61,592 nt of DNA from positions 1 to 61,592 of the forward strand of contig NZ_JACJRC010000029.1 in assembly GCF_014697025.1 (NCBI RefSeq). Reading direction: 5' to 3'. Of the stretch, positions 1 through 61,592 are shown one piece after another. Under the pieces are notes generated by a model. The model searched no databases. It was not told where the DNA came from and was given only the letters and a program-made list of their open reading frames with translations. A program made the position numbers and the translations under genes. The DNA is from Alkalinema sp. FACHB-956 (GTDB lineage Bacteria > Cyanobacteriota > Cyanobacteriia > Leptolyngbyales > Leptolyngbyaceae). How positions within the stretch are numbered: the first letter of the stretch is position 1; the number at the start of each line of letters is the position of its first letter.

Positions 1-88
1 GGCGACAGTCTTTACACAGATAATTTTGTTTACCTCTTTGTTTACCGTTCTTACTGATACTAGTGGAGCCACATTCGGGACATTGCAT
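1..88 (-). CDS. IS1-type transposase, N-terminal zinc-finger part (cut by window edge)
   Basis: The minus strand from 88 reads MQCPECGSTSISKNGKQRGK and continues QNYLCKDCR to the window edge. The two Cys pairs (CPxC and CxxC) and the KNG...GKQ motif are the zinc finger that opens IS1/InsA-type transposases. An upstream in-frame ATG is blocked by a stop, so 88 is the likely start. Only the first 29 codons are visible, so activity cannot be judged. The sequence just upstream (about 110-125, GGCGTTGCATAAT on the minus strand) would be the element's left end. It lies against the truncated end of the IS4 transposase, suggesting that this element inserted into the IS4 gene. Confidence 0.7.
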   Translation of the reverse strand, partial: MQCPECGSTSISKNGKQRGKQNYLCKDCR

Positions 89-104
89 CGGTTTTATCCT
101 CTTT

Positions 105-1013
105 TCATATCCCTATTATGCAACGCCCCCAACACAGTGCAATGCTAAGCAAAGCAATCATCCGACTGAGCCGTTCTGGGGCTTGCAGATGGGTGGATTC
201 CAAACAAAAGCCCCGCGTTTTGAAACACCCGAACAAAGTCTCAATGCCCCAGCGTTGACCGTAATCCCGGATCGACTCGTTGGGTTTAGCATCACTGACC
301 ACCACCAGCAAATCCCCAGCCTCGAGCCGCAAGGCCGCCACATAGAGCCAATGCCCCCACAAGCGTCGTCGTTGGCGCAAACGACTGTGTTGCCCGATTT
401 GCAGATGGCTGAATAGCACCTTGGCCGTCAGTTGCCGTCGCCCATCATAGAGTTTCTCACTGTGGCGAATCCGAAGGCGGAGGGGCAGATGGCGCGTATT
501 GTGCAAGTAATCCACCCACAGGTGGCCCAGGAACTCCCGGTCTCCGGTAATATAAGCCACTTCGACCGTTGGAAACAGGCTGACAAACTCATCGAGTAAA
601 TCAATCCGCTCACCCTGGTTGGAGTTGCCTGCTTTATCGAGCATGACCCACAACAGCGGAAAGGCAACCCCTTGATGCACCACCCCCAGCATCAAGATAT
701 TGAAGACACAGTCGCCATACTGCCAGTTGGTGCGGTCGATCGATAGCACCCAAGGTTGGGGAATCTCCATCAAGCCCACGACCAGACGCGCCACTTCGTA
801 GTAGTCCAACTCAAACTGCCGGAAAAATCGTTGCAAGCGCTTGTAGTGCGATGCCGACTGGGCCGACCCCATAAATCCGAGCGACAGTTCCTGCAAGTTG
901 ACCGTCTTGACTCGAAATAAGGCCACCAAGAACAATGCGAGAAAGCCGATTCGGGCACCATGCCAGTTGAGATAGGGCTGCAAAGTTCGACGAATTTCGC
1001 TAATCTGTTCCAT
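105..1013 (-). pseudogene. IS4-family transposase, C-terminus replaced
   Basis: DDE transposase of the IS4 family, 302 codons. The three catalytic acidic residues appear in context: Asp in LSIDRTNW, Asp in YITGDREF and Glu in QRWGIETLF, followed by the C-terminal FKTRGF motif. Related IS4 transposases continue for several dozen residues beyond the ALCWG segment. Here the frame ends a few residues later at the border with the IS1-type element, so the protein has lost its C-terminal tail. This is consistent with a nested insertion. Start at 1013 (ATG) follows GGAGGGG-like purines at 1015-1021 read on the minus strand. Confidence 0.75.
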
Positions 1014-1082
1014 AGGAGGGGTTCTCTTGGTTTGTGGTTATTCCTATGAAAACCCCTCCACCTCAGATTTTCAAGCTTTTGT

Positions 1083-1238
1083 CCTGTACTGAGCATCTTA
1101 GAATATCTGGCCAGTGGAATGACCGAGGCAGAAATTCTGGAAGATTTTTCTGAGCTCACCCCTGAAGACATCAGAGCTTGTCTTGCCTTTGCCGCCGATC
1201 GTGAGCGTCGAGTTATGATCGCTCCCTTATTCATATAA
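1083..1238 (+). pseudogene. DUF433-family antitoxin, 3' fragment
   Basis: From 1083 the plus strand reads PVLSILEYLASGMTEAEILE followed by DFSELTPEDIRACLAFAADRE and a stop at 1236-1238. This is the C-terminal two thirds of a DUF433 protein, the small helical antitoxin of VapB-like modules. The N-terminal part (which would include the RGTRI segment) is missing; IS4 sequence takes its place. The fragment has no plausible start of its own except an internal ATG at 1119. It overlaps the start of a toxin remnant by 4 nt, the usual arrangement of this pair. Confidence 0.75.
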
Positions 1239-1324
1239 AGTTACTTCTTGATGAAAACTTGCCACCCAAGCTACCGAGCCATTTGCGTGATCTTTTCCCA
1301 AACTACCTATCTCGACAAACTTAG
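1235..1324 (+). pseudogene. DUF5615 (PIN-like) toxin, 5' fragment
   Basis: Directly overlapping the antitoxin stop, the frame reads KLLLDENLPPKLPSHLRDLF and then stops at 1322-1324. KLLLDENLPPKL is the opening strand and acidic Asp-Glu motif of DUF5615 PIN-like toxins, which normally run about 110-120 residues. The first codon is ATA rather than ATG and the frame closes after about 29 codons, so the toxin is dead. Together with the truncated DUF433 gene upstream this is a disarmed toxin-antitoxin module. Confidence 0.65.
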
Positions 1325-1352
1325 CGAAACCCCTGATCAAGGAGCTTAACCC

Positions 1353-1589
1353 GTGCAAATCACGATCGATCTTCCCGACGCACTAGAAATCAGTGAGGCA
1401 GACCTCCGCACCGAACTAGCGATTTCACTGTTTCAGCAAGAGCGCATCACCCTCTGCAGCGCTAGCCAACTTGCAGGCTTGCATCAAATTGAATTTCAGC
1501 AATTAATCGCCAGTCGTGGAATCTGTGTCCATTACGATGTTGAAGAGCTAGAACAAGACCTCAAAAGCCTGCACGAGGAAGGCTGGTAA
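1353..1589 (+). CDS. UPF0175-family antitoxin-like protein, no toxin partner
   Basis: 78 residues starting at GTG 1353, with AAGGAG at 1339-1344 as ribosome binding site. The pattern (beta strand ITIDLPD, then helices with LRTELAISLFQQERITL, a helix-turn-helix-like SASQLAGLHQIEFQQLIASRGI and YDVEELEQDL) is the UPF0175 family. These are DNA-binding antitoxins usually followed by a DUF3368/PIN toxin. No toxin gene follows: the next reading frame is an unrelated pilin-like gene. It sits just after the DUF433/DUF5615 remnant, so this is a decaying toxin-antitoxin neighbourhood. Family assignment is from recognised sequence pattern only. Confidence 0.75.
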   Translation: MQITIDLPDALEISEADLRTELAISLFQQERITLCSASQLAGLHQIEFQQLIASRGICVHYDVEELEQDLKSLHEEGW

Positions 1590-1664
1590 TAATCATTATG
1601 TGAATAATTTCAAGCCTAAAATAATTACAGCCTCGTACCGCAACCGCATGATGTGCGTGAGAAC

Positions 1665-2174
1665 ATGAATATCAATCTAATCAAAAAGTACGGGTTGGCT
1701 GGATTTGTTTTTTTAGGAGCAATGTTGCTGGCCGTCTATCTCTTTATTCTGACTCACGACTGTCCTGCCAGTATTTGTATCAATCCAGTTGCGTATGCAC
1801 AAAGAAGAGGTAATGCTTGGGTCACATCCAGCAACAAGACTCAAGGTTATCTACTATTAGAAAATAAAAATTTGGCTCCCAGATTTCAAGCAGAGAAATG
1901 TTTTTGGCAGGATGAAGCCTATATCTTTCTATGCCAGGCGATCGATAATGAACTGGTGCGGCCAAAAGCATTTAGTTACGCCCTTTCCAGAAGAAATAAT
2001 CTGAAAAGTTATGTTGGTGGTGTTTTTATTGTGAAAGCAACCAATGGCAAAAAAATAGCTCAGACAATTGTGTGTGAAGCCCAATCTCCTGGAATTCAAT
2101 TGTTACCACCGCCTCTTGATCAAGAAAGGTGCGGAGCAAACAGTATCCAAGTCGAAGAACAATTCATTCCCTGA
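1665..2174 (+). CDS. Type IV pilin-like G/H family protein
   Basis: 169 residues (a GTG start at 1653 would add four). It has an N-terminal hydrophobic helix (residues ~10-28, GLAGFVFLGAMLLAVYLFIL) followed by a soluble domain with the features of the cyanobacterial pilin_GH family. These are an alpha-helical ...NKTQGYLLLENKNLAPRF segment, a central LSRRNNLKSYVGGVF motif, then IVCEAQSPG and a C-terminal Cys that could pair with the Cys in VCEA. No prepilin peptidase G/E motif is obvious, so whether it is processed as a pilin is uncertain. It ends 110 nt before gltX on the same strand. Confidence 0.65.
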   Translation: MNINLIKKYGLAGFVFLGAMLLAVYLFILTHDCPASICINPVAYAQRRGNAWVTSSNKTQGYLLLENKNLAPRFQAEKCFWQDEAYIFLCQAIDNELVRPKAFSYALSRRNNLKSYVGGVFIVKATNGKKIAQTIVCEAQSPGIQLLPPPLDQERCGANSIQVEEQFIP

Positions 2175-2284
2175 AGATTGGAATAGAAAGTTTGTTCTGG
2201 CAGTCTTTTCCCAACCCACCCAAACGCAACCAATCCCCTTAGAATGGAGAATGCACAAAAATTGGGTTTTACAAACGGTCTTCT

Positions 2285-3721
2285 ATGAGCGTTCGAGTTC
2301 GCATTGCACCAAGTCCCACCGGCAACCTTCACATCGGTACCGCCAGAACAGCCGTCTTTAACTGGCTCTACGCACGGCACCAAGGCGGCCAATTCATTCT
2401 GCGGATCGAAGACACCGATCTAGAACGATCGAAGCCAGAATACACCCAAAACATCCTAGAAGGCTTGCAATGGCTCGGCTTGAACTGGGATGAAGGCCCC
2501 GTTTACCAAACCCAGCGCACCGAACTGTACGCCCAAAAAATCCAAGAACTCCTCGACCAAGGACTGGCCTACCGCGCCTACGACACCCCCGAAGAACTCG
2601 ACGCCATGCGGGAAACCCAAAAAGCCCGCAACGAAGCCCCCCGCTACGACAACCGCCACCGCAACCTCACCCCAGAGCAAATCGCCGCCTACGAAGCCGA
2701 AGGCCGCACCGCCGTTATCCGCTTCAAAATCGACGACGATCGGGAAATCACCTGGAACGACCTTGTGCGGGGCCAAGTCACCTGGAAAGGCCGCGACCTC
2801 GGCGGAGATATGGTCATTGCCCGAGCCGCCAGCACCAGCACGATCGGTGCACCGCTGTATAACTTCGTCGTCGTTGTCGATGACATTGACATGGGCATCA
2901 CCCAAGTCATTCGCGGCGAAGATCACATCGGCAACACCCCCAAACAAATCCTGCTCTACGAAGCCCTCGGCGCAACCGTTCCCGAATTTGGCCACACCCC
3001 CCTGATCCTGAACCAACAGGGCGCAAAACTGTCCAAACGGGATGGCGTCACCTCCATTTTCGACTTCAAAAAAATGGGCTACACCGCCGAAGCGATCGCC
3101 AACTACATGACCCTCCTCGGTTGGTCACCCGTGGAAGGTATGGACGAAATTTTCACCCTAGAGCAAGCCGCCCAAGAATTCAGCTTCGATCGGGTCAACA
3201 AAGCCGGAGCCAAGTTCGATTGGGACAAACTCAACTGGATTAACGGCCAATACCTGCACAAAATGCCCGCCGCAGAATTGACCGATCTCCTAATTCCCTA
3301 CTGGCAGGAAGCCGGTTTTGCCTTCGATCCCGTCGCCGATCGCCCTTGGTTAGAGCAACTCACTGCCGTGATTGGCCCCAGCCTCAGCAAACTGTCGGAA
3401 GCGGTGGACATGACCCGTTACCTGTTTGTGGAAGCCGTTGAACCCACAGAAGACGCGATCGCCCACCTGAAGCAAGACGGCGTCACCGCAGCTCTCCAAG
3501 GCATCCTCGATGGCCTCCCCGCAGAAACCCTCACCCAGGACAGCGCCAACGCCCTGATCCAAGCAGTTGTGAAAGGCCAAGGCGTCAAAAAAGGCTTAGT
3601 CATGAAGTCCCTGCGGGCAGGCTTAACCGGATCCCTCCAGGGGCCAGATCTGATGCAATCCTGGCTACTTCTGAACCAGAAAGGCTGGGATCGCGCTCGA
3701 CTTAGCACTGCGATCAGTTAA
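2285..3721 (+). CDS. gltX: Glutamyl-tRNA synthetase
   Basis: 478 residues, normal length for bacterial GluRS. It ligates glutamate to tRNA-Glu; in cyanobacteria, which lack GlnRS, the enzyme also charges tRNA-Gln for later amidation. The class I signature HIGTA is near residue 17 ([20 protein letters not shown]), [10 protein letters not shown] follows, and the second signature KLSKRDG is in the middle of the protein. The helical anticodon-binding domain fills the C-terminal third. The ATG at 2285 gives the canonical N-terminus ([12 protein letters not shown]). A strong terminator follows immediately. Confidence 0.97.
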
Positions 3722-3757
3722 GCATCACGATCGGCTAAGCGGTTTACGAATACCTCG

Positions 3758-3802
3758 AAAAGCCCATTGCGTGGATGCAAACCGTCCCCAATGGGCTTTT
3801 TT
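3758..3802 (+). terminator. Rho-independent terminator after gltX
   Basis: AAAAGCCCATTG (3758-3769) pairs perfectly with CAATGGGCTTTT (3789-3800), followed by further Ts. It begins 37 nt after the gltX stop. The A-rich left arm could also make it work for minus-strand transcription. Confidence 0.85.
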
Positions 3803-3935
3803 GTCGAAATTTGTCCAAAATCAGAACTTTAATCAAGTTTCAGTAATTTTAGTGAATGTCTCCTTGGCATCTCCCACCTCGCAAATGTTATGCAAGAAGC
3901 AGTTCATCATTCACCGTAATAGTTCGATCGTCTCC

Positions 3936-4538
3936 ATGCTGAAAAAACTAAACTGGTTAGCCCCTGCCCTATCGATCGCGCTTTTCACAGGCGTTGGTAG
4001 CGCGATCGTAGACATGGCGATCGCCCAGCCCTCCGTTGCCCAAGCTAAACCAGCCAAACAATCCATCTGGAAAACGTTTTCCCCTGCGGGGGGTGGCTTT
4101 TCGATCTTGATGCCCGGAACACCCAAAAAAAGCTCCCATTTAGTGAAAACTCAAACTGGAGCAACAATTGAGTTAATTGGCTATGTAGTCGATCTTGGCC
4201 CTAGCAAAGGAGGCTATCTAGTTCTATATTCAGATATGCCTTTATCTGGTAACGAAGACAGTAACCAAATTCAACAAATCCTAGACAATGTGATGAATGG
4301 GGGACTCAGTAGAGTTCCAGGAGAACTGGTTTCCTATCAAACCTTTGCTTTAAACGGTTATCCAGGGCGTGAAGTCACCTTCCGCATCGATGGCAATATT
4401 ACTGGGAAAGTTCGGATGTTCCTCGTTGGAAATCGGCTATATCAACTCTTAGCATTCACGACTCAAGAAAAAGCAACAGCCAAGAGTGTCAACGGTTTTT
4501 TCAATTCTTTCAAGCTGGTCAACAACTTATTCCAGTAA
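3936..4538 (+). CDS. Secreted or periplasmic protein of unknown function
   Basis: 201 residues from ATG 3936. The frame is open further upstream, but the signal peptide starts here: Lys-Lys, then hydrophobic WLAPALSIALFTGVGSAIV, with a likely cleavage near AIAQPSVAQA (residues ~30-37). The mature part starts W-K-T-F-S-P-A-G-G-G-F-S-I-L-M-P-G-T-P. This FSPAGGGFSILMPGTP opening recurs in exported cyanobacterial proteins of unknown function, and the fold is probably all beta with a C-terminal helix (KSVNGFFNSFKLV). No catalytic motif is visible. It stands alone between the gltX terminator and a short tandem repeat. Confidence 0.7.
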   Translation: MLKKLNWLAPALSIALFTGVGSAIVDMAIAQPSVAQAKPAKQSIWKTFSPAGGGFSILMPGTPKKSSHLVKTQTGATIELIGYVVDLGPSKGGYLVLYSDMPLSGNEDSNQIQQILDNVMNGGLSRVPGELVSYQTFALNGYPGREVTFRIDGNITGKVRMFLVGNRLYQLLAFTTQEKATAKSVNGFFNSFKLVNNLFQ

Positions 4539-4547
4539 ACCAACTGA

Positions 4548-4599
4548 GCCTTAACATTGCGCCTTAGCATTGCGCCTTAACATTGCGCCTTAGTCGCGC
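4548..4599 (+). repeat. 13-nt tandem repeat just past a stop codon
   Basis: Four contiguous 13-nt units: GCCTTAACATTGC, GCCTTAGCATTGC, GCCTTAACATTGC, GCCTTAGTCGCGC. The array begins 9 nt after the stop of the preceding gene. Each unit contains TTA, i.e. TAA on the minus strand. Confidence 0.9.
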
Positions 4600-4797
4600 G
4601 GGTATGTGAGAGTTGCGCTAGGAAGGTCAGGAGATCGCACGATCGCTCCTCTTTCTTCTTTTTTGGGCAACAACTTCTTTGCCAACACCAACTTTTTTGC
4701 CAACAATTTGCCAACAAAATGTATCCCCTTTGAGAGTCTTGTCGCCAAGGAAAATGCGCTATCCTCCAGTTAACCTGTGCATTGGGGATAAGAGATT

Positions 4798-5562
4798 GTG
4801 TTTCCGATCGGTGATGAAAATCCAACCCGCAGAACAGCCTATGTGACCTACGCGATCATCGCGATTAACGTAGTGGTCTTTCTGTACGAATTAGTGCTCC
4901 AGAATCAAGCGATCGTGACCTCTAATGGCCGACTTCTGGGCAGTGCCCTCGATTATTTCCTACGGGATTGGGCCGTCGTTCCCCTGCAACTGACCGCCAG
5001 CTTCATCGGCGAACCCATCCCCCACCTCCAGGGTGTTTTCAGCGAACCTCCGGAATGGATCACGCTGATCACCTCTCAATTTTTGCATGGCGGCTTCGCG
5101 CACATCCTAGGGAACATGTTGTTTCTCTGGATTTTTGGCAATAACATCGAGGACAAATTAGGCCACAGCAAATTCTTGGTGTTTTACCTCACCTGCGGAA
5201 TTCTAGCCGGATTAACCCAGTGGTTCTTCTCCTCCACCTCCACCATCCCCTCCCTCGGAGCCAGTGGCGCGATCGCCGGAGTCCTGGGTGCTTACATCCT
5301 CCGCTTCCCCACCGCCAACGTCCGCACCGTCATCCCGATCGGGATTTTCCCCCTAATTTTCAACGTCCCCGCCTTTCTCTATCTGGGTATCTGGTTCATC
5401 CAGCAGGCCATCTACGGCATTGGCAGCCTCGCTCAGTCGAATATCGGGATGCAGAGCGGCGGGATTGCCTACTGGGCCCACGCGGGCGGCTTCGTCTTTG
5501 GCGCAATCCTAGGGCCATTGCTCGGACTCTTTCAAAAGGACGACGATGAACCGGTTTACTAG
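4798..5562 (+). CDS. Rhomboid-family intramembrane serine protease
   Basis: 254 residues starting at GTG 4798. Rhomboids cut membrane-anchored substrates inside the bilayer. About six hydrophobic segments are visible (residues ~16-34, ~95-118, ~126-146, ~152-172, ~178-200 and ~215-245). The catalytic serine is in GASGAIAGVLGAY and the partner His in YWAHAGGFVFGAILG, and the L1-loop-type HGGFAHILGNMLFLWIFG motif is present. All the features of an active protease are there. It ends with a charged tail (KDDDEPVY). It is followed at 133 nt by a small amphipathic-helix protein; no operon link is evident. Confidence 0.93.
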   Translation: MFPIGDENPTRRTAYVTYAIIAINVVVFLYELVLQNQAIVTSNGRLLGSALDYFLRDWAVVPLQLTASFIGEPIPHLQGVFSEPPEWITLITSQFLHGGFAHILGNMLFLWIFGNNIEDKLGHSKFLVFYLTCGILAGLTQWFFSSTSTIPSLGASGAIAGVLGAYILRFPTANVRTVIPIGIFPLIFNVPAFLYLGIWFIQQAIYGIGSLAQSNIGMQSGGIAYWAHAGGFVFGAILGPLLGLFQKDDDEPVY

Positions 5563-5694
5563 ACCCTGGACTTCCCGATCTGCCCCTAGAATCTCCCAGC
5601 CCCTTGCTCCAAGGGGACACCGCACTGGATAATAGACCCAAAGCTTGCTGTTTTGTAAGAGAAAATCTCTGAATCAAACCTTCAGGAGTCATAC

Positions 5695-6099
5695 ATGGGC
5701 GGTCTGATTAATTTCTTCAAAAGTTTAATTGGTGGAATCTTCGGCTTCATTGGCGGATTGTTTGGCGGTAAGAAAGGAGCCGATGGCTTTTATTTGGATG
5801 CTGGAGATGCAGCACCCAGCGAAGCTGCCCCCGCAGCAGCCGAGGCTACGGAAGCAGCCCCCGCACAGGCTGGTAGCGCACGGGCCGCTAAATTAGAAGC
5901 CCTGAACAAAGCCAAGGCAGAAACAGCTCCCGCAGCCACCCCTGCGGCAACGCTGAACTTGCCCGCACCCACCGTTACAGAAGTTAAAGAAGTTGCCTTT
6001 GCAACGAAATATTTAACTCCAGTAGCTACTGGTAGCCGTCGCCGTCCTGGCCCCAGCTTGGGTGCGTTCCGTGACATGGCCAAGTCGATGAAGGCTTAA
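5695..6099 (+). CDS. Small Ala/Pro-rich protein with N-terminal amphipathic helix
   Basis: 134 residues, unknown function. Residues 1-25 (GGLINFFKSLIGGIFGFIGG, then LFGG) form a glycine-spaced hydrophobic helix with GxxxG spacing, likely a peripheral or membrane-inserting anchor. The middle (residues ~40-95) is low-complexity Ala/Pro/Glu. The C-terminus (SRRRPGPSLGAFRDMAKSMK) is basic and looks conserved in character. AGGAGT at 5683-5688 is a good ribosome binding site. I recognise it only as the kind of hypothetical protein seen across filamentous cyanobacteria. Confidence 0.7.
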   Translation: MGGLINFFKSLIGGIFGFIGGLFGGKKGADGFYLDAGDAAPSEAAPAAAEATEAAPAQAGSARAAKLEALNKAKAETAPAATPAATLNLPAPTVTEVKEVAFATKYLTPVATGSRRRPGPSLGAFRDMAKSMKA

Positions 6100-6512
6100 A
6101 CTCATCTAGGACTAACCCTCGATCGCGACGATCGCAGTGATTAAGATTGCCAAGAACAAAAACGGTTTTAAGACTGGATTGTTGGGATTGGCCTTGACGA
6201 ATCTAGGTTGCATCCACAACTGAGTCTAATTGTTTTCGTCCAATTGTTAATAAGCTTGAATCCAGTGCTGAGTAGTCTAAACTATTCAGCTTTTTTTTAT
6301 GCATAGCGTGATTCTGCATTGGTTCTGCACCAGCTTGTCTAGAAGCTCTGTATTGGCTTTGCATAAGGTTCTGTATGCATCGATCTACGTGAAACTCCAG
6401 ATGACAGAATTGCCCGTTCCCTGTGATCGTGGCAATCCAACCCTAACGGAACGACGTATTTCTTATCATCAACACACAACCTTTTATCTTCAGAGCAAGG
6501 AACTGAATCTCG
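6100..6512. other. Intergenic region without a supported gene
   Basis: 413 nt between the small anchor protein and the O-methyltransferase. It holds a terminator-like hairpin at 6267-6298 and a presumed promoter region for the methyltransferase. Short open frames here lack ribosome binding sites and recognisable composition. Confidence 0.6.
6267..6298 (+). terminator. Rho-independent terminator
   Basis: GCTGAGTAGT (6267-6276) pairs with ACTATTCAGC (6281-6290, one G-U pair), loop CTAA, followed by eight Ts. It lies 168 nt after the upstream gene, so it ends either a long 3' UTR or an unseen small RNA. Confidence 0.75.
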
Positions 6513-7652
6513 ATGCACACAACCAGACACCTTGACGCCCAGCCGACTCCCGAACCTGTTGCTGATACCCCACTTGCCGACACCCCACTTGCCGACACCC
6601 CACTTGCCGATACCCTACTGACTGCAAGCAATGCACAACCATCCCAACAGCCCCCCCAGTTGCTCCTGAGTCAGATGATCACAGGGTATTGGGTGTCCCA
6701 ATGCCTCTACGCAGCCGCCAGACTGAACCTTGCCGACCATTTGCAAGCGGGGCCTCGATCGGTGAGCGAGTTAGCCAGTGCAACCCAAGCCCATGAGCCT
6801 TCGCTGTATCGTCTGCTCCGTGCCCTAGCCAGTGTGGGCGTCATTCTGGAAGCCCCTGCCCAAACCTTCAGCCTGACACCTATGGGTGTCTATCTCCGTA
6901 GTGATGTGCCTGGATCGGTGGCAGGGATGGCCCTGATGTTGGGCGATCGGGAGCATTACAACAGTTGGGGCAATATCGTTCACAGCATCATGACAGGCGA
7001 AAGTGCCTTTGAGAATCTCTTTGGGATGCAGGTGTTTGACTACTATGCCCAAAACCCAGAACCTGCCATGGTGTTCGATCGGGCCATGACCAGCTTCTCT
7101 GCCCAGGAAATGGGCGGCGTCCTAAGTCACTATGATTTTTCGGGCATTGGCACTTTAGTCGATGTAGCCGGGGGGCATGGCAGTATGCTGACTGCTATTC
7201 TGCAAGCCTACCCCACTATGCAAGGCATCCTATTCGATCTGCCAGCGGTGATTGCAGGGGCGCAGTCTGTGGTTGCTGGAACGTCTGTGGCCGATCGCTG
7301 CCAATTGGTTGCCGGTAGCTTTTTTGAGCCGATGCCTGCCGGAGCCGATGCCTATCTCCTGAAGCACATCATCCATGACTGGGACGACGCACGATCGATT
7401 GAAATTCTCAAACAATGTCGGGCGGCAATGGCCGAAAACGGCAGGGTTCTTGTGGTGGAGCAGGTGATCCCACCGGGGAATGATCCCCATATGAGTAAAT
7501 TATTGGATGTCAATATGCTCGTCATGTGTCCCGGCGGCAAAGAGCGCACCGCTGACGAGTATGAACAACTCTTTGCCGCCGCAGGGCTCAAACTGACCCG
7601 GATTGTCCCAACGCCCAGTATGGTGAGCGTGGTGGAAGGAATTCGAGCCTAG
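6513..7652 (+). CDS. SAM-dependent O-methyltransferase (methyltransferase_2 type) with repetitive N-terminus
   Basis: 379 residues. The C-terminal two thirds match the acetylserotonin/hydroxyneurosporene-type O-methyltransferases. There is an N-terminal winged-helix dimerisation part (residues ~50-130: TGYWVSQCLYAAARLNLADHL, then SVSELA, SLYRLLRALASVGV), the SAM-binding motif LVDVAGGHGSML, then LFDLPAVI, and the catalytic-type His in YLLKHIIHDWDD. The substrate is not predictable. The first ~45 residues are an added tail with ADTPL repeats. The start at 6513 follows AAGGA (6496-6500) at a slightly long spacing; an internal start would remove the repeat tail. Confidence 0.88.
   Translation: MHTTRHLDAQPTPEPVADTPLADTPLADTPLADTLLTASNAQPSQQPPQLLLSQMITGYWVSQCLYAAARLNLADHLQAGPRSVSELASATQAHEPSLYRLLRALASVGVILEAPAQTFSLTPMGVYLRSDVPGSVAGMALMLGDREHYNSWGNIVHSIMTGESAFENLFGMQVFDYYAQNPEPAMVFDRAMTSFSAQEMGGVLSHYDFSGIGTLVDVAGGHGSMLTAILQAYPTMQGILFDLPAVIAGAQSVVAGTSVADRCQLVAGSFFEPMPAGADAYLLKHIIHDWDDARSIEILKQCRAAMAENGRVLVVEQVIPPGNDPHMSKLLDVNMLVMCPGGKERTADEYEQLFAAAGLKLTRIVPTPSMVSVVEGIRA
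6564..6623 (+). repeat. In-frame 15-nt tandem repeat (DTPLA) in O-methyltransferase
   Basis: Units GATACCCCACTTGCC, GACACCCCACTTGCC (twice), GATACCCTACTGACT. They encode DTPLA three times and DTLLT once. The unit is a multiple of three, so copy number can vary without breaking the frame. Confidence 0.9.
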
Positions 7653-7919
7653 GGGGGATTGAGAGACGCATTGCCATTCGGGTTAGACTGATCCCTGACG
7701 GCAAGCTGATCCCTGACCGATCGCGGGGTGTGGCATGTGAGGCGTGACGGGAAAATTCGATCGGTCAGAACGATGAATCGCTGGAGTCCTGTGATAGGAT
7801 TACTATTTGTGTGAATTCGTTGGCTGTTAACTCCTGGACAATATCAGGTATCCAAGAGTTGAGACTCCAGCTTGCGTCAGGCTTTATGTCGCCACCGATA
7901 TTGTGATAGAGGAACCAAC

Positions 7920-8099
7920 ATGGCAAAGCGCCGCAATCAAAAGAAAGAAAAAGCACTCCGTAACCTAGCCTACGCTCGTAAGTTCCGTAAGCGGACTAAT
8001 ACCGGTCGCCATGGTCGTCGTCGGTTTGATGATAACCGCTTGGATGAGCAAGAACAGGAAGCTGGGAAAGGTGGGGCTGAAGAAGCAACTGCTGAGTAA
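7920..8099 (+). CDS. Small basic conserved protein (59 aa)
   Basis: Starts at ATG 7920 with GAGGA at 7909-7913. The sequence begins MAKRRNQKKEKALRNLAYAR, continues KFRKRTNTGRHGRRRF and ends in an acidic tail (DEQEQEAGKGGAEEATAE). The strongly basic first half and acidic second half suggest an RNA- or ribosome-associated protein; this is inference. It is the only frame with a good ribosome binding site here and is followed by a terminator. I recognise its style among cyanobacterial small hypotheticals but know no function. Confidence 0.7.
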   Translation: MAKRRNQKKEKALRNLAYARKFRKRTNTGRHGRRRFDDNRLDEQEQEAGKGGAEEATAE

Positions 8100-8174
8100 T
8101 CGTAGATTGCGTTGCGGGTGGTTAGGATGCTATCCGCAAGCCCCACTGATTAAATTAAATCTATTGACAGTACT

Positions 8175-8205
8175 GAGGGATCCGCGATCGTGGATCCCTC
8201 TTGCT
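8175..8205 (+). terminator. Terminator-like hairpin after the small basic protein
   Basis: GAGGGATCC (8175-8183) pairs with GGATCCCTC (8192-8200) around a GCGATCGT loop, followed by TTGCT. Strong stem, weak T tract. Confidence 0.6.
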
Positions 8206-8244
8206 ATGTGTGAATGGTTGAAAGGGACATCCCTTTTGGATTCG

Positions 8245-8292
8245 TTTCAAATCCAATTCATTTCAAATCCAATTTATTTCAAATCCAATAAG
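8245..8292 (-). repeat. 16-nt tandem repeat spanning a gene's stop codon
   Basis: Three 16-nt units on the plus strand: TTTCAAATCCAATTCA, TTTCAAATCCAATTTA, TTTCAAATCCAATAAG. The third unit encodes the last residues (DLK) of the GIY-YIG gene; the stop (TTA at 8274-8276 on the plus strand) lies at the end of the second unit. A further partial copy (TTTTGGATTCG) precedes the array. Confidence 0.85.
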
Positions 8293-8810
8293 CCCTCTTC
8301 TTTGAGCTTCGGATTGAATCGCAATTCTACTTGGATCCCTCGATCGTGGAGCGTTTGCAGGATCGTGGCTTCGATGCGACGAGCCACCGCTTTGAGGACT
8401 TTCCCCCGCTCAACTTCGCTGTTGCCGGGATGGTTAAATTTCTCCTGTTCTTCCGAAGTCATTTGATGGCTGACCGCGATCGGTTCCGTCCAAGCGGCTA
8501 GATCTGCGCCGTTACCCGGTGGTGTTGCCCCATTTTCCTGCATCCAATCGGTGCGTACCGTTTCCAGTAGCGATCGACTGGGTTTTTCAACACAGTAAAC
8601 CTTCAACCAATGGCAGCGATCGACTTGCCGGACTAAATGTTGCTTCAGGCTGAGAAAAACATCGCGGGAATAGCCGATGTATTGCAGGCTGTGATCCCGA
8701 TCGAAAATGGCATACACCCCGACCTTGCCTGGGAGGGAATCAGGGAGTTGGCCCTCGGCGTCAATATAGGGAATGAATTCTAACTCTGCTAATTTGGGTG
8801 CATCAGCCAT
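8274..8810 (-). CDS. GIY-YIG domain protein
   Basis: 179 residues from ATG 8810; the frame is open 30 codons further upstream, but the conserved part begins at MADAPKLAELEFIPY. The nuclease-type motif reads VGVYAIFD...LQYIGYSRD, i.e. GVY and YIG spaced ~14 residues apart with the following Arg. This matches the single-domain GIY-YIG family found in cyanobacteria and plastids rather than UvrC. The C-terminal half (EEQEKFNHPGNSEVERGKVL...) is a family-specific extension. Role unknown; DNA repair or recombination is possible. Its last codons are part of a tandem repeat array. Confidence 0.8.
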   Translation of the reverse strand: MADAPKLAELEFIPYIDAEGQLPDSLPGKVGVYAIFDRDHSLQYIGYSRDVFLSLKQHLVRQVDRCHWLKVYCVEKPSRSLLETVRTDWMQENGATPPGNGADLAAWTEPIAVSHQMTSEEQEKFNHPGNSEVERGKVLKAVARRIEATILQTLHDRGIQVELRFNPKLKEEGLLDLK

Positions 8811-8961
8811 GGTGAAACGGTTTGCGAGAACGACTTTTCTCCATAGTACGCAGCGATCGAGGGCGCAATTTATTAAACTTTCCTGATGATTTTTAGGCAA
8901 GGGAATACGATCAAAAACTCAAATGCATCAGGCAAAAACTCAAATTCATCAGAAACTGGAA

Positions 8962-9525
8962 TTAAATCGTCAAGATAAAACTGTCACGGCGATGGAAGTC
9001 AGCTTGTTCACCGAGATGGGTTAAGGCCCAATAGGTAACGGTTCCCGACTTATCTTGTATGACTGTCGTAATCCCTACATCTAACGATTGTGTAATGGAA
9101 AGGATTGAGGCAAGGTCAAATTCCACAGCAAGTTCTAATTGATTAGACCATTGTTTAAGTTGAAACGGTAGCGATGTAATTTGTGTCTCTGGTTCCATCC
9201 CTTGACGGTAGTCTGTAAAGCGATACACATTCCAATGACCCGATGGAGAAAGGTTGAATTCCCAGTACTGCGGCGAGTTTGGCAACCCCAGAAAAAACTC
9301 AAAACAAGTAGTCTCCCACAGGTTGTCGCGACGTTCTGGACAATTCGCTGGGGGCGCGATCGCTAGGGAATCCAATAAATCTTGACTGTCGAGTAATCCT
9401 TGTAAGCTGTAATGCAGTGCGAGAATGTTATCTCGACGATCGATCGTTCCTGTAAGTTGTCGATTGGGGGGGGACGATTGGCTCCCGGACTCTGTAAAAG
9501 GTTTAAGCATGAAGGACTGCATCAT
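8962..9525 (-). CDS. DOMON-like domain protein
   Basis: 187 residues. The middle carries the conserved block NLWETTCFEFFLG...YWEFNLSPSGHWNVYRFTDYRQGM, and the C-terminus ends WALTHLGEQADFHRRDSF, both typical of the cyanobacterial DOMON-like family (a beta-sandwich related to haem- or sugar-binding DOMON domains). Its ligand is unknown. The ATG at 9523-9525 overlaps the TAA of the upstream kinase gene (TAATG), with GGAGGAG about 10 nt before it inside that gene, so the two are translationally coupled and probably work together. Confidence 0.8.
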   Translation of the reverse strand: MMQSFMLKPFTESGSQSSPPNRQLTGTIDRRDNILALHYSLQGLLDSQDLLDSLAIAPPANCPERRDNLWETTCFEFFLGLPNSPQYWEFNLSPSGHWNVYRFTDYRQGMEPETQITSLPFQLKQWSNQLELAVEFDLASILSITQSLDVGITTVIQDKSGTVTYWALTHLGEQADFHRRDSFILTI

Positions 9526-10697
9526 TAGTGCATCTCCTCCATCATTTGACGAATTGCAACTTCCTGTTGCTCAATACTCTCCATTAATTTGAATTGCACC
9601 AACGCTCGCATCAGATTATGGCCGGAATATTTTGTTTTAAAGTAAACGTCCCCTTCCAGATGGTCAGTAAAGAACCGCAAACCCAGTTCAAAGGGGATTA
9701 ATCGAATGGCATCGAATAAATAGTCATAGTCCTGCCCCGTGAGAAAGGCGTGGGCCACGGAAAGATAGCCTTGCAAAATGCCACGGCAGAGATCCAAGTC
9801 AAACCGCACCGCTTGCCAATCCTGGGTTTCTTCGCCTAGGGGATTACAGCCCGATCGGAGACAGTCACCAATGTCATAGTGAATCAATCCAGGCTTGACC
9901 GTATCTAGATCAACGATGCTCACTGCTTTTTGGGTGGCGATGTCAATCATGACATTATTGACCTTGGGATCACCGTGCATTAGACGTAAGCGCAATTTCC
10001 CCTGGTTTTTCGCCTCTTCTAAGACCGATGCAAAAGTTGTTCGATCGGCAATCCAATCAATGCAATATTGAACATTCTCATCAACAAGCGCTTGACTGGT
10101 TTGATGAATGTTGCTGAGAACAGACTGATAGTGCTGGAGGTAACGGGGAGTGATATGAAATCCTTCCAATGTATCTGCCAGTTTATCAGGATTGAGATCG
10201 CTGATTAAACGATGGAAATTTCCCAGGGCATAGCCAACTTCTCTGGCGTGTTCGACATTTTGGATGGCTTCCAAGGCTTGGGACTGATCGATAAAACTAA
10301 TCGCCCGCCAAACGGCTCCTGTTGCATCTTCCCAATGGTCTCGATCGCTCCGAGTGGGTAGAACCCGTGGTGTTTCCCAGCGGAGATCGGGGGGTTGCTG
10401 CTGCAGGCGATCGTGGATGTGGTCAGTGACGACCCGCATATTCTGCATCACGAGTTCCGGTTGGCGAAACACTTGGGTATTAATCCGTTGCAAAATGAAC
10501 TGATGATTCACCGGAACATCAACCGTCACTAAAAACGTGTCATTAATATTGCCGTTCCCAAAAGGCTGAATATCCGTCACTTGACCGGGATGGGCAAATT
10601 GATCAGCAATCGCAAGTAACGATTCAGCAATGGGCTCTCTGCCTACGGGGGACATCGTTTCTGGGGAGAGGGTTTCAGAATTAGCAGGGTGTACCAT
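9525..10697 (-). CDS. Aminoglycoside phosphotransferase-family kinase (NahK-like)
   Basis: About 390 residues. A protein-kinase-like fold: N-terminal phosphate-binding strand (FGNGNINDTFLVTV), Brenner motif HGDPKVNNVMID with the catalytic Asp, and the metal-binding IVDLDTVKPGLIHYDIGDCLRSG. This arrangement matches the N-acetylhexosamine 1-kinase group of sugar kinases, but the substrate is not established. The start is uncertain: ATG 10697 gives a sensible N-terminus, while the frame stays open to 10763. It forms a two-gene operon with the DOMON-like gene. Confidence 0.75.
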   Translation of the reverse strand: MVHPANSETLSPETMSPVGREPIAESLLAIADQFAHPGQVTDIQPFGNGNINDTFLVTVDVPVNHQFILQRINTQVFRQPELVMQNMRVVTDHIHDRLQQQPPDLRWETPRVLPTRSDRDHWEDATGAVWRAISFIDQSQALEAIQNVEHAREVGYALGNFHRLISDLNPDKLADTLEGFHITPRYLQHYQSVLSNIHQTSQALVDENVQYCIDWIADRTTFASVLEEAKNQGKLRLRLMHGDPKVNNVMIDIATQKAVSIVDLDTVKPGLIHYDIGDCLRSGCNPLGEETQDWQAVRFDLDLCRGILQGYLSVAHAFLTGQDYDYLFDAIRLIPFELGLRFFTDHLEGDVYFKTKYSGHNLMRALVQFKLMESIEQQEVAIRQMMEEMH

Positions 10698-10806
10698 AGG
10701 AGCGCTTAACAGGGCGACAAGGGACGATCGAAAACCGCAGAGAAAGCAAAACAATAAAAGCAAAACAATATGGCATGATTATAGGGCTTTGGGTTCGAGT
10801 CAAGAC

Positions 10807-11349
10807 ATGGGGCAGAAGATTTCCTCGATCGCGGTCATCGTCAGCTTATTGTTTCTACCCGCGCTGCTGGGGTTGGGCTGGCAGGCGATCGCGCTCGTTA
10901 ATTGGGCCAGCCGAGGATTGGCCATTGCCTTGCTTTTTTTATGCATAGATCAGTGCCGCATGGCGATCGCGGATCTAGAACAGGTGGCCGAGGTCAAATT
11001 ACTGGTACAGAATGCGCAGTTAGAGCAGTTTCATAGAGTCACAATTGCAACGATTGTTGTTGAATTACTAGGCTTCTATAGCGCGATCGGTTGGCTAGGG
11101 TGGGGTGTTGCGATCGTGTTACTGAGCCAAGTTGGATTTAATATATTTGCCGGAATTCAGCTTCAGCCTAAGGCTTCAGCACCGATCATTCCCTGGGGCA
11201 TCCGCGATCGCCTACCCGTATTCATTGCCGATGGCTTAGGTCTTGTGCTGATTGGTTGCTGGCTAGCAGGGGTGCAACCATTAGTCATGGCTCTGGGCTT
11301 GTTGGGGATGGTGTCAATCTATGGCCTTGTCAAATATGGGGTCTTGTAA
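10807..11349 (+). CDS. Small multi-pass membrane protein, unknown function
   Basis: 181 residues from ATG 10807. Hydrophobic segments at residues ~7-24, ~32-46, ~76-92, ~95-112, ~135-152 and ~155-175 suggest four to six membrane helices, with a charged loop (DLEQVAEVKLLVQNAQLEQFHR) between the second and third. No motif recognised. It is divergent from the kinase gene across a short shared promoter region, and its last codons are the first unit of a tandem repeat. Confidence 0.6.
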   Translation: MGQKISSIAVIVSLLFLPALLGLGWQAIALVNWASRGLAIALLFLCIDQCRMAIADLEQVAEVKLLVQNAQLEQFHRVTIATIVVELLGFYSAIGWLGWGVAIVLLSQVGFNIFAGIQLQPKASAPIIPWGIRDRLPVFIADGLGLVLIGCWLAGVQPLVMALGLLGMVSIYGLVKYGVL

Positions 11350-11406
11350 CTGGGGTCTTGTAGCTAGGGCATTTTAACTAGGGTCTTGTAACTGGGGTCT
11401 TGCAAC
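11338..11406 (+). repeat. 14-nt tandem repeat containing the gene's stop codon
   Basis: Five exact-period 14-nt units: GGGGTCTTGTAACT, GGGGTCTTGTAGCT, AGGGCATTTTAACT, AGGGTCTTGTAACT, GGGGTCTTGCAAC. The first unit encodes the last two residues (VL) and the TAA stop of the membrane protein; most later units keep TAA or TAG at the same place. Confidence 0.92.
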
Positions 11407-11423
11407 AACTTTGCATACCGTTT

Positions 11424-12419
11424 TTACCGTTTGCGATAGCCCCGTCTCCGCTGCAAAAATTCCGGTAAATCACTACGCCTAGGAACGGCTCGACGTAAGC
11501 TTTGCATTTGTTCAGAAGTGGTGGGTTGGGGAATAGTACTCAGCAATGTCATAATCTGATCTGGCAAGGGCTCTGACATTTGTTCTAGCAATTCTTTAAG
11601 ACTTAAAGTTTGATTCTGAATGTGGTAGAAGCGATCTTTCCAGTGCTGAATTGCGGTTTCATATTCACTGGCTTGCTGTGCTTGTCTTACAATTTGTTCT
11701 TGCATTTCTGCTGTTTGATGTTCCAATTCCAGAATTCTTAACTGATGTTCTTCGCGTTCCCGTTCTAGTTCTTGGCATGCCTGTTGGAGAAATGCTTGGA
11801 CTTGCATTTGCTTTGAGCTTTCACTTTCTAGCTCCTGTAATCGCTGTTGCAGTTGGCCAATTTGTCCTTCTAACGGCAAGTCATGGGCTAGCTTGGAGGG
11901 ATCTACAGATTCCTGGGAGGCTTTCAAGCGATCGTTAGAATCGCCCCGTAAGCGTTGATAGAGAATTTGAATTTGCTGCTGGGCCTGCGTAAACCGGACT
12001 TCCAGGCGTGTGGCTGGGGTTTGACTGGAGGCACTGTTAGATAGATCATCCAAATCCTGAGCATGTTCTGCTCCTTCTCCAAAAGCACCCTCTTGTTCCG
12101 TAAGTTGTTCCCAAGCCTGCTCCCCGTCTGCCAGTAAAAGCCCTGGCAACGCTGAAGCCCGACTGGTTTCCAAAGGTTGCTCCGCTGTCATCTTGAGCTT
12201 TAAGTGGTGAATGGCTTGCTGCTGAACGTTAGCAATTTCTTCCGTTGCAGCCAATTGCGCTTCCAACCAGTCTTGATGCACCAACTGCGATCGCAACTCA
12301 TTGACAATGACGATCGTTTGATCGAGAACCTGCTCTAGTTGAGAAATTCTTTCACTCTGGTGTTGAATAACATCCAGTAACTCTTCTAGTTCATCGGCAG
12401 GTCGATCGTCTGATGCCAT
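11424..12419 (-). CDS. Coiled-coil protein, unknown function
   Basis: 331 residues, nearly all predicted helix with heptad-like spacing. The N-terminal coil is at ~10-80 (LLDVIQHQSERISQLEQVLD...), followed by a disordered linker (~85-150, SASSQTPATRL), then a long coil at ~150-280 (QQIQILYQRLRG, LQQRLQELESESSKQ, ERERE). A short C-terminal segment is basic (RRSDLPEFLQRRRGYRKR). No enzyme motif. Such proteins in cyanobacteria can be scaffolds, but nothing here shows its partner. Confidence 0.7.
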   Translation of the reverse strand: MASDDRPADELEELLDVIQHQSERISQLEQVLDQTIVIVNELRSQLVHQDWLEAQLAATEEIANVQQQAIHHLKLKMTAEQPLETSRASALPGLLLADGEQAWEQLTEQEGAFGEGAEHAQDLDDLSNSASSQTPATRLEVRFTQAQQQIQILYQRLRGDSNDRLKASQESVDPSKLAHDLPLEGQIGQLQQRLQELESESSKQMQVQAFLQQACQELEREREEHQLRILELEHQTAEMQEQIVRQAQQASEYETAIQHWKDRFYHIQNQTLSLKELLEQMSEPLPDQIMTLLSTIPQPTTSEQMQSLRRAVPRRSDLPEFLQRRRGYRKR

Positions 12420-12570
12420 AGTGATTATCCAGACTATTTTCTAGAACTTATTTCCACAATCCACCCACCGACCCATTGCCCCATCCCCTTGGAATTTTAT
12501 TGGTACGCTGTTCCCGAAGTCCTATAGCGTCCAAATTATATGCAGCATAATATCGACAACCTTTAACCAC

Positions 12571-12852
12571 CTATCCTGCCGTGATGTCAGGGGAAGGTGA
12601 GGGCGCTTCCATGGAGCTATTCAGCGACCAACGGTATTCGATCGGAATATTCAAGCGCTGTAGATCATCTTCCAATTGCTTTTGTTGAGCCAAGGCTTTG
12701 CGGAGGGTACTGATCAACTGCTGGACTTGCTCCCGCTGGTGAGGACGCTGACCCAATCCAAAGGTTTTGCCAACTTCGAAGAGCGTCTGCCGCTCTAGCA
12801 ATTGCAGCAACAACTCGTAGTGGACATGGGATGGTAGAGAAATTGGCTCCAT
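12571..12852 (-). CDS. Small conserved protein (DUF5340-like)
   Basis: 93 residues from ATG 12852. The opening EPISLPSHVHYELLLQLLER is followed by a helical KALAQQKQLEDDLQRLNIPI and YRWSLN. This looks like the cyanobacterial DUF5340 family, an assignment made from memory of the pattern. The frame is open upstream, but the added residues are cysteine/aromatic rich and unlike the rest. Function unknown. Confidence 0.6.
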   Translation of the reverse strand: MEPISLPSHVHYELLLQLLERQTLFEVGKTFGLGQRPHQREQVQQLISTLRKALAQQKQLEDDLQRLNIPIEYRWSLNSSMEAPSPSPDITAG

Positions 12853-13140
12853 GGTGTCCTTAGCAGAAAGCGTACGAGGTCTAGACGGGGGAACAAAACA
12901 GTGCGTGAAAAAAACGACGTAGGTTACAAACCAGCAAGATCCTATGCCCAGTCTAAACAAACTTGGGGGAGGAGGAAACTATCTCAGTCAGAAACCTGGA
13001 AGTTCGCGAGACGATCGTTCTAACCATACGCCTAAATCGTACGTCCCACACGCCCCATGACTCAACGCGCTCCCCCGAGCAGCTTCTTACCCACGTCTTC
13101 TTGTCTACGTTTTCTGCCCACGACGGTTGACAGGATCCCC

Positions 13141-14022
13141 CTAACTGAATAGCTGCTTGAGCGCTTGACCGGGATCGGGCTGTTTCATAAATGACTCCCC
13201 GATCAGCACCGCCTGCGCACCGGCTTGGGCCACGGTTTGCAAATCCTCAGCGGTATGAATTCCCGATTCACTCACCATCACGATGTCCCGATCGCGAATG
13301 ACCTGTTGCCGTAAATCCAACAACTCACAGGTGGTTTGGAGGCTAACTGAGAAATCACGCAGATCGCGATTGTTGATCCCCACCAATTCCACTCCGTCGA
13401 TCGCCAAAACCCGATCGAGTTCCGCGAGGGTGTGCACCTCTACCAGAGCCGTCATCCCTAGCTTTTTGACAATTTTGAGGAAATAGGCCAAATCTTTGTC
13501 ACTCAAGATTGCTGCAATCAAGAGCACCGCATCGGCCCCATGCAATCTTGCCCAATAGATTTGATAGGGATAGATGACAAAGTCTTTGCAGAGCAGCGGC
13601 AACTCCACCGCATCGCGAATCAGGGCCAGATTCTCAAAGCCCCCCTGGAAAAATCGGCGATCGGTCAATACCGAAAGACAGGAAGCTCCGCCAGTAGCAT
13701 AGGATTGCGCGATCGCCACGGGATCAAAGTCCTCCCGAATCACCCCTTTACTCGGCGAGGCTTTCTTGACTTCAGCAATGACCGCAGGCTGAGTTTGACC
13801 TTGACGCAACGCACCCAAAAAATCCTTCGGCGTAGTCTCTAATTGGGCCACTTTTCGCTGAAGTTCCAGTAGCGAGAGTTTTTCCCGCAGTTGCTCAACT
13901 TCCGTTTCCTTATGCCAAACAATTTCTTCCAAAATATGGTGGGGAGCCGAATCTGGAGTATTGATCCGATATGTCAGATCCAACACTGCAATGGATGGGT
14001 TAGGAGGACGACGACGAATTTC
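13141..14022 (-). CDS. trpC: Indole-3-glycerol phosphate synthase
   Basis: 293 residues from ATG 14022 ([20 protein letters not shown], a typical cyanobacterial TrpC start). TIM barrel enzyme of tryptophan synthesis: it closes CdRP to indole-3-glycerol phosphate. Catalytic and binding motifs: [13 protein letters not shown] (first catalytic Lys), [25 protein letters not shown] (second Lys), [21 protein letters not shown] and VSESGI. Length is standard. It stands alone, as trp genes usually do in cyanobacteria. Confidence 0.96.
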
Positions 14023-14109
14023 CATATTTTTTATGCGTTCGAGAATGGCATTAAGGCAAGACACCAGGACAAGGGTTAATCTAACTCAGCCCAACATTGC
14101 AGTGGCAAC

Positions 14110-14151
14110 AACGCCCGTAGCAATGCCGGTAACAACGCCGGTAACAACGCC
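14110..14151. repeat. 12-nt tandem repeat upstream of trpC
   Basis: Units ACGCCCGTAGCA, ATGCCGGTAACA, ACGCCGGTAACA and a partial ACGCC. It lies in the 5' region of trpC, about 90 nt before its start. Confidence 0.75.
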
Positions 14152-14180
14152 TTCCCCCAGGCAACCCAGCATTGTGAGAA

Positions 14181-14240
14181 AACCCGGCTAGACAACCTGG
14201 TGAAACAACCCGGCTAGACAACCCGGCTAGACAACCCGGC
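14181..14240. repeat. 13-nt tandem repeat
   Basis: Units AACCCGGCTAGAC, AACCTGGTGAAAC, AACCCGGCTAGAC (twice) and AACCCGGC, period exactly 13 nt. Each GGCTAG unit carries a TAG on the plus strand. Confidence 0.88.
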
Positions 14241-14318
14241 ATCGAGGGTTTTCCACTGCAAGAGGGGCGACTTAGCTTACAACTCTAGGACAACTCTAGT
14301 GACAACTATCCGCCCCTT

Positions 14319-14369
14319 GGGTGAACTGAGTAACTGGGTGAACTGAGTAACTGGGTGAACTGAGTAATC
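14319..14369 (-). repeat. 17-nt tandem repeat downstream of lpd
   Basis: Three units of GGGTGAACTGAGTAACT (plus strand; the last ends AATC), 51 nt past the lpd stop. Confidence 0.88.
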
Positions 14370-14419
14370 AGCGGAGTTACTGCTGAACAAGCTTGTTCAG
14401 TCAAGCTTAACTGAATCGC

Positions 14420-15862
14420 TTAGTGACCACCACCGGCACCCGCAGCCCGTTTAAAGGCATCATCCAACACTTCGCAAAGGGTGGGATGGGTATGCACCGA
14501 GAAGGCTAAGTCTCGTACCGTAGTGCCTTGGGCCATGGCGTTGGCCGCCTCTTGGATTAAATCCGCCGCATGGAGACCAAAGATATGAACCCCTAGAATT
14601 TCCCCATTGTCTGGCCGGAAGATGACCTTGGCTAAGCCCTCGGTTTCGCCCTCTGCGATCGCCTTAGCATTGCCCTTGAAGTACGCCCGCACGGACTGCA
14701 CTTCAAAGCCTTCGTCTGCGCCTTTTTGCTTGGCTGCTGGTTCCGTCATGCCGACAAAACTAACTTCGGGGTGGGTAAAGGCGGCTGCGGGAATGGCATT
14801 GTAATTGATGGTGCGAGGCCGACCGCAAATGGTTTCCACGACTGCCATGCCCTGGGCTGAAGCGGTGTGAGCTAGCATCATCTTGCCCGTGGCATCCCCG
14901 ATTGCCCATAGGTGAGGAATGGCCTGTCCGTCTTTGACCACTGCCAGGTGATCATCCACAGGGATAAATCCAGGGCGCTGTAACTCAATGCCCAGAGTTT
15001 CCAGTCCCATGTCCTTGGTGGCAGGTACCCGACCTGTGGCGATCAAGCAAGCATCGACTTCTAGGACTTCCACCACTTCCTTGGTTTTGGCATCCATCAG
15101 TTCGATCGTCACGGGCGAACCCGGCGTCACACTCTTCGCAAAAACGCCTGTACGTGTTTCGATATCCCGTGCCTGTACCAATGTCCGCTGGGCCACCTTG
15201 GCAATATCGGGATCGAAGGTGGGCATCAATTGATCCAAGCCTTCAATCAGGGTGATTTCACAGCCGAGGGCGGAATAAACATCGGCAAACTCCAAACCAA
15301 TGTAACCACTACCCACGATCGCGATCCAAGGGGGCAAGCTTTCCAGGGACACGGCATGATCGCTGGTGAAGACGGTTTTTCCATCCACCTCAGCCCCCGG
15401 CGGCACAAAAGGAACGGATCCAGGAGCTAAAATAACATCCTTTGCCGTAACTGTTTTTTCGCCTTCCGCAGTGGTAATACTGAGTTTCTGGCTATCCGCC
15501 ACCCGTGCCCATCCGTGGATCACCTCCACACCCAGCCGCTTGAGACTGTTGGTCAACCCATCTCGCTGTTTGGTGACGACGGAACTAGCATGATCGGCGA
15601 TCGCTTGGCGATCGAAGGCCACGCCTCCAACCTGAATCCCCATCGCGCCTAAGTGGCCTGCATCCCGCAATTCCCGTACCTTTCCGGAGGCCGCCAGCAG
15701 CGCCTTGGAGGGAATGCAGCCTCGATTGACACAGGTTCCGCCCATCTCAGCCGCTTCCACGATCGCGGTTTTGAGGCCGCAGGCCACTGCATGCAGCGCT
15801 GCCCCATGGCCGCCCACGCCCGCACCCACAATGACCAAATCATAATCAAACGTCTGAGCCAC
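14420..15862 (-). CDS. lpd: Dihydrolipoamide dehydrogenase
   Basis: 480 residues. FAD enzyme that reoxidises lipoamide in pyruvate dehydrogenase and the glycine cleavage system. Motifs: FAD-binding [16 protein letters not shown], redox disulfide [19 protein letters not shown]-binding [19 protein letters not shown], second FAD motif LWAIGDATG, and the C-terminal catalytic [14 protein letters not shown]. The GTG at 15862 is preferred because GGAGGGA (15866-15872 on the minus strand) sits just before it and it yields the usual AQTFDYD start; a TTG at 15874 would place the binding site inside the gene. Confidence 0.96.
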
Positions 15863-16297
15863 ACTTCCCTCCAAAAATTACCTGCCCTGTGAACTCGATC
15901 CCAGCATTCGTTCAAATTTTTGCCAGTTTTTACCCTTGGCAAAATGCCTCAGACCGATAAACTGTTTCTCAACTACGATCGTATTGGTACAAGCGATTCA
16001 GGGTTTTCCCTGAAAGCCATGACAAATCATTGCGATCGTCCCGATAGAGCTACCTCACTAGCGTATCAGCATATAGCCGCAGATCGACGGTAGGTCGATT
16101 CAAGGTTGTGAAACCCACAGCGAAATCTGGGCATTCTAGGTTTTGTAGTGATGGTGAGTTAGCCATGACTCGGAAACTCAGCCAAGCAACCATACAGGCA
16201 TTCGCCGCTCATTCCATCAACAAGCTCATTCCATCAACCAACTGCTAAGGTGGTGGATCGTTGAGGGACGCTGTTCTCGAATTTGGAGTCAAGCATC
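15863..16297. other. Intergenic region without a supported gene
   Basis: 435 nt between divergent genes, presumably holding promoters for lpd (minus) and the small protein at 16298 (plus). A 17-nt imperfect duplication (CATTCCATCAACAAGCT then CATTCCATCAACCAACT, about 16213-16246) is the only structure I see. Confidence 0.6.
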
Positions 16298-16597
16298 ATG
16301 GGTCAACATCAAAAACATCTTCGCCGTGCTGCTGCTCAAGCATTTATGAATTCACTCAATCAGCTTGAGCAAACCCTTTGCAGGGAAGAACCCAGCCCTC
16401 AAGTCGTGCCACCCACCCCCGCCAAAGCCGCCCAACCTCCCGAGGACTTGGCCATCACTCCCGCAGAACTGGATGAGGCTGTTGCAGATATCGAGCAATT
16501 TATGCAGCACCAAGATGATTGGCAACATCCCGCCAACCACGCTACCAATCATCCCGCCAATCCCTTTGCCCAGGCTCCCCGATCGGAAGCGTCGTAA
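16298..16597 (+). CDS. Small protein of unknown function (99 aa)
   Basis: Starts at ATG 16298 (MGQHQKHLRRAAAQAFMNSL). It has a basic N-terminal helix, a central Pro-rich linker (~35-50), a short acidic helix (PAELDEAVADIEQFMQHQDD) and a His/Asn/Pro-rich tail. No motif recognised. The GGAG at 16286-16289 is a plausible ribosome binding site. It converges with the TrmH-family gene, 39 nt away. Confidence 0.5.
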   Translation: MGQHQKHLRRAAAQAFMNSLNQLEQTLCREEPSPQVVPPTPAKAAQPPEDLAITPAELDEAVADIEQFMQHQDDWQHPANHATNHPANPFAQAPRSEAS

Positions 16598-16636
16598 TTC
16601 AGAAATAAGGCGCAATCTGGGGAGGTTGTGGATTGC

Positions 16637-17434
16637 TCAGGCCAGCGCCTGCCGCTGTCGTTGCGCTTCATAGAGTACCAATGCTGCCGCGATCGCCACA
16701 TTGAGGGACTCTACCCCCGGCGCGAGGGGAATCCTCACAGGGAGGGTCGCTAGGTTGGCTAATTCCGCTGAGAGCCCCGCACCTTCATTGCCCATCAACA
16801 CCAAGGTGGGTTGCCTGAAATCAACATCCCAGTAACTGTGCTTGGCAGTGGGCAATGTGGCAACCAGTTGAAATCCCCGATCGCGGTATGCCCGGAGAAC
16901 CTCAGGCAATTGAGGCACGGGATGCTGGGGAATTACCTGCATCGGTAGACGAAACCATTGCCCCGCTGAGGCGCGTAACACCTTAGGATTCTCTAAATCC
17001 ACACTGCCCCCCCCAACCAAAATCCCTTCGGTCGCAGTTGCGGCGGCGGTACGAATCATCGTCCCCAGGTTGCCTGGATCCTGAATAGACTCTAGAACTA
17101 ACCCTAAACTCTGAATGTCGATCGCCTGGGTATGTAACCTGGGCATCGTTGCCACGACCCCATCCGGCTCGACCGTCGTGGCGATCGCCTTTAAGACCTC
17201 CGGACTCACCTGTTCTAAGCGCTGGGCCGCTCCTATCGCCCATGCAAAAAGATCAGGATATCGGTTCTGCCACTCTTCCGTACAACAGACCACCTCCAAC
17301 GGTTGCTGGGTGGCTTGTGCTTCTTGCAGTAAATGGGTTCCTTCTAGCAAAAATACACCTTGGTTCACCCGTTCTTTAGCCCGCTGCAACTTGCGCAACT
17401 GTTTGACCAAAGGATTTTGGAGGCTGGTGAGCAT
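16637..17434 (-). CDS. TrmH/SpoU-family RNA 2'-O-methyltransferase
   Basis: 265 residues from ATG 17434 (MLTSLQNPLVKQLRKLQRAK). An N-terminal substrate-binding domain (residues 1-90, FLLEGTHLLQEA) precedes the SPOUT knot domain with all three motifs: DPGNLGTMIRTAAA (motif 1), LVLMGNEGAGLS (motif 2) and RIPLAPGVESLNVAIAAALVLYE (motif 3). It methylates a ribose in rRNA or tRNA using SAM; the specific nucleotide is not predictable. Confidence 0.92.
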   Translation of the reverse strand: MLTSLQNPLVKQLRKLQRAKERVNQGVFLLEGTHLLQEAQATQQPLEVVCCTEEWQNRYPDLFAWAIGAAQRLEQVSPEVLKAIATTVEPDGVVATMPRLHTQAIDIQSLGLVLESIQDPGNLGTMIRTAAATATEGILVGGGSVDLENPKVLRASAGQWFRLPMQVIPQHPVPQLPEVLRAYRDRGFQLVATLPTAKHSYWDVDFRQPTLVLMGNEGAGLSAELANLATLPVRIPLAPGVESLNVAIAAALVLYEAQRQRQALA

Positions 17435-17778
17435 GGCGATCGAAGCTCCTGGCAAGACAGATAAACCCAGATAGTAGGACTAATCAGCATAAATAGACTT
17501 TAGCTAGCTAGCAAGAGATCAAGCTAATGTCCCAAAGTATCCCCCCAGAACAGACTGACTTCAAAAATCCCAAAAAGCTAAAAAGCAGTTGCAGCTAGAA
17601 GCAATTTCCAATCAACCAAGCTGCTTCAGACTCATGAGGATCAGCCAGTGATTAGCCAACTCGAGTAAATGTTCTGAGTATCATTAAAAACTTAAATCTA
17701 TGTCTATGCGGAAATTGTTTTCCATCAAAAAAGCTACTCTCTAGATTCGAGTAGCTTTTGGGTAAACTTGAGTTTAAT
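17435..17778. other. Intergenic region containing a tRNA terminator
   Basis: 344 nt between the TrmH-family gene and tRNA-Leu. Apart from the hairpin at 17727-17759 I see no gene. The sequence is AT-richer than its flanks. Confidence 0.6.
17727..17759 (-). terminator. Rho-independent terminator of tRNA-Leu(CAG)
   Basis: On the minus strand AAAAGCTACTC pairs with GAGTAGCTTTT and runs into six Ts (plus-strand AAAAAAGCTACTC 17727-17739 and GAGTAGCTTTT 17749-17759). It lies 20 nt after the tRNA 3' end. Confidence 0.85.
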
Positions 17779-17861
17779 GCGGAACCCGGGACTTGAACCC
17801 GGAAGTCCTTGCGAACACTAGAACCTGAATCTAGCGCGTCTACCAATTCCGCCAGTTCCGC
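17779..17861 (-). tRNA. trnL: tRNA-Leu (anticodon CAG)
   Basis: 83 nt. The acceptor GCGGAAC pairs with GTTCCGC; the D arm contains GGTAGACGC; anticodon stem CTAGA/TCTAG with loop TTCAGGT gives anticodon CAG; a variable arm typical of class II tRNA follows, then the T arm GGGTTCAAGTCCC. CCA is not encoded. Confidence 0.95.
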
Positions 17862-18136
17862 TTATTTACTTAAGTCATTCACTTATCAGATGCTTAGCTA
17901 CGGAGAAGTAACTTTTCGAAAAACACCTGTTTAGTGATTTCGAAGCGAGTGATTTGTGTCACTCACGACATTTACTATTCTTCCGGAAAACCCTTAGCTT
18001 GTCAAGCCAATTTTAAAAATAATTTTGAGCGTGATCCGGACGCTTCCAGCTTCTTCAGAAATTCACTGTAGCTATCTAGGCTGGACATAAAAAAACTTTC
18101 GGGTAGAATCGGAACCAACTTTAAAAGTTTTTAGAA

Positions 18137-19522
18137 ATGTTAACCCAGGAGGGTAGTCCCATTACTGTGGCATCTCGTTTATCCCAATCTTCCACCAGTC
18201 CTAAAACAAGCCAAGCGGTGCTTGAAGTGGTTGGTGGTCAGTCACTCAGCGGTCATGTAACCATCAGCGGTGCGAAAAACTCTGCCCTGGTTCTGATGGC
18301 AGGAACCTTGCTTTGCTCAGGGTCTTGTCGTTTGCGCAACGTTCCCTCTTTGCTGGATGTCACTCGTATGAGTGAGATTTTGGCGTCTCTGGGGGTAAAA
18401 GTTAAGCGGGATCAAGATGTCGTTGAGTTTGATGCATCGCACTTAACCAGTGCAGAAGCCCCCTATGAGCTAGTCAGTAAGATGCGCGCTAGCTTTTTTA
18501 TCATGGGTTCTTTGTTGACCCGTATGGGTACCGCACGGATCCCCTTGCCCGGTGGTTGTTCGATCGGCGATCGGCCCGTAGATTTGCATGTACGCGGCCT
18601 CCAAGCCCTGGGTGCTGAAGTGCATATTGAGCATGGGGTTGTTCACGCCTATGTGAAGCAAGGACGACGGCTCAAAGGTGCGCGGGTATACCTTGACTTT
18701 CCCAGTGTCGGAGCCACCGAAAACATCATGATGGCGGCGACCCTGGCGGAAGGGGAAACCGTGATTGAAAATGCCGCCCAAGAGCCGGAAATTATCGATT
18801 TGGCAAATTTCTGTAATGCCATGGGGGCCAAGATTATTGGTGCGGGCACCAAGCGCATTGTGATCGAAGGTGTGGAAAAAATGCATGGGGCAGATTATTC
18901 CGTCATCCCTGATCGCATTGAAGCTTCGACCTTTATTTTGGCGGGAGCCATTACCCGATCGGAAATCTTGGTCGGGCCGATCGTGCCGGATCATCTCACG
19001 CCGGTTTTGGCCAAGCTGCGGGAAATTGGCATTGGGTACACTATGGAAACCCCCACCTACCTGCGGGTACACCCCACTGCAACCTATCGCGGCACCGATA
19101 TCGAGACACTCCCCCACCCTGGGTTCCCGACGGACGTGCAAGCGCCGTTTATGTCGCTGCTCACCTTGGCAGACGGGAACAGTGTCATTACGGAAACCCT
19201 ATTTGAGAATCGTCTGCAACATGTGGCAGAACTGAACCGGATGGGAGCGGATATTCGGGTCAAGGGCAATATCGCGATCGTTCGTGGTGTCCCGATGCTA
19301 TCCGGTGCACCTGTGATGGCGACGGATTTGCGGGCTTCTGCTGCCTTGGTGATTGCAGGACTGGCCGCAGAAGGGAAAACGACCATTCACGGACTCCATC
19401 ACTTAGATCGGGGGTACGATCGTCTAGAAGAAAAGTTCCAGAAATTGGGAGCAAACCTCGTCCGTGCCTATGTACCGGAAGAACCAGAAGATGCAGGATG
19501 CGAAGCGGATCCTCAAAAGTAA
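18137..19522 (+). CDS. murA: UDP-N-acetylglucosamine 1-carboxyvinyltransferase
   Basis: 461 residues. First committed step of peptidoglycan synthesis: it transfers enolpyruvate from PEP to UDP-GlcNAc in the cytoplasm. It opens the family core with [19 protein letters not shown] (Lys and Asn of the active site), has the catalytic loop [15 protein letters not shown] with the fosfomycin-reactive Cys, and [14 protein letters not shown] plus [10 protein letters not shown]. The N-terminal ~30 residues are a Ser/Thr-rich extension before the core. The 3' end overlaps the next gene by 32 nt. Confidence 0.96.
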
Positions 19523-20423
19523 CTCAACCCCAAGCTCGGAACGCTGTGCTCTATACACCGCCTCCGCTCAGCGACCGTTACTGGGGCTAAAAGCGCATCA
19601 GTTTCGTCATCCGCTCGACTTAGAAGCCACTCGCCAACTCCAGCAATTGCTAGGGTTGGATGTGGTGGTGAGAACTTTACTGGGCGGACTGACAGAAAAA
19701 TTTCTGTATATGGAAAATTTGGCATCCAGTATTCAAGTCAGTGCAGCCCAGCTACCGGAGCTGCATGAGTTATTACTGGATGCCTGCCATATTTTGGATT
19801 TAGAGCCGCCCCAGCTGTATATCCGCCAGCATCCTGTACCCAATGCCTATACCTTGGCGATGCGGGGTCAGCAGCCGTTTATCGTGGTGCACACCGCATT
19901 GTTAGAGCTACTCAATCCCCCGGAGATTCAGGCGGTCTTAGCCCATGAATTAGGCCATTTGAAGTGCGAGCATGGGGTCTATCTCACCTTGGCCAATCTG
20001 TTGGTGCTGGCGGCGGGTCAGATTCCCTGGGGCAATATCCTTTCTCAAAGCCTGCAAGCTCAAATGTTGCATTGGGTGCGCTGTGCTGAATTGACCTGCG
20101 ATCGGGCAGCCCTCTTAGCCACTCAGGATCCCAAAGTGATGATGTCCGTGCTCATGAAGCTCACGGGCGGATCCCCTGCATTGGCCGATCGACTCAACCT
20201 AAAGGCATTTATTGATCAAGCGCGACAGTACGATCGGGCCAGCCAAACCGATTTAGGGCAAATGCTGCGGGAACTACAAACCAGCCAACTGACCCATCCG
20301 TTACCCGTTCTGCGGGCACGCGAGGTCGATCGCTGGGCCAATAGTGTGGAATATCAAACCCTACTCCAGCAATCCCTAGGCAAGGATGAAGCTCTGGGGC
20401 AGCGAGGCTGGCGGAATTGGTAA
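19491..20423 (+). CDS. M48-family zinc metalloprotease
   Basis: 310 residues from ATG 19491, inside the last codons of murA, so translation is probably coupled. The zinc-binding motif HELGH is in [17 protein letters not shown], and the third ligand region is likely [13 protein letters not shown]. Hydrophobic stretches surround the motif ([17 protein letters not shown]), but there is no clear N-terminal anchor, unlike HtpX. Substrates unknown; membrane-protein quality control is the usual role for M48 enzymes. The exact start is uncertain because there is no classic ribosome binding site. Confidence 0.85.
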
Positions 20424-20571
20424 GCTCTAGCCCATCCACCCCCTCAAGACCATGCTCAGTCAATGAGGTCCCTGGATAGCGAGCCTCCCAAGAATTCAAC
20501 CCAAAGCAGAAATTTTGCAGCCAATGGTTGCTTCTGCTAAAAGCTTAGGGTATAGTAAGGGAACGCAACTC

Positions 20572-20654
20572 GGGCGAGTGGCGAAATGGTAGACGCAGCA
20601 GACTCAAAATCTGCCGCCCGCAAAGGCATGAGAGTTCGAGTCTCTCCTCGCCCA
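20572..20654 (+). tRNA. trnL: tRNA-Leu (anticodon CAA)
   Basis: Acceptor GGGCGAG pairs with CTCGCCC; D arm GGTAGACGC; anticodon stem GCAGA/TCTGC with loop CTCAAAA gives CAA; long variable arm; T arm AGTTCGAGTCT. Discriminator A at 20654, CCA not encoded. Confidence 0.95.
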
Positions 20655-20900
20655 TTACTCTAAAACAAAGTTTCTATTTCGGAAGCTGGTCAGTTATCGA
20701 ATTCCTACAAGACGACATAGTTGGCATTGGTAACAGCTGAGTTGTTCATTTTAATGCTGGCAGATTCCCATAGTCTGGTTGGATTTCTTCTGGTTAGATT
20801 TCTGTAGTTTCGGTTCTTGGGTTCTGTATTTTCAGGAATGGACTAGACGATTGCTGTAGTATGTTGGTAGTATATTACTATGACAGCATGAGGTCATCCT

Positions 20901-21188
20901 ATGAGACTAAAACGATGGGAGTCCCCCCGTCGAGAGGGACGGAATGATAAAGGTAAACGGAGTTCTGCTAGACAGCGACAAATCAAGAAGCAAACCCAAA
21001 TGCTCCGCAAGAAGCTGAAGGGGAGCGCAGGAGAGGCGAGTAGCCTCTCTTTTTATTTAGAGGCTTTAGCCAGTTATTTAGAGGCTTTAGCCAGTTTATT
21101 TAGAGGCTTTAGCGAGAATTCCTGGGGGCTGAGGGGTCGGGATAAGCCCAACAAAAAAGGAGGCTACAGTAGCCTCCAACAGTCTTGA
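20901..21188 (+). CDS. Doubtful small basic reading frame overlapping a terminator and repeats
   Basis: Open frame of 95 codons, opening MRLKRWESPRREGRNDKGKR and very basic for about 45 residues (QRQIKKQTQMLRKKLKG), preceded by GAGG at 20891-20894. From residue 44 it runs through a terminator hairpin and a 21-nt repeat (giving LEALASYLEALAS), so the second half is unlikely to be transcribed or meaningful. The first half could be part of a short real protein or of a non-coding transcript. I include it only as a possibility. Confidence 0.25.
   Translation: MRLKRWESPRREGRNDKGKRSSARQRQIKKQTQMLRKKLKGSAGEASSLSFYLEALASYLEALASLFRGFSENSWGLRGRDKPNKKGGYSSLQQS
21031..21055 (+). terminator. Rho-independent terminator, plus strand
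   Basis: GAGAGGC (21031-21037), loop GAGTA, GCCTCTC (21043-21049), then a run of Ts. It ends a plus-strand transcript coming from the tRNA-Leu(CAA)/20901 side and faces the apc operon. Confidence 0.7.
21051..21114. repeat. 21-nt tandem repeat
   Basis: Three copies of TTATTTAGAGGCTTTAGCCAG (the third with one extra T and a divergent end), directly after the plus-strand terminator. Confidence 0.85.
21153..21177 (-). terminator. Rho-independent terminator of the apc operon
   Basis: On the minus strand GGAGGCTA-CTG-TAGCCTCC is followed by six Ts (plus-strand AAAAAAGGAGGCTACAGTAGCCTCC). It lies 58 nt after the apcC stop. Confidence 0.85.
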
Positions 21189-21234
21189 TACTCAGAGCCA
21201 CGCCTTACAAGGGCAGTTGTGGCATAGAGCATTA

Positions 21235-21438
21235 CTACGCTAGTCCAGTATTGGTTCCGGGCTTTCCGGTGGAAAGTTCAACTTTCACAATCTTGCCGCC
21301 CATTTTCTGGATGCGTTGCTGCTCCTTAAACCAATTTTCGTAGGGAACCAACTTGGTAAAGAAGGTATTTTGCAATTCCCGCTGGGTGCGAATGCGCGTC
21401 TGGCTAGGAACGCAAGCGGTAACCTTGAACATTCTCAT
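21235..21438 (-). CDS. apcC: Phycobilisome core linker (allophycocyanin-associated, 7.8 kDa)
   Basis: 67 residues, the standard length of ApcC. The sequence (MRMFKVTACVPSQTRIRTQR, then ELQNTFFTKLVPYENWF and a C-terminal GGKIVKVELSTGKPG) is the characteristic small linker that sits inside the allophycocyanin trimer disc of the phycobilisome core. It follows apcA and apcB on the same strand, but 366 nt of non-coding sequence separates it from apcB. Confidence 0.96.
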   Translation of the reverse strand: MRMFKVTACVPSQTRIRTQRELQNTFFTKLVPYENWFKEQQRIQKMGGKIVKVELSTGKPGTNTGLA

Positions 21439-21804
21439 GGATTTATCTCTCCTAATGCCAACCTAAGCAAGCCTAGATCTAAAATGTTGTGCCCCAGACT
21501 CGTCACTGTCAATAGGGCAAATTTATGCAATTTCTCAAAACGCAAGCGCTTACAGGAACTAGCCTACGCAGCGATCGCGCAACTTCTCCAAAGGAGATTG
21601 CAAAATTCAAGACATTACTTTCCTGGATGCTAAGAAACCAAGAACCAGACTTAGATCGCTAAAACCAGAAAATAACTAGCCTTCGACGAGCTAAACCTGA
21701 CTCCTGGCTCCTAGGAAAGCTATAGGGTTACCAGATCTGAGCAAAGTAAACTTCTAAGCCCACAACTGATTTACCTATCAACCTTGTACCGTTTATTAAC
21801 GGAA
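21439..21804 (-). other. Long apcB-apcC intergenic region
   Basis: 366 nt without a gene. An imperfect hairpin (GCAACTTCTCC...GGAGATTGC, about 21579-21602) and several AGGAG-like runs occur. This spacing is where apcC levels could be set separately from apcAB by processing, attenuation or its own promoter. Confidence 0.5.
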
Positions 21805-22290
21805 CTAGCTCAAGCCAGAGCTGATGTAGTCGAAGTACACGCCCATTTCCTTGCCAGCGTCAGCGCCAACCAGGGAAGCGGTCACTTCTTTCATTGCTTG
21901 GATAGCACCAACGGTAGAACCGACGGGTACACCCAGAGAGTTGTAGGTTTCTTTCAATCCGTTCAGAACGCGCTCATCCAAGATGGAGGGGTCGCCAGCC
22001 AGCATTGCATAGGTTGCATAGCGCAGGTAGTAGTCCAAGTCGCGGATGCAAGCTGCATAACGACGGCAGGTGTACATGTTGCCACCGGGACGGGTGGTGT
22101 CCGAGTACAGCAGAGACTTAGCAACTGCTTCTTTCACGATCGCAGCAGCATTAGCAGAGATGGTGCTAGCAGCCCGAACGCGCAGTTCGCCAGTTGCGAA
22201 GTAGCCTTTCAGCTTGTCCAGAGCGGAGGAATCCAGGTATTTACCCTGAACGTCAGAAGAATTAATAACAGCGGTAATTGCGTCTTGCAT
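21805..22290 (-). CDS. apcB: Allophycocyanin beta subunit
   Basis: 161 residues. Light-harvesting globin-like subunit of the phycobilisome core. The chromophore-binding Cys is in [20 protein letters not shown] and the methylated Asn site in RPGGNMY. It starts [20 protein letters not shown]. The gap to apcA is 74 nt, so both are on one transcript. Confidence 0.98.
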
Positions 22291-22364
22291 GATTCTAAGT
22301 TCCTTACAATCGGGTTGTACGAAATATGTGGAATGGCAGAAATTCTCGAACAGAATTCGAAGAA

Positions 22365-22850
22365 CTAGCTCATTGCACCGATTACGTAGTCGAAGTATGC
22401 GCCAGCTTCAGCAGCATCTTCACCAGACAGCAGGGAAGTAGCAACGCTCTTCATACCACGAACGCCTTCCACCACTGCATCAATGGGGGTACCCAGAGAC
22501 TTGTACATTTCCTTCGCACCCACGATACCGATTTCTTCGATCGGGGTAACGTCGCCGGAAACTACACCGTAGGTCACGAGGCGCAGATAGTAGTCAAGGT
22601 CACGAAGGCAGGTAGCGGTCATTTCTTCGCCGTATGCGTTTCCACCAGGAGAAACAACATCAGGACGCTTTTGGAACAGTGCATCACCTGCTTGCTTCAC
22701 GATGCGCTCACGAGCACCGGTCAGGGTTTCAGCGATCCGCAGGCGGCTTGCGCCAGAAGCAACGAAGCTCTTGATGCGATCCAGCTCACCAGGGCTGAGG
22801 TAACGAGCCTCAGCATCTGCATTCACGATAGACTTCGTGACAATACTCAT
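22365..22850 (-). CDS. apcA: Allophycocyanin alpha subunit
   Basis: 161 residues from ATG 22850 ([20 protein letters not shown]), with GGAGGA about 7 nt upstream on the minus strand. The chromophore Cys is in [19 protein letters not shown]. It pairs with ApcB to form the alpha-beta monomer of the phycobilisome core. It is first in the apcA-apcB-apcC order; apcE is not in this window. Confidence 0.98.
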
Positions 22851-23099
22851 GGATGGATTCCTCCAAAAGATCTGTAACCAAAAAAATTGTCTAAAAAAGG
22901 AGTTCCCCAAATGGCTCCCAAGGCTGGGCGAGTACAGTATCTGACATCATGCCTGAAGCGCCCATCTGGCAACCTTTGGCTGAATTCAGCTTCTGGACTA
23001 GCGACCTTCCAGAACCAATTTTGCGGCATGACGCGGTTCATTCCTGTGGGTCTGCAATATTTTGTAATATTGTTCCTCAGATTTGTAAAACTCTTGCCC

Positions 23100-23126
23100 A
23101 ATCTACTATTTGGCGTTTTCTGTCAA
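23100..23126 (-). promoter_or_regulatory. Candidate apcA promoter
   Basis: On the minus strand TTGACA (23121-23126) is followed after 15 nt by TAGATT (23100-23105). The spacer is short. It would leave a 5' leader of about 240 nt before apcA, in keeping with the long leaders of phycobilisome operons. Confidence 0.35.
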
Positions 23127-23265
23127 GAGGTTGGACGGGATTTGTTAACTATTATTGACATCGAATCCAGGATCCAACTGGGGCAAAATACCATCTGTGG
23201 GCAAAATGCCAACCCATGTCTTGAGATCGCTTAGATCTCTAGTCTTGCTGCCCTCGAAAGACTCT

Positions 23266-23325
23266 GCTTTCCAAACCTGTGCCTCCCAAACCTGTGCTTT
23301 CCAAGCGTGTGCCTCCCAAGCTGGC
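23266..23325. repeat. 15-nt tandem repeat
   Basis: Four units of 15 nt: GCTTTCCAAACCTGT, GCCTCCCAAACCTGT, GCTTTCCAAGCGTGT, GCCTCCCAAGCTGGC. Alternating TTT/CCC variants suggest a 30-nt higher-order unit. Confidence 0.85.
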
Positions 23326-23607
23326 CCCAGGGGCATAGCAAGCTTCCGGTAAAGCCGACTGTAAAGCCAAGCCTCGATCTGGCATCCCGCGTCCGGTCAC
23401 TAAAAATCCCTTGCGGTGACCCCCCCCAGTTGTCAATAATGTCTAAACTGTGGGAGTATCAGGACTTTTGTATGTGCGATCGATTTAGTCAATTGAGATT
23501 AAGTTAGTCGATTGAGATTAAGGCCGGTAAAGGCTGGGTCATCTCCTGTAATACTCTGTTCACGACTTGCAAACTCTGCCCACGCAACTCTTACATTTCT
23601 TGGAATC

Positions 23608-26502
23608 ATGGCTCTAACCGAACCTGGAAGCTACAAAGAGACCGTTAATCTGCCTCAGACAAAGTTTGACATGCGGGCCAATGCTGTCAAACGGGAGCCA
23701 GAGATTCAAACCCTTTGGAACGAGGAGAAGATTTACGAAACCCTAGCCCAGGAAAATCCCGGTGAGCTATTTGTGCTGCACGATGGCCCGCCCTACGCCA
23801 ATGGTGATCTGCACCTAGGCCATGCGTTGAACAAGATCCTCAAGGACATCATCAACAAGTATCAACTGCTCAATGGGCGGAAAGTGCGATTTGTACCCGG
23901 TTGGGACTGCCACGGGTTGCCGATCGAGCTGAAGGTATTACAGGGACTGAAGTCATCAGAACGCCAAGGCTTGACGCCGATCGCCCTGCGGAAAAAAGCA
24001 GCGGAGTTTGCCCTGGAAACGGTGAATAACCAACGGGAAGGCTTTAAGCGTTATGGCGTTTGGGCGGATTGGGATCATCCCTACGTCACCCTTAATCCGC
24101 AGTATGAAGCGGCCCAGATTGGTGTATTTGGAGAAATGTTTCTCAAGGGCTACATCTACCGGGGATTGAAACCCGTGTATTGGAGTCCGAGTTCCCGCAC
24201 GGCCCTTGCAGAAGCAGAGTTGGAATATCCCGAAGGTCACACCTCCAATAGCTTGTATGCGGCCTTTGAAGTCCTGAATCTTGCACCTGCTTTGCAGACC
24301 CCGTTTGATCCCTTCCTAGGAGAATTGGGTGTGGCAATTTGGACGACAACGCCTTGGACATTGCCGGGGAACTTAGCGGTTGCCGTGAATGCGGATTTGG
24401 TCTATGCCGTGGTGGAAGTGGGTGACAATAATCCGACTCGCTTCAAATATCTGATTGTGGCTAAGGATCTTGTGGAAACCTTAGCGGAAAAGCTGGGCAC
24501 AACGCTAACGGTGAAGGCTTCGACCATGGGTAAATTGTTGGAGCATTGCACCTATCAACATCCCCTGTTCGATCGCGTGAGTGAAATCATTATCGGTGGG
24601 GACTACATCACCACAGAATCTGGAACGGGTTTGGTGCATACGGCTCCCGGCCATGGGCAGGAAGACTACCTCGTGGGACAGCGCTATGGTTTGCCGATCC
24701 TGTCGCCGGTGGATGATGCGGGGAATATGACTGAGGAAGCGGGGCCGTTTGCGGGACTCAATGTGCTGAAGGATGCGAATCCTGCGGTAGTGGCAGCGTT
24801 ACAAACAGCGGGTTCTCTGCTGAAGGAAGAACCCTACCAGCACAAATATCCCTACGATTGGCGGACGAAAAAACCCGTGATTTTCCGAGCAACGGAACAG
24901 TGGTTTGCCTCGGTGGAAGGCTTCCGGGAGGCGGCACTCAAGGCCATCCAGGAAGTGAAATGGATTCCGGAACAGGGGGAAAATCGCATCACGGCAATGG
25001 TAGCGGAGCGATCAGATTGGTGTATTTCTCGACAACGCAGTTGGGGGGTCCCGATTCCGGTGTTCTACGACGAGGAAACCAATGAACCGTTAATCACAGC
25101 GGAAACCCTGTCTCATATCCAAGCCATTATTGCGGAGAAAGGCTCCGATGCCTGGTGGGAGATGACGGTGGAGGAATTGCTGCCTGCGCAGTATCGCAAC
25201 AATGGTCGAACTTACCGCCAGGGCTTTGACACGATGGATGTCTGGTTTGATTCCGGGTCTTCCTGGGCTTCGGTGGTGCAGGCGCGGTCTGAGTTGCGCG
25301 ATCGCTATCCGGTGGATATTTACCTGGAAGGCTCCGATCAGCACCGAGGTTGGTTCCAATCCAGTTTGCTGACCAGTGTAGCGGTCAATGGTCATGCGCC
25401 CTACAAAACGGTATTGACCCACGGTTTCACGATCGATGAACAGGGTCGCAAGATGAGTAAATCCCTGGGTAATGGGATTGATCCGGCGGTGGTGATCAAA
25501 GGGGGCAAAAATCAGCAGCAGGAGCCTCCCTATGGAGCTGATATTCTGCGACTGTGGATTTCCTCCGTGGATTACACCAACGATATGCCCTTAGGGAAAA
25601 ATATCCTCAAACAACTGAACGATGTTCGGGGCAAGATTCGCAATACGGCACGGTTCCTGCTGGGGAATTTGCACGATTTCGATCCGGCCAAGGATGCGGT
25701 GAAGTATGAAGACCTGCCGGAACTCGATCGCTATATGCTGCATCGCATTACGGAGGTGTTTACAGAAGTCACTGACGCTTTTGAAACCTATCAATTTTCG
25801 CGCTTCTTCCAAACCGTGCAGAATTTCTGTGTGGTGGATTTATCCAATTTCTATCTGGATATTGCCAAGGATCGGCTCTACATCAGTTCCGCTAATGCAG
25901 AACGGCGACGGAGTTGCCAAACGGTGTTGGCGATCGCGCTGGAAAACCTAGCCAAGGCGATCGCGCCTGTCCTGTCCCACTTGGCGGAGGATATCTGGCA
26001 ATTTTTGCCCTATGCCACACCGTATAAGTCCGTCTTCCAATCGGGCTGGGTACACCTGGAGGAGTCTTGGAAGAATCCAACCTTGGCAGACAAATGGGTG
26101 AAGCTGCGGGAACTGCGCACCGAAGCCAACAAAGTCCTGGAACAGGCACGGGCGGCGAAGGATATTGGTTCGTCATTGGAAGCGAAGTTATTAATCTACG
26201 TGGCGGATGATAGCTGGAAAGCGGTGTTACAAACGCTGAATCCCGCAGACAGCAAGGCCGGGAATCGGGTTGATGAATTGCGTTATCTGTTCCTGACTTC
26301 GCAGGTGGAGTTGGTGGAAAGTGCCGATCGCATTTCAGGTATGAAATATTCGCTCAGTTCTGAAACATGGTCTCTGGGTGTGGCGGATGCGGAAGGACAA
26401 AAGTGCGATCGCTGCTGGAACTATTCCACCCATGTCGGGCAGGCCGAGGACCATCCGTTATTGTGCGATCGTTGTGTGGATGCGATCGATGGCAAGTTCT
26501 AA
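23608..26502 (+). CDS. ileS: Isoleucyl-tRNA synthetase
   Basis: 964 residues from ATG 23608 (MALTEPGSYKETVNLPQTKF). Class I synthetase: HIGH-type motif in NGDLHLGHALNK, CP1 editing domain with WTTTPWTLPGNLAV and the TAPGHGQEDY region, signature GRKMSKSLGN, anticodon-binding helical domain, and a C-terminal zinc finger (CDRCWNYS...CDRCVDAI). Length and layout are those of the bacterial Zn-containing type. It is monocistronic here. Confidence 0.97.
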   Translation: MALTEPGSYKETVNLPQTKFDMRANAVKREPEIQTLWNEEKIYETLAQENPGELFVLHDGPPYANGDLHLGHALNKILKDIINKYQLLNGRKVRFVPGWDCHGLPIELKVLQGLKSSERQGLTPIALRKKAAEFALETVNNQREGFKRYGVWADWDHPYVTLNPQYEAAQIGVFGEMFLKGYIYRGLKPVYWSPSSRTALAEAELEYPEGHTSNSLYAAFEVLNLAPALQTPFDPFLGELGVAIWTTTPWTLPGNLAVAVNADLVYAVVEVGDNNPTRFKYLIVAKDLVETLAEKLGTTLTVKASTMGKLLEHCTYQHPLFDRVSEIIIGGDYITTESGTGLVHTAPGHGQEDYLVGQRYGLPILSPVDDAGNMTEEAGPFAGLNVLKDANPAVVAALQTAGSLLKEEPYQHKYPYDWRTKKPVIFRATEQWFASVEGFREAALKAIQEVKWIPEQGENRITAMVAERSDWCISRQRSWGVPIPVFYDEETNEPLITAETLSHIQAIIAEKGSDAWWEMTVEELLPAQYRNNGRTYRQGFDTMDVWFDSGSSWASVVQARSELRDRYPVDIYLEGSDQHRGWFQSSLLTSVAVNGHAPYKTVLTHGFTIDEQGRKMSKSLGNGIDPAVVIKGGKNQQQEPPYGADILRLWISSVDYTNDMPLGKNILKQLNDVRGKIRNTARFLLGNLHDFDPAKDAVKYEDLPELDRYMLHRITEVFTEVTDAFETYQFSRFFQTVQNFCVVDLSNFYLDIAKDRLYISSANAERRRSCQTVLAIALENLAKAIAPVLSHLAEDIWQFLPYATPYKSVFQSGWVHLEESWKNPTLADKWVKLRELRTEANKVLEQARAAKDIGSSLEAKLLIYVADDSWKAVLQTLNPADSKAGNRVDELRYLFLTSQVELVESADRISGMKYSLSSETWSLGVADAEGQKCDRCWNYSTHVGQAEDHPLLCDRCVDAIDGKF

Positions 26503-26668
26503 GCGGTTCTAGGCAGCTCTTGGAACAGTGATTTTGAAGGCGGTGAGGAGATCACGATCCCATGGATGGTGTCTCCTACCGCTTTCCATCTTGAGATCAT
26601 TTGGAATTTATGGCAATGGTCTGAGGAGCAGTGGGTATCGAAACCCGCGATCGTGCCCTGGTTGCTTT

Positions 26669-26712
26669 GTTATTCCTTGCCATTGTCTATGTTATTCCTT
26701 GCCATTGTTTAT
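26669..26712 (+). repeat. 22-nt direct duplication upstream of creatininase-family gene
   Basis: GTTATTCCTTGCCATTGTCTAT followed at once by the same 22 nt with one change (TTTAT). A shorter ATGGCAATGG-type variant lies nearby. Confidence 0.8.
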
Positions 26713-26755
26713 TAGTGTTGTCTATTACTGTTATTCATTGAGGGTGAGTACTGCC

Positions 26756-27571
26756 ATGATGCATGGATTTATTCCACCGGAGCGTTTTTTTCCCTATTTG
26801 ACTTGGACAGATATTCGCAATTTACCCGATAAAGAGCGCATTGTGATTGTGCAACCTGTAGGCGCGATCGAACAACATGGGCCGCATTTACCGTTGGTGG
26901 TGGATTCTGCGATCGGGATGGCGGTGTTAGGTCAAGCCCTCGATCGGCTTAATCCCGCTGTTCCTGCCTATGCGATGCCTTCGTTGTACTATGGCAAATC
27001 CAATGAGCATTGGCATTTTCCTGGCACGATTACATTATCGGCCCAGACGTTAACTAGTGTGTTGATGGAAACGGGCGAAAGTTTATACCGAGCAGGATTT
27101 CGTAAGTTGATTCTGATGAATTCCCATGGGGGGCAGCCGCAGATTATGGACATCGTGGCGCGGGATTTGCACGTGGCCCATGAGGATTTTGAGGTATTTC
27201 CGTTCTTTACCTGGCGTGTCCCCCATATCACGAAGCAACTGCTGACGGAAAAGGAAGGCTGGTTGGGGATTCATGCGGGAGATGCGGAAACGAGTTTGTT
27301 GCTGTCTATTTTGCCGGATCAAGTAAAAATGGATCGGGCGGTTATGGAATATCCCCATGGCCTACCGGAGGATAGTTTACTCACGTTGGAGCGCAATTTG
27401 CCGATTCCTTGGACAACGCGGGATATCAGTCGCAGTGGGGTAATTGGGGATGCGACGGCTGCAACGAAGGAAAAGGGCGATCGGATTTTGGCTTCGTTGG
27501 CGGAGGGCTGGGCGCAGGTGATTGAGGATGTGCATCGCTTTCAGCAGCCGCAGTTGTGGCGGGAGGAATAG
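26756..27571 (+). CDS. Creatininase-family amidohydrolase
   Basis: 271 residues from ATG 26756, with GAGGG about 13 nt upstream. Motifs: VQPVGAIEQHGPHLPLVVDS (metal ligands Glu, His and Asp), SNEHWHFPGTITLS, LILMNSHGGQPQI and HAGDAETSLLL. This family hydrolyses amide bonds of small cyclic or formylated substrates (creatinine, or pterin/riboflavin intermediates in other members); the substrate here is open. Frame continuation upstream to 26528 is not supported by a start site. Confidence 0.88.
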   Translation: MMHGFIPPERFFPYLTWTDIRNLPDKERIVIVQPVGAIEQHGPHLPLVVDSAIGMAVLGQALDRLNPAVPAYAMPSLYYGKSNEHWHFPGTITLSAQTLTSVLMETGESLYRAGFRKLILMNSHGGQPQIMDIVARDLHVAHEDFEVFPFFTWRVPHITKQLLTEKEGWLGIHAGDAETSLLLSILPDQVKMDRAVMEYPHGLPEDSLLTLERNLPIPWTTRDISRSGVIGDATAATKEKGDRILASLAEGWAQVIEDVHRFQQPQLWREE

Positions 27572-27629
27572 AAATTTATTTTGAGGCTTGACGAAGGGGG
27601 AAGGTTTGCGGTAATTTAGTTTACCGTAA

Positions 27630-27702
27630 GGGGTTATAGCTCAGTTGGTAGAGCACTTCAATGGCATTGAAGGGGTCAGCGGTTCGAATCCGCTTAGCTC
27701 CA
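27630..27702 (+). tRNA. trnA: tRNA-Ala (anticodon GGC)
   Basis: GGGGTTA pairs with TAGCTCC (two wobble pairs); D arm AGCTCAGTTGGTAGAGC; anticodon stem CTTCA/TGAAG with loop ATGGCAT gives GGC; T arm GCGGTTCGAATCCGC; discriminator A at 27702. CCA not encoded. Confidence 0.93.
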
Positions 27703-28044
27703 TTTTTAATTAAACTGCTTGATCTAGGGTGGCTTAATTCTGCTTAGGGTCTAGTTGGGCGCTGGGTCATTAGGACGCTTCTAGTGATCGACTCTGTGGT
27801 TAAACCGGACTACAGTGCGATCGGGTTGGGCGCTTGGCTAGGGGCGTAGTCTGATCGATCGACCGATGAGATCGATCTTTGAGATCTGTGCCCTTGAGCA
27901 AATAGAGCGAGTAAACACTGGGCAAGGCGACTGGCAAGCAGTCAGAAGGAGAGCCGTTGAACTCCGCCATGATCCTGACAGAACGAGAATTGGCAAAACT
28001 GTCTATTGCATGATTTCGATTGACATAGATTGTCTGGAGGAAAT
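27703..28044. other. Intergenic region after tRNA-Ala
   Basis: 342 nt without a supported gene. It contains several GATCGATC-type runs near 27855-27875 and the GGAGGA ribosome binding site of the next gene at its end. Confidence 0.6.
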
Positions 28045-28521
28045 ATGTGTTCTGAAACTCACCCTTCCCCTGCTCAAGGCTCCACTGGCTCCGAAGAAAG
28101 TCCCAGTATTCTGTCCCATGTTTCGCTGGGAACGAATCAGTTTGAACAGGCTGTTGCGTTTTATGACGCGGTGTTGGCAACGTTGGGCTACCAACGACTG
28201 ATGGATTATCCCGATGCTGTGGCCTATGGCAAGGTTTATCCGGAGTTTTGGGTGCAAGTTCCGATCGATGGGCGACCGGCTAATGTGGGAAATGGATCGC
28301 ACATTGGATTTATTGCGCCAACGAAGGAAGCGGTTCATGCGTTCTATGAATCGGCGTTGCAGGCGGGCGGGCAAGATGACGGGGCTCCTGGCCCTAGGCC
28401 GGATTATGGCGATCCTTACTATGGGTGTTTTGTGAGGGATTTAGATGGCCATAAAATTGAGGCGACATTCTGGGATTTTGCGCTGGATCAACCGGAGGCA
28501 CAGAGTCCGGCTGCTGGTTAG
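28045..28521 (+). CDS. VOC (glyoxalase/dioxygenase) family protein
   Basis: 158 residues from ATG 28045, preceded by GGAGGA. The fold is two beta-alpha-beta-beta-beta modules: SHVSLGTNQFEQAVAFYDAV opens the first, SHIGFIAPTKEAVHAFYESAL the second, and YGCFVRDLDGHKIEATFW ends it with the metal-type Glu. It belongs to the small lactoylglutathione lyase-like group; the substrate is unknown. The first ~20 residues are a Ser/Pro-rich tail. Confidence 0.85.
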   Translation: MCSETHPSPAQGSTGSEESPSILSHVSLGTNQFEQAVAFYDAVLATLGYQRLMDYPDAVAYGKVYPEFWVQVPIDGRPANVGNGSHIGFIAPTKEAVHAFYESALQAGGQDDGAPGPRPDYGDPYYGCFVRDLDGHKIEATFWDFALDQPEAQSPAAG

Positions 28522-28617
28522 ATAGAATTGATAGTCAGAGATGGGGGCTGGAGGGACGCGATCGTCTAGCTTAAGACGGTATGTGAGGCGCAGGCCCTAT
28601 GTTAGGCTGCGCCTAGA

Positions 28618-29549
28618 CTAAGAGCTGAGTTCTAAAGAGAATCTAAAGAGAGGCAAAGGCAGGTTCCGACATTTTTTATTGTAAATGTGTTGCATTCAAG
28701 CGTTGACGATGAGCCGACTCCCTGCAGTTGCCAATCCAACCCGCCAACTCTATCCCAGTGACCTGAGCGATGCAGAATGGGTCATCATTGAACCTAAGTT
28801 ACCAGCTCCCAAAGGCTTTGGGCATCCGCGTGAGGTGGACTTGCGCGAGATTCTCAACGCCATCTTCTACATTCAACGGACTGGATGCCAATGGGAAATG
28901 CTGCCTCACGACTTGCCGCCTCATCAGACGGTCTACAAATATTTCCGGAAGTGGCAACGTAAAGGCCTTTGGCAGGCAATTCATGATGAATTGCGGGGTG
29001 AACTTCGCGAAGACTTGGGACGAGCGGTCGCCTCCAGCATAGCAATCGCAGATTCGCAATCCGTCAAAACGACGGAAAAAAGGGGGCGGTCTACGGGTTT
29101 GATGGCGGCAAGAAGGTTAAAGGCCGTAAGCGCCATGTCGTAGTGGATTCTCAGGGCTTCGTGTTGGGAGTCTTGGTGACGGAAGCCAATGCTTCAGAAC
29201 GATTAGGAGCCATTGTTGTGTTGAACGAGGCTCGCGACCAGTTAGCTCGTCTAGAGGTCATCTATGTGGATCAAGGCTATTCGGGGGAGACCTTTGCGCG
29301 AGCGGTTCGTCAAGTCTGTGGTGACTCGGTGCGGGTTGAGGTCATTAAACGCTCTTCCAAGACCTTTGAAGTCTTGCCTAAACGCTGGATTGTGGAACGC
29401 ACCTTTGGTTGGTTGAACCGCTACCGACGCTTGAGCAAAGATTATGAGGTCTACACTGAGACCAGCGAAGCCATGATTTACGGGGCGCTGATTCGTCTGA
29501 TGCTACGCCGTAAAGCAGCTTAAGCTTTACTTTAGAAATTAGCTCTTAG
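28618..29549 (+). mobile_element. IS5-family insertion sequence
   Basis: About 932 bp bounded by imperfect inverted repeats: CTAAGAGCTGAGTTCTAAAG at 28618-28637 and CTTTAGAAATTAGCTCTTAG at 29530-29549 (18 of 20 positions match when inverted). It contains a two-frame transposase. If the true ends are AGAGCT...AGCTCT, the element is flanked by TA on both sides, consistent with a short target duplication. Both ends and all catalytic residues are present, so it may be active. Confidence 0.88.
28685..29523 (+). CDS. IS5-family transposase made by -1 frameshifting
   Basis: Frame A (28685-29143) starts with the helix-turn-helix part (LYPSDLSDAEWVIIEPKLPA) and contains the first catalytic Asp (AIADSQSVKTT). 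At A6G5 (29076-29086) the reading must step back one base to read KKGAVYGFDGGKKVKGRKRH in frame B, which then gives VIYVDQGYSG (second Asp) and KRWIVERTFGWLNRYRRL (Glu) to the stop at 29523. The slip site reads GAA AAA AGG in frame A. Programmed -1 slippage is known in IS5 subgroups; a simple inactivating indel in the homopolymer is the alternative. Confidence 0.8.
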
Positions 29550-29947
29550 AGGAGAATCGTTTTACCCTTGATTGGCGTGAGCTGAATAAACAGAGAAGAC
29601 TTAATCTTGGCAAAGAAAATAAATATTATCGATATGGTCTACTTAAAGTAGATATGCCTGTATTGAAGAATGGCGTTTTCGCCAAATGTGAAATTTGGGA
29701 CTGCAAGAACCGTGCAGTTTTGATCACAGCTACTGCCAAGCAAGATAAACTCAGTAGCTACATTGGAATTGTGTGGCTAGGCTTTTCCCGAGAGATTCCG
29801 GAATTTTCTGAGTATCTAACCTATCAACTTAGCTGTGAATCAGATCAACGCTCAACGCTCATTCGCTCACAACAGCCTAAGATCATAGGTGAAGGACTCA
29901 ATTTAAATGAGGTAATGTGTCCAGATGGTTTTCATCCCATTATATAG
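29550..29947 (+). pseudogene. Gene fragment cut at its 5' end by the IS5 element
   Basis: From the IS border the frame reads ENRFTLDWRELNKQRRLNLG and continues through KYYRYGLLKVDMPVLKNGVF to a stop at 29945-29947. The first in-frame ATG (29654) is deep inside this protein-like sequence, and an in-frame TAG lies in the IS end, so the start has been lost. The missing N-terminus is not found on the other side of the IS, implying a deletion with the insertion. The remaining part has no recognised domain and is AT-richer than the flanking housekeeping genes. Confidence 0.55.
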
Positions 29948-30114
29948 ACGATAGAACAAGTGCTGAAAGCTAATTACTCTTCTTGCATATAGCGCTTCCC
30001 CTCGTAATGAAGTACATCCAAATTGAGCCAGAGAAGGGCTTTAGATTGCAGACTGCATCTCACCAGACTGGGAATCGCTATGACGATTGATCTGACTGCT
30101 CTGAGATATTATCA

Positions 30115-30200
30115 GCTAACAAGTCCATTGGAGCGGGCTGTCAAATGTTGATCTACAATAGGCGTAGCATCGCTCACAGCCGCTCAGCAGGAACGATAGC
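30115..30200 (+). other. attC-like recombination site, left of methyltransferase cassette
   Basis: Outer arms GCTAAC (30115-30120) and GATAGC (30195-30200) pair at five of six positions. Inside an unpaired spacer, TTGGAGCGGGCTG pairs with CAGCCGCTCAGC, with two single bulged Gs. This is the R''-spacer-L''...L'-spacer-R' layout with extrahelical bases of an integron attC site. The right core GATAGC departs from the GTTRRRY consensus by A for T, so it may be decayed. Confidence 0.45.
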
Positions 30201-30224
30201 ATCATAACGAAAGGACATAACACC

Positions 30225-30986
30225 ATGAAACAATGGTATGAAGAACTATTCGAAAATTATGGAATGAAATATGACAACGAGTGCTTCACCCAAGGCACCG
30301 TTGGTGAATGCAACTTTATTGAAAAAGAGATTGGTTATGATAAGAGCTTAAAGATACTGGATATTGGGTGTGGAACAGGCAGGCATGCAATTGAGTTGAC
30401 AAAAAGAGGCTACACCGTTCTGGGGGTTGACCTTTCAGATTCGCAGTTAGAGCGTGCAAGAGAAAAGGCATCTATGGATAATCTCCAAATTCATTTTCAA
30501 AAGCATGATGCCAGAGATCTTCCATTCCTACATGAATTCGACTTGGTAATCATGTTGTGCGAAGGAGGGTTTTCGCTGATGGAGACCGATGAAATGAACT
30601 ATCAGATCCTCCGGAATGCTTCTAATGCCCTAACGCAGAAAGGGAAACTGATATTTACGACTCTGAATGCCCTATTTCCTCTGTTCCATTCCGTCAAAGA
30701 TTTTCTTGATTCAAACACAAAAGAAGGAAACGCAAAATGCGACAGTATTTCATTCGATTTGATGACTTTTCGGGAACACAATACCGTATATGTCGAAGAT
30801 GATCTCGGGAATAAAAAGGAACTCCACTGCAACGAAAGGTATTATACGCCACCGGAAATAGCATGGCTGTTAAAAACCCTTGATTTCAACGTCATTGATA
30901 TTTTCGGCGCGAAGCTTGGTGCTTTTAGTCGGAATGACGAATTATCGACTGAGGATTTTGAAATGCTTGTAATCGCAGAGAAATGA
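30225..30986 (+). CDS. Class I SAM-dependent methyltransferase in a cassette-like unit
   Basis: 253 residues. Starts MKQWYEELFENYGMKYDNEC; the SAM-binding motif I is LKILDIGCGTGRHAIEL, followed by VLGVDLSDSQLERARE (motif II acidic residue) and FDLVIMLCEGGFS. The C-terminal part has YTPPEIAWLLKTLDFNVIDIFG and ends MLVIAEK. AAAGGA lies ~10 nt before the ATG. Lys/Asn/Ile-rich composition and AT-rich codons differ from neighbouring genes, suggesting transfer from a low-GC donor. It is flanked by attC-like structures; the substrate is unknown. Confidence 0.88.
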   Translation: MKQWYEELFENYGMKYDNECFTQGTVGECNFIEKEIGYDKSLKILDIGCGTGRHAIELTKRGYTVLGVDLSDSQLERAREKASMDNLQIHFQKHDARDLPFLHEFDLVIMLCEGGFSLMETDEMNYQILRNASNALTQKGKLIFTTLNALFPLFHSVKDFLDSNTKEGNAKCDSISFDLMTFREHNTVYVEDDLGNKKELHCNERYYTPPEIAWLLKTLDFNVIDIFGAKLGAFSRNDELSTEDFEMLVIAEK

Positions 30987-30995
30987 TTGGGAAAT

Positions 30996-31049
30996 GCTAA
31001 CCCGTCGCTGGATCCGACTCGCAAGCTCGCGGCTCAGCTTTTTGTTAGC
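30996..31049 (+). other. attC-like recombination site, right of methyltransferase cassette
   Basis: GCTAAC (30996-31001) and GTTAGC (31044-31049) are exact complements; spacers CCGTC and TTTTT are unpaired; GCTGGATCCG pairs with CGGCTCAGC with one bulged G and one mismatch; a short terminal loop follows. It begins 10 nt after the methyltransferase stop, exactly where a gene cassette carries its attC. Confidence 0.6.
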
Positions 31050-31250
31050 TGGCTTCGTTCAAACTTTGACGTAGTTTAAGATTATCTGCTCAGGTTGTGT
31101 GGTTAGAGCGATCGCGATCTCTTTGTAGCAATCGAACTAGTATTCCGAGGTAATAGAACTTTTTATAAGTTAATGCTTTTCTCATAATTTGATAGACGAT
31201 CGCTTGATTCATCTGTAGCGTGCAGTTATTCTGTCCAAATTGACCCCAAC

Positions 31251-32066
31251 ATGAGTCAGTCGCTTTATATCATCCAGCAGCAACCCACAAGGCTCCATCT
31301 ATATGGCCAGCGTATTGGGTGGCTCGGTGTCATCTTGTTCGGTCTCCTATGTACGACGTATGGAGCATGGTATTCTTACACATCCGGTCAAGTGATGCAG
31401 CTAGAATGCACTTCCAGTCGTAGCCCGATGCCTTGCCAAGTCACCCGATGGCGACAAGCGATCGTGCCGAATGAACGCAATACCACAATCGAATCAATTC
31501 AGTCCGCCTCAATCATCGAAGAAACCTTTGATGGCGGGACTAGCTATAAACTCATGCTGACAACGCCTCAGCGAACCTTTGAATTTCCTGGTGTCACCGG
31601 TGATGTGGTGCAGCGCAGTACCCAGACGATCAACACATTCAGTCAGCAGGTTCCGGCAGAACCATTCAAGCTCGAATATAACAATCAGAGTAGCAGCCGT
31701 AACTGGACTATTTTCTGGGGGGTTGGCACCGGTGTTTTGATTCTCGTGCTGCTGTGTACACCAATTTCAGTTGATTGGCAATTTGATACCGAAACTGGCT
31801 GGCTGTCCGCCAATTGTCGCCACATTTTTTGGCGGCATCAATATCAGAAACCGCTCGCTCAGATTCAATCGATCCATTGGATCGAAAAGGTTCATAGCAA
31901 CTATGATGGGAGCACGACATCCTACACGATCGACTTAATCACCCGATCAGGGGGAACGATTTCACTAGTACCATTCATGTGGACTAAGGATTGGAGTCGG
32001 ACTAGCTCAAAGCCTGTTGTAACAGCAATTAGCCAGATCTTAAAGCAACCGATAGTCCGTCGATAG
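31251..32066 (+). CDS. Two-helix membrane protein, unknown function
   Basis: 271 residues. Membrane helices at ~21-43 (RIGWLGVILFGLLCTTYGAWY) and ~152-170 (WTIFWGVGTGVLILVLLC) enclose a ~105-residue outer domain with two cysteines (LECTSSRSPMPCQVTRW). The C-terminal cytoplasmic part (ISVDWQFDTETGWLSANCRH...) resembles PH-like or photosystem-assembly-type beta domains in style, but I cannot assign a family. It is the first chromosomal-type gene right of the cassette region. Confidence 0.65.
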   Translation: MSQSLYIIQQQPTRLHLYGQRIGWLGVILFGLLCTTYGAWYSYTSGQVMQLECTSSRSPMPCQVTRWRQAIVPNERNTTIESIQSASIIEETFDGGTSYKLMLTTPQRTFEFPGVTGDVVQRSTQTINTFSQQVPAEPFKLEYNNQSSSRNWTIFWGVGTGVLILVLLCTPISVDWQFDTETGWLSANCRHIFWRHQYQKPLAQIQSIHWIEKVHSNYDGSTTSYTIDLITRSGGTISLVPFMWTKDWSRTSSKPVVTAISQILKQPIVRR

Positions 32067-32083
32067 TCTGTTACTGTGGATCA

Positions 32084-32866
32084 TCATCCCCTTGCGCGAT
32101 CGCGAACTCGATTCGCAGTTCGTAAAATCTGTGCCGCCAGCATCGCCGCCCCAAACCCATTATCAATATTCACTACACCAATCCCCGCTGCGCAGGAATT
32201 CAACATCCCCAGTAATGCAGCCAATCCATTAAAACTAGCACCATAGCCAACACTAGTCGGCACAGCAATCACCGGACAATCTGCTAATCCTCCCACCACG
32301 CTGGGCAATGCACCCTCCATTCCCGCGACTACAATTAACACATCAGCATCAGCAATCACATGGCGATTGCTTAATAAACGATGAATTCCCGCTACGCCCA
32401 CATCCCACAAACGCTTCACAGAACACCCCGACAACTCCGCTGTAATGGCCGCTTCCTCCGCGACCGGCAAATCCGCCGTCCCCGCTGACAGAATACCGAT
32501 CGTTCCCGGAATCGGTTGTGGAGGAGCCGATCGCAATGCACAAATCTTCGCCCGATCGAAGTATTCCACCTGCGGCACCATTTGCTGAATCCAATCGTAG
32601 ACCTCCCGCTCCACCCGCGTCGCCATCACCACCGACGCCCGATCGCGCATCGACTCCATAATTTGGGCAATTTGTTCCGGCGTTTTTCCCGGCCCCCAAA
32701 TCACCTCTGGAAAGCCTGTCCGAATCGCCCGATGGTGATCCACATGGGCAAAATCCCCCACCTTTTCAAAGGCGAGATCCTTGAGATTTTCCAACGCTCG
32801 ATCGGGACTGAGATGGCCTTGGGCAACAGCTTGCAGCAGAGATCGAATCTGTTCCGGGTGGGTCAT
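32084..32866 (-). CDS. larB: Nickel-pincer cofactor biosynthesis protein LarB
   Basis: 260 residues from ATG 32866 (MTHPEQIRSLLQAVAQGHLS). LarB carboxylates and hydrolyses nicotinate adenine dinucleotide to begin nickel-pincer nucleotide synthesis. The N-terminal region has RTGFPEVIWGPGKTPEQ; the C-terminal PurE-like domain has GILSAGTADLPVAEEA, WDVGVAGIHRLL, VVAGMEGALPSVVGGL and PTSVGYGASFNGLAALL. larC and larE are not in the window. Its partner enzyme could be lactate racemase or another pincer-using isomerase. Confidence 0.9.
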   Translation of the reverse strand: MTHPEQIRSLLQAVAQGHLSPDRALENLKDLAFEKVGDFAHVDHHRAIRTGFPEVIWGPGKTPEQIAQIMESMRDRASVVMATRVEREVYDWIQQMVPQVEYFDRAKICALRSAPPQPIPGTIGILSAGTADLPVAEEAAITAELSGCSVKRLWDVGVAGIHRLLSNRHVIADADVLIVVAGMEGALPSVVGGLADCPVIAVPTSVGYGASFNGLAALLGMLNSCAAGIGVVNIDNGFGAAMLAAQILRTANRVRDRARG

Positions 32867-32964
32867 AGTGCCGCAGAAAATCAATTACACTGGAACTAAC
32901 CTACCATTGACTTACCCCCTTCTCGCCCCACCCCACCAGAATTCTATATTTACTATCCACCCCG

Positions 32965-34764
32965 CTAACGGGATTGGGTCAGGTAGAGTTCATCGATATT
33001 CCATAGCCCCCAAAAGGGTAACCCGTTGTATTGCAAGCCCTGCACGGGGTTACGCACCGCCATCAATGCCCGATCGTTGACCAAATGGATAATCGGTAAC
33101 TCTTCCTGCACCAGTTGCTGAAATTGACCATAGATTTTTTTGCGTTTTTCCAAGTCGAATTCCCGCGCCCCTTCCCGGAACAGGCGATCGATTTCCACTT
33201 CAAAGGGCTTCGGCGCGTAGTCCTGGATGGGAGGCTGCCCTGGTTGCTGCTTGAGATTAAACGAATGGGAACCGCCGCTGCTCATCCACAGGTTTGCCAC
33301 CAAATGAGGTTCCACACCGCCCTCAAACCCCACCATATGGGTATCCCAATCCCGTGAACTATTAATCTTATCCACTAGCACATTAAAGTTAATTGCTTGG
33401 AAATTCACCTTCATGCCAATTTTGTTCAAATCCTGCTGTACCTGTGCCGCGATCGCCACCCGCACCAGGTTATTGGCATTGGTAATCAGTTCAAACTCAA
33501 CGCGATTGCCGCGATCGTCGAAGAGTTCGCCCTGGGCATTGTAGCGAAAACCCGCTTGTTGCAGTAATTCCTTAGCCTTCGCTGGGTTGTGAGCGTAGGT
33601 TTTTAAGCCCTGCTGGGGCGAGAGATAAAAGGGACTTTGCACTGATACGGGGGAATGCTGCACCACACCCAATCCCCGGAAAATATTGTTATTAATCCGT
33701 TCCTTGTCAATACTGTAGGCAACGGCTTGGCGAAACAGCTTGTTATTGAACCAACGGGATTTTTTCGGATCAACAAAGGGTTTCCCGTCTTTATTTTTAG
33801 CGGTACTCAAATTGAATACAAACTGCAACACCCCCGACCATGGCCCCCCATCCATTAGCCGAAAGTTACCCCGTTGCTCTTCCCGTTTCAGCAAAGCATA
33901 ATACTCTGCTTTCAACGGACGGGCATCGCCCATCACATCCAAATCACCCGATCGAAATTTCAGCAATTGCAGATCTTGATTTTCGATCACCTTCCAAATG
34001 ATTTTTTCAATTTTCGGCAGTGTTTCTCCCTGGGCTCCCTTGCGCCAGTAGTAGGGATTACGGCGAAAAATCACTCGCTGTCCCGTCGTGTAACTTTCCA
34101 GCATATAGGGGCCGCTAACCACAACATCTTTCGGATTGGTATCCGTGCCCCAAGTATTGAGAAACTTTGGATTGCCCTTCTGGTCAACTTCCTTCAGCGA
34201 TCGCTCTAGCTTATGTTTCGGCAGAATCGCGACCGACCCCGTGCGGCCTCCAGTAGTCGTATGGAGAAAGGGCGAAAACGGTTCGGGAAAGGTAAACTCC
34301 ACCCGCCGATCGTCTAGTTGCCGCACGTTGGGAAACTCACCCTTCGCGCCAATGCGAATTTGATCCTTGGATTCGATCGGGACTTTTTCGTTAAAAACAA
34401 TCTCGTTATAGGTAAACACGACATCCGCTGCGGTGAGGGGTTGCCCATCAGACCAGCGCAGTCCTGGCCGGAGGGTAAACACCACCTTCTTTTTGTCCGG
34501 CGAGAACTCCCATTTCTCTGCCAGTGCGGGTTCCACCGCCCCCGTCATACCATTTTCGCGGGTGAGGCCCTCATGGCTAAACAGAAAAATATTGGGCACC
34601 GAGGCACTGTTGGCGTAATTAAAGGTTTTGGGATCGATCGGAGTTAGCAATCGCAGCGTTGATTCAGATTCTTTTGCCCAGCGATGGGGATTACAGCCGC
34701 ATAGCATCAAGGCTAGCAATCCCGAACCTAAACCGAGCCCTAACGTTCTTGGAAAACTCACCAT
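32965..34764 (-). CDS. Oligopeptide-type ABC transporter substrate-binding lipoprotein (second of tandem pair)
   Basis: 599 residues. Signal peptide with lipobox LMLCGC (Cys ~24), then a family 5 extracellular solute-binding domain: RLLTPIDPKTFNYANSASVP, VFTLRPGLRWSDGQPLTAADVVFT, a central VSGPYMLESYTTGQRVIFRRNPYYW and the helical PAKAKELLQQAGF. It should bind peptides or similar solutes outside the inner membrane. Its ATG overlaps the stop of the paralogous gene upstream (TAATG). No permease or ATPase for this class follows. Confidence 0.9.
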   Translation of the reverse strand: MVSFPRTLGLGLGSGLLALMLCGCNPHRWAKESESTLRLLTPIDPKTFNYANSASVPNIFLFSHEGLTRENGMTGAVEPALAEKWEFSPDKKKVVFTLRPGLRWSDGQPLTAADVVFTYNEIVFNEKVPIESKDQIRIGAKGEFPNVRQLDDRRVEFTFPEPFSPFLHTTTGGRTGSVAILPKHKLERSLKEVDQKGNPKFLNTWGTDTNPKDVVVSGPYMLESYTTGQRVIFRRNPYYWRKGAQGETLPKIEKIIWKVIENQDLQLLKFRSGDLDVMGDARPLKAEYYALLKREEQRGNFRLMDGGPWSGVLQFVFNLSTAKNKDGKPFVDPKKSRWFNNKLFRQAVAYSIDKERINNNIFRGLGVVQHSPVSVQSPFYLSPQQGLKTYAHNPAKAKELLQQAGFRYNAQGELFDDRGNRVEFELITNANNLVRVAIAAQVQQDLNKIGMKVNFQAINFNVLVDKINSSRDWDTHMVGFEGGVEPHLVANLWMSSGGSHSFNLKQQPGQPPIQDYAPKPFEVEIDRLFREGAREFDLEKRKKIYGQFQQLVQEELPIIHLVNDRALMAVRNPVQGLQYNGLPFWGLWNIDELYLTQSR

Positions 34765-36548
34765 TAGTCTTCCACCTTCAACTCATGGAGATTCCACAGG
34801 GCTTCACCGCCTTCTGGATAGCGAATGCCTTTAACCCGATCGCGCACCGCTGCCATAATCCGCGCATTGACGAGGTAAATAAAGGGGACTTGTTCCTGGG
34901 CGATTTGTTGAAACTGGTTGTAAATCTGTTTACGCTTCGTTTCATCCAGTTCCTGAGCTCCTTTGATATACAGTTGCTCAATCTCCTTTTCCCAATCGGA
35001 CACCACCCGTCCTTCCACCGGGGGAGCCGACGGCCCTGGTTTTTGGTTGAATAGGTGCGATCGTCCGTCGGTCAGCCACATATTGGAACCGCCATGGGGG
35101 TCAAGGCCCCCGCCCCCGTAGGCCATCAGCACCGCATCCCAGTCCATGGAGTTATCTACTTTGTCACTGAGTACATTAAAGTCGATCGCGCTCAGAGCCA
35201 CTTCCATGCCAATCTGGGCCAAGTCCTGTTTAATTTGCGAAATCATTTGCACCCGCAAGACGTTACTTGCATTGGTGGTGATTGTGAACTTCACAGGATT
35301 GCCGTCAGCGTCTACCAATTTGTTGTCACTCGTATATTTAAACCCAGCGGATTGCAAAATTTGCCGCGCTCGTTCTGGATTGTAGCTGTAGGTTTTCAGT
35401 CCCTTTTCGGGCGGTAAATAAAAGGGGCTTTGCTGCACAATGCTGGAATGCACCCGGGTTCCCAAACCGCGAAACAGGTTGGTATTCATGCGATCGAGAT
35501 CCAATGCATAGGCCACTGCTTGGCGGAACTTCACGTTGTTAAACCACTTGGATTTCACCGGATCAACCAAAGGTTTGCCGTTGCGTTTGCCCTGGTTGAG
35601 GTTAAAGGCAACAAAGGTGAAAATCGGACGCGGCCCACCGACATAAAGCGTAAATTTACCTCGTTTTTCCTCTTGCTTCAACAGCGCGAAATCCTCTGGA
35701 CGAATCGGTTCTACGAGATCTGGCCCCCCCGATCGAAACTGTTGCAATTCCGTATTTTGGTTTTCTACGGACTTCCAAACAATCCGTTCGATGTAGGGTT
35801 GTTGCTGATTTTGCGAATCTTTGCGCCAGTAGTAGGGATTGCGTTTAAAAATCACTCGCTGATTCGGTGTGTAGCTGTCCAGCACATACATGCCATTACA
35901 GACAATTTGCCGAGGGTCAGTTTCCGTTGTCCAGGTAGACATAAACTTGGGCTTGCCATCCACTTTTTCCCGCACCGTCGATTCCAGGGCATGTTTCGGT
36001 AAAATGGCGAGACCCAGTTGGCGTAAAAACGGCGCAAAGGGTTCTGGGGTGGTAAATTCCACGCGCCGATCGTCAATTTTGCGGATCGTCGGCAACTTGC
36101 GATCTTTTCCAATCTTCAAAACATCTTGAATATCCGTCGGAATATCAGGATTGAAATAAACATCCTGAAAACTAAACACGACATCATCTGCTGTGAGTGG
36201 TTGCCCATCCGACCATTGCAGTCCGGGGCGCAGGGTCACAATCACTCGTTTTTTATCGGGCGAAACTTCCCAAGACTCTGCTTGGATAGGTTCTAGTTCG
36301 CCAGTCAAGGTATTTTCGTTGATCAAGCCTTCATACAGGTAGCCAAAAACATTCGGATTTTCGTTGCTCAGGGCATAATTAAAGGTTTTTGGGTTGCCAG
36401 TTTGGCTAATGATCAGTTCAGGGACTCGGGCCGCTTGGCTTTTGAAGTGGGTGGGATTGCAGGCGGAGAGTTGAACCGCAAGGCAGAGGGCGATCGCTGC
36501 CCAAAGAACGCCCCATCTCCACGTTTTGCGCCGAAAAAATCCCACCAT
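34764..36548 (-). CDS. Oligopeptide-type ABC transporter substrate-binding lipoprotein (first of tandem pair)
   Basis: 594 residues from ATG 36548 (MVGFFRRKTWRWGVLWAAIA). Lipobox LSAC, then a family 5 solute-binding domain closely similar to its neighbour (NPKTFNYALSNENPN, VTLRPGLQWSDGQPLTADDVVFS, CNGMYVLDSYTPNQRVIFKRNPYYW). The two genes are clearly products of a tandem duplication and are translationally coupled. A long perfect hairpin lies upstream at 36612. Confidence 0.9.
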   Translation of the reverse strand: MVGFFRRKTWRWGVLWAAIALCLAVQLSACNPTHFKSQAARVPELIISQTGNPKTFNYALSNENPNVFGYLYEGLINENTLTGELEPIQAESWEVSPDKKRVIVTLRPGLQWSDGQPLTADDVVFSFQDVYFNPDIPTDIQDVLKIGKDRKLPTIRKIDDRRVEFTTPEPFAPFLRQLGLAILPKHALESTVREKVDGKPKFMSTWTTETDPRQIVCNGMYVLDSYTPNQRVIFKRNPYYWRKDSQNQQQPYIERIVWKSVENQNTELQQFRSGGPDLVEPIRPEDFALLKQEEKRGKFTLYVGGPRPIFTFVAFNLNQGKRNGKPLVDPVKSKWFNNVKFRQAVAYALDLDRMNTNLFRGLGTRVHSSIVQQSPFYLPPEKGLKTYSYNPERARQILQSAGFKYTSDNKLVDADGNPVKFTITTNASNVLRVQMISQIKQDLAQIGMEVALSAIDFNVLSDKVDNSMDWDAVLMAYGGGGLDPHGGSNMWLTDGRSHLFNQKPGPSAPPVEGRVVSDWEKEIEQLYIKGAQELDETKRKQIYNQFQQIAQEQVPFIYLVNARIMAAVRDRVKGIRYPEGGEALWNLHELKVED

Positions 36549-36611
36549 AGCCGAATCCAATCGCTTGTTAAAGGGTCATTGCCCTCTATTGTACTGTTGA
36601 ATCCTAAACTG

Positions 36612-36647
36612 AATAGGCTAGGAGCGCGATCGGACTCCTAGCCTATT
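36612..36647 (-). terminator. Perfect 13-bp hairpin downstream of the glutathione peroxidase gene
   Basis: AATAGGCTAGGAG (36612-36624) and CTCCTAGCCTATT (36635-36647) pair without mismatch around CGCGATCGGA. There is no T tract on either side. It lies 36 nt beyond the gpx stop and ahead of the tandem binding-protein genes, so it is either a T-less terminator or an mRNA 5'/3' stabiliser. Confidence 0.55.
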
Positions 36648-36683
36648 GATTCGCTAGTGACAGTTAGACAGTTGCGATGAAGA

Positions 36684-37157
36684 CTACTGGGCCAATTCCG
36701 CTTCGATCGCTGCAACCAAGCTTCCCGGTGTAGCACTGCTGCCATAGCGAGCCACTACGTCCCCTTGCTTGTTCACCAGAAATTTTTCAAAGTTCCACTT
36801 CACATCCCCTTGGGGCGGCGTTTGGGTCAATTCTGCATATAGCGGATGGCGATCGCTTCCCAGGATTTTCACCTTATCAAACAAATCAAACGTCACCCCA
36901 TAGCGAGTTTCACAAAACTGCTGGATTTTCTCATTGGAATCTGGCTCCTGCATCCCAAAATCATTGCAAGGAAAGCCCAATACCCGCAAGCCTTGGTCAG
37001 CATATTGTTTTTGCAGGTCTTCCAATCCCTTGTACTGCCCCGTATAACCACAGTAGGAAGCTACATTAACAATCAGCAGAACTTTACCTGCATAGTCCGA
37101 TAGCTTCTTTTCGTCGCCAGTAATCGTTTTGACGGTGATATTGGAAATGTTAGTCAT
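36684..37157 (-). CDS. Glutathione peroxidase-like thiol peroxidase
   Basis: 157 residues. The peroxidatic residue is Cys in NVASYCGYTGQYKGLEDLQK (Sec in animal enzymes), the resolving Cys is likely in FCETRYGVTF, and VLGFPCNDFGMQEP replaces the usual CNQFG (Asp for Gln). KWNFEKFLVNKQGDVVARYG closes the active site with the conserved Trp and Asn. It reduces hydrogen or lipid peroxides, probably with thioredoxin as donor, as known for cyanobacterial Gpx. Confidence 0.93.
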   Translation of the reverse strand: MTNISNITVKTITGDEKKLSDYAGKVLLIVNVASYCGYTGQYKGLEDLQKQYADQGLRVLGFPCNDFGMQEPDSNEKIQQFCETRYGVTFDLFDKVKILGSDRHPLYAELTQTPPQGDVKWNFEKFLVNKQGDVVARYGSSATPGSLVAAIEAELAQ

Positions 37158-37462
37158 GGTCTTCGATCGTGAACCTGCTTACAACAAGAAATCCTCGTTT
37201 AGTCTAGCAAATCCCGTCCGCCGAGGCTCCTTACAGTCCTCTCACAGTCCTGATGCGCTTGCAGTCCCGACAGGCTTCATTCCCGATCCTCTCTCCTCCA
37301 GGCGGTCACAGGCCCTGTCCCCATCCAGATCAACTTTGGGTCAAATTGGGCAACATCTTTTGTATGCTCTTGTTTTTTAGGCTCTTGGGAAAATAGTGTT
37401 CTCTGAACGAATCAGGTGGGCAGTCTAGAGCTAACACCTTGAAACGCTAAGGGAAAATCATC
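37158..37462. other. Intergenic region without a supported gene
   Basis: 305 nt between divergent genes (gpx on minus, the small acidic protein on plus). Promoters are presumed; I see no repeats or hairpins of note. Confidence 0.55.
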
Positions 37463-37711
37463 ATGTCAGACGTTCGGGCAGTAGCAGGCAATCCTTCTGA
37501 AGTGTGGGATGATCTAAGCTGGGATGACTTGAACCGCGCAGAACAACAACTTTGGGGCAATCTGGGTTGGGATGCTGACAGTTGGGAGGAAGAAACCGAT
37601 CCCCCTGCATCGAGCGAAAAGTATTGGGAAGAGCTGAGTGGTTCCGAACGCCAATCTGCGGAAGCTCTGGGCTATACCCAAGAGACCTGGGATGAAGAAG
37701 ATGAGGAATAG
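37463..37711 (+). CDS. Small acidic protein with a duplicated Trp/Leu-Gly motif
   Basis: 82 residues, strongly acidic. Two similar blocks are visible: WDDLNRAEQQLWGNLGWDADSW (residues ~20-41) and YWEELSGSERQSAEALGYTQETWD (~54-77), each with W..L...E...A/L..LG[WY]....W. The spacing suggests two small helical hairpins with Trp caps. This motif occurs in short proteins and tails in cyanobacteria and some algae, as far as I know without assigned function. Confidence 0.7.
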   Translation: MSDVRAVAGNPSEVWDDLSWDDLNRAEQQLWGNLGWDADSWEEETDPPASSEKYWEELSGSERQSAEALGYTQETWDEEDEE

Positions 37712-38115
37712 GTGACTGTCAACCTCACAACATCATTCATTGGTTTACTTCCTGTTTAAGTACTAGAAATGTTAGAGACTAAGAGCGGAGCAATCTGTTT
37801 TTAGTCCTATTTTTTTTGAGGGAACAAGCTGATTAAAATCATATACAATTAACGCGATCGATTCGTCATAATGCAATGGTCCATCCGTCGCTCATCCATC
37901 GCTTCAACCCATGCGTCGGTTTTGTAGGTGTTGCCATGTTTTTGGGGCATTGCCACACCGGTCTATCTGCAAGGCATCGCCCGCGATTCCGTGGATAGTC
38001 GCGATTAAAAAGTAATGTATTTAATCTGATGGAATTTAGAAATAATTTATATGCTAGAGATAGCAAGAAAGTATTGTAATGGAGATAGATATCTATCATT
38101 ACAGGAGAGTTAGCC
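37712..38115. other. Intergenic region without a supported gene
   Basis: 404 nt, AT-rich in its second half (about 37990-38100). A short T8 run near 37810 and no clear hairpin. Presumed to contain the promoter of the gene at 38116, which has AGGAGAG at 38102-38108. Confidence 0.55.
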
Positions 38116-38571
38116 ATGTTAAAACAACACCCCGTGGAATGCGATGACAATGAACAGTCTCCAACTCCCCCCAATCGTATTCAACCCCTTATGGAAAATG
38201 AAATTCTGAAACATGCCCCCAACTTGCAAAATGCCCGATCGCCCCTTTGGGCTGGACTGACCGATCGGGATACTGGAATGGGTCGGGTTTTGCAACAACT
38301 CCAAAACAACTGTTCAACTGGGGCTTCGACCACCGGCGGAGATTTCAATATTGATCAGTCCCTAGCGCAAGTTTCCGGTGAGGAAGCCGTCGGCGGCACA
38401 GCGCCCACCCCAGAACAAAATGTCGTGGAAGATTTAGCTGTTGCCGTGGGCATTGAAATTCCCGATCGGGAATGGCTCCACACCACAGAAATGCTGGAAA
38501 ATCGCGACTCCCACCGCTGGGAACTGGATCCCAAATCCTCGGAGGACTATTCCGATCGTCGGGACTGGTAA
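38116..38571 (+). CDS. Soluble conserved cyanobacterial protein (DUF6335-like)
   Basis: 151 residues from ATG 38116. The C-terminal half reads VSGEEAVGGTAPTPEQNVVE then LAVAVGIEIPDREWLHTTEMLENRDSHRWELDP, the pattern I associate with DUF6335. Highly polar, no membrane segment or cofactor motif. The middle has TGGDFNIDQSL. Function unknown. The next gene is convergent. Confidence 0.7.
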   Translation: MLKQHPVECDDNEQSPTPPNRIQPLMENEILKHAPNLQNARSPLWAGLTDRDTGMGRVLQQLQNNCSTGASTTGGDFNIDQSLAQVSGEEAVGGTAPTPEQNVVEDLAVAVGIEIPDREWLHTTEMLENRDSHRWELDPKSSEDYSDRRDW

Positions 38572-38587
38572 TGGTTGCGGGAACGGC

Positions 38588-39184
38588 TCACCAAAACATG
38601 GATTCCACCAGCCGAGAACCCCCGGCCCGCAATGCCAGGGTGGAATGTAACGCAGTAAACACTAACGTAATCGGAACCGTTAGAAAATGCACTGTGCGAA
38701 GCACTTGCCAATCGTTCCCAAAAAGTTCCAGAATCCAAGCAAACTGCGCCGGTTTATACATTCCCAAGCCCGTCAGGATTGCTAGCAGCAACACCGGCAC
38801 GATCGCAGTGTAAACCAAGCGATGTAGCGCATAGACTTTGCGTTTGGGATTTTTACCTTGAATTAACGCTTTCCCATCGTTACAGCCAACATAGCGAATT
38901 TTCCAGCGGCGGGTCGCCAAAATATAAACGCCATACCACAACAAATTGAGGGCAAAGAGATTCATCCCGGCAAAGTGCCAATCGCGTCCCCCCGCCAGCC
39001 AACCACCGAGGCCGAAAATGGGGGGAATGTGCCACCCCGCCCGACCTCCAAAAACTGGATTAGCATTATAAATTTGCAGGCCACTGGTCAGCATGATCGC
39101 CACACTGATGATATTGAGCCAGTGGAACACCTTCGTCGCGATCGCGGGTTTGGGCCAAAGCTTGGGCGTAGCAGCAGAAGTCAT
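38588..39184 (-). CDS. Cytochrome b561-type membrane protein
   Basis: 198 residues with four to five membrane helices. Histidines that could hold two b haems: FHWLNIISVAIML (helix 1), WHFAGMNLFALNLLWYGVYI (helix 2), YALHRLVYTAIVPVLLLAI (helix 3), LRTVHFLTVPITLVFTALHSTLAL (helix 4, two His). This matches the bacterial cytochrome b561 / formate dehydrogenase gamma group, which moves electrons from the quinol pool to a periplasmic partner. No partner gene (e.g. a molybdopterin protein) is adjacent. Confidence 0.85.
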   Translation of the reverse strand: MTSAATPKLWPKPAIATKVFHWLNIISVAIMLTSGLQIYNANPVFGGRAGWHIPPIFGLGGWLAGGRDWHFAGMNLFALNLLWYGVYILATRRWKIRYVGCNDGKALIQGKNPKRKVYALHRLVYTAIVPVLLLAILTGLGMYKPAQFAWILELFGNDWQVLRTVHFLTVPITLVFTALHSTLALRAGGSRLVESMFW

Positions 39185-39300
39185 GGGAGATCACAACAAA
39201 AGGGCAGATCTATGGTAATCGATCGCTTCTGCAATCCACCTTGATCTGCCCAAAAGTCATTCGATCGTAGGGGGGGTAACCCTGGCCTAGCAGGACGCCC

Positions 39301-41349
39301 CTAACGTTTACCGTTGGCCGTTACCGTTCCCTTATCGGTTTTAGCCAAAATCCGTTCTGCCAACTTATCCGGCACTTCCTGCAAGTGGTCATACTGCCAC
39401 TCAAAATTGCCAACGCCCATGGTGAGCGATCGCAGTTCCACAATCATGTCATGCATTTCCGCCTGGGGAATTTGGGTTTGCACCTCATCCCAGCCAACCC
39501 AACCCGCCTTGGCATCATAGCCCAGGATTTGGCCCCGACGGCCACTGACCAAGCGCAGAACCTTGGAGGTAAAGTCCGTGGGTACGGAAATCGTAATGCT
39601 GAGAATTGGTTCCAGCAAAATCGGTTCACACTTGACTAAGCCTTCCTGCATGGCAATGCGGGCCGCTTGCTTAAAGGCTTGCTCGGAACTATCCACGTTG
39701 TGGTAAGAACCATCGGTGAGCGTCACGGCAATATCGACGATCGGGAATCCCAACGGCCCCTGGTTGAGGTATTCCCGCACCCCAATTTCCACCCCCGGAA
39801 TGTATTGTCTGGGAACAACTCCCCCAACAATGGTTTCGCTAAAGCTGAAGCCTTCCCCACGACCCACGGGTTTAATGTCCAAATGCACATCGCCGAACTG
39901 ACCATGGCCGCCGGTTTGGTGCTTGTAGCGCCCGTGGGATTTAGCAGCTTTGCGAATGGTTTCCTTATAGGGCACCTGCGGTTTATGGGTCACCATGGGC
40001 AGATTGTATTTCCGCCGCAGCCGATCGAGGGCGACTTGCAAATGAATATCCCCCTGGCCCCACAGGATAATTTCGTGGGTGTCGGGATGGTGTTCCCAAC
40101 TCAAGGCGGGATCTTCTTCCAACAGTTTTGTCAACGCTGTGGTGAGTTTGACTTCATCATTGCGTTTTTCCGCTGCGATCGCTAGGGCGAACACTGGAGA
40201 GATTGAATCTGCCTGCGGTAAGGGTTGCAGATTTGTCCCCGTGGTGAGAATGTCTCCGGTTTTGATGCCTTCCATCCGGCCCAAAGCCACGATATCTCCG
40301 GCCCGCGCCGTTTGTACCGACTGGGTTTGCATTCCCATGAGGCGATAGAGTCCGCCAATCCGAACCCCGTTTAGCACCATGCCATCGGTGATTTCGCCCT
40401 GCCAGACCCGTGCCAGTGTTAATTTACCGCCCTGGGGCGTGTAGTAGGTTTTGAGTACTTGGGCGATCGGGTCTTTCTCCGCTGCTTTCAGCCCCCAATG
40501 ATCGGCAGTCGTATCAGCTTCTGGGGCTTCCCGCACCAAGGCATCCAATAAAGGCCGGACGCCAAAATCCCGATCGGCCATGCCAAAGAACACGGGCACA
40601 ATTTGATCGGCTCCCAGTTCCATCTTCAGATCCTGGAAGATTTCCTCTTCCGAGGGGGCAATGTCTTCTAGCAATTCCTCCAGTAAGTGATCATCAAAGT
40701 TCGCTAGTGTTTCCAACATTTCCGTTCTAGCGATGTGTTCTTCCGTTTCCAATTCCTTGGGGAAGGGCACCGGATCGGCGGGGGCACCGGGATGGTAGTG
40801 GTAGGCTTGCTCAGTAACTAGGTCGATAAAGCCCAGTAGATTTTCGCTCCGTCCGATCGGGTATTGGTGCGGTACTAACGGACGGCTGGAAATGCCCTTC
40901 AACGCATGGAGCACTTCCATAAAGTCCACATCGGCCCGATCCATTTTATTGAGGAAGACCAAATGCGGAATTTTCAAATCATCCAGAAATTTAAACAGGG
41001 GCGACAGATTCAATACCCGATCGACCACGGGTTCGCAGACGATAACCACGGCGTCTACGCCCACCAGAGCATTGTAGGTTTCCTGGGCAAATTCGATGGA
41101 ACCCGGACAGTCTAAAAAGGTCAATAAAATACCGCCATAGGACGTACTGGCGGCGTTCACTTCAACGGACATCTGCCGATCGCGGGCCTCTGGTGAACTA
41201 TCCCCGACCGTATTTTTCTCTTGAACCGAACCTTTACGGGTAATGGCTCCCGTCACAGACAGTAGGCTTTCTAATAGGGTAGTTTTTCCGCTGAGGTAGG
41301 GGCCAACGATCGCAACGCTTCGTGACCCCGAGAGTCTTCTTTCGGTCAT
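39301..41349 (-). CDS. EF-G-like translational GTPase lacking the switch II histidine
   Basis: 682 residues, same domain order as EF-G: GTP-binding domain (P-loop GPYLSGKTTLLES; G4 FLNKMDRADVDF), domain II (~300-390), then domains III-V (PVPYKETIRK, YKHQTGGHGQFGDV, the domain IV region, and GRRGQILGYDAK). The G3 motif reads FLDCPGSIEF where EF-G has DTPGH: the His that activates water for GTP hydrolysis is Ser. It is therefore a paralog of EF-G of the EF-G-like group rather than the housekeeping factor. Its role in translation is unknown. It stands alone. Confidence 0.9.
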   Translation of the reverse strand: MTERRLSGSRSVAIVGPYLSGKTTLLESLLSVTGAITRKGSVQEKNTVGDSSPEARDRQMSVEVNAASTSYGGILLTFLDCPGSIEFAQETYNALVGVDAVVIVCEPVVDRVLNLSPLFKFLDDLKIPHLVFLNKMDRADVDFMEVLHALKGISSRPLVPHQYPIGRSENLLGFIDLVTEQAYHYHPGAPADPVPFPKELETEEHIARTEMLETLANFDDHLLEELLEDIAPSEEEIFQDLKMELGADQIVPVFFGMADRDFGVRPLLDALVREAPEADTTADHWGLKAAEKDPIAQVLKTYYTPQGGKLTLARVWQGEITDGMVLNGVRIGGLYRLMGMQTQSVQTARAGDIVALGRMEGIKTGDILTTGTNLQPLPQADSISPVFALAIAAEKRNDEVKLTTALTKLLEEDPALSWEHHPDTHEIILWGQGDIHLQVALDRLRRKYNLPMVTHKPQVPYKETIRKAAKSHGRYKHQTGGHGQFGDVHLDIKPVGRGEGFSFSETIVGGVVPRQYIPGVEIGVREYLNQGPLGFPIVDIAVTLTDGSYHNVDSSEQAFKQAARIAMQEGLVKCEPILLEPILSITISVPTDFTSKVLRLVSGRRGQILGYDAKAGWVGWDEVQTQIPQAEMHDMIVELRSLTMGVGNFEWQYDHLQEVPDKLAERILAKTDKGTVTANGKR

Positions 41350-41818
41350 AACAGATCCCTCTCTTTACATGTAGCGAACTTGCATGTAGCGAATGAGTTG
41401 GAGGGATGAAGAGATGGAGAGCCGATCACTAAACCAGTCAGATAGAGACGTTAGGCGTAGCGACCTTGGGAGAGTACTGGAAGGAGTTCAGCGAGAATCC
41501 AGTACGGGAAGGGGAAGCCTTCGCAATACTTGTGCAGAAGACCTAGATGCAGAGTACCTAGGCAAATATTGACGAAGCCTGAGGCTCATCACCTCTTCAA
41601 CCTTGAGTTGAACTTTGAGCTAAGCTGTACCTGCTTGATTGCATTATCCCGAAATTCTGAGTCCTCGGAGCGATCGTCGCAGCATGTTTTAACAAATGGA
41701 TGGGATTTCGTTAAGAAGTACAGCGTAAGTTCTGCCATTCGGTTAACTTTTCGAGAGTTAATTATCTTGGTAGTGCCATTGCAACCGTTATGGGATTTGG
41801 GTTGAAAAGGTTGAAAAG
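41350..41818. other. Intergenic region without a supported gene
   Basis: 469 nt upstream of the EF-G-like gene and downstream of the ABC ATPase (both minus). Contains a 13-nt direct repeat near the start codon region (GCATGTAGCGAA, 41370-41400) and a hairpin GTACTGGA...TCCAGTAC (41474-41505). No coding signal. Confidence 0.55.
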
Positions 41819-42613
41819 CTAGAGAATTTGTGCCAAAAACCGCTGGGTGCGTTCCTCCTGGGGATTTTGGAAAAATGCGTCCGGCGGGGCAATCTCCACG
41901 ATCGACCCACTGTCCATAAAAACGATCCGATCGGCCACTTCCCGCGCAAAGCCCACCTCATGGGTCACCACGACCATGGTCATACCGGACTGCGCCAGGG
42001 ATTTCATCGCATCGAGCACCTCCCGCACCATTTCCGGGTCTAGGGCTGAGGTGGGTTCATCAAACAGCATGATTTTGGGCTGCATGGCCAGGGCACGGGC
42101 GATCGCGACCCGCTGCTGTTGGCCCCCGGAAAGCTGACCGGGATACTTGTGGGACTGTTCCAGAATGCCCACCCGCTCCAGCAGTTGCATCGCCACTTCT
42201 TCGGCTTTGGCGGCACTCCATTTGCGGACGTGGGTGGGCGCTAGGGTGATGTTTTGCAGGACTGTCAGATGGGGAAATAGGTTGAACTGCTGGAAGACCA
42301 TGCCCACTTCTTGGCGAATTTTTTCGATGTTTTTCACATCTTGGGACAGTTCAATCCCGTCGATCGTAATGTGCCCCTGTTGATATTCTTCCAGCGCATT
42401 AAAGGTGCGGATGAAGGTGGACTTGCCCGATCCCGATGGCCCCATGACGACGACAACCTCACCGGGATAGACTTGCAGGCTCACCCCTTGCAGCACTTGA
42501 AACTGGCCATACCATTTCTGGACATCCTGGGCAATGATGATGGGTGACCGATCTCCCCGATCGATCTGTGCCGAAGATTCGTTGACAGACACAGACTTCG
42601 GGTCAAAGGTCAT
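41819..42613 (-). CDS. Polar amino acid ABC transporter ATP-binding protein
   Basis: 264 residues. Walker [17 protein letters not shown]-loop [20 protein letters not shown] signature [16 protein letters not shown], Walker [15 protein letters not shown] and switch His [16 protein letters not shown]. This is the GlnQ/HisP group that energises uptake of glutamine, glutamate or basic amino acids. The permease and binding protein are not next to it. An N-terminal ~25-residue Ser-rich tail precedes the domain. Confidence 0.93.
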
Positions 42614-42727
42614 AGAATCCTCCTTACTCAGCGTTGTCCTTACTCAGCAAAGCTATTCTACTGTGTCCTCAGTGGTTCAGGGTACCAGCCATTGGGTTCA
42701 TCCCGGAGATCAGGTCTAATTCAATAG

Positions 42728-42815
42728 CCAGTTCCAACTAAATCACCAGTTCCAACTAAATCACCAGTCCCAACTAAATCACCAGTCCCAACTAAATCAC
42801 CAGTCCCAACTAAAC
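42728..42815 (-). repeat. 18-nt tandem repeat with in-frame stop codon in every unit
   Basis: Plus-strand units CCAGTTCCAACTAAATCA (twice), CCAGTCCCAACTAAATCA (twice) and CCAGTCCCAACTAAAC, exact 18-nt period. The last overlaps the stop codon (CTA at 42810-42812) of the GvpF/L-family gene. Because 18 is a multiple of three, each unit places a TAG in the same frame as the gene's stop, giving a series of in-frame stops. Confidence 0.92.
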
Positions 42816-43454
42816 AAAATGATAGGGCGGTAACTCTTCGCTAACTTGCACTTGCCAAAATGGACAATGGGCCTGCCAATCCGAAACGGTTTGTGGAAGA
42901 TTATTGGCCCGATCGAGCAACAAATGCACCTGATGACCACTGCCTGCAACGAACTTCGCACCGATCGTCGCCATCATGCCCAACATCATTTCAAAGGAGG
43001 TTCTTTGTTTTTGTTGCCATTCATATTGGCGCTCTGCAAGCTGTTTTTTCGCCTGAAAATAAGCGCGACCTTTGAGTTGTGGGTTGAGGTCTTCTTCCGG
43101 ACAATCCACGGGCGAGAGCTTTAAGAGATATTCTGCTTTGCCATCTAGATCGGTCAGTTTGTTGAAATAGTGAGAAGCGCTCTCCTGCAAATGCTGAAGT
43201 AAATCCTGTTCCGACGCAAATTCAGTCCCAAATCGCAGGGGCAGGATTGTCGTCTGGGCAAACAGAACTCGTAATACACAATCATGAATCATCACGGCCT
43301 GAAGCAAGGCGCGATCGTCCGTTTCACAGGATTGAAGACTAAAACCTGGTTCGACAATGGCCGAAATTCCATTATGCTCGACGATCGTTAACTCACCGAC
43401 CATTCCTGTGGGTAGACAAATATTGGTATCGTCGGTGAAGGCATAGGTATACAT
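42810..43454 (-). CDS. Gas vesicle protein, GvpF/GvpL family (GvpW-like)
   Basis: 214 residues. Starts MYTYAFTDDTNICLPTGMVG; the family core is HDCVLRVLFAQTTILPLRFGTEFASEQDLLQHL, followed by GKAEYLLKLSP and a long helix with AYFQAKKQLAERQYEWQQKQ. GvpF/L proteins are accessory or nucleation factors that contact GvpA during vesicle initiation. It is last in the cluster, 2 nt downstream of gvpG, and more divergent from the other GvpF. Cyanobacterial clusters often end with a second GvpF/L-type gene called gvpW; naming is tentative. Confidence 0.85.
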   Translation of the reverse strand: MYTYAFTDDTNICLPTGMVGELTIVEHNGISAIVEPGFSLQSCETDDRALLQAVMIHDCVLRVLFAQTTILPLRFGTEFASEQDLLQHLQESASHYFNKLTDLDGKAEYLLKLSPVDCPEEDLNPQLKGRAYFQAKKQLAERQYEWQQKQRTSFEMMLGMMATIGAKFVAGSGHQVHLLLDRANNLPQTVSDWQAHCPFWQVQVSEELPPYHFV

Positions 43455-43456
43455 AG

Positions 43457-43678
43457 TTATTCAGCCTCCTCCATGGCCTGAATGGCTAGCAACAGTTCCT
43501 CTTCTTGGATTTCAAAGGTTTCTTCGTCCAGTTCTCCCATATCAAAGGCCATTTGCAGGGCTAACAGACGTTTGTGTAGGTTTTCCTTTTGATCCAGTTC
43601 CACCATCACCCGATCGTGAACCTGTTCTGCAATCCAAGTCAACCCCGTAATCGGTGCAAACAAAATTTGATGCAACAT
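43457..43678 (-). CDS. gvpG: Gas vesicle protein GvpG
   Basis: 73 residues. Starts MLHQILFAPITGLTWIAEQV, followed by an acidic helix (LDQKENLHKRLLALQMAFDMGELDEETFEIQEEELLLAIQ). Matches the small helical GvpG family that sits next to gvpF in gas vesicle operons. It follows gvpF, with a repeat array in the 112-nt gap, and precedes the GvpF/L gene by 2 nt. Confidence 0.93.
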   Translation of the reverse strand: MLHQILFAPITGLTWIAEQVHDRVMVELDQKENLHKRLLALQMAFDMGELDEETFEIQEEELLLAIQAMEEAE

Positions 43679-43731
43679 AACCCAACTCTCCCACGATCGT
43701 TGTCATCCCCGTCACTGTGACCACGTAGCAC

Positions 43732-43807
43732 CTTTAATTCAGCTCAACGACTTTAATTCAGCTCAGTAACTTGAATTCAACCCAGCGACTTTAATTCAGC
43801 TGTGCAA
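43732..43807 (-). repeat. 19-nt tandem repeat spanning the gvpF stop codon
   Basis: Plus-strand units CTTTAATTCAGCTCAACGA, CTTTAATTCAGCTCAGTAA, CTTGAATTCAACCCAGCGA, CTTTAATTCAGCTGTGCAA, exact 19-nt period. The fourth encodes the last gvpF residues (AQLN) and its TAA stop; the other units are downstream copies. Confidence 0.92.
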
Positions 43808-44525
43808 AGTTATAGGGAGCGGTGAAGTTGTTGTAGCGAATTTTCAAGCGATCGGGGAATTGCTGATCGATCGCCTCCACTTGTTGACTGAAGGCGACTT
43901 CCGTCTCCCAAGGAATCAAGAAGGCGGCATTGTAAACCATTGCTTCCGTCAGATTGTCATTCTCCACTACCTCGATCGCGAGGGCACTTAACCCATTCCT
44001 AAAGGCGGTAATAATTGCGTTGCGCCGTGCATCCATCGCCTGCTCGATCGCTTGGCCAATTCGCACCACTTCATCCATGCTCAGATTGCGGCCAGACATG
44101 CGATCGCGTTCGGCCCTCAGCGTTGCATTCTCTGCCATGAGACGCTGTAATTCTGCCTCCGCATCCCAAAATACCTTTACTCCCACTTCGCGGTATCCTT
44201 CCAGTCGCGCTAATAGGGCTTTCATTTCCGCACTACGGGGTGCAATCAACTGCTCATTGACCGTTTGCCAATCCTGAATCGTCAAGCCAAATCGCAAGGG
44301 TAAAACGGTGCGATAGCCCTCACCCATGGCTTTTTCCAACACTTTTTCATGGCCTAACAAGTTGCGCCGACTGGCGAGATAGCGGGCTTGCTTGGCCTCG
44401 GAATATAGGAAGACAAAATCTTCAATGACTTGGGTCTGAACCGGCTGTTGATCTAAGCCTTCTAGCGCTAACCCAGTGGGGCCGGGGCTGGGGAAGATGC
44501 CGTACAAATATAAACCATGGGACAT
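43791..44525 (-). CDS. gvpF: Gas vesicle protein GvpF
   Basis: 244 residues. MSHGLYLYGIFPSPGPTGLA opening, FLYSEAKQARYLASRRNLLGHEKVLE, RTVLPLRFGLTIQDW and the C-terminal PYNFAQLN are the cyanobacterial GvpF pattern. A two-domain fold; it binds the gas-facing surface of GvpA in other systems. Located between gvpK and gvpG, the usual order. Its 3' end is embedded in a 19-nt tandem array. Confidence 0.95.
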   Translation of the reverse strand: MSHGLYLYGIFPSPGPTGLALEGLDQQPVQTQVIEDFVFLYSEAKQARYLASRRNLLGHEKVLEKAMGEGYRTVLPLRFGLTIQDWQTVNEQLIAPRSAEMKALLARLEGYREVGVKVFWDAEAELQRLMAENATLRAERDRMSGRNLSMDEVVRIGQAIEQAMDARRNAIITAFRNGLSALAIEVVENDNLTEAMVYNAAFLIPWETEVAFSQQVEAIDQQFPDRLKIRYNNFTAPYNFAQLN

Positions 44526-44613
44526 GGGAAAAATACCTTAGAGACTTGGGGGAAGAAACTGAGAAGTCAAAAATGGAAGCAGCAGCGGAATGTAATAGCT
44601 AATCAATTTGGGA

Positions 44614-45096
44614 TTAGATGGGTTTGGAGGTTAACACCAATTGCAATTTGGCATGAATCAAATCCAACTGGGCCAATCCCAAATCCACACTGCCTTGCAC
44701 CACAATGCCCTTATTTAACAGGCGATCGAGTAATTCCAAAAGGGTGGGCTTTTCCGTCGGCTGACCGGGATAATAGCCCCCTGCTTTTGGTAATAGAGTA
44801 CCCACCTCGCCCAGATCCAGATTCAAATCCGCCGGATCAATGTCAAAAATTTTGCAAATTTCTAAAACTTGCTGTTCTAAAGTTTGTAAGCTGTCCGCTG
44901 CCCGATCGAGTTGTTCATCGGTCAGTTCTCCGCTGTCCATCCGGCGGATCACCTGTGCTTCCATCAGTTGGCGAATCAGTTCAACCACCGTCAATAACAA
45001 AGGAGCCAAACCCGCATCTCGTTTACCCGTGGGTTCGGGAACGATCGAGCCTAAATCGGGGGCGTCGGGGCTTACAGGGGAAACTTCAAGGGACAC
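44614..45096 (-). CDS. gvpK: Gas vesicle protein GvpK
   Basis: 160 residues. The core LAPLLLTVVELIRQLMEAQV is followed by RRMDSGELTDEQLDRAADSLQ and ICKIFDIDPADLNLDLGEVGTLLP, with the C-terminal LLELLDRLLNKGIVVQGSVDLGLAQLDLIHAKLQLVL resembling a GvpA-type helix-strand pair. Standard GvpK length and arrangement. An essential assembly factor in other species. Confidence 0.95.
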   Translation of the reverse strand: MSLEVSPVSPDAPDLGSIVPEPTGKRDAGLAPLLLTVVELIRQLMEAQVIRRMDSGELTDEQLDRAADSLQTLEQQVLEICKIFDIDPADLNLDLGEVGTLLPKAGGYYPGQPTEKPTLLELLDRLLNKGIVVQGSVDLGLAQLDLIHAKLQLVLTSKPI

Positions 45097-45130
45097 GGCA
45101 ATAGGAGGGGGGCAAGAGGGGGCAGTTCAA

Positions 45131-45511
45131 TTAGCCGATCGGCTGCTGCGGCAGAGCTTTGAGGGCTTGCAGTTCGGCTTCCAGTTGTTCCACTCGGTTG
45201 AGTAACTTCTGGTTTTGTTCGACGAGGGTTTGGGTTTGGCTACTGAAATGAGGATTGTTTTCCCACCAGTTCACCCCAATTTCCCGTGCCTTATCGACGG
45301 AGGAAATTAACAACCGAATCCGAATATTCAGTAATTCCGTATGGGCAACGGAAACGGAAATATCTCCAGCAATCACAATTCCCTTATCCAGTACCCGTTC
45401 TAGCACATCCGCTAGCGTGGAACCTTGGGTGGACGTGGTGATGGATTTCGTAGCATCCGATCGCAAATTGGATTGCAATCCAGTCGGGGGCATTGCCGAC
45501 GAATAACTCAT
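45131..45511 (-). CDS. gvpJ: Gas vesicle protein GvpJ (GvpA-like minor shell protein)
   Basis: 126 residues. The central TLADVLERVLDKGIVIAGDISVSVAHTELLNIRIRLLISSVDKAREIGVNWW is homologous to GvpA, with an N-terminal ~30-residue tail and a C-terminal coil (LVEQNQKLLNRVEQLEAELQALK) absent from GvpA. GvpJ-type proteins are thought to form the vesicle tips. The ribosome binding site (TAGGAGC) overlaps the gvpN stop 10 nt upstream. Confidence 0.92.
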   Translation of the reverse strand: MSYSSAMPPTGLQSNLRSDATKSITTSTQGSTLADVLERVLDKGIVIAGDISVSVAHTELLNIRIRLLISSVDKAREIGVNWWENNPHFSSQTQTLVEQNQKLLNRVEQLEAELQALKALPQQPIG

Positions 45512-45520
45512 GGCAAGCTC

Positions 45521-47155
45521 CTAGGGAATTGCAAAAAATGAACGATCGCGATGGGCTAGGCGTTTTTCTTGGGCTAACTTGCGCAGGGCATCTACGGTTT
45601 GACTGCGTTGTAGACCCAGTTCGCCTTCAATTTCGGAGAGCCGTGCCCCAGTTGTGCAAAGGGTCAGGTATTGGTAAATCTGCTCCTCGATCGATAACTG
45701 CACAGGCGGTTCGGGGGCAGCTTCAGTCTCGGCTTCCGAGGCATCGGGCAGCATGGCTAACACGTCGGTTAACTCGCTAGCGATTTCATCGGCTTCAGGC
45801 ATTGCGTCGAGTTCGTCAGCAGTCTGGACTTCAGCCACGACTTCGACTTCCAAGGCATTCCCTCGGAAATCTTGGGTTTCCGGTTCCGACTCCAACACCA
45901 TCACAAGCGGGTCGGGAGCGATTTCCACCCCAGTTTCCGTCGTTTCAGGCAACGTTGCAGACATCAGATCAGACATGAGATCGGCCATGGGGAGTTCACC
46001 CAGTCCAAAGTCATCGCTGACCAGTTCGTTACTGACCAGTTCGTTACTGACCAGTTCATTGCTTACAGATTCATCGCTGACCAGTTCATCCCCCAAGGAT
46101 TCACTAGCTGCACTGACTACTGTTGTTTGAGGAATTGAAATTGTGGAAATTTGAGTGTTGTCAACGGGTTCTGGGGAGGGCGTGGGCGCGATCGGCTGCG
46201 CGGGTTGGGGGACTGACACCGTTTGCACGGGCACCAGTTCCTTCAGAATGGATTGGCTTTCTGGAATAGGTGACGCGCCCTGCATTAAATGCCATAGCAG
46301 CGTGGTTGCTTCTTCCATCTCTAAGGGCGATCGGGACAGCAGGATGTCCTGGCAAACGTCGCGGAAATCGGGATTATGCAGCGAAATCTCGATGTCATGA
46401 TCCCGGCAGATGGTGCTGATCATCAAGCAGGACCGTAGCCCGGAGGAATTGGAGGTCTTGGTTTCCGCCCGGAAGGCTTTGACCAAACGCACAATTAAGG
46501 CTGCACTCACCCGATCGATCTCGACCTTTTGCACCAGAATTTCCTGCTGGGTGAGTTCATCCGGCTCCGGCATCGTGATGGTAATGAGGCGATCCATCAA
46601 CGCATCCTGGGTGGAGTGAACACCGCAGTATTCTTCCGGGTTGGAGGTAAAGATGGCACGGAACTGAGGGTTGACCCGCACGTATTCCACCCGATTGCTT
46701 TCCGGCGGCAGTACCAGAATTTTTTCCTCCAGCACCGACAGCAGAACGTTATTCACCTCGGGGCGCGATCGGTTGAACTCGTCATAGATGAGCGTAAAAC
46801 CTTCACGACAAGCCAAGGTAAGCCGAGAATCTACCCAGGTTTGCCGCAGTTGGTCTTCCACCTTCACCACGCTGTGAATGTAGTTATCCACCACTTTTTT
46901 GCGGGTGTAGCCCGATTGGGTCCCGATCAAATCCGACGTTTTGGCATCATCATCGCCAAACATCAGCATCATCGGACGTTCCAGCAAATCCGCTAGATGT
47001 AACGCCAGGGTGGTTTTTCCGGTTCCGGCGGGGCCCCGCAGGTGAATCGAGAATCCCGATAGTAAGTACCGCAGCGCCCGTGCCGTCACACGTTCGATCG
47101 CAGGAGTCGTGACAAATCGTCGGGGGCTGGTACGAAGTACAGTGGTCACAGGCAC
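45521..47155 (-). CDS. gvpN: Gas vesicle protein GvpN, MoxR-type AAA+ ATPase with C-terminal winged-helix extension
   Basis: 544 residues, longer than the roughly 300-400 I expect for GvpN. Residues ~1-290 are the ATPase: Walker [32 protein letters not shown], Walker [19 protein letters not shown], sensor [22 protein letters not shown]. Residues ~300-480 are an acidic low-complexity linker including SNELV repeats. Residues ~488-544 ([20 protein letters not shown]...[20 protein letters not shown]) form a winged-helix-like domain that also ends GvpC. The extension points to a docking or regulatory role; that is inference. Confidence 0.92.
46018..46092 (-). repeat. In-frame 15-nt repeat in the gvpN linker
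   Basis: Five 15-nt units of CTGACCAGTTCGTTA and variants (plus strand), encoding serial SNELV / SDELV / SDESV pentapeptides in the GvpN linker. Confidence 0.9.
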
Positions 47156-47319
47156 TTCCTCAAATAAATTGCTATCAACTAATGTCTAGACAGGGCAGGG
47201 GATGGAGACCCTTGGGCCACGCTAGGGGCAACTAGCGTTACCGAAGGTGGATTGAGCGATGGGTGATTGAGTGATGGGCCGCTAATCACCGATGGCGGAT
47301 CAACTAGCGAGCCCGATCC

Positions 47320-48843
47320 CTAACGAGCCATATAAAGGCGATCGCGCTGGATCACATGGCCTTCCCGAATCAACCGAGTCAGCGTACTGACCGCATCGGC
47401 ACGGCTCATCTCTAGAGTGGACTCCAGATCCGATAAACGAACACCTTCACTCTGTTGGATCAGATGCAACATCTGCATTTCCATCGAAGTTGCTGGCGAT
47501 GCCTGGGTTTTGGCGGTCGATCGGGATTGGGGTTCCGCAGTCTGGGCCGACGACGGTTCGAGTACTGCTGCCTCAGAAGATGCAGTCTGTACCACTTTTG
47601 CTGTCAGGGTTTGATCCACGGATTGCAGAAGTTCCTTGACACTTTCCGCATTGACCGGCGTATCCGATCGCGCCATCATCAATAAATCCGTCAGCACTTG
47701 CTCGATCGGCAGCGCTTCCTGAGGCCCTTGGGCTAGGGGCATAGCCGGAACGGGAGTCGCTGGGGTGGAAGTGGCAGACTTTTCCGACTTTTGGGGCGAT
47801 CGCTGCTTGCCGCTGGCAGGTGCTTGACTAGTCGGGACTTTACTGGGCTTGCTAGCGACTGCCGGACGGGTTTGGCTCGGGGCTTGTGTTTTAACAGGCT
47901 GTGTTTTAACAGGCTGCGTTTTAATAGACTGCGTTTTAACAGGCTGCGCTTGCATGGATGGCGTTTTCGCGGACTGAAGCACGATCGCCGGGGTGGGATC
48001 GATCTCAATCATCGCCGCTACAGCCTCTTCCTGTCGCAGGGTTTCCGGTTGGCTTGTCCCATCTCCCCAAACCGATCGTTTCAAGTCCTGCACCGATCGC
48101 GCGAGGGATTGGCGGAAGTCGGCCAAATCTTGAAACAGTTCAGCCATTTCCGCTTGACGGTCTTCGCGGGCAGTTTGTAGCTGGGCAGCGAGGTCGATCG
48201 ACCTTACTTGTCGTTGCTCAGCGTAGTCCGATAGCAGTTGGGCAACGTCCGATTGCAAGCGATCGACGGAGGCCAACAAATCCTGCCGCAACGCCTGTCC
48301 CATCGCTTGCCGATTCAAAGCATAGTCCTGTAAGGTGGCTTCCACTTCTGCTTTGAGCAAGTCCAGATCCGCCCGGAGAGTTTGGCGTAATTCCTGGTTA
48401 CTCGATTGCAAGGCTGCACGACAGTTCTGGAGGTTGGTTTGCAGTTCGGCTGCCATCTGCTGTCGGGCAACGGCCGCTTGGTTGAGGAAATCTGCGGTTT
48501 GGGCTTGCAGTTGGGTGACAAATAAGCTGCGATCGATCGCGGATTGTTGAGCCTCGGCTTGGCGACGATCGCACAGGGTTGCTAGCATCTCTTGCACATC
48601 GTCTTGACGCTGTTGTTGATCTGCCTGTAACCCCGCCTGAAAACACTGAAACTCAAGGCGACGCAATTGGTCATCTTGAGCCAGGTTTGATCGAATATCT
48701 GCTAATTCCTGTTGAATTTTAGACGCCATTTTCGCGTGGGATTGGCGGTTAGTGTCACGGGTTGTAGCCACCCGTTGTTGCCGTGCCCTGAGCCCTTGCT
48801 GACGCCGTTGCCGTTCCTGTTGCCAAATATCTTTGAGAGCCAT
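47320..48843 (-). CDS. gvpC: Gas vesicle protein GvpC with long linker and C-terminal winged-helix domain
   Basis: 507 residues, far longer than typical cyanobacterial GvpC (about 150-250). Residues 1-265 hold the GvpC part: MALKDIWQQERQRRQQGLRA and imperfect ~33-residue amphipathic repeats (e.g. LQTAREDRQAEMAELFQDLADFRQSLARSVQDLKRSVWG) that clamp ribs of the GvpA shell. Residues ~270-450 are a Pro/Lys/Gln/Thr-rich linker with KTQPV repeats. The last ~56 residues (SMEMQMLHLIQQSEGVRLSD then LESTLEMSRADAVSTLTRL, ending RDRLYMAR) are a winged-helix-like domain homologous to the GvpN tail. Directly follows gvpA. Confidence 0.9.
   Translation of the reverse strand: MALKDIWQQERQRRQQGLRARQQRVATTRDTNRQSHAKMASKIQQELADIRSNLAQDDQLRRLEFQCFQAGLQADQQQRQDDVQEMLATLCDRRQAEAQQSAIDRSLFVTQLQAQTADFLNQAAVARQQMAAELQTNLQNCRAALQSSNQELRQTLRADLDLLKAEVEATLQDYALNRQAMGQALRQDLLASVDRLQSDVAQLLSDYAEQRQVRSIDLAAQLQTAREDRQAEMAELFQDLADFRQSLARSVQDLKRSVWGDGTSQPETLRQEEAVAAMIEIDPTPAIVLQSAKTPSMQAQPVKTQSIKTQPVKTQPVKTQAPSQTRPAVASKPSKVPTSQAPASGKQRSPQKSEKSATSTPATPVPAMPLAQGPQEALPIEQVLTDLLMMARSDTPVNAESVKELLQSVDQTLTAKVVQTASSEAAVLEPSSAQTAEPQSRSTAKTQASPATSMEMQMLHLIQQSEGVRLSDLESTLEMSRADAVSTLTRLIREGHVIQRDRLYMAR
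47885..47944 (-). repeat. In-frame 15-nt repeat in the gvpC linker
   Basis: Four 15-nt units (plus strand TGTGTTTTAACAGGC, twice, then TGCGTTTTAATAGAC and TGCGTTTTAACAGGC) encoding KTQPV / KTQSI pentapeptides. Confidence 0.9.
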
Positions 48844-48913
48844 GACTAAATGCGTTGAAGGGAATCCTTTGCAGGGACATCCAAACTGGACATCCCTGCA
48901 CAGTTATCAAACG

Positions 48914-49132
48914 TTATGCAGCGGGTACTGCAGCTTGGGAAGTCAGGCCCACCGCTTCGGCATACTTCAGGTAGGTTTCTACGGAGGCAATGACGACACG
49001 AGCTTCGATGGAGAGTAGCTCAATCCCTACAAGAGAAACCCGTACCCATGCATCAACCACAATCCCTTTGTCCAGGATGCGATCGACCACTTCAGCCAAG
49101 CTAGAAGAAGAGTTCACTTTTTCAACAGCCAT
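48914..49132 (-). CDS. gvpA: Major gas vesicle shell protein GvpA
   Basis: 72 residues, canonical length and sequence: [20 protein letters not shown], then [43 protein letters not shown] and an Ala-rich tail. It assembles into the ribbed gas-permeable wall. Only one gvpA copy is present. gvpC follows 70 nt later. A 271-nt leader lies upstream. Confidence 0.98.
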
Positions 49133-49403
49133 TGTTTAGATCCTCGAAAATTCAGTGTTGGTCGGTTGGTTGGAGTTTTTCTGAGTGGCTGGGTATCCAC
49201 CCAATCTTTAGCTGTTCTTAAGGTAGACAAACTGTCTAGGAATCTAGCTGCTATATCTACGGAAGTTCATTCTTCTTCTAGATATGCTCTTAATTGAAAG
49301 ATCCGTACATCTACTAATCTCGTGCTAGAGATTTTTCTTGTTGAGTTGACAAAAACCTGAGGCAATTAATTGTGAAGAAAGCGGGGAAATTTTCACCGAA
49401 TTA

Positions 49404-49670
49404 CTAACCTTGTTGAACTCGCCGTTCAAATTCTTCACGAGTTTGTTCAACTAAGGTATTGGCCGCGATCGCGATTTCCGGATGAGCCTCTTGGAGCCAA
49501 GCCAAAAGTCGGGCGAGTTGGGCATTGCGTAATTCCAAATCCGCTTGAAAAACCGTTGCGATCGCCATTTGCTTGGCGTAATCCGCCGGATGCCCTTGGG
49601 CAATAAAGGCAGCCGTTAAGGCCGTTAATGCTTGCTGACGAACGGGGTCATTTTGGGTATGGGTAAACAT
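49404..49670 (-). CDS. Small helical protein between the AAA ATPase and gvpA
   Basis: 88 residues from ATG 49670 (MFTHTQNDPVRQQALTALTA); the frame is open 21 codons further. Predicted all-helical: AAFIAQGHPADYAKQMAIATVFQADLELRNAQLARLLAWLQEAHPEI and a final VEQTREEFERRVQQG. No motif or known Gvp family recognised. It sits on the same strand 90 nt after the ATPase gene and before gvpA, so co-function with gas vesicles is plausible by position only. Confidence 0.6.
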   Translation of the reverse strand: MFTHTQNDPVRQQALTALTAAFIAQGHPADYAKQMAIATVFQADLELRNAQLARLLAWLQEAHPEIAIAANTLVEQTREEFERRVQQG

Positions 49671-49759
49671 GGGATTGAGCCTAATGCATTGATGAAAAAA
49701 GGTCGTACTTTGATCGAAAATACGATCGAACAATTTGATCGTTGCAATTGATGAGTTAC

Positions 49760-51625
49760 TTACGATTCCACCGTTTTTTGGTTGGCTAGCACCTGATAGG
49801 CTGTCTCAAAGTCCTCTGGCGTAATCCGAAGGGCACTGGGGTCGGTCTGACCTTGAGCACGATAGCGACGGATGGATTGCAGAGCGGCTTGATTACTGAG
49901 TAGCGCTAAATCAGCCCCATTCCAGCCTTCAGTTTGCACCGCAAGATTGACTAAATCGACCGCTTCTAAGGGTCGATCGGCGTTGTGGACTTGAAGAATG
50001 GCCAAGCGACTTGCTTGATCTGGTAAATCAACCTTGATTTGCAGATCCAATCGTCCAGCCCGCAGTAAAGCTGCATCCAAGGCATCGGGCCGGTTGGTTG
50101 CACCGATGAGTAACACCGTTCCCGCATCTTGTAAGCCATCTAGCTCGGTTAACAACTGCCCCACCACCCGATCGCTGACACCAGAATCCCCGTTAAATTT
50201 GCCACGGGCCGGAGCCAGGGTATCGATTTCGTCAATAAATACGACACAGGGGGATGCTTGCCGTGCTTTGGTAAACAAATCGCGCACTTCCTGCTCGGCA
50301 GCTCCCACCCAACGGCTGAGCAATTCTGGGCCATTGACCGCAATAAAATTTGCCCGTGCTTGGGACGCGACTGCTTTGGCTAGCAACGTTTTACCCGTAC
50401 CCGGTGGCCCCCACAGCAGCAGCCCGCGCGGAGCCTTGGCCCCCGTTTGTTGATAGAGCTCTGGGTAAAGCAAAGCCCCTTCCACCGATTCCTGAAGGGT
50501 TTTCTTGATTTCCTCCAGACCGCCAATTTGCTCCCAGGAGACGTTGGGCGATTCCACTTCCACCGATCGCAGAACCGAGGGCTTAATCTCTTTTAACGCT
50601 TCCAGAAAGTCTGTTTGCTCTAGGGTCAACGTATCGGGTACGGCGGCTTGTAGGGAGGGCACTTGGCGACGCAGGGCAAGATAGGCAGCTTTTTGGCAGA
50701 CGGCTTTTAAATCAGCCCCCACCATTCCGACGCAGAGATCGGCGATCGCGTCCAAATCCACCGATTCAGCTAAGGGCATCGATCGGGTTTGAATGGCCAA
50801 AATTTCCAAGCGTCCGGCTCGATCGGGCACTCGGTACTGAATTTCCCGATCGAAGCGACCGGGACGCCGTAGGGCCGGATCGAGATGATCGGGGCGATTG
50901 GTCGCCGCGAGGACAATCACCCCCGTCGTTTTGGCAAACCCATCCATCAGAGTGAGTAGCTGCGCCACGACCCGTTTTTCCACCTCCCCTTCCACCTTGC
51001 TGCGATCGGGGGCAAGGCTATCAATTTCATCAATGAACACAATACAGGGAGCCGCTTTCGCTGCTTTTTCAAAGACCGTTCGTAGGCGCGTTTCCGCCTC
51101 GCCGTAGAACTTGCCCATCACCTCCGGCCCTGCGATCGCAATGTAATTCACCCCCAATGCCTCCGCCAGCAGGCGAGCGGTCAAGGTTTTACCTGTGCCC
51201 GGTGGCCCCACCAGCAACACCCCCTTGGGTGGCTCCAGACCCAGTTTTGCCAGCAATTCTGGCCGTTTGAGCGGGAGTTCAACCAATTCCCGCAGTTCCC
51301 GCAGGGTTTCACCCAGTCCACCGACATCCTGGAGCGAGGGGGCGGGTTGGGGCGAACTTGTTGGGGTCGAATCGGCAGGGGGCGCAGCGGGATTGCTGGG
51401 AGGATGCGTGATGATCACCACGTCTGGGTCGGAACTTGGAGTCGGTGCATCAGTTTGCAAGCGACTGACGCCAATCCCCGCATTGGATGCAGTGCGTCGG
51501 GGAATACTACTGAGACGGCGGGAGGAAATTTGCACATCGGTTTTAATTTCGCCGCTGTCGATTTTGTCTTCGAGTGCCTTTGCCAGTTCTAGCAATTGCT
51601 CAAAGCCCTTGAATAAATCGCTCAT
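49760..51625 (-). CDS. CDC48-like double AAA+ ATPase at the head of the gas vesicle cluster
   Basis: 621 residues. Short N-terminal helix (FKGFEQLLELAKALEDKIDS), a Pro-rich linker (~60-100), then two complete AAA domains. D1 has GPPGTGKTLTARLLAEALGV and FIDEIDSLAPDRSK; D2 has GPPGTGKTLLAKAVASQARA and FIDEIDTLAPARGK, each followed by NRPD...R.GR sensor/arginine-finger regions. This is the VAT/CDC48 architecture but with a tiny N-domain, so it probably remodels or unfolds protein complexes. It lies upstream of gvpA on the same strand; a role in vesicle assembly or turnover is inferred from position. Confidence 0.9.
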   Translation of the reverse strand: MSDLFKGFEQLLELAKALEDKIDSGEIKTDVQISSRRLSSIPRRTASNAGIGVSRLQTDAPTPSSDPDVVIITHPPSNPAAPPADSTPTSSPQPAPSLQDVGGLGETLRELRELVELPLKRPELLAKLGLEPPKGVLLVGPPGTGKTLTARLLAEALGVNYIAIAGPEVMGKFYGEAETRLRTVFEKAAKAAPCIVFIDEIDSLAPDRSKVEGEVEKRVVAQLLTLMDGFAKTTGVIVLAATNRPDHLDPALRRPGRFDREIQYRVPDRAGRLEILAIQTRSMPLAESVDLDAIADLCVGMVGADLKAVCQKAAYLALRRQVPSLQAAVPDTLTLEQTDFLEALKEIKPSVLRSVEVESPNVSWEQIGGLEEIKKTLQESVEGALLYPELYQQTGAKAPRGLLLWGPPGTGKTLLAKAVASQARANFIAVNGPELLSRWVGAAEQEVRDLFTKARQASPCVVFIDEIDTLAPARGKFNGDSGVSDRVVGQLLTELDGLQDAGTVLLIGATNRPDALDAALLRAGRLDLQIKVDLPDQASRLAILQVHNADRPLEAVDLVNLAVQTEGWNGADLALLSNQAALQSIRRYRAQGQTDPSALRITPEDFETAYQVLANQKTVES

Positions 51626-52058
51626 GCCGACCCCTCGACCCTGCTAGTAGGACTATTAATTTGGATATTCCGTTTTAGAATGCCCCTTGCCGCCACAGAA
51701 ATCGATCGTGGCGTCACCCAAGGTTTTTGGCAGGCTTCAGTCGTTGCGCAATCCCACAAGCCAATCCAAAACCGTTGGCGATCGCTAGTTAGTAACGGTC
51801 AGCAATCGCAGTCAGCAATCGCAATTTCAGCCCCATACAATTGAAGAAGGATCGATTTACACGGGATCAATCAAAAAATGTTGCGCGATCGTACAAGTGA
51901 TCAATTGAGTGATGCATCGTTTATTTAGCGATCCAGCATTGTAAGAGCCGATGTTTTAACCAGAGTCGATGTTTTAAGAAGTAGCGGTTTAAGAATTAAC
52001 GTTTTAAGAATTCGCCCCTATCCTGGAATCCTGGGCAGTGCAATGGAGGTGCAATTGT
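51626..52058. other. Divergent intergenic region upstream of the gas vesicle cluster
   Basis: 433 nt between the AAA ATPase (minus) and a small membrane protein (plus), so it likely holds the promoter for the ATPase-gvp unit. It contains short duplications: CAGCAATCGCAGT/CAGCAATCGCAAT near 51800-51830 and repeated GTTTTAAG-type units at about 51953-52013. No gene seen. Confidence 0.6.
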
Positions 52059-52397
52059 ATGAGGCATACGAAAGCTTTAGCCCTCGTAAGAGCCATTCAC
52101 ACCGTGATTTACCTCATCATGGTAACTGCGATCGGGGTTCTGCTGTACGCTGGCATCACAGGCTACACCGGAGTCTGGCTCTGGATGGCACTCGCGCTGC
52201 TCACGATCGAAACTTTGGTTTTCTTTGGCAACGGCATGAAATGCCCCTTAACTGCCCTTGCTGTGCACTATGGAGCCCAGAAAGGCTACGCCTTCGACAC
52301 CTTCCTGCCTGAGAGCATCACCCGTCATACCTTCTGGTTTTTTGGCTTTCTCACCGTTGTCGGAGTCGTCCTACTCTGCCTGCGGCTGATTCAGTAG
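52059..52397 (+). CDS. Small multi-pass membrane protein
   Basis: 112 residues from ATG 52059, preceded by GGAGG at 52045-52049. Three to four hydrophobic helices (VIYLIMVTAIGVLLYAGITG, WLWMALALLTIETLVFF, FWFFGFLTVVGVVLLCLRL) with a conserved-looking FGNGMKCPLTALAVHYGAQKGYAFDTFLPESI loop between the second and last. This loop resembles small integral membrane proteins of unknown function seen in many bacteria. No enzyme motif. Confidence 0.7.
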   Translation: MRHTKALALVRAIHTVIYLIMVTAIGVLLYAGITGYTGVWLWMALALLTIETLVFFGNGMKCPLTALAVHYGAQKGYAFDTFLPESITRHTFWFFGFLTVVGVVLLCLRLIQ

Positions 52398-52512
52398 CCA
52401 AATCGTTCACTAGGAACTGTTGATAAGCCCCGATCGCCCTGTAGCCCCTACCTCTCCCCAGCCCTCTACAATGGAAAAACATGATTAGAACCCATATAAG
52501 AAGGGAATGCGC

Positions 52513-53979
52513 ATGAAGGTACAAGGTTCAGCGATCGAGTTAACCGACTTTTCCGGTGACGGACTCGCGATCGGCCTCTTTGACAATCAACTCGAACTCA
52601 GCGGAGATATCGCCAATTTAGATGGAGCCCTCTCCGGTCTGATTAAAGAAGTCATTGCCGACGCAGAGTTCAAAGGCAAACTGGGCAGTACTGTCACGAC
52701 TCGTGTAGCAGGCGGTCGATTCAAAAAGCTGATTCTGGTGGGCCTAGGCAAGGCTGATCAGCTCAAACTCGACCATATCCGCCGCGCTGCCGCCACGATC
52801 GCCAAAACCGCTCGCCGCGAAAAATGCAAAACCCTTGGGATTTCCTTGCCGACGGGGAACCTGGAGGCCAGCAATTTGGCCCAAGCCATCACGGAAGGTG
52901 TAGAACTGGCTCTATATAAAGATCTACGCTTTAAGTCTGAAAAAGATGAGAATGGAAAAATCGATACGATCGCACTCATCGGCTTAGTAGGACAAGAAGC
53001 CGCGATCGAAACAGCCCAAAAAATCTGTTCTGGCATCTTCCTGACCCGTGAACTTGTAGCCGCCCCTGCCAACTACGTTACCCCCATCACCATGGCCGAA
53101 ATGGCTCAGGATTTGGCCAAGACCTATGGAATGGAATTGACCATCCTGGAGCAAGAAGATTGCGAAAAATTAGGGATGGGAGCCTTCCTCGGTGTGGCCC
53201 AAGCCTCGGATATTCCCCCAAAATTTATTCACCTAGTCTACAAACCTACCGGAACGCCCCGCAAAAAAGTCGCGATCGTGGGTAAAGGTTTAACCTTCGA
53301 TTCCGGTGGCTTGAACCTGAAGGTGGGAGCCGCCTCGATCGAAATGATGAAAACCGATATGGGGGGAGCCGGAGCCACTTTTGGCGCTGCCAAGGCGATC
53401 GGCGAACTCAAACCCGATGTGGAAGTGCACTTTATCAGCGCTGTTACGGAAAACATGGTCAGCGGCAAAGCCATCCACCCCGGTGATATTCTGACCGCTT
53501 CCAATGGGAAAACGATCGAAATCAATAATACGGATGCGGAAGGCCGTCTCACCCTAGCCGATGCCCTGGTCTATACCGAAAAACTCGGTGTGGAGGCGAT
53601 CGTGGATCTCGCGACCCTGACCGGAGCCTGTGTTATCGCGCTGGGGAACGACATTGCGGGGCTGTGGAGTCCCAATGACGATCTCGCCAATGGCCTGCTG
53701 GCAGCATCCGAAACAGCAGGGGAAAAGCTATGGCGGATGCCCATGGAGGAATCCTACTTTGACAGCATGAAATCCCCCTTGGCAGATATGAAAAACACGG
53801 GAGCTCGGGCTGGGGGAGCCATCAGTGCCGCTGTTTTCCTGAAGCAATTTGTCAAAGACACCCCCTGGGCGCACTTGGATGTAGCGGGGCCTGTCTGGGC
53901 TGATAAGGAAAACGGCTACAACGGCGTGGGTGCAACAGGCTACGGTGTACGGTTGCTCGTCAATTGGGTGATGTCCTAA
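52513..53979 (+). CDS. pepA: Leucyl aminopeptidase (M17)
   Basis: 488 residues from ATG 52513, which has AAGGG at ideal distance; an ATG at 52507 would be too close to it. Two-metal cytosolic exopeptidase of peptide turnover. C-terminal catalytic domain: [15 protein letters not shown] (Lys and Asp ligands), [11 protein letters not shown], the PepA signature [17 protein letters not shown], and [15 protein letters not shown]. The N-terminal domain (1-160) is complete. Followed by a strong terminator. Confidence 0.97.
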
Positions 53980-54008
53980 TCCATCTGGATTGAGTCCATT
54001 GGCTCAGC

Positions 54009-54036
54009 AGGGGATCCGATCGGATCCCCTATTTTT
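54009..54036 (+). terminator. Rho-independent terminator after pepA
   Basis: AGGGGATCCGATCGGATCCCCT (perfect inverted repeat, 54009-54030) followed by ATTTTTA, 30 nt after the pepA stop. Confidence 0.85.
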
Positions 54037-54146
54037 ATGCGACTTTTTAGGCGGCCTAGTGCGGTTTGACCCAACCTCAGCAAAATACCAGTTCAATCTA
54101 GAAAACCAATGGTATAAGGGGAATGTTGATTCCTTGATGTGTCTAC

Positions 54147-54821
54147 ATGACCAGCACAGATCTTCTACTACTCACCATCTACTTTCTGTGTGTCACCTAT
54201 GTGCTCTACCAGATCATCAATTCATTTAATGATGAGTTCACAATCAAGCTAGAAAAGGGTGAGCTAGAAGAATGGCTTGAAAAGATGAAGCTCAAGGACT
54301 GGGTGGAGATTAGCTTCAATTTCAATGGCCGCTACGAATTTGATAAGTTGAAGGATCTCGCCATTTCAATTAAAAACAAATCTAACGACTATCCTATCTA
54401 TGTTGATTGGGACTATAGCTCAATCACTGACCTAGATGGCAAAGCCCGTCGTGTCACACGACTCCCGCCGGGAACCACCCTCGATTTGTTCCAAGACCAA
54501 GCCTTTAGTGCGATCGCCCCTGGTACCACCCTGAAGGAAAAAATCGTCGCTGAAGATATGCTGAAGCGCAAAGGGGACAACGGCGAGATGGAAATTGCCA
54601 AAACCCTAATTGACTTGAGTAAGCCCGGAAAACCCGGCGCAGCCCTCACCCGTTACCTGGAATTTATTGCCCTGCAACGGACGCTCCAATTTTCCCTTGA
54701 TCTCGTCTTTCGGTTTGTGGATAACGACACCCCTGTGACCGGCTATCGCACCCGTGTGCCCATGAAGTTCACCATGTCTAAATTGCATTGGACAGCGGGC
54801 TTACCCTGGAATCCCAAGTAA
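54147..54821 (+). CDS. Membrane-anchored protein of unknown function
   Basis: 224 residues. One N-terminal membrane helix (LLLLTIYFLCVTYVLYQII), then a soluble domain: KLEKGELEEWLEKMKLKDWV, a beta-rich YPIYVDWDYSSITDLDGKARRVTRLPPG, and a C-terminal LDLVFRFVDNDTPVTGYRTRVPMKF. No motif recognised, though the pattern looks like a conserved cyanobacterial protein rather than a chance frame. It ends 131 nt before rnpB. Confidence 0.65.
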   Translation: MTSTDLLLLTIYFLCVTYVLYQIINSFNDEFTIKLEKGELEEWLEKMKLKDWVEISFNFNGRYEFDKLKDLAISIKNKSNDYPIYVDWDYSSITDLDGKARRVTRLPPGTTLDLFQDQAFSAIAPGTTLKEKIVAEDMLKRKGDNGEMEIAKTLIDLSKPGKPGAALTRYLEFIALQRTLQFSLDLVFRFVDNDTPVTGYRTRVPMKFTMSKLHWTAGLPWNPK

Positions 54822-54952
54822 TGCATACAAGTCAAGCACACAGGTAAAGTGCCCAGTCACGAGACCCATGATTTGCCCTGGACACAGCAACCTCTGGGAT
54901 GCAAGTCCCCATGCACAAGTCTCCATAACACAAGCCCCTGTACACTAGTAAT

Positions 54953-55353
54953 AGAGAAGAGCCAGCGAGGCAGTTGCGGAGGGGAATCCCTCTGAGGAAA
55001 GTCCGGGCTCCCGAAAGACCAGACCTGCTGGGTAACGCCCAGTGCGAGCGATCGTGAGGATAGTGCCACAGAAACATACCGCCCCTAGGATCTTAAATTT
55101 TTAGGATCCGAAAGGTAAGGGTGCAAAGGTGCGGTAAGAGCGCACCAGCAGCATCGTGAGGTGCTGGCTCGGTAAACCCCGGTGGGGAGCAAGGCCGATG
55201 GAACCAAGGTTGGTCTTTTCCCGGTTCCGTGCCGTAGGGGCAACTCTACGGAGTGCCGCTTGAGGCCGTTGGTAACAACTGTCCCAGATAGATAACTGCC
55301 CGCGTCAGCTTGCTGATGTAGAACAGAACCCGGCTTATGTCTGACTCTTCTCT
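54953..55353 (+). ncRNA. rnpB: RNase P RNA
   Basis: Bacterial type A RNase P RNA, about 401 nt. The outer helix P1 is AGAGAAGAG (54953-54961) with CTCTTCTCT (55345-55353). The conserved core GAGGAAAGTCCGGGCTCC lies near the 5' end, GTAAACCCC...GGGGAGCAAGGCC in the middle, and the 3' core ACAGAACCCGGCTTA near the end. A 10-bp hairpin GGATCTTAAA/TTTAGGATCC (55088-55109) decorates one arm, the sort of variable insertion seen in cyanobacterial rnpB. It cleaves the 5' leader from tRNA precursors. Confidence 0.97.
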
Positions 55354-56249
55354 TCTTGAGTTTTAGTGATTTGGGTTTGATGACTGACAGATTGACGACC
55401 TTCGATTGACGACCCATGCTCATCCCTTTGGGAGCAGATATAAATCTGAGTCATTCAAGTAACGCATTACCCGACGGGACTTTCAAGTAAAAATTTTTAG
55501 AGCAACGATCTTAGAGCAACTATCTAGGGGGATACTTCCTAGTATTTTCCGCGTTGTATACCCAGAGCTATATATCCAGAGCTATATATCCAGGGTCGTA
55601 TATCCAGAGCTATATATCCAGGGTTATATGTAGATTTGTATAAATCTTGAAGGGGACTGTTTTTTGTCAACCGCTGGGTTTATGATTTTTTCAAGTCTTT
55701 GGTCAGGCGCAGGAAGATTCTCTTCAATCTACCTTTTCTTCTGTTTACGATCGTCCAGCCTTCTAGGAATCCAGACTATTTAATGTCTGTGTTGTTCCCC
55801 GCTTTGTGCGAGGTGCATTCAGATAGTGGATCGCGTCTAGGAAAGTGACTAGAGCAGTTGGAGAACAACTGGTTGCGTTGATTGTTCTGCATGAAAACGC
55901 AGCAAGGTTTAGGGCGAAATTGGTGCAGCTCCTTATTACACCCATGGGCAGCAAACTTTGCTCAAGTACAGGGTGAGGTTTGGGGTTTCTTTATAAATGC
56001 TGAGGTAATGTATAAATTCAGCAAAGCTCCGTTTGCATTGACCGTCGGGTGCCTAATCTAACCTAGGATGAAGGTGCTGGAGCCTTGCTCCCTAATTCTT
56101 ATACGGGCTAGGCTTGGGCTGCTAGATTTAGACCGCTAGATTTAGCTAGAGTACTGGGTTTGAACCGCTAGATTTAGGCTACTGAGCAGATTCTTCATTC
56201 ACCTTCACGTCAGACCTGTTAACGACTTCATTTAATTTAGGGTAGATTT
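55354..56249. other. Long gene-free region after rnpB
   Basis: 896 nt without a supported gene. It contains a 14-nt tandem array (55557-55626) and, near 56118-56180, three spaced copies of (A)CCGCTAGATTTAG. The rest is AT-rich with no hairpin plus T tract I can call. Unannotated small RNA or promoter-rich sequence is possible. Confidence 0.6.
55557..55626. repeat. 14-nt tandem repeat
   Basis: Five units: TATACCCAGAGCTA, TATATCCAGAGCTA, TATATCCAGGGTCG, TATATCCAGAGCTA, TATATCCAGGGTTA, exact 14-nt period. Confidence 0.9.
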
Positions 56250-56867
56250 GTGAGTACCCCGTTGTTAACCTTCCAATCTAGTCAAGTGACTCAAGAAAGC
56301 AATCCAGGGTTCCTGTTGACCGTTGGAGAGCAGAAGCGGAGTGGCTTGATTTTGTGCAAGGAATTCCATGCAGAATTTGCTGGCCCTGGAGCAGCCGTTG
56401 CCTGCGCGAGTGAGCAACCCTACCAGGCAGTCATTGCGATCGGAGCCCCGAGTTTAGTCCCCGTTCAGGATTGGGAATCTCGTCGCAAAGCCTATGGATT
56501 GCGGATCCAGTGGGAGCGTTGGTTGCATAAGATTGCTGACCACCCCGATCCCACGAGTCGCGTTGAGCGATTATTTGCTGGACTAGAAGGCTTTTTTGGA
56601 CGCCAAGTGGTGATGAGCTTACCGACAGAAGTTTTGTCCCTGTTGGTGGGGGTCTTACCCAGTACGGTGGAAACAGTCCGGCGGCGGCAAGGGCATCCTA
56701 CCCGATTTGATACTACGACGGTGATTTTCCCGTCGGAACAACTTCAAATTACGACCCTCAACCTAGAGACGATCACCACCCAAGGTCACGCGAATCAGAT
56801 GCCATTGGGCCGCAATCTGACCTTGCAGGAAATCCATCGGGTTTATGAAAAGCTTCAGTCTGCCTGA
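56250..56867 (+). CDS. Protein of unknown function with helix-turn-helix-like segment
   Basis: 205 residues starting at GTG 56250. The middle segment PTEVLSLLVGVLPSTVETVRRRQ has the spacing of a helix-turn-helix as in Crp-type regulators, preceded by a helical GLRIQWERWLHKIADHPD. The N-terminal ~75 residues are beta-rich, with FHAEFAGPGAAVACASEQPYQAVI. This could be a small transcription factor, but the family is not recognised. It ends ~130 nt before rnc on the same strand. Confidence 0.6.
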   Translation: MSTPLLTFQSSQVTQESNPGFLLTVGEQKRSGLILCKEFHAEFAGPGAAVACASEQPYQAVIAIGAPSLVPVQDWESRRKAYGLRIQWERWLHKIADHPDPTSRVERLFAGLEGFFGRQVVMSLPTEVLSLLVGVLPSTVETVRRRQGHPTRFDTTTVIFPSEQLQITTLNLETITTQGHANQMPLGRNLTLQEIHRVYEKLQSA

Positions 56868-57001
56868 GAGGATGCATCTGGTTGCTGAGGGGTGTCAGTC
56901 TGTCGAAGCGGTTAGTGCTGTCGAAGGGCGTGGTTTTGATAGGATTTCGTGCGATGGTAGAAACAGTACCTTGCCCGATCGTCCATATCAACCGTCCATT
57001 C

Positions 57002-57742
57002 ATGAGCCTGCCCTATCCCCGTCGTCAAAAGCAACTCGTCAGCTTAGTTCACCGTTTAGGATTGGATGAGCTGTCTGAGCTGCGGTGGGATTTGCTGGAT
57101 TTAGCCTTGACCCATGCCAGTGCTTCTCCGACTGCAAACTATGAGCAGTTAGAATTTGTGGGAGATGCGGTGGTTAAATTGGCTGCTGCTACATTTTTGC
57201 TCAAAACCTATCCCCAGTTGAAGGTTGGCGACTTTACAGCCATTCGATCGATTTTAGTGAGCGATCGTAATTTAGCCACCATTGCGGATCAATACGATTT
57301 CGATCGTTACTTGGTAGTTGGGGGCAGTGCTGCTGCTGACAGTAATGGCCGAGAGTCGCGACTGGCCGACAGTTTTGAGGCCGTGTTGGCCGCCCTCTAT
57401 CTCAGTTCACAAAATCTTGACTTGATTCACCCTTGGTTGGATCCGTTGTTTCAAGCAAGTGCCGAGAAAATTTTGGCCGATCCTGCGCGCAATAACTATA
57501 AAGCAGCGCTACAGACGCTGACCCAGAGTAAGCAAAAGCTTTTGCCCCAATACCGGAGTCGGGAAATTAGTCCAGTTCATGGGGATCCAGAACGCTTTGA
57601 AGCGGAGGTTTGGCTGCAAGATCAATGTTTAGGGGTGGGGCGTGGTCGATCGATCAAAGCTGCTGAGCAGGCCGCTGCCCAAATTGCCTTTATCCAACTC
57701 AGTGAGCCTCAACCCCTACCTCAACCACTCAGCGAGTCTTGA
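57002..57742 (+). CDS. rnc: Ribonuclease III
   Basis: 246 residues from ATG 57002 (MSLPYPRRQKQLVSLVHRLG); an in-frame ATG at 56954 would add 16. Cuts double-stranded RNA in rRNA and mRNA processing. The nuclease signature NYEQLEFVGDAVVKLAAATF carries the metal-binding Glu and Asp, with the second acidic set in RLADSFEAVLAALYL. A double-stranded RNA-binding domain follows (NYKAALQTLTQSKQKLLPQY ... GRGRSIKAAEQAAAQIAF). The C-terminal LSEPQPLPQPLSES tail is repetitive. Confidence 0.94.
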   Translation: MSLPYPRRQKQLVSLVHRLGLDELSELRWDLLDLALTHASASPTANYEQLEFVGDAVVKLAAATFLLKTYPQLKVGDFTAIRSILVSDRNLATIADQYDFDRYLVVGGSAAADSNGRESRLADSFEAVLAALYLSSQNLDLIHPWLDPLFQASAEKILADPARNNYKAALQTLTQSKQKLLPQYRSREISPVHGDPERFEAEVWLQDQCLGVGRGRSIKAAEQAAAQIAFIQLSEPQPLPQPLSES

Positions 57743-57823
57743 CTACTCAGTCCCCCCCAACTCAGTGAGCCTCAATCTCCCCTGGGGAATGATGAAGAGA
57801 GATCTTCCATTGAGTCCTAAACT

Positions 57824-58876
57824 ATGCAGCCAATGAATGTGGCAATTTTCGGCCTAGGTCGCTGGGGCCAGCATCTTTTGCGCAATTTTTTAGCTCACCC
57901 CCAAGCCCATGTGCGGGCGATCGTCGATCCATTTCCCGCCAACTTAGACCGGATGGCCCAGCAATTTGGTTTAGAGGCTGCGGTGCAGCAACTGACGGAT
58001 TGGGAAGCGGCGATCGCGCTACCGGATCTGGATGCAGTGGTTATTGCTACGCCTGCGGAAACCCACTACCCCATGGTGCGGCAGGCATTGCTTCAGGGTT
58101 TACATGTTTTGGCAGAGAAGCCCTTGACCTTGGATGCGGCCAGCTCCTTAGAACTGTGTGAATTGGCAGAAAAAGTGCAGCGGCAATTGGTGATTGACCA
58201 CACCTATCTTTTTCATCCAGCGGTGTTGCGGGGGCAGGCGGCGTTGGAGGCCAAGGCGATCGGAGATTTGCGCTATGGGTATGCCACCCGCACCCATTTG
58301 GCTCCGGTGCGTCAGGATGTCGATGCTCTGTGGGATCTGGCGATTCACGATCTAGCGATTCTCAATTATTGGTTAGGGGCAAAACCTGTGAAGGTGAGCG
58401 CCCGAGGACAGGGTTGGCTGCAACCCGAGGTGACCCATCCCCACAGGGCTGCAACGGGGTTGGCCGATGTGGTTTGGGCCACGGTGCAGTATCCCAGTGG
58501 CTTTCAGGCAACGATTCACCTAGCATGGTTGAACTGTGATAAACAGCGGCGGCTGGCCTGTGTGGGGAGTCAGGGGACGTTAGTGTTTGATGAGTTGGCT
58601 GTGGATTCTTTAGTGATTGATCGGGGTGAATTACAGGCGCAAGGTGTGGGGTTTGTGCCTGTAATTCAGCAGCGGGAAGTTTTAGACCCGATCGGGCAGG
58701 AACCCTTGGCGCGGGTGTGCGATCATTTCCTAGCCTGTGTGCAGCAGAATCAACCATCAACCATTTCCAGTGGCTGGTTGGGCGCGGATTTAGTTAGGGT
58801 GTTGCAAGCGTTGTCCCGATCGATGGAGCAGGACGGTGCTTGGGTGGACATTGCGAGTCTAGCAGGGGAGCGTTGA
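57824..58876 (+). CDS. Gfo/Idh/MocA-family oxidoreductase
   Basis: 350 residues. Rossmann fold VAIFGLGRWGQHLLRNFLAH, nucleotide contact VVIATPAETHYPMVRQAL, and the EKP motif in HVLAEKPLTLDAASSLEL; substrate-domain residues follow (LWDLAIHDLAILNYWLG, with the catalytic-type Asp/His). NAD(P)-dependent dehydrogenase of sugars, sugar amines or related compounds; substrate unknown. The next gene starts 6 nt downstream, so they are an operon. Confidence 0.92.
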   Translation: MQPMNVAIFGLGRWGQHLLRNFLAHPQAHVRAIVDPFPANLDRMAQQFGLEAAVQQLTDWEAAIALPDLDAVVIATPAETHYPMVRQALLQGLHVLAEKPLTLDAASSLELCELAEKVQRQLVIDHTYLFHPAVLRGQAALEAKAIGDLRYGYATRTHLAPVRQDVDALWDLAIHDLAILNYWLGAKPVKVSARGQGWLQPEVTHPHRAATGLADVVWATVQYPSGFQATIHLAWLNCDKQRRLACVGSQGTLVFDELAVDSLVIDRGELQAQGVGFVPVIQQREVLDPIGQEPLARVCDHFLACVQQNQPSTISSGWLGADLVRVLQALSRSMEQDGAWVDIASLAGER

Positions 58877-58882
58877 ACGGGA

Positions 58883-59602
58883 ATGAAGACCACGGTTGTG
58901 CTGGCCATGACTGCCGATGGCAAAATTGCTGATCGCGATCGCACAGCGGCCCGATTTGGTTCGCCGCAGGATCAACGGCATTTGCAACAACAGGTGGCGG
59001 CGGCGGATGCGGTGTTATTTGGGGCGGGGACGTTGCGGGCCTATGGGACAACGATGACGGTACACGATCCCACCTTACAGGAACAGCGCCGATCGCAGGG
59101 CAAAGCCGAGCAGCCCATCCAAATGGTCTGTTCCCGTCAGGCGACCTTCGATCTGAGTTGGCGATTTTTTTCGCAACCGATTCCCCGCTGGTTATTGACT
59201 ACACCCCAGGGGGCGATCGCGTGGCAACATCAACCTGCGTTTGAGCGAGTTTTGGTGGCACCGGAGCGGCAGAATCCAGCAGCGCCGGTGCGATCACAGG
59301 ATGGACGATCGTGGGATTGGTCTGCGGTTTTCCAACAGTTGTCCCAGGAGGGCCTCGATCGGCTAGCGGTGCTGGGGGGAGGGGATTTGGTAGGGAGTTT
59401 GTTTGAGGCGGATTTAGTGGATGAATTATGGTTAACGGTTTGCCCCTTAATTCTGGGAGGGGTGACTGCGCCGAGTCCGGTGGCGGGGAATGGGTTTCTC
59501 GCAAATCAAGCCCCTTGGTTGGAGCTATTAACCGTGCAACCTGTGGAGCAGGAGGTTTTTTTGCACTATCGTGTCTTGCGAGGGCGTCTTGCGGACAAAT
59601 GA
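58883..59602 (+). CDS. RibD C-terminal-type reductase (dihydrofolate reductase fold)
   Basis: 239 residues, a stand-alone RibD_C domain: KTTVVLAMTADGKIADRDRT opening, ADAVLFGAGTLRAYGTTMTV, DRLAVLGGGDLVGSLFEADLVDELWLTVCPLILGG. It would reduce a pyrimidine or pterin-like substrate with NADPH, as in riboflavin synthesis, but lacks the deaminase half. Located between an oxidoreductase (6 nt upstream) and folP (64 nt downstream), which hints at a pterin/flavin link. Specific reaction not established. Confidence 0.88.
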   Translation: MKTTVVLAMTADGKIADRDRTAARFGSPQDQRHLQQQVAAADAVLFGAGTLRAYGTTMTVHDPTLQEQRRSQGKAEQPIQMVCSRQATFDLSWRFFSQPIPRWLLTTPQGAIAWQHQPAFERVLVAPERQNPAAPVRSQDGRSWDWSAVFQQLSQEGLDRLAVLGGGDLVGSLFEADLVDELWLTVCPLILGGVTAPSPVAGNGFLANQAPWLELLTVQPVEQEVFLHYRVLRGRLADK

Positions 59603-59665
59603 AGCGTGAGTTGCTCTTACACTAGAGAAGGTTGAGTGATTGGGTAGGAGCAACCTTTCGTTTTG

Positions 59666-60541
59666 ATGAGTTCTATGCAAGCGACAAGTTCTATGCAGGC
59701 TTGGCATCTACGCGATCGCCCGTTTCATTGGGGTGAGCGTACCTATTTGATGGGGGTGTTGAATGTAACGCCGGATAGCTTTAGTGATGGCGGAAAATTC
59801 ACAACCGTTAATGCCGCGATCACGCAAGCCCGACAGATGCGAGATCATGGGGTGGATATTTTAGACATCGGAGGACAGTCCACTCGTCCCAATGCTGCGG
59901 ACGTGAGCTTGGCGGAAGAACTCGATCGGGTGTTGCCTGTCGTGCAAGCGCTCCGGGCCGATCGCCAATTTGACAGGATTCCAATCTCGATCGATACCAC
60001 TAAAGCAGCGGTGGCTAGAGCGGCGATCGCGGCGGGAGCAGATATCATCAATGATATTTCCGGAGCGACGTTTGATGATCAGATGTTATCGACGGTAGCA
60101 GTGTTGCAAGTACCGTTAATTCTGATGCATTTACGGGGAACGCCTCAAACGATGCAGCAACTGACGGATTATGAGAATTTGCTTGTAGAGATTATGGAGT
60201 TTCTCCAAGGCCGGATTACGGCGGCGATCGCGGCGGGGATTTCCCGTGATTTGATTTGTATTGATCCAGGCATTGGTTTTGCAAAGACTGCTGAGCAAAA
60301 TATAGAATTGCTGCAACGAATGCAAGGGTTCAAAACGCTCGGGTGTCCGATCTTAATTGGTACCTCCCGCAAAAGCTTTATTGGCAAGATTCTCGATCAG
60401 CCTGACCCTGCGAAGCGAGTGTGGGGTACAGCGGCAACTTGCTGCATGGCGATCGCGCAGGGGGGGGATATTTTGCGGGTGCATGATGTAGCGGAAATGT
60501 ATGATGTAGTGCGGGTGGCGGATGCGTTATGGCGCAATTAG
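59666..60541 (+). CDS. folP: Dihydropteroate synthase
   Basis: 291 residues. Folate synthesis: it joins pABA to the pterin pyrophosphate. Signatures: YLMGVLNVTPDSFSDGGKF, DILDIGGQSTRPNAADV, PISIDTTKAAVARAAIAAGADIINDISG, DPGIGFAKTAEQNIELL, LIGTSRKSFIG. The exact start is uncertain because the first residues (SSMQATSSMQAW) are a short duplication that gives two alternative ATGs (59666, 59675, 59693). Confidence 0.96.
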   Translation: MSSMQATSSMQAWHLRDRPFHWGERTYLMGVLNVTPDSFSDGGKFTTVNAAITQARQMRDHGVDILDIGGQSTRPNAADVSLAEELDRVLPVVQALRADRQFDRIPISIDTTKAAVARAAIAAGADIINDISGATFDDQMLSTVAVLQVPLILMHLRGTPQTMQQLTDYENLLVEIMEFLQGRITAAIAAGISRDLICIDPGIGFAKTAEQNIELLQRMQGFKTLGCPILIGTSRKSFIGKILDQPDPAKRVWGTAATCCMAIAQGGDILRVHDVAEMYDVVRVADALWRN

Positions 60542-60556
60542 ATTCTCGTGGAACTT

Positions 60557-60612
60557 AGTTCAGAATACTCAGTTCAGAATACTCAGCTCAGAATACTCAG
60601 TTCAGAATACTT
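60557..60612. repeat. 14-nt tandem repeat just past the folP stop
   Basis: Four units AGTTCAGAATACTC (twice), AGCTCAGAATACTC and AGTTCAGAATACTT, exact 14-nt period, starting 16 nt after the folP stop. Confidence 0.9.
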
Positions 60613-60648
60613 AGCCTGAAATCCCTGACTCTATCCCAGTTCTTTACT

Positions 60649-61164
60649 CTATCCCAATCCCTTTCCTTCATCGAACCACAATCTTGCTGACAACGTATCT
60701 GCACAATGGCAGAACGCAGCCAATGGCCCCATGATGCGTGTTTCTGGATTGTAGTCCGCTTCTGACTCGCCATGAATATGTTTCAATGCGTTGACTTCCT
60801 CAGGGGAAAATTTTATTTGGTACTCTTCTGCCAAAGTTTCAAATAAATATTGATGTTTATCAAAACAATCAGACAGACCTATCGTGTACTTCCAAATTTT
60901 CTCAATATCATGGAAATAAAGGACTACAATTGCAGAGCTGAGGGAAAAAGGAAGAGTACGTTGCTCGGAAAGACTGTGATAGATTGATTCCGCTATACGA
61001 AAGATCTCAGCAAGATGATCTAGATAGCCTCCCGTCCATGCTTGATGCTTTGACTTTGAACCCCAGGACAGTTCAATTTCCGACTTGTGGGTTGCATGAA
61101 ACTTCAAAAGAGCTTCACGTCTTGGATCTTCTATCTCTTGTAGAAAATCTAAGGCTCTCTTCAT
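60649..61164 (-). CDS. HD-domain phosphohydrolase-like protein
   Basis: 171 residues from ATG 61164 (MKRALDFLQEIEDPRREALL). Metal-binding pattern: His in HQAWTGGYLDHLAEIFRIAES, the HD pair in VLYFHDIEKIWKYT, a His in ALKHIHGESEADYN and an Asp in FCHCADTLSARLW. This is the layout of small HD hydrolases that act on nucleotides or similar phosphoesters. AT-rich compared with folP; it may be acquired. The frame continues upstream, but with a poor start region. Confidence 0.75.
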   Translation of the reverse strand: MKRALDFLQEIEDPRREALLKFHATHKSEIELSWGSKSKHQAWTGGYLDHLAEIFRIAESIYHSLSEQRTLPFSLSSAIVVLYFHDIEKIWKYTIGLSDCFDKHQYLFETLAEEYQIKFSPEEVNALKHIHGESEADYNPETRIMGPLAAFCHCADTLSARLWFDEGKGLG

Positions 61165-61592
61165 TTTTTTACCTTGAATGTGGATGGTCTGTATCTTGAT
61201 ACATTGCAATGTTGGGCGATCGTAAAAAATACCTTATCTATTAGAAAAGTACCTTCTCTAATGGTAGCAGCTATATAAGGTTACCAAGCACTTGCTATAG
61301 ATAACCTTTGATTCATCCAAAATTATCGGCAGTCAATGTGAATGGCTGTGTGCATGGCCGTTTCTAAATTGCTTGGATGTCTGTACTTCAAGATGGAAGT
61401 TCTTTATTGAATTGACAAAACTTGTATTTTATTTAGATGGGTATTTCAACTCTTTTGGAGAAGACTGCGGTGGACCCAAGTGTTTGGACAAGATCTAATG
61501 AAAGTTAAGCTCTAAGTGTAACGTGAGCTCAGCTAGCTCATAGATCAAAAGAGATCGATCTAACCAATGCTTCAGTTAATCAAACTCATTGT
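61165..61592. other. AT-rich region to the window edge, no supported gene
   Basis: 428 nt. An imperfect hairpin (AAGGTTACC...GATAACCTT, about 61278-61309) is the only structure seen. No reading frame with a ribosome binding site or recognisable protein. Confidence 0.55.

Follow-up and report, generated by a model that had tools for sequence, protein, structure and literature searches.

The window, a contig stretch of 61,592 nucleotides from Alkalinema sp. FACHB-956, carries a gas vesicle cluster in which the shell protein gene gvpA is followed by gvpC and gvpN (Table 1). The reading frames and their C-terminal tails lie where the earlier note had placed them. GvpN belongs to the TIGR02640 family (residues 14-275, 396.4 bits with the cut-off at 266.8, E 5.7e-119), and its ATPase part matched NorQ and CbbQ/NirQ/NorQ chains in a PDB sequence search. 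No curated Pfam or NCBIfam GvpC model matched the window GvpC. The name is given because of its 33-residue repeats, the feature by which cyanobacterial GvpC is recognized, its weak similarity to proteins in the GvpC position elsewhere and its place between gvpA and gvpN. Among self-offsets 10 to 79 of residues 1-262, the best was 33, and none of 300 shuffles scored as high.

Table 1. Features of the gvpA-gvpC-gvpN region, in positions of the window
Feature	Position	Strand	Remarks
gvpA, shell protein	48914..49132	-	72-residue reading frame, 5′ of gvpC; as query, finds GvpA relatives in most compared stretches
GvpC, whole gene	47320-48843	-	
GvpC rib region, residues 1-262	48058..48843	-	starts MALKDIWQQ, ends close to VWG motif; between gvpA and gvpN
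GvpC linker, residues 263-449	47497..48057	-	charge about neutral
Four QPVKT-type pentapeptides, GvpC linker residues 300-319	47887..47946	-	pattern scan
GvpC C-terminal winged-helix tail (predicted), residues 450-507 and stop codon	47320..47496	-	AlphaFold model, profile match
GvpN, whole gene	45521-47155	-	
GvpN AAA+ (NorQ/CbbQ-like) ATPase part, residues 1-303, GTG start	46247..47155	-	TIGR02640
GvpN linker, residues 304-484	45704..46246	-	strongly acidic
Four SNELV-type pentapeptides, GvpN linker residues 360-379	46019..46078	-	pattern scan
GvpN C-terminal winged-helix tail (predicted), residues 485-544 and stop codon	45521..45703	-	AlphaFold model, profile match

The linkers joining the tails to the classic Gvp parts had been described in the earlier note as some 180 residues of pentapeptide repeats. 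The lengths agree (187 residues in GvpC and 181 in GvpN, as split for the similarity test), but the repeats make up only about 20 residues, four units, of each linker, the remainder being P/A-rich in GvpC and acidic in GvpN. The net charge is +1 for the GvpC linker (190 residues, cut after VWG) and -38 for the GvpN linker (187 residues, a cut separate from the 181-residue split). Across the compared loci, surveyed with L098 and any locus lacking a VWG or VFG motif set aside and with the 20 residues after the ATPase match skipped, 44 of 45 GvpN linkers are negative (median -15). Of the 43 GvpC linkers, with a median of +2, 26 carry a positive net charge, 13 a negative one and 4 none. Where the two linkers of a locus could be paired, that of GvpC is the more positive in 32 of 33 cases. 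The two window linkers are no more alike than shuffled sequences (473 of 500 shuffles as high), so the linkers give no sign of a duplicated linker-plus-tail unit.

Homology and predicted fold of the tails

The C-termini of GvpC and GvpN are formed by homologous domains, each of about 56 residues. When one protein was compared with the other, BLASTP gave a single significant segment, residues 442-506 of GvpC against 473-542 of GvpN, with 34% identity and E 8e-6. The tail-to-tail score of 76 was reached by none of 5000 shuffles (mean 23.2, sd 4.5), ruling out chance resemblance, and the GvpC rib region showed no similarity to the GvpN ATPase part (328 of 500 shuffles as high). The shared domain announced in the earlier note thus stands, and so does its description as winged-helix-like: both AlphaFold models predict three helices followed by a two-stranded wing, H4-15, H21-28, H32-45, E48-51 and E54-57 in the GvpC tail (pLDDT 92.0) and H5-15, H22-29, H33-45, E49-52 and E55-58 in the GvpN tail (pLDDT 94.8). 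Compared through the PDB chains they match, the two models agree, since both find the same ones (1mkm_A, 3eco_B, 1sfx_A and 4wcg_A among others); on this comparison the failure to superpose that the earlier note named as refuting did not arise. Foldseek similarity to solved winged helices reached TM values of about 0.9, with no E below 0.001. Most of the closest matches are winged helices that bind DNA, and the RPA32C chains 1dpu and 4ou0 are also found.

On the window tails no curated family model scored above its cut-off, the values being 25.4 for MarR_2 (cut-off 27), 16.2 for TrmB (cut-off 25.6) and, on the GvpC tail, 16.9 for RPA_C (cut-off 22.6). Of the 67 tails in the full-length alignment described below, 47 reach Pfam TrmB with an E no higher than 0.01 (lowest 2.9e-9), and of eight relatives scanned whole only the L069 GvpN exceeded the TrmB cut-off (28.7 against 25.6).

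The full-length alignment, which underlies the counts of residues, the tail charges and the tree of the tails, holds 67 rows, 28 from GvpN and 39 from GvpC. It was drawn from the 31 GvpN and 44 GvpC tails that reach position 55 of the tail profile, itself seeded from the two window tails, plus these two, leaving out GvpN of L097, L100, L110 and L111 and GvpC of L050, L054, L055, L059, L100 and L110. In all 39 GvpC tails, which come from distant lineages, Arg33, Val37, Leu40, Leu43 and Tyr56 are invariant. Among the 45 GvpN tails of the compared loci, 13 have a profile match that reaches no further than position 54 of 60; in these the last part of the wing is absent or changed. DNA-binding winged helices are usually basic. 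The full-length tails have a mean net charge of -0.6 in GvpN and -0.5 in GvpC, and column 38, in the third helix, is Asp in 32 of 39 GvpC tails and Asp or Glu in 21 of 28 GvpN tails.

Distribution, loss and descent of the tail

When all 44 candidates in the genome of Alkalinema were scored, only GvpN (E 1.0e-21) and GvpC (E 1.5e-20), both rows of the profile, matched; the next candidate had E 0.16. In a survey of the class with up to 16 candidates scored per genome, 117 of 388 genomes matched, 91 of them twice, 26 once and none more often. In 146 genomes of the phylum with all candidates scored the maximum was again two, and 12 of these, all outside the class, gave weak matches of E 1.1e-7 to 1.0e-5 in frames of 140-202 residues, which makes the weakest match within the class (G356, E 9.7e-6) unsure. 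Of 208 tail matches 150 were listed, and 143 of these share a contig with gvpN and are no more than 1656 bp away from it; the remaining seven are in genomes without a listed gvpN position. A general winged-helix family of cyanobacteria is not supported within the class, as the genome of Alkalinema gave only GvpN and GvpC and no genome exceeds two matches among up to 16 scored candidates.

The named loci compared are the best 80 of 120 relatives by GvpN match, which biases them towards tail-bearing relatives. The earlier note would have been refuted by a tail on all ordinary GvpC/GvpN sequences that is already annotated, and this holds by half. The tail is widespread in Leptolyngbya-type loci, but the seven Microcystis and three Dolichospermum loci compared are without tails, and no curated model passes its cut-off on the window pair. 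On the one Arthrospira GvpC compared the tail is broken. A clean planktic/benthic rule is not claimed, the exceptions being Sphaerospermopsis, which is planktic and keeps the GvpN tail, and Calothrix brevissima, which lacks both tails. Outside the cyanobacteria the tail was found on none of four GvpN (stretches of Halobacterium, Spartinivicinus, Octadecabacter and Methylocella; no match better than E 0.3).

Among the 76 cyanobacterial loci scorable for both proteins, 36 carry both tails, 10 that of GvpC only, 8 that of GvpN only and 22 neither. The states were assigned by hand from the profile results (the L073 GvpC tail from a separate profile search), and two broken remnants were found, L098 in GvpC, counted as tail-bearing, and L108 in GvpN, counted as tail-less. 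On the tree of the GvpN ATPase, no fewer than 11 changes of state are required for the GvpN tail, against only two for the GvpC tail.

In the tail tree the sequences group by protein, with 3 label changes where shuffles give 21.7; a tree in which all GvpC tails form a single clade is not rejected (p-AU 0.226). Identity between GvpN and GvpC tails within a locus (0.381) is hardly above that between loci (0.364). Recent gene conversion between gvpC and gvpN is not supported, as the tails group by protein and persist on both genes in a rearranged cluster (G333) where about 5 kb separate the two. The tail is one small domain, and its duplication inside the gvp cluster is probably ancient. Distances of the GvpN and GvpC tails, given the ATPase distances, showed a partial Mantel correlation of 0.13 over 19 of the 36 two-tail loci; with 177 of 2000 permutations as high this is not significant, and co-evolution gives no significant sign of tail pairing.

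Putative role of the tail and known systems

In the gas vesicle field, the mechanism by which GvpN promotes elongation and the way it comes into contact with the shell are open questions (PMC11445434). GvpC is known as a shell-surface protein (PMC9372576). In Halobacterium, a C-terminal GvpC fragment is reported both to associate with itself and to bind GvpN; it has been proposed that GvpN and GvpO compete with this C/C association (PMC9372576) and interrupt the GvpC mesh (PMC9501494). Without gvpN the vesicles remain small (PMC9372576; PMC11445434). By analogy with the halobacterial C-terminal domain, we propose, with slightly better than even confidence, that the tail is a protein-docking module that brings motor and shell together, recruiting GvpN to the GvpC-coated shell for elongation. 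In the model, GvpC ribs over the GvpA shell would display many tail copies on flexible arms, the long tethers being probably disordered. GvpN, with its acidic tether and homologous tail, would be brought to the coated shell because its tail either pairs with those of GvpC or competes with them for the same partner. The GvpC mesh would then be loosened or locally interrupted, allowing GvpA insertion and elongation of the vesicle. We infer the protein binding, the partner, the disorder of the tethers and the elongation step. The model is favoured by the common family and predicted fold of the tails, their restriction to these two proteins in the genomes sampled, their persistence in the rearranged cluster, their near-neutral charge and the difference in linker charge; the single-tail loci, the non-significant covariation, the small within-locus excess of identity, the altered wings and the mostly DNA-binding nearest structures speak against it. 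Docking to each other or to a common partner, as suggested in the earlier note, is plausible and has the halobacterial parallel, but 18 of the 76 loci retain only one tail, and at those loci GvpC and GvpN do without a fixed plug between them. The ATP-driven reinforcement of the shell that the earlier note also suggested is hypothetical.

Such single-tail loss would be accommodated if both tails bound one third Gvp protein (GvpL/F, GvpJ, GvpK or the neighbouring CDC48-like ATPase, for instance) and never each other, this receptor passing GvpC and GvpN to the growth site. The arrangement, which we regard as possible but less likely, would also account for the weak tail-tail covariation, and halobacterial GvpL contacts both proteins (PMC9372576). 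Against the CDC48-like candidate, its gene is seen in only 13 of the 80 named loci, a lower bound since the stretches differ in length.

Also less likely is a stronger form of pairing, in which the GvpN tail is a molecular mimic of the GvpC tail that unzips a tail-cross-linked rib belt, haloarchaea having solved the same problem independently. If so, pairing between tails would cross-link the GvpC ribs into a belt round the vesicle, and the GvpN AAA+ ring, bearing several tail copies on acidic tethers, would invade this belt at the growth zone and let the shell lengthen; cyanobacteria and haloarchaea would have borrowed two different DNA-binder folds.

Binding of the tails to DNA or RNA, to tether the vesicle or GvpN to the nucleoid or to regulate the gvp operon, is unlikely. 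The fold and profile matches to MarR, TrmB, IclR and Z-alpha proteins, including the frequent TrmB matches and the L069 score, would favour it, but the slightly negative mean charge (about -0.5), the common acidic residue in the third helix and the position of GvpC at the shell surface (PMC9372576) argue against it. That the tails are now a nearly functionless decoration kept by common descent is very improbable: the repeated changes of the GvpN tail, the two remnants and the seven tail-less Microcystis loci would fit, but not the five invariant GvpC residues and the two changes required for the GvpC tail.

The tail is a conserved but losable addition that gives known gas vesicle proteins a new domain architecture, its function a putative one. 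A domain of about 56 residues common to motor and shell clamp offers a direct handle on elongation, since it can be produced by itself, removed or transferred from one protein to another. It also bears on vesicles engineered for ultrasound imaging, in which GvpC is the part usually altered. The tail is unevenly lost: it is reported on the 40-kDa GvpC of non-planktic Planktothrix (PMC5259702), broken on the Arthrospira GvpC and absent from the Microcystis and Dolichospermum loci compared. This suggests a link, open to testing, between tail loss and the permanence of floating in a lineage.

Several known systems resemble the tails in part. The winged helices of TrmB/MarR transcription factors share their fold and give the best profile matches, whereas the tails mostly score under the family cut-offs, are near neutral in charge and are fused to gas vesicle proteins. 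In replication protein A, winged helices (RPA32C; archaeal RPA, PMC11686378) act as protein hubs; the likeness is one of fold, without evidence of common descent.

Part of this has been noticed in print. According to a 2017 Planktothrix paper, the 40-kDa GvpC has a C-terminal stretch of 28 residues that shares 64% identity with Planktothrix GvpN, and over 60 residues it resembles Geitlerinema GvpC (PMC5259702). The text calls the stretch C-terminal and the figure legend an N-terminal domain; the protein occurs in non-planktic Planktothrix (PMC5259702). Judged from this description, the stretch is probably the same domain as the tail, though this description names no domain and is without fold, survey or function.

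A parallel of arrangement is the GvpC of Halobacterium salinarum, where a small globular, DNA-binder-like C-terminal domain follows the repeats and an acidic stretch. The Halobacterium stretch, GvpC and GvpN included, gave no tail-profile match at E 10 or better, and its C-terminal GvpC domain scores 28.3 against ROS_MUCR, above the Pfam cut-off of 25.4. That domain is a zinc finger and the window tails are predicted winged helices; Halobacterium thus carries another DNA-binder-like fold at the same place.

Gas-vesicle cluster and the tail shared by GvpC and GvpN

The gas-vesicle cluster of the window contains gvpC, placed between gvpA and gvpN, together with gvpJ, gvpK, gvpF, gvpG and a second gene of the GvpL/F type. 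GvpN is clearly a member of TIGR02640. GvpC matched none of the curated GvpC models, and its residues 1-262, the rib, have their best internal offset at 33 (0 of 300 shuffles as high). GvpK ends in a GvpA-like Gas_vesicle domain that scores 54.2 bits (cut-off 25), and the C-terminus of protein K of a Nostoc sphaeroides plasmid is similar. The 109-aa ORF that separates gvpA from the CDC48-like gene had no match in Pfam, NCBIfam or PHROG, and relatives of it occur in the stretches of 21 of the 80 named loci (the best 80 of 120 by GvpN match), Nostocales included (phmmer, E 1e-3). The CDC48-like double AAA ATPase encoded upstream of gvpA may be a gas-vesicle accessory, because a close relative sits within the rearranged gvp cluster of locus L120 and relatives are present in the stretches of at least 13 of those 80 loci.

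Features of the window and of related gvp loci (L-numbers)
Feature	Sequence	Position	Strand	Length or start
gvpK	window	44614-45096	-	
gvpN	window	45521-47155	-	544 aa, GTG start
gvpC	window	47320-48843	-	507 aa
ORF	window	49404-49733	-	109 aa
CDC48-like ATPase	window	49760-51625	-	
CDC48-like relative	L120	7298-9139	-	
IEDFLKxVIQES-like motif	window GvpC	residues about 381-394		
IEDFLKxVIQES-like motif	L032	within 5269-6183	+	
IEDFLKxVIQES-like motif	L033	within 3346-4233	+	
GvpC with out-of-frame tail	L098, Arthrospira sp. PCC 9108	4894-5878	+	
Tail-like remnant	L108, Anabaena sp. FACHB-1237	4814-4933	+	
Tail-like remnant	L010	2485-2604	+	
GvpC	L115, Halobacterium pNRC100	1667-2812	+	

When the full-length GvpC and GvpN are compared, only one segment is significant, pairing residues 442-506 of GvpC with 473-542 of GvpN at 34% identity (E 8e-6). 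Between the tails the score is 76, which 0 of 5000 shuffles reached (their mean 23.2, sd 4.5); the similarity between the linkers, or between the rib and the ATPase part, is no better than in shuffles. A phmmer search with either window tail by itself brings up the tails of GvpC as well as those of GvpN from other species. The AlphaFold models of the tails (mean pLDDT 92.0 for GvpC and 94.8 for GvpN), which are not mutually independent since their input alignments of 53 and 67 tails mixed both proteins, agree in the order of their elements, with three helices ahead of a two-stranded wing. In Foldseek both models fall on solved winged helices, with several chains in common (TM for the two models 0.88 and 0.84 with 3eco_B, 0.87 and 0.88 with 1sfx_A, 0.87 and 0.79 with 4wcg_A, 0.83 and 0.80 with 1mkm_A); no Foldseek match reached E 0.001. 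Sequence search of the PDB gave no match to GvpC at E 0.1, and for GvpN (E 1e-5) four distinct sequences covering the ATPase part only.

The similarity itself is not new, since a C-terminal stretch of 28 residues with 64% identity to GvpN is already reported in the 40-kDa GvpC of non-planktic Planktothrix (PMC5259702). We found no description of the domain in the openly accessible published papers on gas vesicles, GvpC and GvpN, as far as their accessible text goes. Within the reach of these searches, novelty lies in the domain and its fold, in its confinement to GvpC and GvpN among the sampled genomes, in how it is distributed and in the character of the linkers.

Distribution and history of the tail

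Searched with the tail profile, which has both window tails among its rows, the genome of the window gave matches to GvpN (1.0e-21) and GvpC (1.5e-20), the next best being 0.16. With at most 16 candidates scored per genome, tail matches of E 1e-5 or lower were present in 117 of 388 genomes of the class: 91 had two, 26 a single one and none more. GvpN was above its cut-off in 169 of the 388. Places are listed for 150 of the 208 tail matches: 143 lie within 1656 bp of a listed gvpN place and the remaining seven are in genomes without a gvpN place among the matches listed. A GvpN is listed for 150 genomes, of which 41 have no tail match and 109 at least one (100 from listed places and nine from the genome table, one of them weak, G356 at 9.7e-6). 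Both tails are kept in genome G333, whose rearranged cluster has gvpC and gvpN about 5 kb apart. Weak matches, at E 1.1e-7 to 1.0e-5, came from 12 genomes of the phylum that lie outside the class (G397, G401, G419 and nine others); the frames matched are 140-202 aa long and may encode ordinary regulators of the winged-helix type.

Among 82 cyanobacterial loci (the 80 named ones, the window and the Nostoc sphaeroides plasmid; the other four of the 86 rows are outgroups), 36 bear both tails, 10 the GvpC tail only, 8 the GvpN tail only and 22 neither, GvpC being unseen in the stretch in 6. Where a GvpC tail is present, 36 of 46 loci keep the GvpN tail, against 8 of 30 where it is absent (Fisher p 1.3e-5, confounded by descent). 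On a quick tree of the GvpN ATPase part, with long outgroup branches and many open forks, the GvpN tail changed state at least 11 times and the GvpC tail at least twice. In the tail tree, built on few columns, rows cluster mostly by protein rather than species, with 3 label changes where shuffles give 21.7, and a single clade for the GvpC tails is not rejected (p-AU 0.226). This grouping makes the duplication look old, with copies that would since have evolved apart.

Remnants were also seen. In Arthrospira sp. PCC 9108 the GvpC tail is decaying, being out of frame with the rib and ending before the wing, and the GvpN tail is intact. In Anabaena sp. FACHB-1237 a weak tail-like remnant (E 0.011) occupies a separate short frame right after gvpN; this and a comparable one in L010 probably reflect recent loss of the GvpN tail.

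Linkers

The earlier note described both tails as joined by linkers of about 180 residues built from pentapeptide repeats. The length holds, and the second part was overstated, as each linker has only four units, 20 residues in all, of QPVKT type in GvpC and SNELV type in GvpN. In relatives the length varies greatly (24-190 residues in GvpC, 18-385 in GvpN), as tethers would. Of 45 GvpN linkers 44 are acidic, and their median charge is -15. Those of GvpC have much proline and alanine and are close to neutral, with a median of +2 (positive in 26, negative in 13, zero in 4). In all but one of 33 paired loci (32) the GvpC linker has the more positive charge, and the window values are -38 for GvpN and +1 for GvpC. 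In loci L032 to L111 and the window, such a charge difference could possibly aid docking electrostatically. A short, amphipathic-looking motif resembling IEDFLKxVIQES, spotted by eye in the GvpC linker of the window's near relatives, is a possible docking peptide.

Proposed role and the Halobacterium parallel

The ATPase activity of Anabaena GvpN is known (PMC7204071), and vesicles are described as remaining small without GvpN. By analogy we infer that the tail would be a docking module by which GvpN finds the GvpC belt or competes within it. Partnership of the two tails is not obligate: just one of them is present in 18 of 76 scorable loci. Beyond descent, GvpN-tail and GvpC-tail distances showed no significant correlation in 19 of the 36 loci bearing both (partial r 0.13, reached in 177 of 2000 permutations), and for 13 of the 45 GvpN tails the match to the profile stops at or before position 54 of 60. 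All three observations are compatible with a third partner common to both tails, which fits these facts equally well. Binding of DNA is also conceivable, the fold being that of DNA binders and TrmB being matched at E 0.01 or better by 47 of the 67 full-length tails aligned (28 GvpN, 39 GvpC), but the mean charge of about -0.5 and a common acidic residue in the third helix argue against it.

For docking of GvpN at the GvpC belt, the best experimental parallel is Halobacterium salinarum. There, a C-terminal fragment of GvpC self-associates and binds GvpN and GvpO, and pulldowns with either of these recovered the GvpC monomer but no dimer; the authors suggest competition of GvpN and GvpO with the dimerisation of GvpC (PMC9372576). 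According to a proposal in a review, the GvpC mesh is interrupted by GvpN or GvpO at the site of GvpA insertion (PMC9501494). The C-terminal domain of the Halobacterium GvpC, called a zinc-finger motif by the authors (PMC9372576), is of the ROS/MUCR type in the pNRC100 protein, with ROS_MUCR above the Pfam cut-off. Therefore, Halobacterium and the cyanobacteria both have a small DNA-binder-like domain at the same end of GvpC, whereas its type differs, a zinc finger in the former and a winged helix in the latter, and GvpN of the cyanobacteria examined bears a homologue of the GvpC tail domain.
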